From assembly GCF_002356115.1 (NCBI RefSeq), contig NZ_AP014836.1, positions 372,001-436,000 on the forward strand: a stretch of DNA of 64,000 nt. The letters run 5' to 3'. Made by a program: the position numbers and the translations under genes. Numbering within the stretch: the first letter of the stretch is position 1; every line of letters starts with the position of its first letter. Of this stretch, positions 1-64,000 are shown one piece after another. The notes below the pieces were generated by a model. That model searched no databases. It had not been told where the DNA came from and saw only the letters and a program-made list of their open reading frames with translations. The DNA is from Candidatus Nitrosoglobus terrae (GTDB lineage Bacteria > Pseudomonadota > Gammaproteobacteria > Nitrosococcales > Nitrosococcaceae).

Positions 1-164
1 ATAATATAATCCCCGGTATCAATATGGGGCGTATAGATAGCTTTATGTTTACCGCGTAGACGGCGGGCAATTTCGCTAGCTAAGCGCCCTAAGGTTTTGC
101 CATCAGCATCTATAAGATACCAGTCGCGCCGTACTTCTTTAGGCTTGGCACTGAAGGTTTTCAT
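1..164 (-). CDS. rplM: 50S ribosomal protein L13, N-terminal part (runs off window)
   Basis: The reverse strand from 164 down encodes a protein beginning [19 protein letters not shown] and continuing with [20 protein letters not shown], which is the conserved N-terminus of ribosomal protein L13, a structural protein of the large ribosomal subunit. Only about 54 residues are inside the window; the rest, and the expected downstream rpsI (S9), lie to the left. The ATG (complement of 162-164) matches the usual start of the family, and a sigma-70 promoter sits just upstream at 209-237. Confidence 0.93.
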
Positions 165-208
165 CCGTTATTGCTCCCGCAATTAGCTGGGTATCTAAAA
201 AACCGTTA

Positions 209-237
209 ATATTATGGGTTATTGTATAAACTGTCAA
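209..237 (-). promoter_or_regulatory. Sigma-70 promoter for rplM
   Basis: On the minus strand a perfect -35 box TTGACA (complement of 232-237) is followed after exactly 17 bases by TAATAT (complement of 209-214). Transcription would start near 202, about 38 bases before the rplM ATG. The -35 box overlaps a short palindrome, CTGTCA-ATA-TGACAG at 231-245, which may be fortuitous. Confidence 0.75.
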
Positions 238-271
238 TATGACAGGTGAAATCCTGAGGATTTAGGGCATT

Positions 272-1069
272 TTATAAAAACCAGAGAAATAAAAAACTGC
301 CTAATACTAATCGATATATCACAAAGGGAAGCATGCCGATATACTGAAGAAACTTAAGAAGATAATGAATACATATATAGGCGCAAAGCGCAGAAACTAA
401 AACGCCTAAAATCAATGCTTTCCAATCTACAGGATCAATTCTACCAAAAAGATTAAAGGTCTCTAGTCCGCCAGCAAGAATAATAACTGGGATAGCCAAT
501 AAAAAGGAAAACCTAGCAGCACTTTCACGGGTTAATCCTATCATTAAACCCGCTGTCATCGTAATACCAGAGCGAGAAGTTCCAGGAATCAGTGCTATAG
601 CTTGAGCAAGGCCAATGAAAAGCACATCTCGCCAAGTTAAAGTATGCTCATCTCGGTGTTGTTTCCCCCTTATATCTGCATAACCTAGAAGTAGACCAAA
701 AACAATAGTACTCCAAGCGATAATTAAGGGTGAGCGTAGTGCCTCTTCTGCCATCTCTTTTAGCGCTAGTCCAGCTAATCCTACCGGTATAGTACCAAAA
801 AGAACTGCCCAAGCTAGGCGGCTTTCTCCTACAAGTTGCCGTGATATAATTGATTGTAGCCAATCCCGTATCATTTTTACTAGTGTTATTCGAAAATAGG
901 CTATAACTGCTATTAGGGTGCCTAGATGTAACGCTACATCAAAGGCAATTCCTTGATCAGGCCAACCTGCAAGGGTAGGCAGCAAAATAAGATGGGCAGA
1001 GCTAGAAATAGGGAGAAATTCAGTAAGCCCTTGGAGAATAGCGAGCGCTAGAATATGAATAGATTCCAC
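272..1069 (-). CDS. uppP: Undecaprenyl-diphosphatase (BacA/UppP)
   Basis: Integral membrane phosphatase that converts undecaprenyl diphosphate to the monophosphate, recycling the lipid carrier for peptidoglycan and other cell-wall polymers. The 265-residue product has the family length and both signature regions: LQGLTEFLPISSSAHL near residues 13-28 and PGTSRSGIT in the middle, which together form the catalytic site. Several hydrophobic helices fill the rest. It lies on the same strand as rplM downstream and the ABC exporter upstream, but gaps of 107 and 183 bases suggest its own transcript. Confidence 0.95.
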   Translation of the reverse strand: MESIHILALAILQGLTEFLPISSSAHLILLPTLAGWPDQGIAFDVALHLGTLIAVIAYFRITLVKMIRDWLQSIISRQLVGESRLAWAVLFGTIPVGLAGLALKEMAEEALRSPLIIAWSTIVFGLLLGYADIRGKQHRDEHTLTWRDVLFIGLAQAIALIPGTSRSGITMTAGLMIGLTRESAARFSFLLAIPVIILAGGLETFNLFGRIDPVDWKALILGVLVSALCAYICIHYLLKFLQYIGMLPFVIYRLVLGSFLFLWFL

Positions 1070-1139
1070 TAGAGAGGCCTTTTATCTATAATTTAAGATT
1101 TAATGAGTATTAGGTAGGGGTAGAAGAAAAAAATTATTC

Positions 1140-1177
1140 AGGCTTAGACTCCCCAACGGGGCTTATGAGCTAAGCCT
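1140..1177 (-). terminator. Hairpin terminator after the ABC exporter
   Basis: Arms AGGCTTAG (1140-1147) and CTAAGCCT (1170-1177) enclose an inner CCCC-AAC-GGGG stem (1151-1161). Read on the minus strand the hairpin is followed by a T-rich stretch containing seven consecutive T, as expected for an intrinsic terminator of the exporter genes at 1253-2952. Confidence 0.6.
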
Positions 1178-1252
1178 AATGACTGATAATATCATAGAAA
1201 GGGATTATAAACCGTAAGTTATGTCACGTTGGGTCGACTTATGAATATAGCT

Positions 1253-2029
1253 CTAGGCCCTGATCCCAACTCCTTTATTTAGTAGATAAAGGGCGATTCC
1301 AGTCATTCCTATTAAAAATATCAAGATAATTGCGAAAGCCATTCGGATGTCAATATCCGATATCCCTAGAGTGCCATAGCGAAAGGCATTAACCATATAG
1401 AAAATCGGATTAAAAAGAGAAGCCGTTTGAGCAACTTCTGGTATTAAGTTGATGGAGTAGAAAACGCCTCCTAAGTAAGTGAGAGGAGTGAGTATGAAAT
1501 TGGGAACAATAGAAATATCATCAAAGTCATTGGCAAAAATAGCATTAATAAACCCTCCTAGTGCAAATACGCAGGCGGTGAGTATTGCTACCATACAAGT
1601 CATTAAAGGGTGTTCTATTTTTAAATGGGTAAAAAAAATCGATATTATCAAAACGATTAATCCGGCCATTAGCCCCCGAATGACTCCTCCAGCTACGTAG
1701 CCCGCTAAGATAATGCCATTAGGAGTGGGGGAAACTAATAGCTCTTCTATATAGTGCTGGAATTTTGCACTAAAAAATGAGGCTACTACATTAGAGTAGG
1801 CGTGGGTAATAATAGCCATCATAATCAGCCCTGGGGCAATATAATCCATATAGCTAAACCCTTCCATAGGACCGATACGGGTACCAATAAGACTGCCGAA
1901 GATAACAAAATACAAAGTCATCGTAACTGCTGGGGGTAGTAAAGTCTGTATCCAGATACGAATGAAGCGCCGGATTTCTTTATGGGCTAGGGTTTTAAAA
2001 GCGATGTAGTAGCATTGTAAGTGACTCAT
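1253..2029 (-). CDS. ABC-2 type transporter permease (YadH-like)
   Basis: Membrane subunit of an ABC exporter of the ABC-2 family. The 258-residue product has about six hydrophobic segments and the family-typical stretch GGVFYSINLIPEVAQ near residue 188, shortly before NPIFYMVNAFRYG. It overlaps the stop of the ATPase gene by four bases (ATGA), so the two subunits are surely co-translated. The pair resembles E. coli YadG/YadH, whose substrate is not established; polysaccharide, lipid or drug export are possible. No substrate can be read from the sequence. Confidence 0.85.
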   Translation of the reverse strand: MSHLQCYYIAFKTLAHKEIRRFIRIWIQTLLPPAVTMTLYFVIFGSLIGTRIGPMEGFSYMDYIAPGLIMMAIITHAYSNVVASFFSAKFQHYIEELLVSPTPNGIILAGYVAGGVIRGLMAGLIVLIISIFFTHLKIEHPLMTCMVAILTACVFALGGFINAIFANDFDDISIVPNFILTPLTYLGGVFYSINLIPEVAQTASLFNPIFYMVNAFRYGTLGISDIDIRMAFAIILIFLIGMTGIALYLLNKGVGIRA

Positions 2030-2952
2030 ACAGTAGTTGCGCTATCAGCGGTGGTAAGCGTTATAAAAAGTTCCTCCAGTCGATTAGCCTTATTTTTCAT
2101 ACTCAGTACTTGAATCCCTTCTTTAGAAAGGGCAATAAATAGCGCATTAAGGTCATCCTCTTTACGTATTTCCGCCTCTAGAGTCATATCGTCTATTCGA
2201 TAAAGGGAATAACCCGGAATGGTTGGGGCAAAACTAAGGGGTTCTTTAAGATAGAGAATGAAGGTTTCCCGGTTAAGTTTGGCGAGCAAGCTTTTCATAG
2301 AGCTATGCTCAACAATAGCGCCTCGATCAATAATGGCAATATTTCGACAGAGCTGCTCAGCCTCTTCAAGGTAATGGGTCGTTAAAATTATAGTAGTCCC
2401 TAAAATATTAGTTTCTCGAAGAAATTGCCACATTGATCGGCGCAGCTCAATATCAACACCTGCAGTAGGTTCATCTAGAATCAGCAGCTGAGGATCATGG
2501 ATTAAAGCCCGTGCAATCATCAGTCGACGTTTCATGCCTCCAGAAAGTCTGTATGCACACTCGTTACGTTTCTCCCATAAGCCTAATTGTTTTAATCGTC
2601 GCTCGGCATTAACACGAGCAACCTTAGCTTTGATGCCATAATATCCAGCTTGAATCACTAGGATATTAAATACCTTTTCAAAGCTGTTACAGTTAAACTC
2701 TTGAGGAACTAAGCCAATAGCGCTTTTAGCGTTTCTAGGATCTTGATCTAGATCAATACCAAACACCAAGACTCTTCCTGAGCTTTTAGTTATCAAGGAG
2801 CAAATAATTCCAATAGTAGTGGATTTTCCCGCGCCATTAGGGCCCAGTAAGGCAAAGAAATCTCCCTGTTCTACCTCCAGATTGATTCCTTTCAGAGCAG
2901 TAAAATGATTATTATAAGTTTTTTGTAGATTTTCTATAATCAGCGCTTTCAT
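2026..2952 (-). CDS. ABC transporter ATP-binding protein (YadG-like)
   Basis: Cytoplasmic ATPase that powers the permease encoded immediately downstream. The 308-residue product shows Walker A GPNGAGKST (residues 37-45), a Q-loop (VPQEF), the ABC signature LSGGMKRR, Walker B LLILDEPTAGVD and the H-loop TTHYLEE. The C-terminal ~80 residues form the accessory domain common in exporters of the drug/polysaccharide type. It is divergent from mutH, with 83 bases between the two starts that must hold both promoters. Confidence 0.9.
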   Translation of the reverse strand: MKALIIENLQKTYNNHFTALKGINLEVEQGDFFALLGPNGAGKSTTIGIICSLITKSSGRVLVFGIDLDQDPRNAKSAIGLVPQEFNCNSFEKVFNILVIQAGYYGIKAKVARVNAERRLKQLGLWEKRNECAYRLSGGMKRRLMIARALIHDPQLLILDEPTAGVDIELRRSMWQFLRETNILGTTIILTTHYLEEAEQLCRNIAIIDRGAIVEHSSMKSLLAKLNRETFILYLKEPLSFAPTIPGYSLYRIDDMTLEAEIRKEDDLNALFIALSKEGIQVLSMKNKANRLEELFITLTTADSATTV

Positions 2953-3035
2953 TGATTATTTAGGGGCAGATTTTTATATAGATATAGTAAATATCCTATC
3001 ATGCATGGAGAATTAATACCGCTCATTTCTGTTCT

Positions 3036-3719
3036 ATGTATACTTTATCACTTTTTATTTCGCCCCCTATCAGTGAGGATGAAATTTTAACCCGCGCTCA
3101 GAAGTTGGCAGGATTAACTTTAGGGCAGATCGCAGCTCGCTTTGATCAGTCAATCCCTCGGGATCTACACCATGCGAAAGGCTGGGTGGGTAAATTATTA
3201 GAGCTGGCACTTGGGGCTACTGCAGGTACGCAAGCAGTCCATGATTTTCCGGATTTAGGGGTAGAGATGAAAACGATTCCGCTACGGAAAGATGGTCGAC
3301 CTAAAGAGGCTACCTATGTATGTACTGTGCCGTTAACAGATTTTGAATCTTACTGGGAAATAAGCTGGGTTCGCCGTAAACTAAGCCGGGTATTATGGCT
3401 ACCAGTAGAGGCTGAAAACTGTGTGCCGTTGCCAAAACGTCGGCTAGGAATGGCATTGCTTTGGAGTCCGAATCTTAAACAAGAGGCTATCTTAAGAGCT
3501 GACTGGGAGGAATTAATGGATATGGTTTGTTTAGGAAAGCTAGAGAGCATTACCGCTTACCAAGGTGTTTATTTACAAATACGCCCTAAAGCGGCTAATA
3601 GTCGCTCTCTATGTGAGGGTATTGGAGAAAGCGGCGAGCGGATTTTGACCTCTCCTCGCGGCTTTTATTTACGTCCTACCTTTACTGCTACTATTTTAGC
3701 TCATTGTTATATGTTGTAG
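3036..3719 (+). CDS. mutH: DNA mismatch repair endonuclease MutH
   Basis: Strand-specific endonuclease that nicks the unmethylated strand at hemimethylated GATC sites once activated by MutS and MutL. The 227-residue product is colinear with E. coli MutH (229 residues), and the catalytic triad falls at the same numbers: D70, E77 and K79 in HDFPDLGVEMKTIP. Other conserved blocks include KGWVGKLLE, LWSPN and LQIRPKAAN. Its presence implies Dam methylation of GATC in this organism. It stands alone, divergent from the ABC exporter, and is followed by a region able to form alternative hairpins. Confidence 0.96.
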   Translation: MYTLSLFISPPISEDEILTRAQKLAGLTLGQIAARFDQSIPRDLHHAKGWVGKLLELALGATAGTQAVHDFPDLGVEMKTIPLRKDGRPKEATYVCTVPLTDFESYWEISWVRRKLSRVLWLPVEAENCVPLPKRRLGMALLWSPNLKQEAILRADWEELMDMVCLGKLESITAYQGVYLQIRPKAANSRSLCEGIGESGERILTSPRGFYLRPTFTATILAHCYML

Positions 3720-3787
3720 GGCTAAGGTAAAGTATAGTTGTTAATCAGACTATATTAATTAGTCTTCCTTGTTGTTATTTACCCAGT

Positions 3788-3841
3788 TAGGGGGCGTTGA
3801 TAACCCCTAGGCATAAATCTAGATGTCAGCACCGCCCCCTA
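3788..3841. repeat. Inverted repeat with two alternative hairpins after mutH
   Basis: TAGGGGGCG (3788-3796) is perfectly complementary to CGCCCCCTA (3833-3841) over a 36-base loop, but its TAGGGG part can equally pair with CCCCTA at 3804-3809 in a tight hairpin. The element lies between the convergent ends of mutH and the small minus-strand ORF at 3890. Neither strand carries a good T-run right after the stem, so a classic terminator is uncertain; it may be a terminator region or a small mobile repeat. Confidence 0.5.
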
Positions 3842-3889
3842 GTAAAAAATTATCTAAATTGGATAACAACTAACTTTATTTTTAAAAAT

Positions 3890-4162
3890 TTATGGCGTGG
3901 AGAAAGCGGCCAAGAAATGATCATCAAAGATGACGCTTGGCGATTCAATTAGGAACGGCAATAAGTCATCATTTGCTTTCACTTGGGTGCCCCAAATCGC
4001 ATCACCCCAATTCCATCCTTTATTGGCATCGAAAGATACAGAACGCTTATTTACACCGGTAAAGTCAATTAAGCCACCAGGACTATAAGATTTATAAACC
4101 ACCGTTCCAGTCATAACATTATTGGTAGCAAACATCACCAGCACTTTTTCAACTGGCGCCAT
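3890..4162 (-). CDS. Hypothetical protein, 90 residues (possibly 100)
   Basis: Unrecognised orphan protein. From the ATG at 4162 it is 90 residues, soluble-looking, rich in aromatic and beta-prone stretches (TGTVVYKSYSPGG, DANKGWNWGDAIWG) with no signal peptide or membrane helix. The ATG has only a distant GGAG 14 bases upstream, whereas a near-perfect Shine-Dalgarno AAGGAGGG (complement of 4199-4206) lies 6 bases before an in-frame ATT codon (complement of 4190-4192), right after an in-frame stop. Starting there would give 100 residues. It is flanked by AT-rich DNA and convergent with mutH. The coding call rests mainly on the strong ribosome binding site. Confidence 0.55.
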   Translation of the reverse strand: MAPVEKVLVMFATNNVMTGTVVYKSYSPGGLIDFTGVNKRSVSFDANKGWNWGDAIWGTQVKANDDLLPFLIESPSVIFDDHFLAAFSTP

Positions 4163-4538
4163 AACGTTTATACGTTCTCCATATTTATCAATTCACGTCC
4201 CTCCTTTTTTGCTACTAAAAAATAGTTATTAAATCGCAGCTTATCGGCAATTTTTCTCTTTTAAGATCTTTTAAATACTTTTAAGCGGCTTAGAGGTTCG
4301 ATGAATAAAGTAATATAAATCTTACCTTATATATATAGGATTTTTTACCATAATAGTAATATGTATAGCATAAAAAAATCAAAAACCCAGATTTTCCTAC
4401 TATTATGTTGATAAAATATAGGAATATAGAATGAAAAATTAGTGGTTACCTTAATTAAGGCTGGCTACCATCTGGATTTAATAGAACACAGGCTTGTTCT
4501 CTTGGCGTTTGTAAGCTTGTTGAAACCTAAGATAAATA
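4163..4538. other. AT-rich intergenic region
   Basis: About 375 bases between the divergent 90-residue ORF and the VanZ-like gene. Apart from the Shine-Dalgarno at 4199-4206 it is strongly AT-rich. A short piece around 4281-4297 (tagaggttcgatgaa) resembles one end of the dispersed repeat at 38844-38939, but is too short to call a copy. The short plus-strand open frame at 4442-4636 overlaps the VanZ-like gene in another frame and shows no family likeness. Confidence 0.4.
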
Positions 4539-4952
4539 ATGAAACCTTTATTACGATTTTTAAAGTTTTGGCGCTTATTGGGGTGGCTAGCAGTTGGTGG
4601 CGTAATTTATCTAAGTCTTACACCTGCTCTTCCTGACTTTAAATTAGATGCTCTGTCGCTAGATAAGCTTGAGCATTTTATGGCTTACGCTTTGCTAAGT
4701 GGGTGGTTTAGCCAAATTTATCCTTTACGATTTCATGGATTTTTAGGGCTTTTTTTAGCTGCTCTGGGGGCGGTTTTAGAAATCATGCAAGGTCTAACTG
4801 GATATCGGGATTTTGAGTATATGGATATGGTTGCCAACACGTTAGGGGTAGCGGGAGGATACTTATTAGCACATATTACCTCTGCTGGGATCGCCTTAAG
4901 TCGTCTAGAGTATTATTGGGAAAGCTATAATAGGTTACAGAATAGGAGATAG
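4539..4952 (+). CDS. VanZ-like family membrane protein
   Basis: Small membrane protein of 137 residues with about four hydrophobic helices. The pattern of the VanZ-like family is visible: LSLTPALP after the first helix, then DKLEHFMAYALLSGWF, then GAVLEIMQGLTGYRDFEYMDMVANTLGVAGGYLL with the conserved E...Q and D...N residues. The family is named after a teicoplanin-resistance protein, but most members, including this one, are of unknown function. It ends only five bases before the ROK kinase gene, so the two are probably co-transcribed. Confidence 0.85.
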   Translation: MKPLLRFLKFWRLLGWLAVGGVIYLSLTPALPDFKLDALSLDKLEHFMAYALLSGWFSQIYPLRFHGFLGLFLAALGAVLEIMQGLTGYRDFEYMDMVANTLGVAGGYLLAHITSAGIALSRLEYYWESYNRLQNRR

Positions 4953-4957
4953 ATGCT

Positions 4958-5863
4958 GTGCTTCGGTTGGGTATCGATCTTGGGGGCACTAAAATTGAGC
5001 TAATTGCCTTAGATAGTATAGGACGAGAGTTGCTAAGAAAGAGAAAGCCTACCCCCCAAGGGAAGTACCAAGGGATACTACAAACTATCAAAATGTTGAT
5101 TGTAGAGGCGGAGCAAGCACTCGGACAACAAGGCGCTGTAGGTGTTGGTACTCCGGGGGCTTTATCCTTGGCGACAGGAAAAATAAAAAATGCTAACTCA
5201 ACATGCCTAAATGGGCAGCCACTACAACAGGATTTAGAAAACTTACTTCATAGACCTATTCGACTTGAAAATGATGCTAATTGTCTTGCCCTTTCTGAAG
5301 CCACTGACGGCGCTGCTGTTAGTGTGCCTATTGTCTTTGGGGTGATTATTGGTACGGGTACTGGGGGCGGGATCGTTGTTGACGGCAAGATATTAACTGG
5401 AGCCAATGCGATTGCAGGAGAATGGGGGCATAATCCACTCCCATGGCCTCAAATAGCAGAGTGGAATCATCCTCCTAATTGTTATTGTGGTAAGCAAGGG
5501 TGTATTGAGACTTGGCTCTCTGGCCCCGGTTTAATGAGAGATTATCAAAAAACCAGCGGAAGTATTTTAGAGCCTAAAGAAATCGCCTTAAAGGCGAGCC
5601 AGGGGGATCAAATGTGTGAAGCAGTATTACAACACTATGAAGATCGACTAGCTCGCGCTTTAGCCCATATTATAAATATTTTAGATCCAAATATTATTGT
5701 GCTCGGAGGCGGCTTGTCTAACCTTCAACGGTTCTATCATAATGTCCCTAAGCGGTGGGGGGCTTATGTATTTTCTGATCAAATCAACACTCAACTCGTA
5801 TCTCCTCGTTATGGGGATTCTAGTGGGGTACGGGGTGCGGCTTGGTTGTGGGATGTTAAGTAG
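4958..5863 (+). CDS. ROK family sugar kinase (fructokinase / N-acetylglucosamine kinase type)
   Basis: Cytoplasmic ATP-dependent sugar kinase of the ROK family. The 301-residue product shows the N-terminal phosphate-binding motif GIDLGGTKIEL (residues 5-15), the substrate and catalytic region LENDANCLALSEATDG, IGTGTGGGIVVDG, the metal-binding pattern EWGHNPLPW and the cysteine motif CYCGKQGCIETWLSGPG that binds zinc in ROK proteins. Sequence alone does not separate fructokinase (Mak) from NagK-type kinases. The GTG start at 4958 is chosen because AGGAG lies about 8 bases upstream. Confidence 0.88.
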   Translation: MLRLGIDLGGTKIELIALDSIGRELLRKRKPTPQGKYQGILQTIKMLIVEAEQALGQQGAVGVGTPGALSLATGKIKNANSTCLNGQPLQQDLENLLHRPIRLENDANCLALSEATDGAAVSVPIVFGVIIGTGTGGGIVVDGKILTGANAIAGEWGHNPLPWPQIAEWNHPPNCYCGKQGCIETWLSGPGLMRDYQKTSGSILEPKEIALKASQGDQMCEAVLQHYEDRLARALAHIINILDPNIIVLGGGLSNLQRFYHNVPKRWGAYVFSDQINTQLVSPRYGDSSGVRGAAWLWDVK

Positions 5864-5916
5864 ATACGAGTAATATGTATATCCGTTATAATAAAAATTT
5901 AGATTAATTTATACGG

Positions 5917-6137
5917 ATGTTTGATTTTATTGAAAGCCTATTAAAGGATTTTGGTCTAGAGCGTGGGTTGTTTGTAGTATTTTTCTTCGGAGCCCATTGG
6001 TATATATATATAGGCTTTATCAAGGAAGATTAGAAGATAGACAAAAAGAAATTAATCGCCTAATACAAGAGAATAAGGAATATAGAGATCGATTCTTTGC
6101 GCTTATGGATAAAAGCTTTAATAGGAAAGAGGAATAA
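5917..6137 (+). pseudogene. Frameshifted small membrane/coiled-coil gene with a TA repeat
   Basis: An ORF starting at ATG 5917 (MFDFIESLLKDFGLERGLFV, then a hydrophobic helix FFFGAHWYIY) stops after 38 codons at 6031-6033. In another frame the DNA continues without a break as RLYQGRLEDRQKEINRLIQ... to TAA at 6135-6137, a charged coiled coil. The frames meet in a run of six TA units at 6001-6012; five units would join them into one 72-residue protein with an amphipathic N-terminus, one membrane helix and a cytoplasmic coiled coil. That overall build recalls BhlA/UviB-type holin-like proteins, but the match is by architecture only. Either a broken gene, a phase-variable one, or a sequencing error. 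Confidence 0.6.
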
Positions 6138-6211
6138 GATGAGGTCATATCATTATGTTTTACTTAGTAATGGTACCTATATGTATTTTTCTCTTATTTT
6201 AGATTTATGAA

Positions 6212-6697
6212 ATGAGAAAAATGAAAAAACACGATAAATATCTTTATATATTTTACGGACTGCAAAGAAACGCTATTCGCTATTTAGTTAATAAGCATAC
6301 AGAATTACCTAAATCAGATTATAAAATCTTGAGGGAATTAATAAATTCCCTTGATTTAATTATTCGGCAATATGAACAAGATAAAGCACCCTTTAATATA
6401 AGAAAACTCAAAAAACACATATCTTGCCTTAAGAAAGCTTCAGATATTCAGGTTCTTCCTAACACTGAAAATGATGATATAAGAAAATTAGCTACAAGAA
6501 TTAGTATTGGCGTTATTGATGCGTTTATTGCATATGCGCCGCTCTTTAAGTATGAATTTATACTAAAGGCGTGCCTGTTTATTCTAAAGGCTACTGCTAT
6601 TATGGGCTTGAAGAGAGCGGGTATTTTTCTTGAAGAAATGAAAGAGGTTAAAAATATTATAGCGCGGAGAGAGGCGCTGCTTTGTAGTAATAGGTAA
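6212..6697 (+). CDS. Hypothetical protein, 161 residues
   Basis: Unrecognised protein in a strongly AT-rich patch whose codon use differs from the surrounding housekeeping genes, suggesting acquired DNA. It is basic at the N-terminus (MRKMKKHDKYLYIFYGLQRN), mostly alpha-helical by appearance, with a moderately hydrophobic stretch near residues 100-130 (ISIGVIDAFIAYAPLFKYEF). Immediately upstream and in frame, ATG 6155 opens a very hydrophobic segment (MFYLVMVPICIFLLF) that ends in TAG at 6200-6202, so an original N-terminal membrane anchor may have been cut off. It is followed by a strong bidirectional terminator. Confidence 0.6.
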   Translation: MRKMKKHDKYLYIFYGLQRNAIRYLVNKHTELPKSDYKILRELINSLDLIIRQYEQDKAPFNIRKLKKHISCLKKASDIQVLPNTENDDIRKLATRISIGVIDAFIAYAPLFKYEFILKACLFILKATAIMGLKRAGIFLEEMKEVKNIIARREALLCSNR

Positions 6698-6716
6698 CTA
6701 GCTAACCACTGAAAAT

Positions 6717-6742
6717 ACAGAGGATCTTAAGAGATCCTCTGT
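6717..6742. terminator. Bidirectional intrinsic terminator
   Basis: Perfect 11-base arms ACAGAGGATCT (6717-6727) and AGATCCTCTGT (6732-6742) with a TAAG loop. On the plus strand it is followed by a T-rich tract and on the minus strand by TATTTTC, so it can stop both the 161-residue gene and thiC, which converge here. Confidence 0.9.
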
Positions 6743-6761
6743 TTATACGTTTTATATATTT

Positions 6762-8675
<1,914 letters not shown>

Positions 8676-8686
8676 TCAGTATAAAA

Positions 8687-8720
8687 GCGTAGATGCTAAC
8701 GGCTTTTAGCCTCCCTACGC
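8687..8720 (-). terminator. Leader terminator overlapping the thiC riboswitch
   Basis: On the minus strand GCGTAG (complement of 8715-8720), which is the 3' end of the riboswitch aptamer, can pair with CTACGC (complement of 8687-8692), followed directly by TTTTAT. A small GGCT-AAAA-GCC stem lies inside. The hairpin competes with folding of the aptamer end, so it is a candidate for the expression platform, either as a terminator or by exposing/masking downstream leader sequence. Confidence 0.5.
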
Positions 8721-8787
8721 CGGTGCTATCTTGATCATGCCTGAGAGGATTTTTCTGCTAAGTGATCATGAAGCATCCCTAGATACG
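8709..8787 (-). promoter_or_regulatory. TPP (thi-box) riboswitch upstream of thiC, divergent
   Basis: Read on the minus strand the leader contains AGGGATGCTTC, then AGCAGAAAAATCC, TGATC, and finally ATAGCACCGGCGTAGGGA, in the order and spacing of the TPP riboswitch (GGGGUGC, CUGAGA, CCUGAUC, AUACCAGCGUAGGGA). It ends about 65 bases before thiC, the classic target. Several normally near-invariant bases are changed: the pyrimidine-sensing CUGAGA is not recognisable and the GG pairing with the last CC is AA. Position and the GCGTAGGGA end make the identity likely, ligand response less so. Confidence 0.7.
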
Positions 8788-8957
8788 CTAACTTAATGGT
8801 AAAACGATAAAGGATCGCGCCACTCCTTGCAACGATTAGCGGGTAACTTTATGGGTATTAGTAGAAAATCGTTATTTATATTTATAAGAGACTGACAATA
8901 GCTTATAGTGATTTTTAAAGCCATTTTGAAGGCCATAACTATTTAGATATAACTATA

Positions 8958-10256
8958 ATGAAAGCTTTGGTAGTTGGAGGAGGGGGACGCGAGCACGCAC
9001 TTGCTTGGAAGCTTGCAAAATCACCTCAAGTCGATTTGATCTATGTAGCACCGGGTAATGCGGGAACCGCAGCAGAGCCTAAGTTAAAAAATATTGCTAT
9101 TAAACCTGATGATATATCAGCGCTCTTGGCCTTTGCGCTAGCAGAGGGTATCGGATTAACTATAGTTGGGCCGGAAATTTCTTTAATTTTAGGTATTGTG
9201 GATGTTTTTGAAAAGGCAGGCTTGCGTTGTTTAGGCCCTCATCGTGCTGCTGCTCGTTTAGAGGGATCTAAATCTTTTGCTAAAGATTTTTTAACCCGTC
9301 AAAATATTCCGACGGCTCGCTATCAGGTTTTTGATGATCCAGATGAAGCCATTACCTATATTAAAACCCAGGTTACCCCGATTGTAGTAAAAGCTGATGG
9401 CTTAGCTGCAGGTAAAGGTGTTGTTATAGCCCAGACTGAATGGGAAGCTATTGAGGCTATCCATGAAATACAAGTTAGTGGCGTATTTGGTGAGGCCGGG
9501 AACCGCGTGGTGATTGAGGAGTTTCTAGCGGGAGAGGAAGCTAGCTTTATTGTGATAACTGATGGCGAGCATATTTTGCCTTTAGTAAGCACGCAAGATC
9601 ATAAGGCTCGTGATAACGGAGATAGGGGCCCCAATACAGGGGGTATGGGAGCCTACTCTCCAGCACCAGTGATAACAGAGCGTGTTTATAACCGCATTAT
9701 GGAAGAGGTGATTGTCCCCACTGTGCGGGGTATGGCTGAAGAAGGGTATCCTTATAGAGGATTTTTATACGCTGGGCTGATGATTGATAAAAATGGATCG
9801 CCTAAGGTACTGGAATATAATTGCCGTTTTGGAGATCCAGAAGCTCAGCCTATTATGATGCGTCTACGCTCAGATTTGATGACGTTATTCTTAGCAACTG
9901 TTGAGAGACGGTTACATGAAATAAGTGTGGAGTGGGACCCTCGTGCAGCCGTAGGCGTAGTAATGGTAGCAAAGGGCTACCCTGGATCTTATGCTATAAA
10001 TGATCCTATTTATGGACTACCTGTCCCTGAACGCGAAGATTGTAAAGTGTTTCATGCGGGCACGATTGAAAAAGGAGGACAAATCCTAACTGCAGGAGGA
10101 CGTGTCCTTTGTGCTTGCGGCCTTGGGAGTTCTGTAACTCAGGCGCAAGCTATAGCTTATAGCTTGGTGCAGCAGATTACTTGGAAAGAAGCCTATTATC
10201 GTACTGATATTGGCTATCGTGCTATCACTAGAGAGGCAGATCGGGATAATAATTAG
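8958..10256 (+). CDS. purD: Phosphoribosylamine-glycine ligase (GAR synthetase)
   Basis: Second step of purine biosynthesis: ATP-dependent joining of phosphoribosylamine and glycine. The 432-residue product has the family length, beginning MKALVVGGGGREHALAWKLA (the N-terminal substrate-binding domain), followed by the ATP-grasp core with KADGLAAGKGV, DHKARDNGDRGPNTGGMGAYSP and the metal-binding end LEYNCRFGDPEAQ. No purH precedes it, unlike E. coli. It is divergent from thiC; both purine and thiamine pathways share aminoimidazole ribotide, though the shared position may be accidental. No Shine-Dalgarno is obvious before the ATG. Confidence 0.97.
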   Translation: MKALVVGGGGREHALAWKLAKSPQVDLIYVAPGNAGTAAEPKLKNIAIKPDDISALLAFALAEGIGLTIVGPEISLILGIVDVFEKAGLRCLGPHRAAARLEGSKSFAKDFLTRQNIPTARYQVFDDPDEAITYIKTQVTPIVVKADGLAAGKGVVIAQTEWEAIEAIHEIQVSGVFGEAGNRVVIEEFLAGEEASFIVITDGEHILPLVSTQDHKARDNGDRGPNTGGMGAYSPAPVITERVYNRIMEEVIVPTVRGMAEEGYPYRGFLYAGLMIDKNGSPKVLEYNCRFGDPEAQPIMMRLRSDLMTLFLATVERRLHEISVEWDPRAAVGVVMVAKGYPGSYAINDPIYGLPVPEREDCKVFHAGTIEKGGQILTAGGRVLCACGLGSSVTQAQAIAYSLVQQITWKEAYYRTDIGYRAITREADRDNN

Positions 10257-10364
10257 AAATTTAGCTATATATTAAATAGCTACTGGTTGAGTCTCTACAG
10301 GTATAGATTTTCGGTTATTTCCACTAAATAAAACTATTTTCAGTAAATAATTAAGGAGAGATAG

Positions 10365-11237
10365 ATGTCTATAGCGCATCCTATTATTGCTGTGACTGGC
10401 TCATCTGGGGCGGGCACATCTACAATAAAACACGCCTTTAATGATATGTTTCGGCGTGAAGGTATTAAACCGGTAGTGATAGAAGGGGATAGTTTTCACC
10501 GCTACGATCGTAAGGCTATGAAAGAAAAAGTAGCGGAATATGAGGTGAAAGGAAAAATTTTGACTCATTTTGGCCCAGAAGCTAACGAGCTAGAGAAATT
10601 AGAGGCTTTATTTCGAGAGTATTCGCAGCAGGGTAGCGGGAAAAAGCGGTTTTATATCCATAGTGAAGAAGAGGGAAAGCCTTACGGTTTAGCCTCAGGG
10701 ACGTTTACTCCGTGGGAGCCTATTGAATCAGATAATCATTTGCTTTTTTATGAAGGTCTTCATGGAGGCGTGGTCACCAATCAGGTGAATGTAGCCCGGT
10801 ATGTGGATTTACTTGTGGGTGTAGTGCCTGTAGTAAATTTAGAGTGGATTCAAAAAATTCACCGGGATTGCCTTAATCGCGGCTACTCTTCGGAGGCTGT
10901 AGTTCAAATCATTCTAAAACGCATGCCAGATTATGTGCACTATATCTGCCCGCAATTTTCTCATACCCATATTAACTTTCAGCGAGTACCTTTAGTAGAT
11001 ACCTCTAATCCTTTTATTGCCCGAGATATTCCAGCACCGGATGAGAGTAGTGTGGTAATTCGTTTCCGTGATCTTCATATGGCCAATTTTCCTTACTATT
11101 TAGGTATGCTCAAGGGATCTTTCATGTCCCGGGCAAATACTCTAGTAGTGCCTGGAGGTAAAATGGGACTTGCGATGGAGATTGTGCTAACACCCATTAT
11201 TCATGATTTAATGGAGAAAAAACGTGCTCGCGGTTAA
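10365..11237 (+). CDS. prk: Phosphoribulokinase, proteobacterial class I
   Basis: Catalyses ATP-dependent phosphorylation of ribulose 5-phosphate to ribulose 1,5-bisphosphate, the step that feeds RuBisCO in the Calvin cycle. The 290-residue product is of the short octameric proteobacterial type, with P-loop GSSGAGTSTIK (residues 13-23), EGDSFHRYDR, FYEGLHGG and VNLEWIQKI as conserved blocks. A strong AAGGAG precedes the ATG. E. coli PrkB is a close relative in an organism without RuBisCO, so enzymatic class is firm but a Calvin-cycle role depends on RuBisCO genes elsewhere. tsaC follows after nine bases. Confidence 0.9.
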   Translation: MSIAHPIIAVTGSSGAGTSTIKHAFNDMFRREGIKPVVIEGDSFHRYDRKAMKEKVAEYEVKGKILTHFGPEANELEKLEALFREYSQQGSGKKRFYIHSEEEGKPYGLASGTFTPWEPIESDNHLLFYEGLHGGVVTNQVNVARYVDLLVGVVPVVNLEWIQKIHRDCLNRGYSSEAVVQIILKRMPDYVHYICPQFSHTHINFQRVPLVDTSNPFIARDIPAPDESSVVIRFRDLHMANFPYYLGMLKGSFMSRANTLVVPGGKMGLAMEIVLTPIIHDLMEKKRARG

Positions 11238-11245
11238 GGTTTACA

Positions 11246-12762
<1,517 letters not shown>

Positions 12763-12829
12763 ATTATGATTAAGATCTAATCTTAGATTTTGATCAGCTC
12801 ATAAGGCGCTGATTTCCTCTTAATTAGGA

Positions 12830-13294
12830 TTATCCACCGTTATGAAAGTCCTGTTGTCGCCAAGCTTCATAGAGTACTATGGCAACAGCATTGGATAAAT
12901 TAAGGCTACGGCTAAAAGGTAGCATAGGGATTCGTAAAACCTGCGCTACAGGAAGGGTACTGAGGATTTTTTGTGGGAGACCTCGGGTTTCCGGGCCAAA
13001 TAATAGCGCATCATCGGGATGAAATTTAACTTCATGATAGTATTGCTGACCACGAGTGGAGCAGGCCCATAATTGTGTAGGGTGAACCATGGCTGAGAAA
13101 TGCTCTATACTTGAATACACTTTGATGTTTGCCCATTCGTGGTAATCTAAGCCTGCGCGGCGTAGCTGTTTATCTTCAAGATGAAATCCTAGTGGTTCTA
13201 TCAAATGGAGGGTAGCCCCTGTATTAGCGCAAAGGCGGATAATGTTCCCTGTATTGGGCGGGATCTCTGGTTCAAATAAAACAATGTGGAACAT
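12830..13294 (-). CDS. trmL: tRNA (cytidine/uridine-2'-O-)-methyltransferase TrmL
   Basis: SPOUT-class methyltransferase that methylates the 2'-O of the wobble nucleotide (position 34) of tRNA-Leu species, using SAM in the trefoil knot. The 154-residue product has the family length and motifs: [20 protein letters not shown] at residues 7-26, [11 protein letters not shown] and the knot [26 protein letters not shown]. Only about 20 bases separate its ATG from that of the divergent pyrD, so its promoter must lie within that gene. Confidence 0.96.
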
Positions 13295-13314
13295 AGCAAT
13301 TTAGCTTGCAGCAA

Positions 13315-14310
13315 ATGGTTGAAGTGTTAAATACAAGTATAAGCGATCTTGATCGAGCAAAGCTGGAGGTTGATTTTTGTGGGCTTAAATTACAAAGTCC
13401 CTTAGTATTACTCTCAGGCTGTGTTGGTTTTGGAGAAGAATATACTCGTATAGCTGGATTTTCCAACCGAGAGATTGGTGCAGTATGCTTGAAAGGGACA
13501 ACAAAATCCCCTCGTCTGGGTAATTTACCTCATAGAGTTTATGAGACCCCAATGGGAATGTTAAATTCCATTGGCTTGCAAAATCCTGGTGTAGATCATG
13601 TGGTTGACCATATTTTACCAGGGCTGGATTTTAACGAAACTCGATATATCGCGAATGTCTCTGGATCTACTATTGAAGAGTATATAGAAGTAAGTCGTCG
13701 CTTTGAAGATTCTCCTATTGATGCCATTGAAATTAATATTTCTTGCCCTAATGTAAAAGAAGGAGGCGTTGCTTTTGGTAATGATCCAGACATGTCAGCA
13801 CGAGTGGTAGCGGCTTGCCGTAAAGTGACTTCTAAGCCTTTGATCACTAAACTTTCTCCGAATCAAACTTCGATTGAAGAAAATGCTCGCCGTTGTATTG
13901 AGGCTGGAACAGATGCATTTGCAGTGATTAATACACTCATGGGGATGGCTATTGATATAGAACAGCGATCTCCAATTTTAGGGAATATTCAAGGAGGGCT
14001 ATCTGGGCCAGCGATAAAGCCTATTGCTTTACTTAAAGTATATCAGGTTTATCAGATATGCCGAGAATACAACATACCTATTATTGGCCAAGGGGGGATA
14101 AGTTCAAGCGAAGATGCTTTAGAGTTTTTAATTGCGGGCGCTACTACTGTGGGGGTAGGGACAGCTTTGTTTTACGATCCATTACTTTGTTCTAAAATTA
14201 ACTCTGGAATCATTGATTATCTAAATCGACATAATTTGGCAGAAATAAGGGGATTAACGGGTAGTTTATGCCTCAGTGAGAAAATTATGAGCTGTGGTGA
14301 TTATAATTAA
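13315..14310 (+). CDS. pyrD: Dihydroorotate dehydrogenase, class 1B catalytic subunit type
   Basis: FMN enzyme of pyrimidine synthesis oxidising dihydroorotate to orotate. The product (331 residues from this ATG; TTG at 13306 would add three) aligns with class 1B PyrD: GCVGFGEEYTRI, NSIGLQNPGVDHV, and NISCPNVKEGGVAFG with the cysteine base of class 1 enzymes, then GQGGISSSEDALEFLIAGATTVGVGTA. Class 1B normally works with the NAD/FAD/2Fe-2S subunit PyrK; none is adjacent. Most gammaproteobacteria use the quinone-linked class 2 enzyme instead. No clear Shine-Dalgarno precedes any candidate start. Confidence 0.85.
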   Translation: MVEVLNTSISDLDRAKLEVDFCGLKLQSPLVLLSGCVGFGEEYTRIAGFSNREIGAVCLKGTTKSPRLGNLPHRVYETPMGMLNSIGLQNPGVDHVVDHILPGLDFNETRYIANVSGSTIEEYIEVSRRFEDSPIDAIEINISCPNVKEGGVAFGNDPDMSARVVAACRKVTSKPLITKLSPNQTSIEENARRCIEAGTDAFAVINTLMGMAIDIEQRSPILGNIQGGLSGPAIKPIALLKVYQVYQICREYNIPIIGQGGISSSEDALEFLIAGATTVGVGTALFYDPLLCSKINSGIIDYLNRHNLAEIRGLTGSLCLSEKIMSCGDYN

Positions 14311-14470
14311 AAGATTAGACTCTAAGAGATGAAATATTAGGTTAAAGCATGGATCTTGAAGTAATTACGCTAAATTTAAACTTAGAACTACTATTAGTGT
14401 AGTAAATAATATTATGTATAGCTTAGGATCAATACAACTGTAATCTGCTCTTTTATTTATTTTTTGATAA

Positions 14471-14489
14471 TCATGTAGTAATTACATGA
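14471..14489. promoter_or_regulatory. Palindrome before the methyltransferase gene
   Basis: TCATGTA-gtaat-TACATGA is a perfect inverted repeat with 7-base arms, located 65 bases before the start at 14554 in a 243-base gap. It may be a dimeric repressor site; it lacks a T-run and so is not a terminator. The rest of the gap is AT-rich with no other feature seen. Confidence 0.35.
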
Positions 14490-14553
14490 AGAGAGAGGGG
14501 GAGTTTCATGGGATGAAATTAAAGCGACGTTTTTTTGAATTAGATCTAGCGTA

Positions 14554-15297
14554 ATGAATACATCCTACCTACTCCGTCGAGATTTTTGTACATGGCTAGA
14601 GAAACCATTAGGGCAGCGCTTACTCAAGATTGAGCAGGCAGAATTAGAAGGTATTTTACCCAATTTATTTGGTTATCATTTAATTCAATTAGGGGCAGTA
14701 TCTAAAGAAGTAGATTTATTATCTTCCAGCTGTATTTGGCATCAAGTGGTTTTAGAAGTAGATATTTGGTCAGAAGCTCAGTCTCCTGGATTACTATCTC
14801 GTGTTGATGCTTTACCATTTGCTAGTGCAACAGTAGATGTCATAGTGTTACCCCATGTGTTGGAATATGAACCTAATCCATATCAGATACTACGGGAGGT
14901 TCAGCGGGTACTAGTTCCTGAGGGTACATTAATTATTTTAGGGCTAAATCCTTGGAGTTTTTGGGGACTCTGGCGGTTTTTTTTATATCGACACAAACAA
15001 ATGCCTTGGTACGGGCGCTTCTATAGCCTTGCTTGTATTCGGAGCTGGTTAACGCTATTGGGTCTTGAAGCAGTGAAATCAAGCCGCTTTTTATTCTGCC
15101 CGCCCTTAGGGCAGTCTATTAGACTAGAGCAAAAGCCGCATTTTCTGGAAGATATTGGCCGTCGTTGGTGTCCTTTTTTTGCGGGAGGTTATTTGATAGT
15201 AGCTAAAAAGCAAGTGGTGCGCCTAAGCCCTGTGGATGCTAGGTGGTGTGACAATAGTAGTTTAGAAATATCTAGTCTTGCGGAGCCTGTAGCTTGA
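14554..15297 (+). CDS. SAM-dependent methyltransferase (YafS-like)
   Basis: Class I methyltransferase of 247 residues. The methyltransferase fold is recognisable from [36 protein letters not shown] (residues ~85-120) and [15 protein letters not shown] after it, typical of the methyltransferase_11 family. The N-terminal motif I is weak: the usual glycine-rich loop is replaced by [15 protein letters not shown]. coli yafS, also next to rnhA and dnaQ, encodes the same kind of protein of unknown substrate. Ends 10 bases before rnhA, on the same strand. Confidence 0.85.
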
Positions 15298-15307
15298 GAA
15301 TATTTCT

Positions 15308-15751
15308 ATGAATGATATCGTACAAATTTTCACTGATGGAGCTTGTAGTGGGAATCCAGGGGCCGGTGGTTGGGGGGTTTTATTACGCTATCGAGGGAAG
15401 GAAAAGACCTTATCAGGTAGCGAGCTAAGAACAACTAATAATCGTATGGAGCTTATGGCAGCTATTCAGGCCTTAGAGTCGCTTAAAAAACCATGCCAAG
15501 TGCAGTTAGTTACAGACTCTCAATATTTGTGCCAGGGGATTACCAGCTGGGTATCTAACTGGGAGCGATGTGGTTGGAGAACAGCGGGTCGCCATCCAGT
15601 TAAAAATATGGATTTATGGCAGCGCTTAACTCAAGCGGCAGCCAAACATCAGGTGGAATGGTTATGGGTTCGTGGGCATGATGGACATCTAGAGAATGAG
15701 CAGGTTGATTTCTTAGCCCGGAAAGCTATTACTAGATTGGGAAATAATTGA
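15308..15751 (+). CDS. rnhA: Ribonuclease HI
   Basis: Degrades the RNA strand of RNA-DNA hybrids, removing R-loops and primers. The 147-residue product keeps the E. coli numbering of all catalytic residues: D10 ([11 protein letters not shown]), E48 (NNRMELMAA), D70 (VTDSQY) and D134 (NEQVDFLAR), plus H124 in VRGHDGH. The basic protrusion is present around residues 80-100. Its stop overlaps the dnaQ start as TGATG, an arrangement that couples the two genes. Confidence 0.98.
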
Positions 15752-16464
15752 TGCAACAAATTATATTGGATACTGAAACTACAGGACTGGAAGTTAAAGA
15801 AGGACATCGAGTAATTGAAATTGGTTGTGTTGAGTTAGTCAATCGACGTCTTACGGGTAGAGTCTTTCATAAGAAATTAAACCCTGAACGGGCGATTGAT
15901 GAAAGCGCTCTAAAGATTCACGGCTTAAGTAATGAGGATTTATCTAATCAGCCTCGCTTTGTTGATATTGCAAATGAATTTAAGGCTTTTATTGAAGGCG
16001 CAGAGTTGATAATCCATAATGCGCCTTTCGATGTTGGTTTTTTAGATTACGAGTTCTGTTTACTGGATACTAGCTGGGGCGGAATACGCGCCTGCTGTCT
16101 TGGGATTGTGGATACCTTAGTATTAGCGCGGCGACACCACCCTGGCCAGAGAAATAGCTTAGATGCCCTGTGTAAGCGCTATGGTATTGATAATTCTCAA
16201 CGAGATTTACATGGCGCTCTTCTTGATGCTGAGCTTCTCTGTGAAGTGTATTTAGCGATGACAAGGGAACAGACTAGTATTTTTAGAAATACTGACAGTA
16301 ACACCCAGACTCAATTAGGAATAGAAAAATATCGACCAGTGGCTGCTGGGCGATCAGCACTGAAGGTAATACAAGCAAGTAATGAAGAAAAATCAGCCCA
16401 TGAAGAATGCCTTACTGCTAGTGAGAAGGTTAGCGGTAGTATTTGTTTATGGCGTAGCCAGTAG
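15751..16464 (+). CDS. dnaQ: DNA polymerase III epsilon subunit (3'-5' proofreading exonuclease)
   Basis: Proofreading subunit of the replicative polymerase. The 237-residue product starts [20 protein letters not shown] with Exo I (DTETT), followed by Exo II in IHNAPFDVGFL and Exo III in HGALLDAELL, a complete DEDDh set. The C-terminal ~50 residues form the linker and alpha-binding tail, which is variable. The start chosen is ATG 15751, overlapping the rnhA stop by one base; a TTG at 15748 is also in frame but unnecessary. Confidence 0.96.
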   Translation: MQQIILDTETTGLEVKEGHRVIEIGCVELVNRRLTGRVFHKKLNPERAIDESALKIHGLSNEDLSNQPRFVDIANEFKAFIEGAELIIHNAPFDVGFLDYEFCLLDTSWGGIRACCLGIVDTLVLARRHHPGQRNSLDALCKRYGIDNSQRDLHGALLDAELLCEVYLAMTREQTSIFRNTDSNTQTQLGIEKYRPVAAGRSALKVIQASNEEKSAHEECLTASEKVSGSICLWRSQ

Positions 16465-16482
16465 CTAATTGTTTAATAGAAA

Positions 16483-17565
16483 ATGGATGGTAATAAAGGT
16501 ATTTTTCAATCTAGAGTGCGATCTAGCAATTCATTATTATTAAATGAGCGTTCTCAGCATCTGCTCAAGACCATGGTGGAATGTTATATCCGTGATGGGG
16601 AACCCATTGGATCGAGAACTCTTTCTCGGGAAAGCTCATTAGAACTTAGCCCGGCTACTATTCGCAATGTGATGGCTGATCTGGAAGATTTGGGGTTAGT
16701 GTTTTCCCCTCACACCTCTGCGGGGCGAGTGCCTACGGTTAAGGGGTATCGTTTTTTTATTGATTCATTATTAGAGCCTAGGGAATTAAGTATAGATGCC
16801 ATACATGAGCTGGAATCCCAGCTTGGCGCTGAAGTAGAACCCCAGGCATTGTTAACCATGGCCTCTCAGCTATTATCTGAAATTAGCCGTTTTGCTGGGG
16901 TAGTGATGATGCCTCGGCGAGAATGCCGTGCTTTACGGCAGGTGGAGTTTTTGCAGCTATCTGAGAATCGAATACTTGCTATCTTAGTGATTAATGAACA
17001 GGAAGTGCAAAATCGTATTATTTACTCTTCCTGTCAATACTCATCTTCAGAGTTACAGCAAGCAGCTAACTATCTAAATGCTATTTTTAAAGGTAAAGAT
17101 CTTTACGCAGTACGTTGGTATCTCCTTGCTGAAATGAGTGAGGTACGAGAGGATATGGATAGAATTATGCGTGCTGCGGTAGAGGTGGCTAAGCAAGCCT
17201 TTTTTCCTGAAGAAGGTAAAGTTGAAGATTGTGTAGTGGCCGGGCAGACAAACCTGCTGGATTATATTGATTTGTCAGATAAAGAGCGCTTGCGCTTGCT
17301 GTTTAATGCTTTTAATGAGAAGCAAGATATTTTGCATCTACTAGATCAGTGCTTAAATGCTGGAGGAATCCAAGTTTTTATTGGTGAGGAAGCCGGTTAC
17401 CAAGTATTTAACGGCTGTAGTGTAGTGACTGCCTGTTATGGTTTTTCTGAAGGAGCATTAGGGGTGCTTGGTGTCATTGGCCCCACTCGAATGGACTATG
17501 AGCGAGTTGTTCCTTTAGTTGATATGACTGCACGATTGTTAGGGGCTGCCCTGAATTCAAAATGA
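16483..17565 (+). CDS. hrcA: Heat-inducible transcription repressor HrcA
   Basis: Repressor of class I heat-shock genes that binds the CIRCE element and needs GroEL for activity. The 360-residue product has the N-terminal winged-helix block NERSQHLLKTMVECYIRDGEPIGSRTLSR, then LSPATIRNVMADLEDLGLVFSPHTSAGRVPT, and the C-terminal VIGPTRMDYERVVPLVD typical of the family. It heads the hrcA-grpE-dnaK-dnaJ block. No CIRCE palindrome (TTAGCACTC-N9-GAGTGCTAA) is visible before hrcA, grpE or dnaK, so its targets are probably elsewhere, for example groESL. Confidence 0.96.
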   Translation: MDGNKGIFQSRVRSSNSLLLNERSQHLLKTMVECYIRDGEPIGSRTLSRESSLELSPATIRNVMADLEDLGLVFSPHTSAGRVPTVKGYRFFIDSLLEPRELSIDAIHELESQLGAEVEPQALLTMASQLLSEISRFAGVVMMPRRECRALRQVEFLQLSENRILAILVINEQEVQNRIIYSSCQYSSSELQQAANYLNAIFKGKDLYAVRWYLLAEMSEVREDMDRIMRAAVEVAKQAFFPEEGKVEDCVVAGQTNLLDYIDLSDKERLRLLFNAFNEKQDILHLLDQCLNAGGIQVFIGEEAGYQVFNGCSVVTACYGFSEGALGVLGVIGPTRMDYERVVPLVDMTARLLGAALNSK

Positions 17566-17629
17566 ACCATTTTTTTCCAGCGTAGTTTTAATTAAAAACC
17601 CCGAATAGTTTAGAGAGTAGAGTATTGGT

Positions 17630-18253
17630 ATGACCCACGAAGAGAAAATTACTTCAGAATCTGATATTGCGGCTGAACAATCTCAGATTGCCATCGATCC
17701 TCAGATACAAACGGAAGATGGAGAGACTCAGGATAAAGAGTCCAAAGTTGCTGAAATAGAGAATATGCAACAGCTCTTGGAGGAGGCGCGCAGTAAAATA
17801 GATGAACACTGGAATGAGCTGCTTCGATCAAGGGCTGAGCTGGAGAATCAGCGCCGACGCTATGATCGAGAATTAGAAAAAGCCCGAAAATATGCTTTGG
17901 AGAAATTTGCTCAAGAATTATTGCCAGTTAAAGATAGCCTTGAGATGGGATTAATAGAGGCTCAGGTTGAAAATGTTAGTGTAGCTACGTTACGTGAGGG
18001 AACTGAGCTAATTTTGAAGGAGTTCAATAAAGTCACAGATCAATTTGGTATTAGAGCTATAGATCCTCAAGAAGAGCTTTTTAATCCCGAACTTCATCAA
18101 GCGATATCTGCTCAAGAGAATGATGAAATTGCCCCTAATACAATACTCACTGTTATTCGTAAAGGTTATGTATTAAATGATCGGTTATTACGACCCGCTA
18201 TGGTAATTGTTTCTAAACCAAGCACGCGATCCTTATCTGAAGAGGATGCCTAA
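17630..18253 (+). CDS. grpE: GrpE nucleotide exchange factor
   Basis: Cochaperone that releases ADP from DnaK. The 207-residue product has an acidic disordered N-terminus (~45 residues), a long coiled coil (residues ~45-110, with RAELENQRRRYDRELEKARKYALE), and the C-terminal beta domain with FNPELHQAISAQEND and VIRKGYVLNDRLLRPAMVIVSK, the GrpE signature. It lies between hrcA and dnaK in the classical order. A CCCC-containing stretch (CCCCGAATA, about 17599-17607) upstream could be part of a weak sigma-32 promoter but no -35 partner is clear. Confidence 0.96.
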   Translation: MTHEEKITSESDIAAEQSQIAIDPQIQTEDGETQDKESKVAEIENMQQLLEEARSKIDEHWNELLRSRAELENQRRRYDRELEKARKYALEKFAQELLPVKDSLEMGLIEAQVENVSVATLREGTELILKEFNKVTDQFGIRAIDPQEELFNPELHQAISAQENDEIAPNTILTVIRKGYVLNDRLLRPAMVIVSKPSTRSLSEEDA

Positions 18254-18254
18254 G

Positions 18255-18281
18255 CTTGAAATTAGTTAACATACCCCAATA
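18255..18281 (+). promoter_or_regulatory. Sigma-32 heat-shock promoter before dnaK
   Basis: CTTGAAA at 18255-18261 and CCCCAATA at 18274-18281 are separated by 12 bases, matching the RpoH consensus CTTGAAA-N11-16-CCCCATNT. It lies immediately after the grpE stop and about 86 bases before the dnaK ATG, so dnaK has its own heat-shock start. Confidence 0.85.
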
Positions 18282-18366
18282 ATTAGAATAATTTCAAACA
18301 TAGAAGAAGATATTGGCTTGATCTATCAATATCAGTAAGTACTCAATTTTATGGAGTAGATGAATA

Positions 18367-20283
18367 ATGGGAAAGATAATCGGCATTGATTTAGGAACTA
18401 CTAACTCTTGTGTGGCGCTTATGGAAGGGGGCAAACCCCGAGTGATTGAAAACTCTGAAGGTGACCGTACAACCCCTTCTGTAGTGGCTTTTACCAAAGA
18501 AGGGGAAACATTGGTAGGGCAGTCTGCTAAGCGCCAAGCAATTACTAACCCCCAGAATACCCTTTATGCGATTAAACGCTTGATTGGGCGCCGATTTGAT
18601 GAGGATGTAGTGCAGCAAGATGTCAAAATGGTGCCCTATAAGATTGTTAAAGCGGACAATGGCGATGCTTGGGTAGATGTTATAAATAAAAAAATGGCAC
18701 CGCCAGAGATCTCCGCTAATATACTCCGTAAGATGAAAAAAACAGCGGAGGATTATCTGGGAGAGGAGGTAAAAGAGGCTGTTATTACGGTACCAGCTTA
18801 TTTTAATGATTCTCAGCGCCAGGCAACAAAAGACGCAGGCCGGATTGCTGGATTAGAAGTCAAACGGATTATAAATGAACCTACAGCAGCAGCTTTGGCT
18901 TATGGTTTAGATAAAAAGCGTGGTGATCAAAAGATTGTTGTCTATGATCTTGGCGGTGGAACTTTTGATGTCTCGATCATTGAAATTGCTGAGATAGATG
19001 GAGAGCATCAATTTGAGGTGTTATCAACTAACGGTGATACTTTCCTCGGCGGGGAAGACTTCGATAAGCGTATTATTGATTATATTGCTGATGAGTTTAA
19101 AAAAGATCAAGGTGTGGATTTACGAGGTGATCCGTTAGCAATGCAGCGTTTTAAGGATGCGGCAGAAAAGGCTAAGATTGAGCTTTCCTCTAGCCAGCAA
19201 ACAGATGTCAATTTACCCTATATTACAGCTGATGCTACCGGACCTAAACACCTTAATATTCGAGTTACCCGAGCTAAGTTAGAATCTTTAGTAGAAGATT
19301 TAGTTGCTCGTACCCTAGAGCCTTGTAAAATTGCTCTTCGAGATGCTGGGCTGAGTGCCTCTGAAATTGATGAGGTTATCTTGGTAGGGGGACAGACCCG
19401 TATGCCTAAGGTTCAGGAAGTAGCTAAGGAGTTCTTTGGCAAAGAACCGCGTAAAGATGTGAATCCAGATGAAGCGGTTGCTGTTGGAGCTGCGATCCAG
19501 GCTGGAGTATTGGCAGGTGATGTTAAAGAAGTGCTATTGCTAGATGTAACTCCCCTATCTCTGGGTATTGAGACTTTAGGCGGTGTTATGACTAAGCTGA
19601 TAGAGAAAAATACCACTATTCCCACCCGAAAAGCGCAGGTATTTTCCACCGCCGATGATAATCAAACGGCTGTTACTGTTCATGTGCTTCAAGGTGAGCG
19701 AGAGCGGGCTATAGATAATAAATCCTTAGGCCGTTTCGATTTAGTAGGTATTCCACCTGCCCCTCGTGGTATGCCCCAAGTAGAAGTAACATTTGATATC
19801 GATGCTAATGGTATTCTAAATGTTTCTGCTAAAGATAAAGCAACAGGTAAGGAGCAATCCATTATTATTAAAGCCTCTAGCGGATTAGCAGAAGATGAAA
19901 TTGATCGTATGGTTAATGACGGTAAAGCCCATGTAGAGGAAGATCGTAAGTTTCGGGAATTAGTTGACGTTCGCAACCAAGGTGATAATTTAATTCATGG
20001 GGCAGAAAAATCCATGAATGAGCTAGGTGATAAGCTTCAGGGGGATGAAAAAAATAGGGTTGAGGGTGCTATTAGAGATCTAAAAACTGCTATGAAGAGT
20101 GATGATAAAGCAGCTATTGAAGCCAAAATTAAGGATTTAACTGAAGCTTCTGCTAAAATGGCTGAGCATCTTTACGCACAGGCACAGCATACTGAGACAC
20201 CTAGTGGCCAAAGCACAGCAAGATCAAACGAAGAGAGCGTTGTGGATGCTGAATTTGAGGAAATAAAAGAAGATAAGAAATAA
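18367..20283 (+). CDS. dnaK: Chaperone protein DnaK (Hsp70)
   Basis: ATP-dependent Hsp70 chaperone. The 638-residue product begins [20 protein letters not shown] with the phosphate 1 loop, and has the Hsp70 signatures [16 protein letters not shown] and [14 protein letters not shown]. The interdomain linker [20 protein letters not shown] is followed by the substrate-binding domain and helical lid, ending in acidic [12 protein letters not shown]. Expression is likely driven by the sigma-32 promoter at 18255. dnaJ follows after 172 bases. Confidence 0.98.
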
Positions 20284-20366
20284 AGTAAAGTAGTGTGAAA
20301 AAACATAGTATAAGGTCGTAGTTAAGGTAAGATTTTGTATTTAACTGAATTATAAAAACAATGAAA

Positions 20367-20404
20367 CCAGTGGCTTTAGCCATCGCTTAGATGGTAGCCA
20401 TTGG
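20367..20404 (+). promoter_or_regulatory. Hairpin between dnaK and dnaJ
   Basis: CCAGTGGCT and AGCCATTGG form an outer 9-pair stem (one G-U), with an inner CCATC-gctta-GATGG stem. It is followed by AT-rich DNA but no long T-run. It could partly terminate or process the transcript so that dnaJ is made in lower amounts than dnaK, as is common. Confidence 0.5.
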
Positions 20405-20455
20405 TAATTTATAAAATATTGATATCTAAAAGACAAATAGCTGATAGTTTGAAGA

Positions 20456-21592
20456 ATGGCAAAGCGAGATTACTATGAGATTCTAGGAGTTGCTCGGAAT
20501 GCTTCTGGCTCGGAGATTAAAAAAGCATACCGGCAATTAGCGATGAAGTATCACCCAGATCGTAATCCTGATAACAAATCAGCTGAGGAGAAATTTAAAG
20601 ATGTCCAAGAGGCGTATGATGTACTCTCTGATGCTAAGAAACGTACAGCCTATGATCAGTTTGGGCACGCTGGGGTAAGCGGCGATCCTAGATCTGGAGG
20701 ATTTGGAGCTGAGGGTGGGCCAAACTTTAGTGATATTTTTGGCGATGTCTTTAGTGATATTTTTGGTGCTGCTACGGGCCGTAGTGGCAGTCAAAAAACC
20801 TATCGAGGCGCTGATCTTCGTTATAACCTAGATCTCACTTTAGAAGAGGCAGTAGCTGGGACTACTGCGAAGATTCGTATTCCTACCTATATAGTATGCA
20901 AGATCTGCAATGGTAGTGGTGCTGAAAAGGGAACCTCTCCAATTACCTGCCCTACTTGTGGTGGGCATGGGCAGGTGCGAATGCAGCAAGGATTTTTTTC
21001 TTTACAGCAAACTTGCCCACGCTGCCATGGTAGTGGCCAAATCATTAATACACCGTGTTTAACCTGCCATGGTGAGGGTCGAGTACGAGATCATAAGACG
21101 CTTTCGGTTAAAATACCTCCAGGTGTGAATACGGGCGATCGGATACGCTTATCTGGAGAAGGGGAAGCAGGAGAGAGTGGTGGATCACCGGGTGATTTAT
21201 ACGTTCAGGTACAGATTAAAGAACATCCAATTTTCTCTCGAGAGGGAGATACTTTACATTGTGAAGTGCCAGTGGGTATCGTGACTGCCGCTTTAGGCGG
21301 GGAATTAGATGTTCCAACTTTAACCGGTCGAGCGCGGTTAAAGATTCCCGCAGGGGCTCAATCTGGACAGGTTTTTCGTTTAAAAGGTAAAGGCGTAGCT
21401 CCTGTTCGTGGTGGAGCAACTGGAGATCTCCTTTGTCGGATTTTTGTAGAAACACCTGTGAATTTAAATGCAGAACAAAGAGAGTTACTAGAAAAATTCG
21501 AATCCTCTATGAATCAGAATAAAAAGCATAGTCCTAAACATCATTCTTGGCTAGAAGGAGTCAAGAATTTTTTTGAAGAAATGAAATTTTAG
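20456..21592 (+). CDS. dnaJ: Chaperone protein DnaJ (Hsp40, type I)
   Basis: Cochaperone that delivers substrates to DnaK and stimulates its ATPase. The 378-residue product has the full type I layout: J domain with HPD in [11 protein letters not shown] (residues 1-70), Gly/Phe-rich region, four CxxCxGxG zinc repeats starting at [24 protein letters not shown] and CLTCHGEG (residues ~145-215), and the C-terminal substrate-binding domains. Located directly after dnaK in the standard order. Confidence 0.98.
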
Positions 21593-21688
21593 TACCCCTT
21601 AGATTTATAGCATAAGTCTTATTTATAGAAAGATTTAAATTACTCTCAGATTGTTACTGTCCGACTAACTAATTTAGGAGCTAGGATC

Positions 21689-22492
21689 ATGATCAGAGTA
21701 GCTATCAGCGGCGCCGCTGGACGTATGGGGCGTTGTCTAATTCAAGCTATCTGCCAGCAGGAAGGAGTTATGCTAGGAGCTGTCAGTGAGGATCCTAATA
21801 GCGTTTCTATTGGTATTGATGCAGGAGAGTTAGTAGGTGTCGGCTCATTACAGATTCCAATAGTGAGTAATTTAAATGAGAGCAAAGAAAATTTTGACTT
21901 ACTTATTGATTTTACCCAACCTGAGGCATCATTAGCTAATTTAGCTCTCTGCAGAGAGTATGGTAAGGCAATGGTGATTGGTACTACTGGGTTCACGCCA
22001 ACTCAGTATCAGCAGATTGTCACGGCAGCTAATAATATCCCGATTGTATTGGCACCCAATATGAGTATAGGGGTTAATCTTTGTTTGAATCTTTTAGAGA
22101 TAGCTGCTCGGGTTTTAGGAGATACAGCTGATGTTGAGATTATTGAAGCGCATCATCGCCATAAGCTTGATGCTCCTTCAGGGACAGCTTTGCGTATGGG
22201 AGAGGTAGTAGCTCAAACCTTGGGATGGGAGTTTAAGCAGTCTTCAGTTTGTGAGCAACAGAAATTAAATGGCGAGCGGTCTAAGAAAAGTATTGGTTTT
22301 TCTTCTCTTCGAGCAGGCGATATTATAGGTGAGCATACGGTGATGTTTGTAGTAGAAGGAGAGCGGGTAGAGATTAGCCATAAAGCATCAAATCGTATGA
22401 TTTTTGCGTTAGGCGCTCTGCGGGCATCTCAGTGGGTGATTCGTAAATCCCCTGGACTGTATGATATGCAGGACGTACTCGGCCTTTCTTAA
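21689..22492 (+). CDS. dapB: 4-hydroxy-tetrahydrodipicolinate reductase
   Basis: NAD(P)H-dependent reductase of the diaminopimelate-lysine pathway, supplying both lysine and peptidoglycan precursor. The 267-residue product begins [20 protein letters not shown] with the Rossmann motif and carries the catalytic signature [25 protein letters not shown] is present just before the ATG. In many gammaproteobacteria dapB links dnaJ to carAB; here a block beginning with transketolase follows instead and carAB is 16 kb away. Confidence 0.97.
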
Positions 22493-22691
22493 GAGGTGAA
22501 TACAGGGTTCTTTATCTTTTTAGCGTTTCCTACTAAGGTATCGGGATATTATTATTAGTAAGCATCTTATGCTATCTCTGCAAATTTCCTTGGGGTTATT
22601 TTTAACGAGATAAGTATAGATTAGGTAGGCTATACGCCAAGGCAAGGTTTAAGGCAAAATAAATTAATTAACATAATTTAGGAGATAAATA

Positions 22692-24689
22692 ATGCCTTCT
22701 CGCAGAGAATTGGCTAATGCCATCCGCGCGCTTAGTATGGATGCAGTACAAAAAGCAAAATCGGGACACCCTGGGGCACCTATGGGTATGGCAGATATTG
22801 CTGAGGTATTGTGGAATGATTTTCTTCAGCATAATCCAAGTAACCCTCATTGGGCGAATAGAGATCGCTTTATACTCTCTAATGGCCATGCTTCTATGTT
22901 GCTCTACTCCTTACTCCATCTAAGTGGTTACGATTTGAGTATGGAAGATATTAAACAATTTCGCCAGCTTCATTCAAAGACGGCTGGGCACCCGGAGTAT
23001 GGTTATGCTCCTGGTATAGAGACTACAACTGGACCTTTAGGTATGGGTATTAGTAATGCTGTGGGTATGGCCTTGGCTGAAAAAATACTAGCAGCTCAAT
23101 TTAACCGTGATGGCCATGAAATTGTTGATCATTATACCTATGTTTTCCTTGGAGATGGCTGCTTAATGGAAGGAATCTCTCATGAATCCTGCTCTCTAGC
23201 AGGGACTTGGGGATTAGGAAAATTGATTGCATTTTATGATGATAACAGCATCTCAATTGATGGGAATGTAAAAGGATGGTTTACTGATAATACTCCAAAG
23301 CGCTTTGAATCTTACGGTTGGCATGTAATCCGTAATGTAGATGGGCATAATTCAGAGGAGATACGTCAGGCTACGATTGAAGCGCGATCAGTAAATGATA
23401 AACCTTCTTTAATTTGCTGCAAGACCATTATTGGTTATGGTGCGCCTCAGGCTGGAAGTCATGACTGTCATGGATCGCCCCTTGGCGAAGCTGGGATAAC
23501 AGCTGCTCGTGCAAAACTAGGCTGGGGCTATCCTCCTTTTGAGATACCAAATGAAATTTATAGTGGCTGGAATGCTGTTAAAAAAGGTGCAGCGGCAGAG
23601 ACTGCCTGGGAGCAAAAGTTTGCTGCTTATAAAGCAGCATACCCAGAATTAGCAGTAGAGTTTGAACGTCGACTTCAAAAAAAGCTTCCTCAGGGTTGGA
23701 AGGCTAAAGTTGCAGCTGCTATTCAGGATGCCGATATTAAGGCAGAAAAGATTGCTACTCGCAAAGCCTCTCAAAATGCTATTGAAGCTTATGCATCGAT
23801 CTTACCGGAGTTACTAGGTGGATCGGCAGATTTAACCGGATCTAATCTCACCAATTGGTCAAGTTCAAAAGATATCACTAAAAGCTTTCTAGAGGGTAAT
23901 TACATCCACTATGGAGTGCGGGAGTTTGGTATGTCCGCTATTATCAACGGAATTACCCTGCATGGTGGATTTATCCCTTACGGCGGTACTTTTTTTATGT
24001 TCTCTGACTATGCGCGCAATGCGGTGCGAATGGCAGCACTGATGGGTGTGCAAAGTATTTTTGTCTACACGCATGACTCCATTGGGTTAGGTGAAGACGG
24101 CCCTACTCACCAGGCAGTGGAGCAGGCGGCTACTATGCGCTATATTCCGCGTATGTCAGTGTGGCGCCCCTGTGATACGGTGGAAAGTTTAGTGGCTTGG
24201 AAAGCAGCTATTGAACGTACTCATGGACCAACCTCTTTAGTATTTAGTCGCCAAGGGGTGCCTCATCAGAAGCGAACTGCTGAGCAAATTGAAAATATTA
24301 GCCGCGGTGGTTATGTGCTTCACGACACTGCTGATAATAAGATTGATCTTATTATTATCTCTACTGGTACTGAGATAGATTTAGCAATAAAGGCTGCTGA
24401 GATTTTAACAGATAAAAATGTCAAGGTAAGAGTAGTCTCCATGCCTTCTACTGATGTTTTTGATGCCCAAGATGAAGCCTATCGTAAATCTGTTTTACCT
24501 CCGGAAGTAAAAGCTAGAGTGGCTGTAGAAGCGGCGGTAACGGATTATTGGCGGAAATATGTTGGGCTTGAAGGTACAGTGTTAGGTATTGATACTTTTG
24601 GGGAATCGGGTCCAGCTGAGGATGTGTATAGGCACTTTGGCCTTACTGTAGAGAATTTAGTTAAAGTTGCTGAAAATTTAATTTTTTGA
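22692..24689 (+). CDS. tkt: Transketolase
   Basis: Thiamine-diphosphate enzyme that moves two-carbon units between sugar phosphates in the pentose phosphate and Calvin cycles. The 665-residue product has the family length, starting [35 protein letters not shown], with the ThDP motif [13 protein letters not shown] and the pyrimidine domain block [16 protein letters not shown] strong TTTAGGAGATAA precedes the ATG. It opens a same-strand cluster of tkt, gap, pgk, pyk and fba that serves both glycolysis/gluconeogenesis and carbon fixation. Confidence 0.97.
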
Positions 24690-24771
24690 GCAAGTAAATT
24701 TTTCAGACTTATAGGAAACGTTAAGCTATTTTATTCGGCATTTAAATAATTTTGCAAAAACGGAGAAAACT

Positions 24772-25785
24772 ATGACAATTAAGGTCGCAATCAACGGTTA
24801 CGGTCGCATTGGCCGCAATGTTTTGCGTGCTGTGTACGAGCACAATCGTACTAATGAGATTCAGATCGTAGCTATTAATGATCTAGGAGATGCCAATACT
24901 AATGCTTATTTAACTCAGTACGATACTGTACATGGCAAGTTTCCTGGTAAAATTTCTGTTGATGGCGACTACCTAATTGTCGATGGGGATAAAATTCACG
25001 TCCTAGCTGAAAGAGATCCTACTAAATTGCCTTGGGGATCACTAGGAGTGGATGTAGTACATGAGTGTACAGGGTTATTCACCAGCAAGAAAAAGGCCTC
25101 TGCTCATATCCAAGCAGGAGCAAAGAAGGTGATTATTTCAGCTCCAGGAGGTGGAGATGTAGATGCTACCATTGTTTATGGAGTTAATCATCATGATTTA
25201 AAATCCTCTGATACAGTCATTTCTAATGCATCTTGTACCACTAACTGTTTAGCACCTTTAGTGAAAGTACTGCAGGATAATATAGGCGTTGAGCATGGTT
25301 TAATGACAACTATTCACTCCTATACAAACGATCAAGTGCTTACTGATGTGTATCATCAAGATCTCCGCCGGGCGCGATCAGCTACCCATTCTATGATTCC
25401 TACTAAAACTGGTGCGGCAGCAGCAGTTGGTTTTGTCTTGCCAGCCCTTGATGGGAAGTTAGATGGTTTTGCGGTACGTGTGCCAACGATTAATGTTTCG
25501 TTAGTTGATCTTACTTTTGTGGCTTCTCGTAATACGAGTAAAAATCAAATTGATGAAATGATGCGAAAGGCTGCAGAAGGAAGCCTAAAAGGAGTATTGA
25601 CATATAATGATAAGCCGCTTGTGTCTATTGATTTTAATCATGACCCTTCTTCCTCGGTTTATGAAGCCACTTTGACTAAGGTAATGCAAGGTAGTTTAGT
25701 CAAAGTGCTAGCATGGTATGACAATGAATGGGGTTTCTCGAATCGTATGCTGGATACTACGATTGCCTTAATGGGCGCTAAATAA
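24772..25785 (+). CDS. gap: Glyceraldehyde-3-phosphate dehydrogenase, type I
   Basis: Interconverts glyceraldehyde 3-phosphate and 1,3-bisphosphoglycerate. The 337-residue product has the N-terminal NAD(P) fold [19 protein letters not shown], the catalytic cysteine motif [13 protein letters not shown] (Cys near residue 155) and the C-terminal [25 protein letters not shown] after beta-2 retains the aspartate typical of NAD use, but the cofactor cannot be fixed from sequence. CGGAG precedes the ATG. Second gene of the carbon metabolism cluster. Confidence 0.97.
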
Positions 25786-25945
25786 ATTAGTGTTTAGTGA
25801 AGAGGTTAAAATTCGGCTTTAAATCATTAAATTGAGTAGTATTATTTATTGGTTTAAGCCTGAGAAATATCCAATAAATTAATCTAATTTGAGGAAGGTT
25901 ATCCTTCCCTTTAGATAAATGCCCTATTTAAGGAGAGTAGGCTCC

Positions 25946-27124
25946 ATGTCAGTTTTAAAAATGAGCGATCTGGATCTCGCTAGGAAGCGAGTTTTAATCC
26001 GTGAAGACTTTAATGTACCTCTAAAAAATGGTGAGGTTGCTGATGATACTCGTATCATGGCTTCACTACCTACAATTCGGCAGGCAATACAGGCAGGTAG
26101 TAAGATAATGTTAATGTCCCATTTAGGGCGGCCTGTGGAAGGAGAATTTAATCCTGATTTTTCCTTAGCTCCAGTTGCTACTCGTTTATCTTTTTTATTG
26201 GGTAAAGAAGTTCGTTTAGTACGAGATTGGCTGGAGGGTATAGCGCTTGATGACGATCAAATAGTTCTTTGTGAAAATGTTCGGTTTAACCGAGGAGAGA
26301 AGAAGAACGATGAGGTTTTAGCAAAAAAGATGGCAAACCTCTGCGATATCTATGTGATGGACGCTTTTGGTAGTGCTCATCGAGCACAGGCTTCTACTCA
26401 TGGAGTTGCTAAGTACGCACCCATTGCTTGCGCAGGACCTTTATTGTCAGGGGAATTAGAAGCCTTAGGTAAGGCATTAAATAATCCTGCTGGACCTATG
26501 ATTGCTATTGTAGGGGGCTCTAAAGTTTCTACTAAGTTAACAGTATTAGAGTCCTTATCGAAAATAGTAGATCAGCTCATTGTAGGGGGCGGTATTGCAA
26601 ATACTTTTATCGCCGCTGCAGGCTACAATGTAGGAAAATCCCTATATGAACCAGATCTAGTCAAAACTGCTGCAAAGCTAAAAGCTGCAGCTCAAGATCG
26701 AGGCGGGGATATCCCAATACCTATTGATGTGGTTTGTGGTAAGAAATTTTCAGAGGATGAAAAAGCCACCCTTAAGCCTGTCGCTGAGGTTACAGATGAT
26801 GATATGATTTTTGATATTGGCCCGGAGACTTCAAAGCACTTTGCGGAAATACTAAAGAAGGCTGGGACTATTGTCTGGAATGGCCCTGTTGGCGTGTTTG
26901 AGTTTGATCAATTTGGTGGGGGAACTAAGTCTTTAGCGCTATCGGTTGCTGAAAGCTCTGCTTTTTCTATTGCGGGTGGCGGTGATACGCTAGCAGCTGT
27001 AGCAAAGTATGGTGTGGGTGATCGAGTATCTTATATTTCTACTGGTGGGGGTGCCTTTTTAGAGTTTTTAGAAGGGAAAAAGCTACCAACAGTTGCCATT
27101 CTCGAAGAACGGGCTGCTCGCTAA
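25946..27124 (+). CDS. pgk: Phosphoglycerate kinase
   Basis: Transfers phosphate between 1,3-bisphosphoglycerate and ADP. The start chosen is ATG 25946 ([26 protein letters not shown], 392 residues) because AAGGAG lies about 10 bases upstream; an ATG at 25919 is in frame but would add an unneeded N-terminus and contain that ribosome binding site. Conserved blocks are REDFNVP, SHLGRP (with the substrate-binding His/Arg), GGSKVSTK and the C-terminal [17 protein letters not shown]. Confidence 0.96.
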
Positions 27125-27200
27125 TCTGAGTAACACTTTAATATAGGTTTCTAGCTATTATTTGGCTGCAAATAGTACAGGAGCAGGCTTTGGAAAAATC

Positions 27201-28649
27201 ATGCTAAGGCGGACTAAAATCGTCGCAACTTTGGGTCCAGCTACTGATGATCCTAAAGTTTTAGATCAGATTATTGAAGCTGGAGTAGATGTAGTGCGCT
27301 TAAATTTTTCTCATGGCCATCATGAATTACATCGTGAGAGGGCAGAAACTATAAGAAGACGCGCACAAGCCTATGGACGGCAGATTGGGGTGTTAGCTGA
27401 TTTACAAGGGCCGAAGATTCGCATCGCTAAATTTAAGAAGGGTAAAGCAAATTTAGAAGATAAAGCTTATTTTACTTTAGATACTAGTTTAGCGGAAGAT
27501 GAAGGTGATGAAACCCAAGTAGGTGTTGACTATAAAGCTCTAGCCGATGATGTTGTTCGGGGTGATACCTTACTTTTAGATGATGGTCGTATAGTTTTAC
27601 AAGTAGAGGAAGTCGTAGGATCACGAATCGACTGTCAGGTGGTGATTGGCGGTATTTTATTAAATAACAAAGGTATCAATCGACAAGGTGGTGGTTTATC
27701 TGCTAAAGCGCTAACAATGAAAGACCGTGAGGATATTCAATATGCGGCTGAAATTCAGGCTGATTATTTAGCGGTATCCTTTCCCCGTAGTGCTGCTGAT
27801 CTTAATGAGGCTCGAGAGCTATTTCGGGTAGCCGGAGGTAAGGGTGGGATTGTAGCAAAGATAGAACGTGCGGAAGCGTTGGAGATGCTTGAGGAGATGA
27901 TTGCTGTTTCCGAGGCAGTGATGGTAGCCCGAGGAGATCTTGGGGTGGAGATTGGAGATGCTGCATTACCGCCAGTACAAAAAGAGATTATCAATTTAGC
28001 CCGAAAGTTAAACCGAGTGGTAATCACGGCAACTCAGATGATGGAAACCATGATAAAAAACCCCATTCCAACTCGGGCTGAAGTTTTTGATGTGGCTAAT
28101 GCGGTTTTTGACGGTACTGATGCAGTCATGCTATCTGCTGAAACGGCATCAGGTGATTTTCCAGGCAAAGCAGTTGCAGCGATGGATCGCATTTGCCGTG
28201 AAGCTGAAAAGCAGTACCAAGTGACTGTTTCTACCCATCGTATTAGTACTCGATTTAGCCGGGTGGATGAAGGTATTGCGATGTCTGCTATGTATTTAGC
28301 TAATCATTTTAATATTAAAGCGATCATAGCACTCACCGAGTCCGGAACCACGCCGCTATGGATGTCTAGAATAAGTTCCGCTATACCCATTTATGCGTTG
28401 ACTCAACATGTAGAGACGCGTAGAAAAGTAACCCTATATCGTGGTGTTTGCCCGGTAAGCTTTAATGTGAATTCTTCTGATCATGCCCTTATTAATCGTG
28501 AGGCAGTCAGTGAGTTACAACGCCGAGGGGCTATTCATGGTGGAGATTGGGTGATTATTACTCAGGGTGATTTTACAGGTGTGCCAGGGGGTACTAATGC
28601 ATTAAAGGTTGTTCGCGTTGGCGATATGGCTGAACCCTCTGAGCTATAA
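27201..28649 (+). CDS. pyk: Pyruvate kinase
   Basis: Converts phosphoenolpyruvate and ADP to pyruvate and ATP. From ATG 27201 the product is 482 residues, beginning MLRRTKIVATLGPATDD as is standard; a TTG at 27162 is in frame but adds 13 residues with no family counterpart. Active-site blocks are RLNFSHG, the K+/Mg region IVAKIERAEALE, MVARGDLGVEI and the signature ITATQMMETMI. Its presence in a Calvin-type cluster shows that the cluster also serves glycolytic flow. Confidence 0.95.
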   Translation: MLRRTKIVATLGPATDDPKVLDQIIEAGVDVVRLNFSHGHHELHRERAETIRRRAQAYGRQIGVLADLQGPKIRIAKFKKGKANLEDKAYFTLDTSLAEDEGDETQVGVDYKALADDVVRGDTLLLDDGRIVLQVEEVVGSRIDCQVVIGGILLNNKGINRQGGGLSAKALTMKDREDIQYAAEIQADYLAVSFPRSAADLNEARELFRVAGGKGGIVAKIERAEALEMLEEMIAVSEAVMVARGDLGVEIGDAALPPVQKEIINLARKLNRVVITATQMMETMIKNPIPTRAEVFDVANAVFDGTDAVMLSAETASGDFPGKAVAAMDRICREAEKQYQVTVSTHRISTRFSRVDEGIAMSAMYLANHFNIKAIIALTESGTTPLWMSRISSAIPIYALTQHVETRRKVTLYRGVCPVSFNVNSSDHALINREAVSELQRRGAIHGGDWVIITQGDFTGVPGGTNALKVVRVGDMAEPSEL

Positions 28650-28709
28650 TCGAAAAGCTATTATCTAAAAAATGTATGGCTAATAACTTAATTGTATGAG
28701 GATAAAAAA

Positions 28710-29774
28710 ATGGCTTTAATAACGTTGCGTCAATTGCTTGATTATGCTGCAGAACATAGTTTTGGTATTCCTGCATTTAATGTCAATAATATGGAACAAG
28801 TTCACGCTATCATGCAGGCTGCTGAAGCTGTTGATAGCCCAGTAATCATGCAGGCGTCTGCTGGGGCTCGTTCATATGCTGGTGAGCCATTTCTGCGCCA
28901 CTTAATTGAGGCAGCGGTAGAACAATATCCTTATATTCCAATCTGCATGCATCAAGATCATGGGGCAGAGCCTGCAGTTTGCTTGAGATCTATCCAGTCT
29001 GATTTTACCTCGGTGATGATGGATGGTTCTTTAATGCCAGATATGAAAACCCCATCTAGCTATGAATATAATGTGGATGTCACTAAACAAGTTGTCCAAA
29101 TGGCTCATAGCGGTGGTGTTTCTGTAGAAGGAGAATTAGGCTGTTTAGGTTCCTTAGAAACAGGAATGGCGGGTGAAGAAGATGGTTCTGGGGCAGAAGG
29201 TAAACTTGATCATAGCCAGCTGCTTACCGATCCTGAGGAAGCAGCAGATTTTGTTAAAAAAACCAAAGTAGACGCATTAGCTATAGCGATTGGTACTAGT
29301 CACGGAGCTTATAAATTTACTCGCCCTCCTACTGGGGATACCTTATCTATTAAGCGAGTGAAGGAAATTCACGCCCGTATTCCTGATACCCACTTAGTGA
29401 TGCATGGCTCTAGCTCGGTACCTCAAGAGTGGCTGAAAATTATCCATGAATTTGGTGGTGATATTGGTGAGACTTACGGCGTGCCAGTAAAGGAAATTCA
29501 AGAAGGGATTCGGCACGGCGTGCGTAAAGTGAATATAGATACCGATCTACGCCTTGCCGTAACGGGTGCTATTCGTAAAAACTTAGCTGAGAATCCGAAA
29601 AATTTTGATCCTCGTAAATACCTTAAAGTAACAACAAAGGCAATGAAGGATATTTGCCAAGCTAGGTATGAAGCTTTTGGATCAGCAGGCCATGCTTCAA
29701 AGATCAAGCCTGTTTCTCTTGAAGAAATGACTAAGCGTTATGCGAGTGGCAAGCTAGATCCACGGGTTAATTAA
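28710..29774 (+). CDS. fba: Fructose-bisphosphate aldolase class II, Calvin-cycle subtype
   Basis: Zinc-dependent aldolase joining dihydroxyacetone phosphate to glyceraldehyde 3-phosphate or erythrose 4-phosphate. ATG 28710 is chosen because GAGG lies 8 bases upstream (354 residues); a TTG at 28692 is in frame. Blocks [37 protein letters not shown] (zinc histidine), [10 protein letters not shown] and [10 protein letters not shown] fit the CbbA-like subgroup found with Calvin-cycle genes in proteobacteria. It closes the tkt-gap-pgk-pyk-fba cluster and is followed by a terminator. Confidence 0.95.
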
Positions 29775-29843
29775 CTCGTTCTTAAGCTAAAAACCATAAT
29801 AAAAACTCCTAGTAAATTATTTATTGCCAGCTAGATTTGGGTG

Positions 29844-29867
29844 ACGAGAGGCAAGTTAGCCTCTTGT
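29844..29867 (+). terminator. Intrinsic terminator after fba
   Basis: ACGAGAGGC (29844-29852) pairs with GCCTCTTGT (29859-29867) over nine positions with one G-U, loop AAGTTA, followed by TTCCTAATTGTTT. It ends the carbon metabolism cluster. Confidence 0.7.
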
Positions 29868-29963
29868 TTCCTAATTGTTTAATTGTCTATCTTATTTCTA
29901 AAAAGATTTCTCATATTATTACCATTAATCCAGCGTTGCTATAGCTTTTTATAGGGTAATAAA

Positions 29964-30176
29964 ATGATTTTCTCAACAGTAATTTTAGCGATTATTGTTG
30001 TGAGCCTGTTATGGTTTTTAATCCTTCAGAAATTGAACCATCCCGGGTTTAGTTATTTTATTGTAATTGCTGTAGGGGTTGCCTTGCTCTACCATGGCTC
30101 GGTTCATTCCATTTACATTGGCATTGAAGTAATGGGTTTGGGCTGTTTAGTAGTTTGGGCTAAACATCAATCGTAG
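29964..30176 (+). CDS. Small membrane protein, 70 residues, unknown
   Basis: Unrecognised protein with two or three hydrophobic segments: MIFSTVILAIIVVSLLWFL, then YFIVIAVGVALLYHG and SIYIGIEVMGLGCLVVWA, separated by short loops. It has a weak GGG-containing Shine-Dalgarno (agggtaataaaATG). It lies 51 bases upstream of the KAP NTPase gene on the same strand and could be its partner, but nothing in the sequence proves that. Hydrophobic composition along its whole length makes it more likely real than chance. Confidence 0.6.
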   Translation: MIFSTVILAIIVVSLLWFLILQKLNHPGFSYFIVIAVGVALLYHGSVHSIYIGIEVMGLGCLVVWAKHQS

Positions 30177-30227
30177 CTTTCCCAAGTATATTCGTTTTGC
30201 ATTAATCGCTAAAGATATTTTGCTTCT

Positions 30228-31550
30228 ATGAGAATTACTACCCCGCCCTTAGATATTCAGGAATCCCATGGTTTTAAAAATGATTTACTTCAAAGAAAGC
30301 AGCTGGGTGAATCCCTAACCAATTTGGTTATTAATTCTACAGAAGCACTTGTTATTTCCCTCAACAGCCAGTGGGGTGAGGGAAAAACAACTTTTGTTAA
30401 GATGTGGCAAGGATTACTAAAAGAACAGAATATTCACAGTATCTATATTGATGCATTCCAGAATGATCATACAGATGATGCATTTATTTTGATTGTCAGT
30501 GCGATTAGCTCATATGCGGATCGGCATGCTGGAAAAAATAAAATTAAAAAATTTAAAAAAATCGCAATAGAAACAGGAAAACATTTAATTCCGTGGGCAG
30601 CTAAAACTGTTACTAAAGCGTTCACCTTTAACCTGATTGATAATGAGGGCATGGAGCGTTTGTTGGCGCAAAAAAATATTGTACAAGATACTTCTGAAGC
30701 AGTTGGAGGGTATGTTAAAGAACGGTTAGAAACCCACACCAAGAAAGTTGAATTAATAGAGGCTTTTAAAAAATCTTTATCCGAGCTACCCAGTAAATTA
30801 GAAAATAATACAAGCGCTAAGCTGGTTATCATTATTGATGAACTAGATAGGTGTAGGCTCTCATTTGCTATTGAAATTATCGAAAAGATAAAGCATTTCT
30901 TTTCAATTGAACATATTATCTTTGTGCTTGCGATGCATAGAAATCAGCTAGAAGGATCTATTAAACATATATACGGAAAAGATATTGATGCCTATACGTA
31001 TCTGCAAAAATTTATTAGTGTTGAAGCCACTCTTCCGCCGAAATTTTACTCCAACTACGATCATGGTAGCTACATTCAGCGATTAATAAAGTTACATGAG
31101 ATTCCAAATTATAATAATACTCATGAGGGTATTGTTTCTTATTTGATCCCGTTAGTTAGGCATTTTGAATTTTCTCTAAGGCAGATTGAAAAAGTATTTA
31201 CTAATTTAGCTATTATTTATGGTATTTCTAATGCTAAACAGGATAAATCTCTATTAGATTCCCCTGCGCTTATAGTCTTTATTTCAGCGGTTAGGGTGAA
31301 AAATTCAAATTTATTTGAAAGGCTTCAAAAGCAAAACATTACATTTAAGGATTTATGGGAAGGGCTTAAAATAGCCCAAGTAGATTTCTCCTTAGAGAAT
31401 TTGCGTAATTGGGTGCGCTTTGGGGTACTATCGGAAGAAGAATTTTGTACCCTTAGTGTAGATGATCCTGCTAGAAAAGTAATCAATCACTATAACATTA
31501 GAGAGAAGATAATTCCACTGCTTTGCCAGAGGCTTAGCATGTTTCAGTAG
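30228..31550 (+). CDS. KAP-family P-loop NTPase
   Basis: STAND-like P-loop NTPase of the KAP group, 440 residues. Walker A is SQWGEGKTT (residues 47-54), in the KAP form GxWGxGKT/S, and Walker B is VIIIDELDRCR (residues 200-210), the hallmark DELDRC. The segment between them is long (~150 residues), as in KAP proteins where membrane helices may be inserted, although only a weakly hydrophobic piece (residues ~118-135) is seen here. Known KAP proteins include phage-exclusion protein PifA of plasmid F. It has AT-rich codon use unlike its metabolic neighbours, and ends 11 bases from the convergent ubiI. Function here unknown; defence is a reasonable guess. Confidence 0.85.
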   Translation: MRITTPPLDIQESHGFKNDLLQRKQLGESLTNLVINSTEALVISLNSQWGEGKTTFVKMWQGLLKEQNIHSIYIDAFQNDHTDDAFILIVSAISSYADRHAGKNKIKKFKKIAIETGKHLIPWAAKTVTKAFTFNLIDNEGMERLLAQKNIVQDTSEAVGGYVKERLETHTKKVELIEAFKKSLSELPSKLENNTSAKLVIIIDELDRCRLSFAIEIIEKIKHFFSIEHIIFVLAMHRNQLEGSIKHIYGKDIDAYTYLQKFISVEATLPPKFYSNYDHGSYIQRLIKLHEIPNYNNTHEGIVSYLIPLVRHFEFSLRQIEKVFTNLAIIYGISNAKQDKSLLDSPALIVFISAVRVKNSNLFERLQKQNITFKDLWEGLKIAQVDFSLENLRNWVRFGVLSEEEFCTLSVDDPARKVINHYNIREKIIPLLCQRLSMFQ

Positions 31551-31561
31551 AGTGGTAGTTT

Positions 31562-32812
31562 TTATTTTTCTTCAATATTGAATCCCCCCCGAGCAAGGGA
31601 AGGCAAATCCCCTGTTAATCCTGAAGCTTGGCGCATGATTAGATGTTTAATAGGCGTAATTTTATCCGTTGCGGTAAGGCCGAGGTTACGAATCACTTGG
31701 ATGGGTAGTAAGGTGCTGCTAAAAAGACGCTTAAGAGCATCAATAGCAAGCTGAGTAGTAAAGTTATCTCCCTTCCTCCAGCGCTCAAAACGTCGTAAAG
31801 TAAGAAAATCCCCAGGATCTTTAATCTTTTTAGCGGTGGTTAATACTTCTGCTAAAACGGCGGCATCCAGTAACCCTAAATTTACCCCTTGACCCGCAAG
31901 GGGGTGAATGATATGAGCCGCATCTCCAACTAATGCTAGACGAGGCTGAACATAGGTTTTTACGTGGTGTGTACTGAGGGGAAAAGCAGCTCTAGGACTC
32001 ATCACTTGGGTAGCCCCTAGGCGGTACTCAAAGGCAGTACTCAGGGCGGTGGAAAATGCAGGGTTATCTAATGCGCATAACCGCTCAGCCTCTTCTGAGC
32101 GTGTACTCCAGACAATAGAGCATTGATGGGGATCTTGTAGCGGTAAAAAAGCAAGCACACCCTCAAGGAGAAAACGTTGCCAAGCGGTTTCTTCGTGGGA
32201 TTTTTCAGTGTGAATGGTAGCAACCAAACCTTTTTGTTGATAATCTTGGCAATAATTACTAATACCAACTAATTCTCTAACTTTAGACTGTGCTCCATCA
32301 GCACCTACTAATAAACTACTATTTAAGCAAGAACCTTCCTCTAATCGTATGCTTATATTCTGATCTTTTTGAATAATTCCATTGAGGTGCCCCGGTAAAT
32401 AGAGATCAATATTATTCTGTTTTTTACAGGCTTCAAGGAGAACGCTTTGAATAATTTTGTTTTCAATGATATGCCCTAGGTGAGATTCTCCGATGGTAGC
32501 GCTATCAAAGTGAATTTCCCCAATTCTCGCTGTATCCCATACGTGCATTTTTCGAAAGATGCTGACTCGTTTTGCTTCTATATCCTGCCAAATACCTATA
32601 TTTTTAAAAATATTTTCAGAAGCACGAGTAATAGCACTGACTCGTAGATCATAAGCATTTTCAGATATATCGTTTGCATTTGGTACAGGTAAGTTTGCTT
32701 CTACGAGCGCAATTTGAAATTTGGATGACTGACTTAGCGTTAGTGCTAAACAGGAACCCACCATGCCAGCGCCAACAATAATGATGTCATAAGAAGAGGG
32801 GCTTAGAGTCAC
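31562..32812 (-). CDS. ubiI: Ubiquinone biosynthesis FAD-dependent hydroxylase (UbiI/VisC-like)
   Basis: Flavin monooxygenase of the UbiH/COQ6 family, 416 residues, adding a ring hydroxyl in ubiquinone synthesis. FAD motifs are IIIVGAGMVGSCLALTLS near the N-terminus and LALVGDAAHIIHPLAGQGVNLGL near residue 290. The start is GTG, overlapping the ubiH stop by four bases (GTGA). The order pepP-ubiH-this gene matches E. coli pepP-ubiH-ubiI, which supports C5-hydroxylase UbiI, but the family members cannot be told apart with certainty by eye. Confidence 0.82.
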   Translation of the reverse strand: MTLSPSSYDIIIVGAGMVGSCLALTLSQSSKFQIALVEANLPVPNANDISENAYDLRVSAITRASENIFKNIGIWQDIEAKRVSIFRKMHVWDTARIGEIHFDSATIGESHLGHIIENKIIQSVLLEACKKQNNIDLYLPGHLNGIIQKDQNISIRLEEGSCLNSSLLVGADGAQSKVRELVGISNYCQDYQQKGLVATIHTEKSHEETAWQRFLLEGVLAFLPLQDPHQCSIVWSTRSEEAERLCALDNPAFSTALSTAFEYRLGATQVMSPRAAFPLSTHHVKTYVQPRLALVGDAAHIIHPLAGQGVNLGLLDAAVLAEVLTTAKKIKDPGDFLTLRRFERWRKGDNFTTQLAIDALKRLFSSTLLPIQVIRNLGLTATDKITPIKHLIMRQASGLTGDLPSLARGGFNIEEK

Positions 32813-34044
32813 AATGCCAGTCCTCGAGTTAGGCGGGGTTGTTGTCCTAGAAGTCCAGTGGCTTGACGAATAAGCAATTGCTTAAGTGGAGGAATTAAAT
32901 CTAAAGCAGTTAAGCCTAATCCTCGACTTTGACTAAGTACTGGATAATCATTTGAAAAGAGATAGATTAAAGAATCTGTAAATTTTGTCACTAAGCATTG
33001 ATCTCGATAACGCCATTTTGTATAAGTTGATAGGGCATCGAGGCTTCCATAATCTTGGCCAACTTTATGGGCATCAGCAATCATTTCAGCTAAAGCAGCA
33101 ACATCTCGTAATCCTAAATTAAACCCTTGGCCAGCAACGGGATGGAGGTTATGGGCAGCGTTGCCTATTAGTACAGCTCGGTGCGTAATCTGCTGCTGCG
33201 CCCAAAGTAGCTGAAGTGGATAAGCATAGCGTTTACTGGTGCGAATGAGCCGGCCTAAGCGTCTTCCAAAACGCTGCTGTAATAGAGAGAGAAAAATTTT
33301 ATCATTTACTGCGGTAAGATAAGGCGCTTGGGCATTTTTTACGGTCCAAACTACATTGGAGTATCCCTCGTTTAAAGGTAGTAATGCCAATGGTCCAGTA
33401 TCAGTAAATCGTTCAAAAGCCGTATATTGATGAGACCGTTCTGTAGCTACATTAGTAGTAATAACTGTTTGACCATAGTCTTTTTGATAAACGGGGATCT
33501 GTAATAACTGTCGTGTTAGGGAATGCCCCCCCTCGGCCACTACTAACAATTGAGTAGAAAGCGTTTGGATATGGGTTTGAGAGGTGATTTGTACCTGTAT
33601 TTTTTCAGCATTATTAATAATATTAATAATTTTAGCTGGGCGAATAAATTCAATTTGGGCAAATTTTTTAAGCTGTTGATAGATCGCCTGAGTAAGTACC
33701 TCCATTCTTACCACATAACCTAATGCAGGTAGAGAAGCTTGAGTGGTATCTAAGCGTGTTACTCCAAAATGGCCACGATTAGAAATGTGAATATGATGAA
33801 TAGGTATTGCTTTAGGCGCGATGGTGGACCAGCAACCTATACTTTCAAGGATACGACGAGAGCTAAAAGCCAGTGCAATTGCGCGAGAGTCAGTATCTGC
33901 ATTTGGTGGTTCGCTGGTACCCGTAGGAGGGGTGGCCTCTATAATGCCAATACGTAAGGATCGAGGCGCTAAAGCTAAAGCAAGACTGCCGCCAACAAGG
34001 CCGCCGCCAGCAATGAGGAGATCATAATCAAGAGAAGAAGACAT
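32809..34044 (-). CDS. ubiH: 2-octaprenyl-6-methoxyphenol hydroxylase UbiH
   Basis: FAD-dependent hydroxylase of ubiquinone synthesis, 411 residues. It shows the dinucleotide fold DLLIAGGGLVGGSLALALA, and the second FAD motif VLIGNAAHNLHPVAGQGFNLGLRDVAALAE (with GN in place of the usual GD). It lies 23 bases after pepP and overlaps the next hydroxylase gene, in the order found in E. coli. Ubiquinone made by this pathway is the acceptor for the complex I encoded at the end of this window. Confidence 0.87.
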   Translation of the reverse strand: MSSSLDYDLLIAGGGLVGGSLALALAPRSLRIGIIEATPPTGTSEPPNADTDSRAIALAFSSRRILESIGCWSTIAPKAIPIHHIHISNRGHFGVTRLDTTQASLPALGYVVRMEVLTQAIYQQLKKFAQIEFIRPAKIINIINNAEKIQVQITSQTHIQTLSTQLLVVAEGGHSLTRQLLQIPVYQKDYGQTVITTNVATERSHQYTAFERFTDTGPLALLPLNEGYSNVVWTVKNAQAPYLTAVNDKIFLSLLQQRFGRRLGRLIRTSKRYAYPLQLLWAQQQITHRAVLIGNAAHNLHPVAGQGFNLGLRDVAALAEMIADAHKVGQDYGSLDALSTYTKWRYRDQCLVTKFTDSLIYLFSNDYPVLSQSRGLGLTALDLIPPLKQLLIRQATGLLGQQPRLTRGLAL

Positions 34045-34067
34045 TATTGCTGTTTAGGTATTTGCGT

Positions 34068-35375
34068 TTATGAAGAAGCCATTAAGCTTTGAATTTCATC
34101 TACGGTCTTGGGAGCTGCTGCACTTAAAATTTCATAGCCATTTTTAGTTACTAAGATATCATCTTCAATTCTAACTCCAATGTTCCACCATTTTTTAGCG
34201 ATATCGGGGCTGGCGGGGATATATAATCCTGGTTCTATCGTTAGCACCATGCCAGCCTCAAAAACTCGCCATTCGTCATTGATCTTGTAATCTCCCACAT
34301 CATGGACATCCATACCTAACCAATGTCCGGTACGGTGCATAAAAAACTGACGATAATACCCTTTTTTAATTAAGGTATTTACCTGCCCTTTAAGCAAACC
34401 AAGAGATACTAAGCCTTCTGTTAATATGTGTACTGCGGCCTCATGGGGATCATTCCAATGGTTTCCTAGTTTTACTTTATTGATTGCAGCCACCTGTGCT
34501 TCTAGGACAAGCTCATAAATAGCTTTTTGCGCTGGGGAGAAGCAACCATTTACTGGAAACGTACGGGTAATATCCCCAGCATAATAATCGTACTCAGCAC
34601 CTGCATCAATAAGTAGTAGTTCATTTTTTTTTAGGCGAGTATTGTTATCAGTATAGTGAAGAATACAAGCATTACTACCCCCTCCTATAATAGGAGGGTA
34701 GGCGTGGGATCGAGCACCTTGATTACAGAAATGATGAGAGATTTCTGCTTCTATTTGGTACTCCATTATGTCAGGACGACAGAATTGCATTGCTCGGATG
34801 TGAGCTTCGGCTGAAATCCGTGCCGCCTCACGCATAGCTTTAATTTCTTGTGCGCTTTTAATCAGGCGCATTTCATGGAGTAAGTGATCAAGGGCTACAA
34901 GCTCCCCTGGGGCGCGCTTACCTGCGCGGGAGGCTCGTCGGATCTGGTTAATCCAATTTACCAGCCGCCGATCAAACTCTAAATAATAACCGATAGCGTA
35001 GTAAATACGATCTTTTCCCTCTAAAAGACCGGGAAGAATGCTATCAATATCCGTAATAGGAAAAGCATCATCTGCCCCATAATTTTCACAAGCTCCTTTA
35101 ATTCCAGCGCGTTGGCCTTCCCATCTCTCTTTTTCTGGATCTTCTTCTCGGCAAAATAAAAGGTATTCTCCATGATCACGGCTAGGGATGAATACAGCGA
35201 CTGCTTCATGTTCAGGAAAGCCTGTTAAATAATAGAAATTACTATCGGCACGAAATGGGAATGCAACATCGCGGTTGCGATAATAAGTGCTTGCTGTAGG
35301 TAATATAGCAATGCTATCTTCTCCCATCGTTTCCATTAAATATTTACGGCGGAGCTGAAATTCTTTAGATTCCAT
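34068..35375 (-). CDS. pepP: Xaa-Pro aminopeptidase (aminopeptidase P II)
   Basis: Manganese peptidase removing N-terminal residues before proline. The 435-residue product has the N-terminal PepP domain (FPFRADSNFYYLTGFPEHEAV) and the pita-bread catalytic domain with all metal ligands: two Asp in LLIDAGAEYDYYAGDITRTF, His in HRTGHWLGMDVHDVG, Glu in LTIEPGLYIP and Glu in GVRIEDDIL. First gene of the pepP-ubiH-ubiI operon; the ygfB gene that precedes it in E. coli is missing, and a 420-base AT-rich gap separates it from the divergent zap genes. Confidence 0.96.
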   Translation of the reverse strand: MESKEFQLRRKYLMETMGEDSIAILPTASTYYRNRDVAFPFRADSNFYYLTGFPEHEAVAVFIPSRDHGEYLLFCREEDPEKERWEGQRAGIKGACENYGADDAFPITDIDSILPGLLEGKDRIYYAIGYYLEFDRRLVNWINQIRRASRAGKRAPGELVALDHLLHEMRLIKSAQEIKAMREAARISAEAHIRAMQFCRPDIMEYQIEAEISHHFCNQGARSHAYPPIIGGGSNACILHYTDNNTRLKKNELLLIDAGAEYDYYAGDITRTFPVNGCFSPAQKAIYELVLEAQVAAINKVKLGNHWNDPHEAAVHILTEGLVSLGLLKGQVNTLIKKGYYRQFFMHRTGHWLGMDVHDVGDYKINDEWRVFEAGMVLTIEPGLYIPASPDIAKKWWNIGVRIEDDILVTKNGYEILSAAAPKTVDEIQSLMASS

Positions 35376-35500
35376 AATAATAAATAACTATATTTTAAAG
35401 CTGATTTATGGTGATTATCTATTGATAATGAAATATTTTATTACTGATCTGAGAACTTTACTGTTAGCAAATTTTATTCTTAAGTTAGGAGTATGCTGTT

Positions 35501-35532
35501 TTTAATTTTGTGACATTTATCACAAAATTAAA
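35501..35532. promoter_or_regulatory. Perfect CRP/FNR-like palindrome and promoter before zap genes
   Basis: TTTAATTTTGTGA (35501-35513) and TCACAAAATTAAA (35520-35532) are perfect inverted repeats around CATTTA. The core TGTGA-N6-TCACA is the CRP-family operator consensus. A TATAAT follows at 35549-35554, which would place the operator near -44, a typical activator position for rightward transcription. The remainder of the 35376-35795 gap is AT-rich and shows nothing else clear. Confidence 0.6.
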
Positions 35533-35795
35533 GATTAGTTATGCTGAATATAATGGTAGTGTTTTAGTGCAGGGATAAGTTTACGCACAGGATTAGTAAT
35601 TTATAATTCTTTTATATAAATTACAGCTTAATATAGATTTTTAATTATTAATCCATGTTATATTTTACAGCATAAATCATAAGTAATTAATTATAATAAT
35701 TCTAAAATATTCTTGGCGTTAAAGTTAGTTAAATTACCGTTGTGGTTCGGATTTGCTCTCGAGCTACATTGGGTAAGAATAAGAGCCTATAAAAC

Positions 35796-35993
35796 ATGAC
35801 AATTGAGCAATTAGAGCAGCGTATTAATGAGTTAATTAAGCTTTGTGATCATCTAAAGGCAGAAAACCAAGCCTTACGCAATCAGATTACGGAACTCGAT
35901 TCTGAGCAAACTAGGCTGATTAGATTAACCGAGCTTGCACGAAACCGGATCGAAGATATGATCATGCGCCTAAAATCTATGGAGCAGGCCTGA
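35796..35993 (+). CDS. ZapB-like coiled-coil protein (TIGR02449 type)
   Basis: Short 65-residue protein that is one continuous coiled coil (MTIEQLEQRINELIKLCDHL ... EQTRLIRLTELARNRIEDMI), without cysteine motifs or membrane segments. Small proteins of this kind are found directly before zapA in many gammaproteobacteria and are thought to act in cell division. Its stop overlaps the zapA ATG as TGATG, so translation is coupled. Weak Shine-Dalgarno; the start is the only ATG that fits. Confidence 0.8.
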   Translation: MTIEQLEQRINELIKLCDHLKAENQALRNQITELDSEQTRLIRLTELARNRIEDMIMRLKSMEQA

Positions 35994-36307
35994 TGAATAA
36001 TGAGGCTCCGCCAATGGTATTGCATATATTAGGTAAAGAATATCGGGTAGGTTGCCCACTTGGTAATGAAGAGTCATTGCTAACAGCCGCTCGATATGTA
36101 AATAAAAAAATGGAAGAGGTTAAAGGCTGCGGTAAAGTTATTGGTGTAGAACGAGTAGCTATAATGACAGCCCTAAATATCGCTCATGAATTATTGGAGG
36201 AGTATAGCAGAAAAAAGGAAGAACATGAGCTAAATGAGCGTATTCAAGCCCTTCGGTATAAAGTTGAAATGGTATTAGAGGAATACCGTCAGATTGAGGC
36301 TTCATAA
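35993..36307 (+). CDS. zapA: Cell division protein ZapA
   Basis: FtsZ-ring stabilising protein of 104 residues. The N-terminal domain shows VLHILGKEYRVGCPLGNEESLLTAARYVNKKMEEV, the ZapA signature, followed by a C-terminal dimerising coiled coil (residues ~60-104). The placement, divergent from pepP and followed by 6S RNA, is the conserved gammaproteobacterial order. Confidence 0.94.
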   Translation: MNNEAPPMVLHILGKEYRVGCPLGNEESLLTAARYVNKKMEEVKGCGKVIGVERVAIMTALNIAHELLEEYSRKKEEHELNERIQALRYKVEMVLEEYRQIEAS

Positions 36308-36320
36308 AAGGATCGGAGTT

Positions 36321-36408
36321 AACTGTTTACGTATTGCAATTATCGGCTTATGTGCGCCGATCCTGTTGGGCTACTCACTGCGTTTTTCTTGATCCATCGG
36401 AACCTCTC
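36321..36408 (+). repeat. Dispersed intergenic repeat, copy A
   Basis: The stretch from AACTGTTTACGTATTGCAAT through ATTATCGGCTTAT to CACTGCGTTTTTC and CATCGGAACCTCT recurs in inverted orientation at 38844-38939 and, more weakly, at 44098-44190. The best shared run between the two good copies is ATTATCGGCTTAT. It sits between zapA and the 6S RNA gene. Two short open frames running across it (36334-36519 and 36350-36535) show no family likeness. An 8-base stem (AGGATCGG 36309-36316 with CCGATCCT 36357-36364) overlaps it. Confidence 0.65.
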
Positions 36409-36537
36409 CTCTATACAGCACATGTTATTAGCCCTTGCGCCCTGTGCTTCACTACGCTGCGCAACATCGCTGGAGGTCGTCTTGTATTCTGCATTTTTCT
36501 ATGCTGGACTTTCTTATAGATTCGAGGGAAAATAAGG

Positions 36538-36723
36538 CCTCCTGTAGTGTACGCCAGTGGGCTAGATATTACTTGAGGCTATATCTAAGGCGCTAGGGGG
36601 CAGGATTTGTAATACTAATGCGCATGTCTGCCTAGACTGTAGCAGAAAGCCTCCGGTATTACACGGAGCTCCCACTTGGACTTTTTGGTCTCAAGAGCGA
36701 TGCCCACAGCGGCACTACGGGAT
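36538..36723 (+). ncRNA. ssrS: 6S RNA
   Basis: Regulatory RNA that mimics an open promoter and binds the sigma-70 RNA polymerase holoenzyme. About 185 bases directly after zapA, the conserved position of ssrS. The ends form the closing stem, CTCCTGTAGTG (36539-36549) with CACTACGGGA (36713-36722, with G-U), then GTGGGC at 36557-36562 pairs with GCCCAC at 36702-36707, leaving a long internal rod with a central bulge. Boundaries are estimated from the closing stem. The usual downstream fau gene is replaced by the convergent aroE, whose stop is only a few bases away. Confidence 0.82.
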
Positions 36724-36725
36724 CT

Positions 36726-37580
36726 TTATTCCCCTATAGTAAGTAAGCGATCTCTTTGTTTTAATCTTAGTTGTGTAATGATGGGTGCAGTGTTAGGTCT
36801 TATCTTACGCCAAATGAAGAATGATTCTGCTGCCTGTTCTACTAGCATTCCTAGGCCATCTAAACAGTGCTCTGCCCCTTGTATTTGCCCCCATTTAATA
36901 AAAGCTGTAGATTCGTTTCCATACATCATATCGTAAACCCAGCTATTAGGATTTAATATTCTTGGGGGGAGTTGAGGAACTTCTCCGTGAAGGCTGCTTG
37001 CTGTAGCATTAATAATAAGATCGAAGGAGTTATTTTCAAGCAGCTCGTGCCCACCCCCTATAATCGTACCAAAAGGGCTAAATCGTGCTGCTAGCTCAAT
37101 GGCTTTAGCGGAGGTGCGGTTAATTACAGCTAGATGTGATGGTTTTTCTGATAATAATGCCTCTATGACCCCAGAGGCTGCACCGCCAGCCCCCAGTAGC
37201 AGAAGCCGCTGACCACTGATCCGTTTTCCATGATTCTGGGTTAGATCTCGTACTAATCCTATGCCGTCAGTATTATAGCCAAACAATGATCCATCTTCTT
37301 TAATAGCAATAGTATTAACTGCTTTTGCTCTTTGAGCTTCAGAGCTGCATTTATCCATTAAACTCCAAGCTTGGTTTTTAAATGGGATAGTAATGTTTAA
37401 CCCTTTACCTCCTTGGTTATGAAAAACAGTTATTGCTTCTTCAAATTTTCCTACCTCCACCAATATGGGTGTATAGATTAGATTTTGGTTCGTCTGATAA
37501 GCAAACATAGTATGAATCTGGGGAGATTTACTATGGGCAATAGGATTACCCATAACAGCGTAATGATCAGGTATTACCAT
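36726..37580 (-). CDS. aroE: Shikimate dehydrogenase
   Basis: NADPH-dependent reduction of 3-dehydroshikimate to shikimate in aromatic amino acid synthesis. The 284-residue product has MGNPIAHSKSPQIH near the N-terminus, the catalytic lysine in GLNITIPFKNQAW (residues ~77-89), the NADPH loop LLLGAGGAASGVIEALL and LINATASSLHGE. It lies 7 bases after hemB on the same strand, so the two are probably one transcript, and its end meets the 6S RNA gene. Confidence 0.96.
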   Translation of the reverse strand: MVIPDHYAVMGNPIAHSKSPQIHTMFAYQTNQNLIYTPILVEVGKFEEAITVFHNQGGKGLNITIPFKNQAWSLMDKCSSEAQRAKAVNTIAIKEDGSLFGYNTDGIGLVRDLTQNHGKRISGQRLLLLGAGGAASGVIEALLSEKPSHLAVINRTSAKAIELAARFSPFGTIIGGGHELLENNSFDLIINATASSLHGEVPQLPPRILNPNSWVYDMMYGNESTAFIKWGQIQGAEHCLDGLGMLVEQAAESFFIWRKIRPNTAPIITQLRLKQRDRLLTIGE

Positions 37581-37587
37581 TAGGTTA

Positions 37588-39106
<1,519 letters not shown>

Positions 39107-40252
39107 TTGCGCCTTAATGCCTTATTTGCGCTTGAGGATGGTACTGTATTTAGAGGTACTAGTATTGGTTACGAGGGGCAAACAGTTGGTGAAGTAGTAT
39201 TTAACACTGCTATGACTGGATATCAAGAGATTCTAACTGATCCCTCTTATTATCAGCAGATTGTTACGCTAACCTATCCACATATTGGAAATGTGGGCAT
39301 CAACAAAGAAGATTGGGAATCAAATCAAGTTTATGCTCGTGGTTTAATCATTCGTGATTATCCTTCTATATATAGTAACTGGCGAGGAAAAGAATCGCTT
39401 GCTTCCTTTTTAGCCCAAAATAAAGTCGTTGCTATTACAGATATTGATACTCGAAAATTAACACGATATCTACGTGAACACGGCGCGCTTAATGGTTGTA
39501 TCATGACGGGTAAAGCCATTGATGAGGTGGAGGCAATAACAAGAGCACAGGCTTTCTCTGGTATTAAAGGTGTAGATCTTGCTCAGATCGTAACTACTAG
39601 CGCCTCGTATGATTGGGCTGAAGGAACTTGGGGTCTAAGGAAAGCTTTCAGATCTAATAGAAAGGGATTAGAAAATCATTTTCATGTAGTTGCCTATGAT
39701 TTTGGTGTGAAACGTAATATTTTGCGTATGCTCGTTGACCGAGGCTGTCGAGTAACGGTTATCCCCGCTAAAACTTCAGCTAAAGAAGTATTGGCTTTAT
39801 CTCCTGACGGAGTATTACTTTCTAATGGACCTGGGGATCCAGAGCCGTGTAATTATGCAATTGAAGCGATTCAAGAATTTTTAACTCACCCTATCCCCTT
39901 ATTTGGCATTTGTTTAGGCTATCAGCTGCTTGCTCTTGCTAGTGGGGCAGCTACAGTGAAGATGAAGTTTGGTCATCACGGAGCTAATCATCCAGTACGG
40001 AATTTAGCCACTGGGGAGGTAATGATTACTAGTCAAAATCATAATTTTGCAGTGGATGAGAGTACGCTGCCAAGATGTTTACGGGCAACTCATCGCTCTT
40101 TATTTGATAATACCTTACAGGGTATTAAACATATGGATAAACCAGCTTTTGGTTTTCAGGGGCACCCAGAGGCTAGCCCCGGCCCCCACGATATAGCCCC
40201 CTTGTTTGATTATTTTATCAGCTTGATGCAAGGGGCTAATTCTCGTTATTAA
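39107..40252 (+). CDS. carA: Carbamoyl-phosphate synthase small subunit (glutaminase)
   Basis: Glutamine amidotransferase subunit that passes ammonia to CarB for carbamoyl phosphate, shared by arginine and pyrimidine synthesis. The 381-residue product starts at TTG ([21 protein letters not shown]), supported by GCGGAGG five bases upstream. The class I amidotransferase triad is visible: Cys in [10 protein letters not shown], His and Glu in [13 protein letters not shown]. carB follows after 55 bases. Confidence 0.97.
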
Positions 40253-40307
40253 TTTAATTAGTTATTTGTTGGTGTAAAGGCCAATATCAGTCCTGGAAAT
40301 ATTACTA

Positions 40308-43300
40308 ATGCCAAAACGAAATGACATTAACAGCGTACTTATTCTGGGTGCTGGACCGATTATTATTGGCCAAGCTTGTGAATTTGATTACTCCGGTGCT
40401 CAAGCCTGTAAGGCTCTTAGAGAGGAAGGCTACAAGGTCATCTTGGTGAACTCTAATCCAGCCACTATTATGACTGATCCGGATATGGCTGATAGCACTT
40501 ATATTGAGCCAATTACTTGGGAGACGATTACTAAAATCATTGAGAAAGAGCGTCCCGATGCTTTATTACCCACTATGGGGGGGCAAACAGCTTTAAATTG
40601 TGCTCTGGATCTTGCTCGCCAAGGGGTTCTAGATCGCTATGAAGTAGAACTGATTGGGGCTAGTCGGGAAGCAATTAATAAAGCTGAAGATCGGGATTTA
40701 TTCCGACAGGCAATGAAGAAGATTGGTTTAGACATGCCCCGTTCAGCTATTGCCCATAACCTCCAAGAAGCACAACAGGTTCAGTTAGATTTTGGCTTTC
40801 CAATTATTATTCGGCCTTCGTTTACATTAGGTGGATCTGGGGGGGGCATTGCTTATAACCGGAAAGAATTTATTGAAATCTGTGAACATGGTTTAGATCT
40901 TAGTCCAAATTCGGAAATTCTTATCGAAGCATCAGTGCTTGGTTGGAAAGAATTTGAGATGGAAGTGGTTCGAGATCATAAGGATAATTGTATTATCGTC
41001 TGCGCTATTGAAAACTTTGATCCCATGGGTGTACATACAGGAGACTCTATTACCGTAGCACCCGCTCAAACGCTTACAGATAAAGAATATCAGCTTATGC
41101 GCAATGCATCTATTGCAGTATTGCGTGAAATTGGGGTGGATACTGGGGGCTCTAATGTACAGTTTGCGATTAATCCAGAAGATGGGCAGTTAATTATTAT
41201 CGAGATGAATCCTCGAGTATCACGTTCTTCAGCCTTAGCATCTAAAGCCACTGGATTCCCAATTGCTAAGGTCGCCGCAAAATTAGCGATTGGTTACACT
41301 TTGGATGAGCTTCAAAATGAAATTACTAGCGGTCATATCCCCATTTCTTTTGAACCTAGTCTTGATTATGTAGTAACAAAAATACCTCGCTTTGCCTTTG
41401 AGAAATTTCCTCAAGCAGATGCCCGTTTGACTACTCAGATGAAATCAGTAGGGGAGGTTATGGCAATTGGTCGTAACTTCCAAGAATCTTTACAGAAAGC
41501 GCTTCGTAGCTTAGAGACAGGAGCTGATGGTTTCAGTGAAAAATTATCTCTAGGAGCAGAAGATTCAGCAGAGGAGATCTTGCGATATCAATTGCGAGTC
41601 CCATCGGCAGATCGAATATATTATATTGGAGATGCTTTCCGTGCTGGGTTTTCTGTGGCGGAAGTCTATGGATTAAGTCGTATTGATCCTTGGTTTTTAA
41701 CTCAAATTCAAGAATTAATTCAAATTGAACACCAGCTACTAGGCATATCCTTGGATCAGATCGATAAGGATCAGTTCTATTGGTTAAAGCGTAAAGGTTT
41801 TTCAGACAGCCGGCTAGCAACTCTTCTAAAGATTAAAGAGGAGGATGTACGTCGACAGCGACATATCCTTGGGGTGCGGCCAGTTTACAAACGAGTGGAT
41901 ACCTGTAGCGCTGAGTTTGTAACTACTACTGCCTATCTTTATTCTACTTATGATGAGGAATGCGAAGCAGCACCTTCAAAGCGCGATAAGATTGTCGTAT
42001 TAGGTGGAGGGCCTAATCGCATTGGCCAGGGAATTGAGTTTGATTATTGTTGCGTACATGCCGCATTGGCTCTACGAGAAGATGGCTATGAAACAATTAT
42101 GGTCAACTGCAATCCTGAAACTGTCTCCACTGATTATGATATTTCTGATAGGTTATATTTTGAGCCGTTAACCCTTGAAGATGTTTTAGAAATTATTGCA
42201 CTAGAACAGCCTAAGGGCGTGATTATTCAATATGGGGGGCAGACTCCACTTAAATTAGCTCGTCCCTTGGAAGCAGCTGGGGTGTCTATTATTGGTACTA
42301 CACCAGATTCTATTGATTTAGCCGAGGATAGGGAGCGTTTTCAGCAGTTTATTATAAAGCTTGGTCTTAGACAGCCCCCTAATCGTATTGCCAGAACTCA
42401 GCAGGGGGCAATCCAGCTAGCTAATGAAATTGGCTACCCTTTAGTAGTAAGACCTTCTTATGTGCTTGGAGGCCGAGCCATGGAGATTGTTTATAATGAG
42501 GACGAGCTAGATCGATATATGGAAAAGGCGGTTAGCGCCTCTAATGATTCTCCGGTGCTCTTAGATCGATTTTTGGATGATGCTATTGAAGTAGACGTAG
42601 ATACCCTCAGTGATGGAGAGCGGGTGTTGGTTGGTGGTATTATGGAGCATATTGAACAAGCGGGTGTTCACTCTGGCGACTCTGCTTGTGCCTTACCGCC
42701 TTTTAGCCTAAGTACCGAAATTCAAGATAAGTTGCGATATCAAGTATATAAAATAGCCCAAGGACTTAAGGTGATTGGCCTTATGAATACACAGTTTGCA
42801 ATTAAAGGGGATGAAATCTATCTGCTTGAGGTAAATCCTCGAGCTTCTCGTACGATCCCTTTTGTTTCTAAAGTAACCGGTATACCCTTAGCGAAAGTAG
42901 CGGCTCGTTGCATGATAGGGCTGAGTTTAGTAAATCAAGGTATTACTAAGGAACTAATACCTACCTATTATTCGGTAAAAGAAGCTGTTTTTCCTTTTAT
43001 TAAGTTCTCTGGTGCTGATCCTATTTTAGGTCCAGAGATGAAGTCAACAGGCGAAGTAATGGGTACAGGGTATTCTTTTGGCGAGGCCTTTTATAAAGCG
43101 CTTCTTGGGGCAGGGGTAATGTTGCCCAAAAGAGGTAAAATTTTTATTAGCGTACGAGATGCAGATAAACAGAGGATTGTTCCGATTGCCCGAGAATTTA
43201 TTAAACTGGGATTTGAGTTGCTAGCTACCTTAGGAACAAGTATTGCGTTAAATCAGGCGGGGGTAGCTTGTGCTCGGGTAAACAAGGTGTTTGAAGGTCA

Positions 43301-43535
43301 GCCACATATTGTAGATATGATAAAAAACGATGAGATTGATCTTATTATCAACACCACGGAGGGGCGAAAGGCAGTTTCCGATTCTTACGCTATCCGTCGT
43401 TCAGCTTTACAGTATAAGGTAGCATATACTACTACCCTCACAGGCGCTTGGGCTACCTGTGAGGCTATGCGTGTAGATACAGATAGTTCTGTCTATCGAT
43501 TGCAGGATTTACAGCGGGAGGTACGAGGTGAATAA
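40308..43535 (+). CDS. carB: Carbamoyl-phosphate synthase large subunit
   Basis: Synthetase subunit making carbamoyl phosphate from ammonia, bicarbonate and two ATP. The 1075-residue product is the usual length and shows the internal duplication: ATP-grasp half one ([21 protein letters not shown] near residue 10, [16 protein letters not shown]) and half two ([20 protein letters not shown] near 565, [16 protein letters not shown]), then the C-terminal MGS-like allosteric domain from residue ~935. Its end overlaps greA by eight bases. Confidence 0.98.
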
Positions 43536-44016
43536 GATACCTTTAACAGAAAAAGGAGCACAGCAATTGCGAGGAGAGTTACAGGAGCTAAAGAGTGTAG
43601 TTAGACCGAAGATAGTAGCAGCTATTGCTGAAGCTCGGGCGCATGGTGATCTTAAGGAGAATGCAGAATATCATGCTGCGCGAGAAGAACAAGGATTCAT
43701 AGAAGCTCGTATTAGAGATCTAGAACAACAGCTTGCTTATGCCCAGATAATTGATATAAGTAAGCTCAAACAGGATGGCAGAGTTGTATTTGGTGTAGCT
43801 GTTGATCTAATCAATATAGATACTGATGATGCGGTCAGATATCAAATTGTAGGTGATTTAGAGGCAAATATTAAAAAAAATAAGATTTCTATTAATTCTC
43901 CAATTGCTCGCGCACTCATTGGTAAAAAAAAAGGAGATGAAGCTCAGGTACAAGCCCCAAATGGAATAACTACCTACGAAATTACTGCTATATATTATGA
44001 ATCAGCTGATAAATAA
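43528..44016 (+). CDS. greA: Transcription elongation factor GreA
   Basis: Rescues backtracked RNA polymerase by stimulating transcript cleavage. The 162-residue product has the N-terminal coiled coil with the acidic tip ([22 protein letters not shown] and E at the tip) and the C-terminal FKBP-like domain with [20 protein letters not shown]. The start is GTG inside the last codons of carB, with GGGAGG about seven bases upstream; carB-greA are translationally coupled. Followed by a 770-base non-coding stretch. Confidence 0.96.
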
Positions 44017-44097
44017 CAGATTAAAGATGCCTCAGAGAAGCATAGGCTATAGCTATTACTTTTAATAAATAGTAGGGTTAACTCTTCGCTCGAGGCT

Positions 44098-44190
44098 AAC
44101 GGTTTGCACATTGCAATTACAAGAGCTGGCTCACCCTGCTAACAATATCTCTATCGTTTTGCTCGCTGCGTTTTTTCTCTTTTATTCCAG
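44098..44190 (+). repeat. Possible weak copy C of the dispersed repeat
   Basis: GGTTTGCACATTGCAATTA (from 44101) and CTCGCTGCGTTTTTTCT (from 44161) echo the two best blocks of copies A and B with similar spacing, but the middle differs and ATTATCGGCTTAT is absent. It lies next to the 3' end of the group II intron remnant, so it may mark the original target. Confidence 0.35.
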
Positions 44191-44245
44191 CACTTAAGTC
44201 TGGTTTGATTAAGTCAAGCAGATTTCATGTGTCTGCGTCAGCCCT

Positions 44246-44475
44246 GTAGGATAAGAGAGTAACCTCTCGGTTATTCTCTCCCCTAAGAACTATACATATG
44301 TGATGTGAGTTTCCCCGCATATGGCTCAAGCCTCAATAAGCCTTCTCTTGTGCGAGAGGCCGATAGTACTCTTAGGCTGCTTATACGGTGTTATCTATGG
44401 CAATTTGAGTGTAGCAGAACTAAGTTATCTAGCGTATCTTTTTGGCAACCCACCTCAATCATTTTGTTAGATATC
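44246..44475 (-). mobile_element. 3' remnant of a group II intron (domains V and VI)
   Basis: On the minus strand GGCTTGAGCCATATGCGGGG (5' side at 44331) begins a domain V-like hairpin (44287-44327: GAGCC...GGGGAAACTC...AGTTC), then TTAGGGGAGAGAATAACC and GGTTACTCTCTTATCCTAC, a domain VI stem (44250-44286) ending in CCTAC at 44246, as at bacterial group II intron 3' ends. Domain V carries about seven extra bases compared with the usual 34, so it is damaged. Upstream on the same strand lies the tail of an HNH-bearing intron protein. The 5' part of the intron, including the reverse transcriptase, is not present. Confidence 0.75.
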
Positions 44476-44516
44476 CCTAATATCCCATCTCCATATAGCT
44501 TTCCATATTTAGTTAT
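44391..44516 (-). pseudogene. C-terminal HNH fragment of a group II intron-encoded protein
   Basis: The minus-strand frame ending in TAA at 44391-44393 reads KDTLDNLVLLHSNCHR, the second half of the HNH nuclease domain that ends reverse transcriptase/maturase proteins of group II introns (DNLVLLHxxCH). The frame is open only from 44516, where it meets a TAG, and no reverse transcriptase sequence remains, so this is a decayed remnant. The position about 65 bases before domain V fits the normal organisation. Confidence 0.7.
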
Positions 44517-44684
44517 CTACTTTCTAGCCAGAAACTACTTTACATTTAATAATTTTTATTTTGCTTTAGCGTATTATGCTCCGCTAGGCTGGAGAGTGTT
44601 GCATATCCTTGTACTCTTTCAAGGTAGCTGACTCTATGATCTCTTTCTTAATTTTTTCCTTAATTTTATTTTTTATGCCAATTT

Positions 44685-44706
44685 AACCATATATAAATGG
44701 TTTTTT
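44685..44706 (+). terminator. Intrinsic terminator before rlmE
   Basis: AACCAT (44685-44690), loop ATATAA, ATGGTT (44697-44702) followed by further T residues and AATG. On the plus strand it can stop read-through from greA before the rlmE promoter. The remaining part of the 44017-44785 gap that is not intron remnant is AT-rich, with no gene recognised. Confidence 0.6.
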
Positions 44707-44785
44707 AATGTTTAGTTTTTTGCTATCTACATCTAAACTAATGGTATAGTAGCTATTACATTAATAGTTAGTTACTAAGAATTAG

Positions 44786-45424
44786 GTGAGGAATAAAGCT
44801 AGTAGCGATCGCTGGTTACGGGAACGCTCACGAGATCCTTATGTCGCAAGAGCTAAAAGACAAGGGTACCGATCCCGGGCTGTTTTTAAGCTACAGGAGA
44901 TTAATTCTCGAGAGCATCTACTACGTCCAGGGATGATAGTGGTTGATCTTGGATCAGCCCCTGGAGGCTGGTCACAATGGGCTGCAGAGCAAAGTGGGCA
45001 GAAAGGGCAAGTGATTGCTCTAGATATTCTTCCTATGGTTCCATCACCAAGGGTTCAGTTTATACAAGGAGATTTTTGCGAGGATGATATTTTGATAGAA
45101 CTAAAAAATATACTTGCAGATCGAAAAATAGATCTTGTAATGTCAGATATGGCCCCCAATATGAGTGGTATACTGGCGATAGATCAGCCTCGGGCTATTT
45201 ATCTTGGAGAGCTAGCAGTTGCTTTCGCCCAAGAAAATCTAAGTCCTAGAGGCTCATTTCTCCTTAAGAGTTTTTATGGTGAAGGGTTTGAAGGGCTTTA
45301 TAAATTAATATCTCAAAGCTTTTCTCAAGTTCGGCTTAATAAACCACCTGCTTCCCGGGATCGTAGCCGTGAGGTTTATATTGTCGCTAGGCAGCTACGG
45401 AAGATCCGTGGGGCAGCAGGCTGA
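44786..45424 (+). CDS. rlmE: 23S rRNA (uridine2552-2'-O)-methyltransferase RlmE (RrmJ/FtsJ)
   Basis: Heat-shock methyltransferase of helix 92 in 23S rRNA. The 212-residue product starts at GTG with [20 protein letters not shown] and has the FtsJ motifs: K in [13 protein letters not shown] loop [18 protein letters not shown] in [10 protein letters not shown] and K in [12 protein letters not shown], forming the K-D-K-E tetrad with the E in SREVYIV. It sits before ftsH as in E. coli. Confidence 0.96.
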
Positions 45425-45483
45425 TAAGGGTAGATGTGCAAATACTATCAGTAGTTGAAAACTAACTTGCGAGGCATAATAGA

Positions 45484-47394
45484 TTGAACGATATGGCAAA
45501 AAATATTATTTTATGGGTTGTTATCGCCCTAGTGCTGATGTCAGTTTTTAATAGCTTCGGTCCTCGTCAGGTGAGTGGCCATCAGCTTGACTATTCAAGA
45601 TTTATTGCTGATGTTAAAAGCGGTCAAGTAAATAAGGTGATAATTGACGGGCGTAGTATTAGTGGCGAGACTAAAGAAGGAAAACGTTTTGTAACCTATA
45701 GTCCGGGTAATGATCCAGGTTTAATTGGCGATCTTCTTGATAATGGAGTAATTATTGAGGCAAGAGCAGAGGAGGGCAATGGACTTTTAATGCAAGTATT
45801 TATCTCTTGGTTTCCTATGTTACTGCTTATTGCAGTTTGGATCTTTTTTATGCGCCAAATGCAAGGTGGTGCAGGAGGACGAGGGGCCTTATCATTTGGT
45901 AAAAGTAGAGCTAGAATGCTGAGCGAAGAGCAGGTAAAGATTACCTTTGGAGATGTAGCGGGATGTGATGAAGCAAAGGAAGAAGTTAAGGAGTTAGTTG
46001 AATTTTTACGCGATCCTGGTCGTTTTCAAAAGCTAGGAGGAAAGATCCCTCGTGGGGTACTTATGGTAGGCTCTCCAGGGACTGGTAAAACACTACTAGC
46101 TAAGGCTATTGCTGGAGAAGCTAAAGTACCTTTCTTCACCATCTCTGGCTCTGATTTCGTTGAAATGTTCGTAGGTGTAGGGGCTTCGCGCGTGCGAGAT
46201 ATGTTTGAGAACGCGAAAAAACATGCCCCCTGTATCATATTTATTGATGAGATTGATGCTGTTGGGCGTCAACGAGGTGCTGGGCTTGGGGGTGGGCATG
46301 ATGAGCGAGAGCAGACTCTTAATCAATTATTAGTAGAAATGGATGGGTTCGAAGGTAATGAGGGTGTTATTGTTATTGCTGCAACGAACCGCCCTGATGT
46401 ACTAGATCCAGCCTTGTTACGGCCTGGCCGTTTTGATCGGCAGGTTGTTGTCTCTCTTCCTGATATTAGAGGAAGGGAACAAATCCTCAAGGTTCATCTT
46501 CGAAAGGTGCCTGTTGCAAAAGATGTAGAGCCTGCGCTTATTGCTCGTGGTACTCCAGGTTTTTCAGGTGCTGATCTTGCTAACTTAGTTAATGAAGCTG
46601 CTTTATTTGCTGCCCGTGCTAATCAACGTCTCGTTCATATGCATGATATGGAAAAGGCTAAAGATAAGATTCTAATGGGTGTTGAGCGGCGATCAGCGGT
46701 GATGAGTGAAAATGATAAAAAGCTCACTGCTTACCATGAAGCAGGACATGCTATTGTAGGCCGTCTTGTGCCGAGTCATGATCCAGTTTACAAAGTGAGC
46801 ATCATTCCTAGGGGTAGAGCATTAGGGGTCACTATGTTTCTTCCGGAGGAGGATCGTTATAGCTACAGTAAATTGCAAATAGAGAGCCAGATCTCTAGTC
46901 TTTTTGGTGGCCGATTAGCTGAAGAGCTGATTTTCGGCTTTGAGTCGGTAACCACAGGGGCTTCTAACGATATTAAGCGAGCAACAGAGCTTGCCCGAAA
47001 TATGGTAACTAAATGGGGTTTATCGGAAATGGGACCCTTGGCTTATGGTGAGGAACAAGGAGAAGTCTTCTTAGGGCACTCTGTAACGCAGCACAAAAAT
47101 ATTGCTGATACCACAGCTTCAGAGATAGATGCTGAAATTCGGGCTATTGTCGATCGTAATTATCAGCGAGCAAGGAAGCTTTTAGAAGAAAATATGGATA
47201 AGTTGCACATAATGTCTGAAGCCCTTATAAAGTATGAGACTATTGATAAGGAACAAATTGATGACATTATGGCAGGCAAGGAGCCAAGACCACCTAAAGC
47301 GAGCGGATCAGATATGGATCCTCCTAGTGGTGGTACTGAATCTCCCAAGGATCATCCATCTGTTGGTGGCTCTATCCCAGCTAGCTTGCATTAG
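45484..47394 (+). CDS. ftsH: ATP-dependent zinc metalloprotease FtsH
   Basis: Membrane-anchored AAA+ protease degrading sigma-32, LpxC and damaged membrane proteins. The 636-residue product starts at TTG with [11 protein letters not shown], the same unusual form as in E. coli, with GCGAGG 9 bases upstream. Two membrane helices (residues ~7-20 and ~100-122, [23 protein letters not shown]) flank the periplasmic part; Walker A is GSPGTGKT (a Ser for the usual Pro), Walker B IIFIDEID, second region of homology [20 protein letters not shown], and zinc site [10 protein letters not shown]. Disordered C-terminus. Confidence 0.97.
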
Positions 47395-47401
47395 TTAAAA
47401 C

Positions 47402-47485
47402 CTTCTCTTCTAGTTATTATTTATTAAGAGAAGCGGTAAATCAGCAGCGCTTAGTGTGAGATTATTATTCTTGCGCTAAGCGTTG
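47402..47485 (+). terminator. Two tandem hairpins between ftsH and folP
   Basis: CTTCTCTT (47402-47409) pairs perfectly with AAGAGAAG (47426-47433). Next, a 17-pair stem with several G-U runs from CAGCGCTTAGTGTGAGA (47445-47461) to TTCTTGCGCTAAGCGTTG (to 47485) around a short loop. Neither is followed by a long T-run, so termination is uncertain, but together they likely separate or process the ftsH and folP messages. Confidence 0.5.
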
Positions 47486-47535
47486 TTGCCTTAACTAGAT
47501 TTATATTCAACCATATAATAACAGCGAGTCGCCCT

Positions 47536-48393
47536 TTGTCTCTGTCACAATATCTTGATTGTGGGGGGAGGATTATTAGCTTAAATCATCCTCAGATTAT
47601 GGGAGTGCTCAATGTTACCCCTGATTCTTTCTCTGATGGTGGTAAATACCTAATTTTAGAGCAAGCTATTCAACATGCGCGCCGGATGGCAGAAGAAGGG
47701 GCTACTATTATAGATATTGGTGGTGAATCAACCCGTCCTGGCTCAGTTCCTATTTCTGTCGAGGAAGAGATACGGCGAGTAGTTCCAGTTATTAAAGTGC
47801 TTAATCAAGAGCTTTCCGTCCCGATTTCTATCGATACGAGCAAACCTGAAGTTATGCAGGCAGCAGTTATGGCAGGTGCTGGTTTGATTAATGATGTTAA
47901 TGCTCTGCGAGGAGATGGAGCACTAAAAGTGGCGAGCGAACTGGACGTGCCCATTTGCTTAGCGCACATGCAGGGTGATCCTCAGACTATGCAACAAAAT
48001 CCTCTTTATATTAATGTAGTGAACGAAGTACAAGATTTCTTATTAGACCGGGTAAATGCTTGTGAACAGCATGGTATCTCTCGAGATCGTCTTATTCTTG
48101 ATCCAGGCTTTGGTTTTGGTAAACAGGTTATACATAATTTGTTATTATTGAAGCATTTAAGTTGTATTTGTAAAATTGGGCTTCCTGTGCTTGTAGGATT
48201 TTCACGTAAGTCTTTTATAGGGACCTTATTGAAAACGTCGATAGAGGATCGGCTTTATGGTAGCGTGGCTTTGGCTGCAATCGCTGTTTGGGAAGGGGCA
48301 GTAATAGTGAGAACCCATGATGTTCGGGCTACAATGCAAGCATTAATTCTCTGTAATAGCGCTAAGAGAGTTAAGAATGAGGAAGAGTATTAG
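47536..48393 (+). CDS. folP: Dihydropteroate synthase
   Basis: Joins p-aminobenzoate to hydroxymethyl-dihydropterin diphosphate in folate synthesis; the sulfonamide target. The 285-residue product starts at TTG ([11 protein letters not shown]) with GCGAG about 8 bases upstream, and has the signatures [42 protein letters not shown] and LDPGFGFGK, ending with IVRTHDV. It overlaps the alternative start of glmM, and the ftsH-folP-glmM order is conserved. Confidence 0.97.
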
Positions 48394-48394
48394 T

Positions 48395-49741
48395 ATGGGA
48401 AAGAAGTATTTTGGTACAGATGGGATACGGGGTAAGGTAGGGGAATATCCTATTGCGGCTGATCTTATGCTTCATTTAGGGTGGGCGGTTGGAAAGGTAT
48501 TGGCTCGGAGGCGCCATAGCAAAGTTTTAATTGGTAAAGATACCCGGATTTCAGGCTATATGTTTGAATCAGCGCTTCAAGCAGGTCTCTCAGCAGCGGG
48601 TGTAGATATTAAATTATTAGGTCCTATGCCAACACCAGCAATCGCTTATCTTACTCGTACACTTCATGCTGAAGCCGGAATCGTCATCAGTGCCTCTCAT
48701 AATCCATATTATGATAATGGGGTTAAATTTTTTTCAAGCACTGGTACTAAACTAGCTGATGAGGTGGAGCTAGCTATTGAAAGAAAACTTGAATCGCCCA
48801 TGCAGACTGTTGATTCTTCTCTACTTGGTAAAGTAGAACGCGTAGTAGATGCCTCTGGTCGTTATATTGAGTTTTGTAAGAGCACTGGACCAGCAAGCGT
48901 TGATCTCTCAGGGCTAAAATTAGTTGTAGATTGCGCTCATGGGGCAACCTACCATGTAGCCCCAGACGTATTCTCTGAAATGGGGGCTGATGTTACTGCT
49001 ATCGGTATCTCTCCTAATGGTTTAAATATTAATGATAATTGCGGATCCACTGCTCCTGAGTCTCTTCAACGAAAAGTCCTTGAATGCCAAGCGGATGTAG
49101 GTATCGCTTTAGATGGAGATGGAGATCGCGTCATAATGGTTGATCATAGAGGGGAGATTGTAGATGGAGATGAGATACTCTATATTATTGCTCGGGCACG
49201 CCAACGATCTGGTATGCTAGCCGGTGCTGGGGTAGTGGGCACTTTAATGAGTAACTTAGGGCTAGAAAGGGCGTTATCAGCTTTAGGTATTGTCTTGATG
49301 CGTGCTCAAGTTGGAGATCGCTATGTCTTAGAAATGCTGCAGCATAACAACTATTCTATTGGTGGAGAGTCGTCAGGGCATATTATTTGCCTAGATCGTA
49401 CTACTACAGGAGATGGTATTATATCGGCACTCCAGGTTTTAGTGGAGATGGTAAATGTAGGCAAATCCTTGTATGAGCTTAAGTCTACAATGGAGAAATA
49501 TCCTCAGCGAGTTGTTAATGTTCCTGTAGGGCAATGTTTGGATCTTAACGATAATAGAATAATTACTAATGCTGTGCAGGAAGTAGAGAGTCAGCTTGGA
49601 GAGGAAGGGCGGGTATTATTACGATCTTCTGGAACTGAGCCAGTGGTAAGGATTATGGTTGAAGGACGAGATGAATCTCAAGTTAACGTATTAGCACAGC
49701 AGCTTGCTCAAGCTGTGGCTTCTAATATAAGTAGTGTCTAG
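48395..49741 (+). CDS. glmM: Phosphoglucosamine mutase
   Basis: Converts glucosamine 6-phosphate to glucosamine 1-phosphate for UDP-GlcNAc. ATG 48395 is chosen (448 residues, [16 protein letters not shown] as usual): it begins one base after the folP stop and has GAGGAAGAG just upstream, whereas ATG 48377 lies inside folP. The phosphoserine motif is [18 protein letters not shown] (Ser near residue 102), the metal loop DGDGDRVIM, and the sugar-binding GESSGHI, ending with the phosphate site [17 protein letters not shown]. Confidence 0.97.
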
Positions 49742-49813
49742 AATTGCTTTTCATTGCTGGCTGAAGTAGACTATCTAGCCAATTCTAAGAAAATTATATA
49801 TATGAGGTGTTAG

Positions 49814-50572
49814 GTGCGTAAACCTCTGGTTGTTGGCAATTGGAAGATGAATGGTTCACAGGCCACCAACTGCTCCCTGATAGAAGCACTGTGCAAGGAG
49901 GGGGCGAAGATGGAAGCTGATGTAGACATAGTAGTTTGTCCACCTTTTGTTTATCTTGCTGATATTAAATCTTGGCTACAAGGATCGGCTATTAGTTGGG
50001 GAGCTCAGAACTTATCTCAACATAAAGACGGTGCTTATACAGGCGAAGTAGCTTCATCTATGCTATCGGATTTTGGTTGCCGCTATGTCATCGTTGGCCA
50101 TTCCGAGCGACGCTTATTATATGGAGAAACGAATAATATTATAGCTGAAAAATTTGCTGCTGCCCAACAAGAAAATTTAATCCCTATTGTTTGTATTGGC
50201 GAGACCTTAGAAGAGCGTAAACAAGGTGTTACCGAACAGGTACTAAAGCACCAGCTAGATGCTGTTGTACAGCGCACCGGAATTGATACTTGGGCTAAAG
50301 CCGTTATTGCTTATGAGCCGGTGTGGGCTATTGGTACTGGTCATACTGCTACTCCAGATCAAGCTCAAGATGTTCACGCTCTTATTCGTGCTTATTTTAC
50401 TACTCAAAATCCTAGTATAGCGAAACGATTGCTTATCCTTTATGGCGGTAGTGTTAAAGGTAATAATGCTGCGCAACTATTGGCAATGCCAGATATTGAT
50501 GGTGGTTTGATTGGCGGAGCGTCATTGAATGCTGAAGAGTTCCTAATAATCTGCCGAGCAGCAGTAAATTAA
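49814..50572 (+). CDS. tpiA: Triosephosphate isomerase
   Basis: Interconverts dihydroxyacetone phosphate and glyceraldehyde 3-phosphate, serving glycolysis and the Calvin cycle. The 252-residue product starts at GTG (MRKPLVVGNWKMNGSQ), with GAGGTG upstream, and carries N11 and K13 in GNWKMNG, His in VIGHSERR-like VGHSERRLLYGE, and the catalytic Glu in AYEPVWAIGTG. Followed after 12 bases by secG, the usual neighbour. Confidence 0.97.
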   Translation: MRKPLVVGNWKMNGSQATNCSLIEALCKEGAKMEADVDIVVCPPFVYLADIKSWLQGSAISWGAQNLSQHKDGAYTGEVASSMLSDFGCRYVIVGHSERRLLYGETNNIIAEKFAAAQQENLIPIVCIGETLEERKQGVTEQVLKHQLDAVVQRTGIDTWAKAVIAYEPVWAIGTGHTATPDQAQDVHALIRAYFTTQNPSIAKRLLILYGGSVKGNNAAQLLAMPDIDGGLIGGASLNAEEFLIICRAAVN

Positions 50573-50584
50573 GAGAAATTATCT

Positions 50585-51034
50585 ATGCATAGTGTATTAT
50601 TAGTTTTGCATATTACAGTTGCCATAGGGCTAGCTGGCTTAGTGCTTATTCAACATGGTAAAGGAGCTGATGCAGGCGCTGCTTTTGGTAGTGGTGCTTC
50701 TGCAACTGTATTTGGTGCAAGCGGTTCAGCTAATTTTCTTACTCGAGCTAGCGCTATACTAGCAACTCTATTTTTTATTACAAGTTTATCTTTAGCCTAT
50801 TTCTCCGAACGAGGGCCACAAAAAAATAGCGTTACTCAGGCTGTAAAGCCGAGGATTATAGCCGATGAGAATATGGTCATTCCTCCTTTAGCATCGCCGC
50901 CAAACGATGATCTATCAAAGGATAAAGATCTATCGAATAGAAATACTGAACAGATTCAGTCCGATCCTAGTGCTGAGGCTAAAACTTCTAAAACTTCTAA
51001 GACTCTAATGGATGAACCAGTACCGCCTAAGTAA
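50585..51034 (+). CDS. secG: Preprotein translocase subunit SecG
   Basis: Small membrane subunit of the SecYEG channel. The 149-residue product has two membrane helices (residues ~2-22, SVLLVLHITVAIGLAGLVLIQ, and ~52-75), joined by the conserved cytoplasmic stretch HGKGADAGAAFGSGASATVFGASGSANF. The C-terminal ~70 residues are a long hydrophilic, disordered tail, longer than in E. coli SecG (110 residues). It is followed by tRNA-Leu, a very common arrangement. Confidence 0.95.
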   Translation: MHSVLLVLHITVAIGLAGLVLIQHGKGADAGAAFGSGASATVFGASGSANFLTRASAILATLFFITSLSLAYFSERGPQKNSVTQAVKPRIIADENMVIPPLASPPNDDLSKDKDLSNRNTEQIQSDPSAEAKTSKTSKTLMDEPVPPK

Positions 51035-51052
51035 TAAAGAAGATCATGCATG

Positions 51053-51137
51053 GCCGATGTGGTGGAATTGGTAGACACGCTGTCTTGAGGGGGCAGTGAG
51101 GAAACTCGTGCCGGTTCGACTCCGGCCATCGGCACCA
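51053..51137 (+). tRNA. tRNA-Leu (anticodon GAG)
   Basis: Class II tRNA of 85 bases including encoded CCA. Acceptor stem GCCGATG (51053-51059) pairs with CATCGGC (51127-51133), followed by discriminator A and CCA. The D arm contains GGTGGAATTGGTAGACAC, the anticodon arm CTGTC-TTGAGGG-GGCAG gives anticodon GAG, reading CUC/CUU, a long variable arm (TGAG-GAAA-CTCG) follows, then CCGG-TTCGACT-CCGG as T arm. The position between secG and nuoA is conserved in Gammaproteobacteria. Confidence 0.97.
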
Positions 51138-51194
51138 GCCTTAAGGGCTTTAAAGCAATAGTAGTTTTAATAGCGGGTAACATTCTATACTAAT

Positions 51195-51551
51195 ATGCTT
51201 GAGAATTATATTCCTATTTTGGTATTTATTATTGTTAGCCTACTGATAGGCGGCGTTATGATAGTACTTGGATTTAGCTTAGCGCCATATCGTCCTAATC
51301 GTGAGAAAATTTCTCCCTATGAGTGCGGGTTTGAGGCATTTGAAGATGCTCGTATGAAATTTGATGTTCGCTATTATTTAATAGCTATCTTATTTATCAT
51401 TTTTGATCTTGAAATTGCTTTCCTTTTCCCGTGGGCCATTGTTTTAGATGATATTGGTATATTTGGCTTTTTCTCAATGGTTATTTTTCTAGGTATTTTG
51501 GTAGTTGGGTTTATCTATGAATGGAAAAGAGGGGCCTTAGAATGGGAATAG
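51195..51551 (+). CDS. nuoA: NADH-quinone oxidoreductase subunit A
   Basis: Membrane subunit of complex I (NDH-1). The 118-residue product has three membrane helices and the family block [41 protein letters not shown], where the loop bears the conserved Cys. First gene of the nuo operon; nuoB begins 10 bases before its stop. A weak promoter may lie between the tRNA and its start; the tRNA transcript may also extend into it. Confidence 0.96.
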
Positions 51552-52018
51552 AGGGATTACTAGAACAAGGAGTTGTGACTACCACTGCTGATAAGCTTAT
51601 CAACTGGGCTCGAACCGGATCTCTTTGGCCGATGACCTTCGGTCTTGCTTGTTGTGCAGTGGAAATGATGCATGCTGGGGCTTCCCGTTATGACCTAGAT
51701 CGTTTCGGTGTTGTCTTTCGCCCTAGTCCACGCCAATCAGATGTAATGATTGTTGCAGGTACATTAGTTAATAAAATGGCTCCTGCGCTGAGGAAAGTAT
51801 ATGATCAAATGTCGGAGCCTCGTTGGGTAATTTCAATGGGTTCGTGCGCCAATGGTGGTGGTTATTACCATTACTCTTATTCTGTTGTCCGCGGGTGCGA
51901 TCGCATTGTGCCGGTTGATATTTATGTTCCAGGCTGTCCTCCTACTGCTGAGGCACTACTCTATGGCATCATTCAGCTACAGGAAAAAATAAAACGTAGC
52001 TATACTATTGCTCGATAA
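51542..52018 (+). CDS. nuoB: NADH-quinone oxidoreductase subunit B
   Basis: Complex I subunit carrying cluster N2, next to the quinone site. From ATG 51542 it is 158 residues ([20 protein letters not shown]); the earlier in-frame ATG at 51521 lies deep in nuoA. The N2 ligands are the tandem C37 and C38 in [14 protein letters not shown]102 in [11 protein letters not shown] and C132 in [11 protein letters not shown]. Overlaps nuoA by 10 bases. Confidence 0.97.
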
Positions 52019-52036
52019 ATACAGGATTTAGTACTT

Positions 52037-52732
52037 ATGGATACAAGCGTAACAGAGTTACGGGATCTTATTGAGCGCTACTTAAGCAATCAAGTAAGTT
52101 CTTATCATCTTGACAGAGGTGAACTTACGATCCAAGTTTCCTGTGAACACTATTTTGCCGCTTGTGAAGTGTTACGCGACGAAAAGACTCTTTTTTTTGA
52201 GCAATTGACTGATTTATGCGGTGTGGATTATTTAGATTACGGTGTTGCTGATTGGTCAACAAAGAGTGCTACCTCGCGGGGATTTGGCCGGGCTGTGGAG
52301 AAAAGCCAATATAAGGATCATATTTGGGCTGAAGCCCGCTTTGCCGTGGTTGCTCACCTTCTTTCAGTTCGGCATAATTCGCGTTTACGGATACGCACCT
52401 TTGTTAGTGAGAAAATGCCGGTAGTTCCCTCGGTGACTGCTCTTTGGGCTTCTGCCAACTGGTTTGAGCGTGAAGCGTTTGATCTTTTTGGTATTCTTTT
52501 TGATGGCCATCCAGATCTACGCCGTATTTTAACGGACTACGGTTTTATTGGCCATCCTTTTCGCAAAGATTTTCCGCTGAGTGGCAATATAGAAATGCGC
52601 TATGACCCAGTGCAAGGTCGAGTTATCTATGAGCCTGTAAGCATTGAACCTCGAACGCTGGTACCTCGAGTTATTCGAGATGATCACCGCTACCAAGTTA
52701 AGATTTATAGCGATAAGGATAGACATGGCTGA
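52037..52732 (+). CDS. nuoC: NADH-quinone oxidoreductase subunit C
   Basis: Peripheral arm subunit of complex I (30 kDa type), 231 residues. The family block is [42 protein letters not shown], near residues 143-184. It is a separate protein here, not fused to NuoD as in E. coli, and overlaps nuoD by eight bases. Confidence 0.96.
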
Positions 52733-53978
52733 AATTCGAAACTTTACCCTTAACTTTGGCCCACAGCATCCAGCAGCTCACGGAGTATTAAGGCTGGTAT
52801 TGGAGATGGACGGGGAGGTTATTCGACGTGCCGATCCTCATGTGGGGTTACTGCATCGAGCTACTGAAAAACTAGCTGAAAGTAAACCATATAACCACAA
52901 TATTGGTTATATGGATCGGCTAGATTATGTATCTATGATGTGTAATGAGCATGGGTATGTTCGAGCTATTGAAAAGCTTCTTAATATTGAGTTGCCGTTA
53001 CGCGCTCAATATATTCGAGTAATGTTTGATGAGATTACCCGTATTCTTAATCACCTCATGTGGCTGGGATCCCATGGGCTGGATATTGGGGCTATGACAG
53101 TATTTTTGTACTGCTTTCGTGAGCGCGAGGATCTTATGGACTGCTATGAGGCTGTTTCTGGAACCCGTATGCATGCAACTTATTATCGCCCAGGTGGTGT
53201 TTACCGCGATTTACCAGAGGCGATGCCTCAATATCAGCCTTCTAAATGGCATAATAAAAAGGAAGTAGCGGTACTTAATCAAAACCGTGCAGGATCGCTG
53301 CTTGATTTCATAGAAGATTTTACTACTCGCTTCCCTAGGTGTGTTGACGAGTATGAAACACTACTAACAGATAATCGGATTTGGAAACAGCGTACTGTTG
53401 GGATTGGGGTTGTAGAGCCAGATCGCGCATTACAACTTGGCTTTACTGGCCCTATGTTACGCGGCTCGGGGGTAGAGTGGGATTTAAGAAAAAAACAACC
53501 TTATGCTGTATATGATCGGTTAGATTTTGATATTCCAGTGGGGGTTAACGGGGATTGTTATGATCGTTACCTAGTACGAATAGAAGAGATGCGCCAATCC
53601 AATCATATTATTAAACAATGTGTAGATTGGCTGCAAAAAAACCATGGGCCGGTGATGGTGGACAACAATAAAGTTGCCCCCCCTAAGCGAGCAGTAATGA
53701 AAGAGGGCATGGAATCACTGATTCACCACTTTAAGTTGTTTACTGAAGGGTACTGTGTTCCAGAAGGGGAGGTTTATGTAGCGGTAGAGGCACCTAAAGG
53801 TGAATTTGGCGTTTATCTCATTTCAGATGGAGCTAATAAGCCTTACCGTCTTAAGATTAGGGCGCCTGGTTTTGCTCATCTAGCAGCTATGGATGAAATG
53901 GTAAATGGTCATATGCTGGCCGATGTGGTTGCTATTATCGGGACTATGGATATTGTTTTTGGAGAGATTGACCGATGA
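52725..53978 (+). CDS. nuoD: NADH-quinone oxidoreductase subunit D
   Basis: Complex I 49 kDa subunit that forms the quinone cavity with NuoB and NuoH. From ATG 52725 it is 417 residues, starting [20 protein letters not shown] with the conserved His in the quinone-binding loop (GPQHPAAHG). The Tyr of the site is in [21 protein letters not shown]. An in-frame ATG at 52644 lies within nuoC and is ignored; AAGGAT sits five bases before the chosen start. Confidence 0.97.
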
Positions 53979-54030
53979 AAATACTTCAATGTTATATCGT
54001 AAGTATTAAGGAAAGAGAGATTTAGTAAAG

Positions 54031-54522
54031 ATGGAAGAGGAGAAAAATATTCTCTCCGCTGAAACGCGTAGCCAAATTGATCATTGGGTTAGTAAATATC
54101 CGCAGGATCATAAGCAATCAGCAGTTATCCCAGCGCTGCATATTGTACAAGCTGCTAATGGGGGTCACTTAACTGATGAATTGATGGATGCGGTAGCTGG
54201 ATATTTAGGGATGCCTTCTATCACTGTCTATGAGGTAGCAACGTTCTATTCTATGTTTGAATTAAAGCCAATAGGACAGCATAAAATTAGTGTTTGTACC
54301 AATATTTCTTGCCAACTATGCGGCTCTGATCAGATTGTAACTCATTTGCAAAAGCGATTGGGAATTAGTTTTGGTGAGACAACAGAAGATTATCGATTCA
54401 CACTTAAAGAAGTTGAATGTTTAGCTGCCTGCGGCGGTGCTCCCGTAATGATAGTAGGAAATACATGCCATGAGAGCCTAACCACAGAGAAAATAGATCA
54501 AATTCTTGAGGCTTTGAAATGA
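54031..54522 (+). CDS. nuoE: NADH-quinone oxidoreductase subunit E
   Basis: Complex I 24 kDa subunit with the 2Fe-2S cluster N1a. The 163-residue product has the thioredoxin-like fold, with ligands in [10 protein letters not shown] (C-x4-C) and CLAACGGAP (C-x3-C). N-terminal helical region [17 protein letters not shown] is typical. A GGAAAGAGAG precedes the ATG. Overlaps nuoF by four bases (ATGA). Confidence 0.96.
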
Positions 54523-55802
54523 TTGCTCAAAATCAAGTTTGCTTTCGCACCCTAGATCTTGACCCTCCATGGAGCTTGGATAGCTATTTGAAAGTAGGAG
54601 GATATACATCTTGGAAGCGGATATTGAATGAGAAAACAGAGCCTTCTAGTATTGTTGATGAAATTAAAGCCTCTGGGCTTCGAGGTCGAGGGGGGGCAGG
54701 CTTTCCAACGGGATTAAAGTGGAGCTTCATGCCTAAAAATGTGCCTGGTGCTAAATATATCGTATGTAACTCAGATGAGGGAGAGCCGGGGACGTTTAAG
54801 GATCGCGATATTCTTCGCTATAACCCTCATCAATTAATTGAAGGAATGGCTATTGCTGGCTATACTATTGGTGCAGCAGTAGGCTATAACTATATTCGAG
54901 GTGAATTTTTTGAGCCTATTGAACGTTTTGAATTGGCTTTGAAAGAAGCTTATGAAGCTGGGTTGTTAGGTAAAAATATCTTTGAATCAGGAGTTGATTT
55001 TGATCTCTACTCTCATCCGGGCGCAGGTGCTTATATTTGCGGTGAAGAAACCGCCTTACTCGAATCTCTTGAAGGGAAGAAAGGATTACCTCGCTATAAA
55101 CCTCCTTTTCCCGCAGGTTATGGTCTTTATGGTAAACCTACTACCATTAATAATACTGAGAGCTTAGCTTCAGTTCCCGTTATTCTAGAGAAAGGAAGCC
55201 AGTGGTTTTTGGAATTAGGAACTCCTACTAGCGGCGGTACTAAGATTTTTAGCATTTCTGGTCATGTTAATCGTCCTGGTAATTATGAGATTTCCATGGG
55301 AACGCCTTTTAAGGATTTACTTGAGCTAGCAGGAGGTATGCGTAATGGTTATACCTTAAAAGCAGTTATTCCTGGAGGGAGTTCTGTACCGGTTATGCCA
55401 GCAGAGGTTATTATGTCGGTTAATATGGACTATGAATCTCTATCTAAAGCAGGATCTATGCTAGGTGCGGGTTCAGTTATTGTTATGGATGAAACTACCT
55501 GTATGGTACGGGCGTTAGAGAGGATTTCGGCTTTTTATTATGAAGAGTCTTGCGGTCAATGTACTCCTTGCCGGGAAGGGACTGGCTGGATGTATCGAGT
55601 TGTTCGTCGTATTGAGCATGGCCAAGGGACGCAGGAAGATTTAGATAAATTAATTAGTATAGCTAACAATATCGATGGCCATACAATTTGTGCGCTAGGA
55701 GATGCTGCTGCCGCACCCGTAATTAGCTTTATAAAATATTTTCGAGATGAGTTTCAATATCATATCGAACATAAGCAGTGTCTGGTTAGAAGCGGCTTAT
55801 AG
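54519..55802 (+). CDS. nuoF: NADH-quinone oxidoreductase subunit F
   Basis: Complex I 51 kDa subunit where NADH is oxidised by FMN. The 427-residue product has the NADH/FMN block [16 protein letters not shown] (near residue 52), the glycine-rich [19 protein letters not shown], and the N3 4Fe-4S cluster [13 protein letters not shown] with a fourth Cys about 40 residues later (TICALGD). Co-translated with nuoE. Confidence 0.97.
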
Positions 55803-55816
55803 AGGATAGACCAGCG

Positions 55817-58198
55817 ATGATTAATATTGAGATCGATAACATTAAGCTGTGTGTAGAACCGGGAAAGATGGTTATCCAAGCTGCCGATGAGGCTGATATT
55901 TATATTCCTAGGTTCTGTTATCATAAAAAATTATCGGTCGCTGCTAATTGCCGAATGTGCTTAGTGGAGGTTGAGAAGGCTAGGAAGCCTCTGCCTGCCT
56001 GCGCTACTCCTGTGATAGAAGGAATGAAGGTGTTCACAAATTCACCTCGTGCTATCTTAGCCCAGAAAGGGGTGATGGAATTTTTACTTATTAATCATCC
56101 TTTAGATTGTCCTATTTGCGATCAAGGAGGGGAGTGTGAGCTACAGGATCTCGCTATGGGCTATGGCAATGATATTTCCCGATTTACCGAGCGTAAGCGG
56201 GTTATAAAGCACAAAAATATTGGCCCGCTAATTCAAACCGATTTAACACGGTGTATTCATTGTACTCGTTGTATTCGTTTTGGCGAAGAAATTGCTGGTA
56301 TTAAAGAGTTAGGTGCAACAGGCCGTGGCGAGCACATGGAGATTGGTACCTATATTGAGCACAGCTTAATATCAGAGGTATCAGGTAATGTGATTGACCT
56401 TTGTCCAGTAGGAGCGCTTACAGATAAACCTTTCCGTTATCGTGCTCGTGCTTGGGAAATGATTGGGCATCCTACGATTTCTCCCCATGATTGTGTTGGC
56501 ACTAATATTGAGTTGCATGTTCTATATAATGAGGTAATGCGTGTTGTCCCGCGAGACAATGAATCTATTAATGAGACTTGGATTGCTGATCGGGATCGTT
56601 ATAGCTGTCTAGGGTTAGCCCATGAGGATCGGTTACATCGACCTATGGTTAAGCGAGATGGTACGTGGCATGAAGTAAATTGGGAAGAGGCATTAGAGGC
56701 AGCTACTAATGGTCTTAGAGCAGTAGCTGAAGAGGCAGGTAGTACTAAATTAGGCGGACTTGCTTCTCCCTATGCAACTGTTGAAGAGCTTTATTTATTT
56801 CAAAAGCTTCTGCGAGGCTTGCACTGCAATAATATTGATCATCGTTTACGTCGGCAAGATTTTCGTAATCAGGAGATTTGGCCACAGGAACTAGCTTTAA
56901 GCTGTGCTATTGAAGAGATAGAACAATCAGATTGTATTTTATTGATTGGAGCTAATGTTCATAAAGAACAACCTTTGTTAGGCATACGATTCCGCAAAGC
57001 GGCTCTTCGAGGTGCAGCGCTTATGTTTATTAATCCAGTAGATTATTTAGTTCGGTTTCCCGTGGCCGAGAAAATAATTACTGGGCATGGGATGATTCAT
57101 GCACTTGCAGGTATATCTAAGGGTTTAGCTGAGTATAGCGGAAGGGAGCTGGAAGGTAATTGGATTCACCTTTTAGCTGATATTCAGCCTAGTGAAATAG
57201 AGTACGCTATAGCTAATCGACTGATTAATGCCTCGCACGGGAGATTATTTTTAGGAGGAATAGCTGATGGGCATCCGGATTTTTCTATATTACGTACTTT
57301 AGCAGATTTAATTTGCCAGTTAAGTGGGTGCCAGCTAGGATTCCTCCCATCTGGAGGTAATGCTATAGGGGCAGCTACAGCTGGTGCTCTCCCTCACTAT
57401 GGACCTGGGGGATCTTTTATTCCGGTACGAGGGCTTCATGTACAGGCAATGCTTGAAGAACAGATTCGGGGTTATCTATTGTTAGCAGTTGAGCCTGAGC
57501 TTGACTGTGCAAACCCTGCTCTTGCACATAAAGCATTACAAAATGCGGATTTCGTTGTTTCTTTAACGGCATTTCGTAGCCAAATTATGCTCGAATACGC
57601 TAATGTATTATTACCTATTGGGGTTTTCGCTGAGACATCGGGGACTTTTATTAATGCTGAAGGCTGCTGGCAGAGTTTTGCTGCAGCTATCCGTCCCCCA
57701 GCAGATACACGCCCCGCTTGGAAAGTACTACGTGTACTAGGGAATTTATTGCAAATCCCTGGGTTCGAATATCTCTCTTCTGAAGAGGTACGTGATGAGC
57801 TGCACCATAAAGCAGAAACTGTTTCTAGACCTCAAAAAGTAAATAAATGGTACCCAGATTCCTTGAACAGCCATCAAGATAATAGCTTCTTAGTACGGGT
57901 TGCTGAGGCATTTGTTTATGGTACAGATGGATTAGTACGACGTAGTAAGGCATTACAAGAAAGTGCTGATAGTCAGTTAGCTCGACAAGTCTATATGAAT
58001 AGTATTGATGTTAATCGACTAGGATTAAGTAGCGCTAAATTTGTTGAGGTTAACCAAGGGGGCGAAAAGATTATTTTACCTCTTGTGGTTGATAATACTG
58101 TAGCGGAAGGATGTTTACGATTAGCTTCAGGGCTTGAAGAGACGGCAGTTTTAGGTGCTTCATTTACGCCTGTCCAAGTTGCTGCTGTAGGGAGGTAA
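55817..58198 (+). CDS. nuoG: NADH-quinone oxidoreductase subunit G
   Basis: Complex I 75 kDa subunit carrying several iron-sulfur clusters. The 793-residue product has the 2Fe-2S ferredoxin domain ([23 protein letters not shown]), the His-Cys cluster N5 ([17 protein letters not shown]), the 4Fe-4S N4 ([13 protein letters not shown] with [10 protein letters not shown]) and a molybdopterin-oxidoreductase-like C-terminal domain without cofactor residues. The extra N7 cluster motif of E. coli (C-x2-C-x3-C) is absent after residue 225, where only isolated Cys remain. Shorter than the E. coli protein (about 900 residues). Confidence 0.96.
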
Positions 58199-58205
58199 AG
58201 AGAAT

Positions 58206-59219
58206 ATGTTTAGCTCCTTGCTTTCCATTCTAATCAAGATCATTGCTATTGTTTTACCGCTAATCTTAACAGTAGCGTGGCTGACTTTTGCTGAACGGAA
58301 GATCATCGGCTATATGCAAGGTCGGATAGGCCCAAATCGGGTTGGGCCTCGTGGTTGGCTGCAACCTATTGCGGACGTAGTTAAGCTTCTGCTTAAAGAG
58401 ATTATTATCCCTTCGAGCGCTAATCGGTTCTTATTTTTATTGGCTCCTATACTTGCTATTGCTCCGGCTCTTGCTACTTGGGCGGTTATCCCGTTTGATG
58501 CTCACTTAGTACTAGCAGATATTGATGCTGGACTACTTTATATTCTAGCTATTGGTTCTATGAGCGTATATGGTGTAATTTTAGCAGGCTGGGCCTCTAA
58601 TTCTAAGTATGCTTTTTTAGGGGCAATGCGCTCTGCTGCTCAAGTGGTATCTTATGAAATTGCAATGGGATTTGCATTGGTAGGAGTGTTAATTGCAGCC
58701 GGAAGCCTTAATCTTGGAAAAATAGTAGGTGCCCAAGAAGGTGGTATTTGGCATTGGTTTTGGCTGCCGTTATTCCCGCTGTTTATAATTTATTTTATTT
58801 CTGGGGTAGCAGAAACTAATCGTTTACCTTTTGATGTAGCAGAAGGAGAATCGGAAATTGTTGCTGGGTTTCATGTAGAGTATTCTGGCATGGCTTTTGC
58901 TCTTTTCTTCCTTGCTGAGTATATTGAGATGATTATGGTATCGGCTTTAGCTTCTCTGATGTTTTTGGGGGGATGGTTATCTCCATTTCAGGGAACAGCG
59001 TTAGAAGCCATGTTTAAAGGTATACCAGGAATAGCATGGCTTCTAATTAAAATAGCTGTATTTTTGTTTTTGTATCTTTGGTTTCGAGCTACTTTTCCTC
59101 GGTATCGGTATGATCAAATTATGCGCCTTGGTTGGAAAATATTTATCCCTATTACTATTATTTGGCTATTATTAGTAGGGGGGGCTAGAATTGCTCACAT
59201 AGGCCCTTGGTTTGTATAA
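58206..59219 (+). CDS. nuoH: NADH-quinone oxidoreductase subunit H
   Basis: Membrane subunit at the junction with the peripheral arm, forming the quinone channel. The 337-residue product has about eight helices and the signatures [22 protein letters not shown] near residue 28 and [30 protein letters not shown] near residue 198, including the glutamates linked to coupling. Seven bases follow nuoG. Confidence 0.97.
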
Positions 59220-59237
59220 AGGATAATATAGATAGCC

Positions 59238-59726
59238 ATGAATACTTTGCGCGCTTATATTAAAAGTTTTTTACTTTGGGAATTGCTGCTCGGTCTTAAG
59301 CTGACTGGACGCTATTTATTTACAAAAAAGATTACAGTTCAATTTCCGGAGGAACGGACACCTCAATCACCTCGCTTTCGAGGTCTTCATGCTTTACGAC
59401 GTTATCCTAATGGTGAGGAGCGTTGTATTGCCTGTAAACTGTGCGAAGCTGTTTGCCCAGCTTTAGCTATTACTATTGATTCTGAGCAACGGGATGATGG
59501 GACTCGGCGTACGACTCGTTATGACATTGATCTTTTTAAGTGTATTTATTGCGGCTTTTGTGAGGAGTCGTGCCCAGTTGACTCAATTGTACTTACTCGG
59601 GTTATGGATTATCACTTTGAAGAGCGAGGTGAACATATCCTTCATAAAGAGCAGTTATTAGCGCTTGGTGATAAATACGAATCTCAGGTTGCTGCTGATA
59701 GGATTGCTGATGCCTCCTATCGTTAA
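59238..59726 (+). CDS. nuoI: NADH-quinone oxidoreductase subunit I
   Basis: Complex I 23 kDa ferredoxin subunit carrying N6a and N6b. The 162-residue product has two 4Fe-4S motifs, [12 protein letters not shown] (near residue 60) and [12 protein letters not shown] (near residue 99), and a hydrophobic amphipathic N-terminus. Position between nuoH and nuoJ is standard. Confidence 0.97.
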
Positions 59727-59746
59727 TCAGTAGAGTCTAACTGTTT

Positions 59747-60346
59747 ATGGAAAAAGCTTTATTTTATATTTTCTCTATTATTTTACTATCTGCAGCAATT
59801 ATGGTTATTACTGTACGTAATCCTGTGCGTGCGGTGCTATTTCTAATCTTGGCTTTTTTTACCAGTGCCGCTATTTGGCTTTTATTAGAAGCTGAATTTT
59901 TAGCTATTGTGTTAATATTAGTTTATATTGGCGCGGTAATGGTTCTATTTCTATTTGTAGTAATGATGCTGGATATTAATTTTACCTCATTACGGGAGGG
60001 ATTTACCCAATACTTACCAGTAGGAATTTTAGTATCGGCATTGATTATTTTCGAAATGATCGCAGTACTTAGACCAAAGAACCTTGATCTCAAACAATTT
60101 GTTGCGCCAATTCCTCATCAAGCTGATTACAGCAATACAAAAGAATTGGGAAGGCTGCTTTATACTGTTTATGTTTACCCTTTTGAGCTAGCTTCTGTAA
60201 TTCTTCTTGTGGCTATCGTAGCAGCTATTGCCTTAACTTTGCGACGCCGTGCTAATAAATCCCAAGATCCAGCGCAACAGGTGCGAGTGCAGCGCCGAGA
60301 TCGGGTTAAATTGATAAAGATGACTGCTGAGAAAATCCAAAAATAA
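59747..60346 (+). CDS. nuoJ: NADH-quinone oxidoreductase subunit J
   Basis: Membrane subunit of complex I with five hydrophobic helices in 199 residues. Family block: FLAIVLILVYIGAVMVLFLFVVMMLDI (helix 3, with the flexible Tyr-Gly-Ala pi-bulge region). A long charged C-terminal tail (RRRANKSQDPAQQVRVQRRD) follows the last helix. Confidence 0.95.
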   Translation: MEKALFYIFSIILLSAAIMVITVRNPVRAVLFLILAFFTSAAIWLLLEAEFLAIVLILVYIGAVMVLFLFVVMMLDINFTSLREGFTQYLPVGILVSALIIFEMIAVLRPKNLDLKQFVAPIPHQADYSNTKELGRLLYTVYVYPFELASVILLVAIVAAIALTLRRRANKSQDPAQQVRVQRRDRVKLIKMTAEKIQK

Positions 60347-60361
60347 GTTAAACTATTAATA

Positions 60362-60667
60362 ATGATCACATTATCGGATTGCCTGATTCTAGGAGCATTA
60401 TTGTTTTGCCTTTCTGTTGCAGGAATTTTTCTCAACCGAAAGAATATTATCATTATCCTGATGTCTATTGAGCTTATGCTATTGGCTGTTAATATGAACT
60501 TTATAGCCTTTTCTCATTTTCTTGGAGATATTGAAGGTCAGGTTTTTGTTTTCTTTATACTCACAGTAGCTGCAGCGGAAAGTGCGATAGGGCTGGCGAT
60601 TCTTGTAACTTTATTCCGTAATCGACAGGTGATTAATGTGAGTGATTGGGATAAGTTGAAGGGCTAG
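60362..60667 (+). CDS. nuoK: NADH-quinone oxidoreductase subunit K
   Basis: Small antiporter-related membrane subunit of complex I, 101 residues with three helices. The conserved glutamates lie in [18 protein letters not shown] and [20 protein letters not shown], the proton path residues. Standard place between nuoJ and nuoL. Confidence 0.96.
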
Positions 60668-60673
60668 ACTAAG

Positions 60674-62629
60674 ATGGAAGCCCAAACTCTTGGAATTGTG
60701 CTTGCACCTCTAATCGGTAGCATTATGGCTGGCCTATTTGGGCAGCGTATTGGCCGCATATGGTCTCATCGTATTACTATTGCCGGTGTAGCGGCTGCGT
60801 TTTTACTATCTCTTATTATTTTTACTCAAGTGATAATGGAGGGGGCTACTTATAATGAGGCTGTTTATACTTGGGCGGCTGTTGGTAATTTACGCTTAGA
60901 GATTGGATTTCTTGTTGATCCATTAAGCGCGTTAATGGTGGTAATTGTGACTTTCGTCTCCTTAATGGTTCATATTTATACTATTGGCTATATGGCAGAG
61001 GATCCGGGATATCAGCGGTTTTTTAGCTATATTGCGCTTTTTACTTTTTCTATGCTGATGCTAGTGCTGGCCAATAATTTTCTTCAGATATTCTTTGGCT
61101 GGGAGGCTGTAGGTTTAGTATCTTACTTGTTGATAGGTTTTTGGTATAAGAGAGAATCAGCCGTTTATGCTAATTTAAAAGCTTTTCTTGTAAATCGGGT
61201 AGGGGATATTGGGTTCTTACTTGGGATCGCTTGTGTGTTGATGTATACGGGTAGCTTGGATTATGTAGAGGTGTTCGCAGCTGCACCCGAATTGCAGGAA
61301 AAAACGATTTCTATTTGGCCGAATACCGCTTGGTCAGTACCTACAGTAATAGGTATTTTACTATTTATTGGGGCGATGGGTAAATCAGCTCAGATGCCAT
61401 TGCATGTTTGGTTACCTGATTCGATGGAAGGTCCAACGCCTATATCAGCTCTTATCCATGCAGCTACTATGGTGACCGCAGGTATCTTTATGGTAGCTCG
61501 TATGTCACCTATCTACGAGATGTCAGAAACTGCTTTAAGCGTTGTTTTAATTATCGGATCGGCTACCGCCTTTTTTATGGGGGCTGTAGGCGTTGTACAG
61601 AATGATATTAAGCGAGTGATAGCCTACTCCACCTTATCCCAGCTAGGGTATATGACTGTTGCGCTTGGTATTTCTGCTTATGCAGCAAGTATTTTTCATC
61701 TTATGACTCATGCTTTTTTTAAAGCACTTCTTTTCTTAGGAGCAGGCTCGGTTATCATTGCTATGCACCACGAGCAAGATATGCGCAAAATGGGCGGATT
61801 AAAGAAATACATGCCATTTACTTACTGGACTATGATGATTGGTGCTTTAGCTTTAATAGGGTTTCCAGGATTTTCTGGCTACTTCTCTAAAGATTCTATT
61901 ATCGAGGCTGTTCATCTTTCTAATCTTCCTGGTGCGGGTTTTGCTTACGTAATGGTTATTTCTGGAGTATTTATTACAGCCTTTTATACTTTTCGGATGC
62001 TATTTCTTACTTTCCATGGTGAAGAGCGAGCGGATGAGCATACTCGAGAGCATCTTAAAGAATCCCCTGCAGTAGTTATTATTCCACTAATTTTATTAGC
62101 TATACCCTCTATGGTAGCTGGTATCTATATTGAGGAGATTTTGTTTAATAATTTTTTCGGAAAAGCAATTCTAGTCTTACCAAATCATAATGTACTAGAA
62201 AGGCTGAGCCCCGAACTTCACAGTGGGACTATGGCATTTATTTTGGATGGTTTTAAAGGTATTCCTTTTATTTTAGCGATATCTGGGGTTGTTACAGCGT
62301 GGTATTTATATCTTATTCGCCCCAAGTTGCCTGATCGGATTCGCGCGCACTTTAGTTTTATCTACTGGGCTTTAAGTAATAAATATGGCTTTGATCGTTT
62401 TAATGAAATTGTTTTTGCTAGCGGGTCTCGCCGTATTGGCCAGCTGCTTTCGCACTTTGGAGATCAAATATTGATTGATGGCTTAATTGTTAATGGAGTG
62501 GCAAGAATAATAAATATTGTTGCTCAATCGATGCGCTATTTACAATCAGGTTATCTATTTCATTATGCCTTTGCTATGATTTTGGGGTTACTTCTCCTGA
62601 TCGGTGGTTTCGTGATTTATGGGGAATAG
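60674..62629 (+). CDS. nuoL: NADH-quinone oxidoreductase subunit L
   Basis: Largest Mrp-antiporter-like proton-pumping subunit at the far end of the membrane arm. The 651-residue product has about 15 helices plus the long lateral helix at the C-terminus. Conserved residues: the Glu in FFGWEAVGLVSYLLIGFWY, Lys in GAMGKSAQMPLHVWLPDSMEGPTPISALIHAATMVTAG, and the His-rich stretch in HLMTHAFFKALLFLGAGSVI. It ends four bases before nuoM. Confidence 0.97.
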   Translation: MEAQTLGIVLAPLIGSIMAGLFGQRIGRIWSHRITIAGVAAAFLLSLIIFTQVIMEGATYNEAVYTWAAVGNLRLEIGFLVDPLSALMVVIVTFVSLMVHIYTIGYMAEDPGYQRFFSYIALFTFSMLMLVLANNFLQIFFGWEAVGLVSYLLIGFWYKRESAVYANLKAFLVNRVGDIGFLLGIACVLMYTGSLDYVEVFAAAPELQEKTISIWPNTAWSVPTVIGILLFIGAMGKSAQMPLHVWLPDSMEGPTPISALIHAATMVTAGIFMVARMSPIYEMSETALSVVLIIGSATAFFMGAVGVVQNDIKRVIAYSTLSQLGYMTVALGISAYAASIFHLMTHAFFKALLFLGAGSVIIAMHHEQDMRKMGGLKKYMPFTYWTMMIGALALIGFPGFSGYFSKDSIIEAVHLSNLPGAGFAYVMVISGVFITAFYTFRMLFLTFHGEERADEHTREHLKESPAVVIIPLILLAIPSMVAGIYIEEILFNNFFGKAILVLPNHNVLERLSPELHSGTMAFILDGFKGIPFILAISGVVTAWYLYLIRPKLPDRIRAHFSFIYWALSNKYGFDRFNEIVFASGSRRIGQLLSHFGDQILIDGLIVNGVARIINIVAQSMRYLQSGYLFHYAFAMILGLLLLIGGFVIYGE

Positions 62630-62633
62630 GTGA

Positions 62634-64000
62634 ATGGTTACTGGATTGCCGCTTCTATCTTTAGTTATCTGGGTGCCCATTATAGGAGGCATCCTAGTAT
62701 TAACTGTTAGCAATCGTAAAGATTATATTCGTTGGCTTTCTTTATTGTTTTCAGTGCTGACTTTTATAGTAAGCTGGCTGCTTTATATTGATTTTGATAC
62801 CAGCACCGCTGCAATGCAATTTCAAGAAAAAGCTACGTGGATAACAGCTTTTAAAGTTTATTACCATCTAGGAATTGATGGCATCTCCATGCCTTTAATT
62901 ATTCTTACTACGTTTTCTACGGTGCTTGTTGTTATAGCTGGCTGGAAGTTTACTAAGTACAAATTAGCTCAATATATGGCGAGCTTTCTAATCATGGAAG
63001 GATTAATGAATGGTACTTTTGCAGCACTAGATGCAGTTTTATTCTATGTTTTTTTTGAGAGTACGCTCATTCCTCTATTCCTAATTATTGGTATCTGGGG
63101 AGGACCAAACAGAATTTACGCTACACTTAAATTCTTCCTGTATACCTTTTTAGGTTCGGTTTTTTTACTGATCTCAATTCTTTATTTACGTAGTGTTACT
63201 GGCAGTTTCTCTATATTAGAATTTCACCTAGTACCCTTAGATATGCAGGCGCAAATAGCAATATTCTTAGCTTTTTTACTTGCTTTTGGTATTAAGATTC
63301 CTATGTGGCCAGTACATACTTGGCTACCAGATGCCCATGTTGAAGCGCCGACCGGGGGGTCAGTTATCTTAGCCGCAATTGCTTTAAAGCTAGGTGCCTA
63401 TGGTTTAGTACGGTTTAGTTTGCCTATTGCTCCTGACGCTAGCTTAGCTTTGAATTGGTTTATTATTACGTTATCGCTGATTGCCATAATATATATTGGC
63501 TTAGTAGCTATAGTACAGCCAGATCTTAAAAAATTAATTGCTTACTCTAGTGTTGCTCATATGGGGTTTGTAACTTTAGGATTGTTTATTGCATTTGCTT
63601 TGGCTAGAGATGGCGCTGTAGGAGAGGGATCGGCTTTAGGTTTAGCAGGTGCATTAGTACAAATGATTTCCCATGGATTAATTTCAGCTGCTCTATTTTT
63701 ATGTGTTGGAGTTTTATATGACCGAATGCATACTCGGATAATTGGAGATTATGGCGGTGTAGTTAATACAATGCCAATATTTGCTTCCTTTTGGGTTTTA
63801 TTTGCTATGGCAAACACGGGTCTACCAGGTACTTCAGGGTTTGTTGGGGAGTTTTTGGTAATCTTAGCGAGTTTTCAAGCAAGTTTTTGGTATGCTTTCT
63901 TTGCGTCGATCACCTTAATTTTGAGCGCTGCATATTCTCTTTGGATGATCAAACGAGTGATTTTTGGTGAGGTCGCTAATGATAATGTAGCTGCTTTGAA
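62634..64000 (+). CDS. nuoM: NADH-quinone oxidoreductase subunit M, N-terminal part (runs off window)
   Basis: Second Mrp-antiporter-like proton-pumping subunit. From ATG 62634 the frame reads MVTGLPLLSLVIWVPIIGGIL and stays open to the window end, about 455 residues of the ~500 expected. Blocks include YHLGIDGISMPLIILTTFST, the conserved Glu in LFYVFFESTLIPLFLIIGIWG, and MWPVHTWLPDAHVEAPTGGSVI. nuoN is expected next but lies outside. A GTG at 62630 is out of frame. Confidence 0.96.
   Translation, partial: MVTGLPLLSLVIWVPIIGGILVLTVSNRKDYIRWLSLLFSVLTFIVSWLLYIDFDTSTAAMQFQEKATWITAFKVYYHLGIDGISMPLIILTTFSTVLVVIAGWKFTKYKLAQYMASFLIMEGLMNGTFAALDAVLFYVFFESTLIPLFLIIGIWGGPNRIYATLKFFLYTFLGSVFLLISILYLRSVTGSFSILEFHLVPLDMQAQIAIFLAFLLAFGIKIPMWPVHTWLPDAHVEAPTGGSVILAAIALKLGAYGLVRFSLPIAPDASLALNWFIITLSLIAIIYIGLVAIVQPDLKKLIAYSSVAHMGFVTLGLFIAFALARDGAVGEGSALGLAGALVQMISHGLISAALFLCVGVLYDRMHTRIIGDYGGVVNTMPIFASFWVLFAMANTGLPGTSGFVGEFLVILASFQASFWYAFFASITLILSAAYSLWMIKRVIFGEVANDNVAAL

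Follow-up and report, generated by a model that had tools for sequence, protein, structure and literature searches.

An AT-rich insertion in the 64-kb window (by which we mean the whole stretch of DNA that was analyzed) contains two adjacent broken genes, here called A and B, which most likely represent a chromosomal copy, now decayed, of a mobile two-gene cassette rich in AT. At the level of the DNA, gene A carries a frameshift and gene B, paired with it, a nonsense codon. Because slippage in A could not repair B, we infer that the pair no longer functions in this genome, and the presence of separate lesions in adjacent genes favors decay of the cassette over phase variation. Taken alone, the frameshift is no more than ordinary gene decay; its pursuit brought to light a two-gene membrane cassette that is small, rare and mobile and whose range takes in two bacterial phyla, a Mu-like phage and the inside of a BREX locus.

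The broken pair and its insertion site

Gene A is read in two pieces. The 5' part (5917-6033, plus strand) is a 38-aa membrane-helix ORF, MFDFIESLLKDFGLERGLFVVFFFGAHWYIYIGFIKED, which ends at an early stop caused by the frameshift and is homologous to intact A proteins in their N-terminal half. The 3' part (5997-6137, plus strand) lies in another frame and encodes a charged coiled coil of 46 aa up to its stop, LVYIYRLYQGRLEDRQKEINRLIQENKEYRDRFFALMDKSFNRKEE, homologous to the C-terminal half of the same proteins. A previous sequence-only reading of this DNA had placed the loss of frame exactly at a (TA)6 repeat between the halves, and the ORF readings confirm it: the tract occupies 6001-6012 (plus strand) and is the sole one of its kind in the window. 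The two halves represent one gene, because intact relatives align without gaps across the junction. A 72-aa joined reading of A served solely for searches and alignments.

The same reading had suspected that the downstream gene was truncated, and the cause proves to be an in-frame TAG at 6200-6202 (plus strand), directly after the codons of a membrane helix. Judged by alignment with intact B proteins, the full extent of gene B is 6155-6697 (plus strand), with the helix at 6155-6199; the reading runs from the ATG at 6155 through MFYLVMVPICIFLLF to the TAG and then continues as IYEMRKMKKHDKYLYIF and onward as far as 6697. The list of ORFs starts the gene at 6212, and the lost helix is thereby hidden: the N-terminal hydropathy peak is 2.12 when B is read from 6155, against 0.01 from 6212. 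The window B matches the B protein of a planctomycete relative (L003, below) at a pairwise E of 2e-13. The window B lacks the C and the R of an FC-x-x-RR motif that is otherwise conserved among B copies, and among 18 positions that are invariant in all other copies it has changed five, compared with one to four for each of the other copies in the same comparison. Such residue loss is weak evidence of decay, because identity among the five B sequences is no more than 23-39%.

Both genes lie in an insertion at 5864-6712 (plus strand), between a ROK-kinase gene and thiC, with a GC content of 30.7% against a window mean of 41.3%; no other 850-bp stretch of the window is as rich in AT. In the sister genus (G002) the gene order is the same (mutH-like, VanZ-like, ROK kinase, thiC, purD) and the insertion is missing, so that the gap between the ROK-kinase gene and thiC measures 60 bp there, terminator included, against 898 bp in the window. 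The lowest GC content of the window, together with this absence between the same flanks, marks the cassette as foreign. A terminator hairpin at 6717-6742 is common to the convergent flanking genes and has an equivalent in G002; it is part of the host site rather than of the cassette. A TATAAT at 5887-5892 (plus strand), picked out by eye, might be the -10 element of a promoter of the cassette's own; it is weak, has no good -35 and is absent from the promoter scan.

Relatives carrying the pair

Intact, in-frame copies of gene A occur at five other loci: in one gammaproteobacterium from another family (L021, genome G530), in three planctomycetes (L003, a MAG; L022, genome G924; L035, genome G1108) and on the contig of a Mu-like phage (L008), which was found through its gene B. 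The A proteins of L003, L008, L021 and L022 align gap-free across the junction that is broken in the window, and that of L035 aligns likewise with them. Gene A of L003 is complete and in frame, with 60% identity over residues 2-68 of the joined reading. The common pattern is GLF..FF...H......Y.GR..DRQ.EI.RL...N..YR, and the intact proteins show hydropathy peaks of 1.35-2.53 and a charged fraction of 0.38-0.50 in the tail. The product of A would be some 70-90 aa long, a single membrane helix leading into a charged coiled coil that is probably cytoplasmic.

Gene B stands immediately 3' of A in all five relatives, and in L021 the stop of A and the start of B overlap (TAATG). In L003, L021, L022 and L035, where both genes are intact, B is 180-187 aa long and begins with a membrane helix, followed by a KHD motif; its product, of about 180 aa, would comprise a membrane helix at the N-terminus and a domain that is entirely helical. 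The remaining pair, that of L008 (4716-5549, plus strand), has open codons for the B helix, and these are out of frame with a well-placed ATG at 4988, adjoining a run of five T; this B copy is either damaged too or misassembled.

Gene A is rare. Searches of the 58 other genomes nearest to this one found no relative, the samples of the class and the phylum contained a single gammaproteobacterial carrier besides the window's own genome, and the three planctomycete carriers came from partly overlapping samples of 294, 62 and 387 genomes. This patchy presence and the foreign composition of the cassette point to horizontal spread. The cassette has a GC content of 31% in L003, compared with 51% for tatD, and of 38% in L008, compared with 58%; those of L022 and L035 are likewise AT-rich, and that of L021 matches the composition of its host. 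In L003, a partial, diverged duplicate of the tatD 3' end, seen by eye, lies at 5700-5830, just upstream of the cassette (the full tatD is at 2896-3672); this fragment was possibly carried along in transfer.

A similar layout is found in another genome (L036 in G1123, 1679-2522, plus strand), where genes for an 87-aa membrane/coiled-coil protein and then a 192-aa protein whose N-terminus forms a helix precede an htpG-like gene. The match is E 5.6e-6 for the A-like protein and E 0.047 for the B-like protein (hhalign), and on these sequence comparisons the pair is a possible lead to a wider superfamily. Weak profile matches in six further genomes (G081, G814, G883, G984, G1008 and G1114) were not accepted, among other grounds because they had no partner gene or had long unrelated frames.

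Decay and its alternatives

In the history that we propose, horizontal transfer would have placed the cassette between the ROK-kinase gene and thiC, after which A would have been disabled by a two-base change in length at its TA run, and B by a nonsense mutation. The decay is probably recent, because B has no second stop: after the TAG it stays open for 161 codons. The same open stretch provides a counterpoint, as B could still be translated from 6212. Gene A would then be dead and the remainder of B (6212-6697, plus strand), which is without the membrane helix, retained as a working soluble protein. This is unlikely. The 161 codons have remained open despite the AT-rich sequence, and in L008 the helix codons are likewise out of frame with the best-placed ATG; nevertheless, by eye there is no good ribosome-binding site before 6212, the helix is kept in four of the five relatives, and L008 may contain an assembly error.

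Slipped-strand phase variation, whereby the gain or loss of TA units would switch A on and off, was one half of the earlier suggestion that the patch is switchable or decaying, and we now consider it improbable. As in phase-variable genes with simple sequence repeats, a dinucleotide tract is found exactly at the frame junction, and the remainder of A is conserved. However, the window tract is short at six units and is absent from the junction in all five relatives, and the partner is broken beyond repair by slippage: the TAG in B stays whatever the number of TA units, and a working locus is not restored. Tracts of at least six units number three in the 2.02-Mb genome (two contigs), against about 1.2 expected per genome under a first-order Markov model of the window; with the count this near chance, the tract alone is unremarkable. 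The chance of such a tract in random sequence of the composition of the cassette is 0.4%. Phase variation has lost its main support, and the nonsense codon in B, the lack of the tract in the relatives and its near-chance frequency favor decay, the other half of the suggestion.

The three tracts lie near the start of the main contig, at 6001-6012 of the window and on the small contig. Outside the window, a (TA)9 at G000:C1:1622-1639 is situated between two ORFs that by eye resemble dnaA and dnaN. Judged by family, genome size and gene content, the genome is probably that of an ammonia-oxidizing member of the Nitrosococcaceae, of the Nitrosoglobus type.

An assembly or sequencing error, with both genes intact in the true genome, is about as improbable as phase variation. 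Repeat tracts are prone to error and intact relatives exist, but such a reading requires errors of two different kinds, a change in length by two bases and a substitution, inside a span of 200 bp in an assembly that consists of two contigs and is rated 99.98% complete. Least likely by far is translational recoding, in which ribosomes would skip two bases within the TA run and produce A at full length: a two-base slip should keep codon-anticodon pairing inside the run, but two-base ribosome hops are rare, the tract is found in no relative and B has an unrelated stop.

Known systems and a possible role for intact pairs

The resemblance of A to holin-like BhlA/UviB proteins that the sequence-only reading had proposed extends to the architecture (as in Pfam Holin_BhlA, the protein is small, with a single membrane helix at the N-terminus and a tail that is helical and charged) and stops short of family membership. 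Pfam holin models gave no match at E<=10 to the two halves of A, to the joined 72-aa reading or to the five intact relatives. Moreover, A differs from BhlA/UviB in that it is always paired with B and is not part of an endolysin or bacteriocin operon; its neighbors in the window are the ROK-kinase gene and thiC, and the endolysin gene near the L008 pair is on the other strand.

More generally, the A-B cassette is named by no library searched here. Neither A nor B fits any model in Pfam, NCBIfam or PADLOC, and the lone PADLOC match, to a coiled-coil model (E 0.03), is at chance level. The phage and plasmid collections held no credible relative of either gene, the sole phage matches being archaeal lipothrixvirus ORFs (E 0.2). 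Among scattered weak PHROG matches the best, phrog_19686 (E 1.7e-4 with the joined reading of A), was set aside, as it was repeated by no intact relative. An AlphaFold model of the L003 B protein consists entirely of helices (mean pLDDT 70, from a shallow alignment of three sequences) and had no significant fold match in the PDB or among viral models, and sequence searches of solved structures returned chance matches and nothing more.

On the L008 contig, which carries terminase subunits, an endolysin and a transposition protein, the pair runs antiparallel to these phage genes, with a strong hairpin behind it. The L035 cassette (5419-6264, minus strand) is flanked by brxC and pglX inside a BREX locus (L035:340-11282), on the opposite strand, with BrxA and BrxB upstream (PADLOC E-values of 1.7e-67 for BrxA, 4.6e-70 for BrxB, 0 for BrxC and 1.5e-275 for PglX). 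Tail-fibre-like and Rha-like genes lie within a few kb of the L021 pair, and the L022 cassette is 3' of a uvrA-like gene. Six copies thus include one on a phage contig, one in a BREX locus and a third with prophage genes nearby.

The BREX locus and the opposite-strand placement in the phage suggest an accessory role in phage exclusion or defence. This is the likeliest role of the intact pairs, in which A and B would work jointly at the membrane, although, drawn as it is from placement, the assignment is a tentative one. It is much less certain than decay, coming from a small sample with one BREX and one phage context in six copies. Phage morons and superinfection-exclusion genes offer a parallel as small AT-rich cassettes for membrane proteins, and the arrangement in L008 is in keeping with it; they differ in that no annotated phage gene matches A or B credibly in sequence and the pair is mostly found outside phages. 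Accessory genes embedded in BREX loci share the position seen in L035, and the pair differs from them in that this position is taken by one A-B copy in six, on the opposite strand, with no PADLOC family and with membrane proteins as products. In part of a survey of BREX loci (PMC12839542), nucleases are stressed as the embedded effectors.

Possibly, A and B form a hitherto undescribed two-protein, membrane-anchored system of phage exclusion or defence, in which B may be costly to the cell and its membrane anchor would be lost first, with A following later. This order of loss is compatible with L008, where A is intact and the B helix out of frame, and with the window, where both genes are broken; no copy with A broken and B intact was seen, among the two damaged copies known. 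Should the pair protect against phages, it would represent a new and compact system, and one that is easily tested, as the intact copies are shorter than 1 kb. At the BREX locus of L035, the reading of pglX itself is split over two ORFs, at 8468-10603 and 10545-11282.
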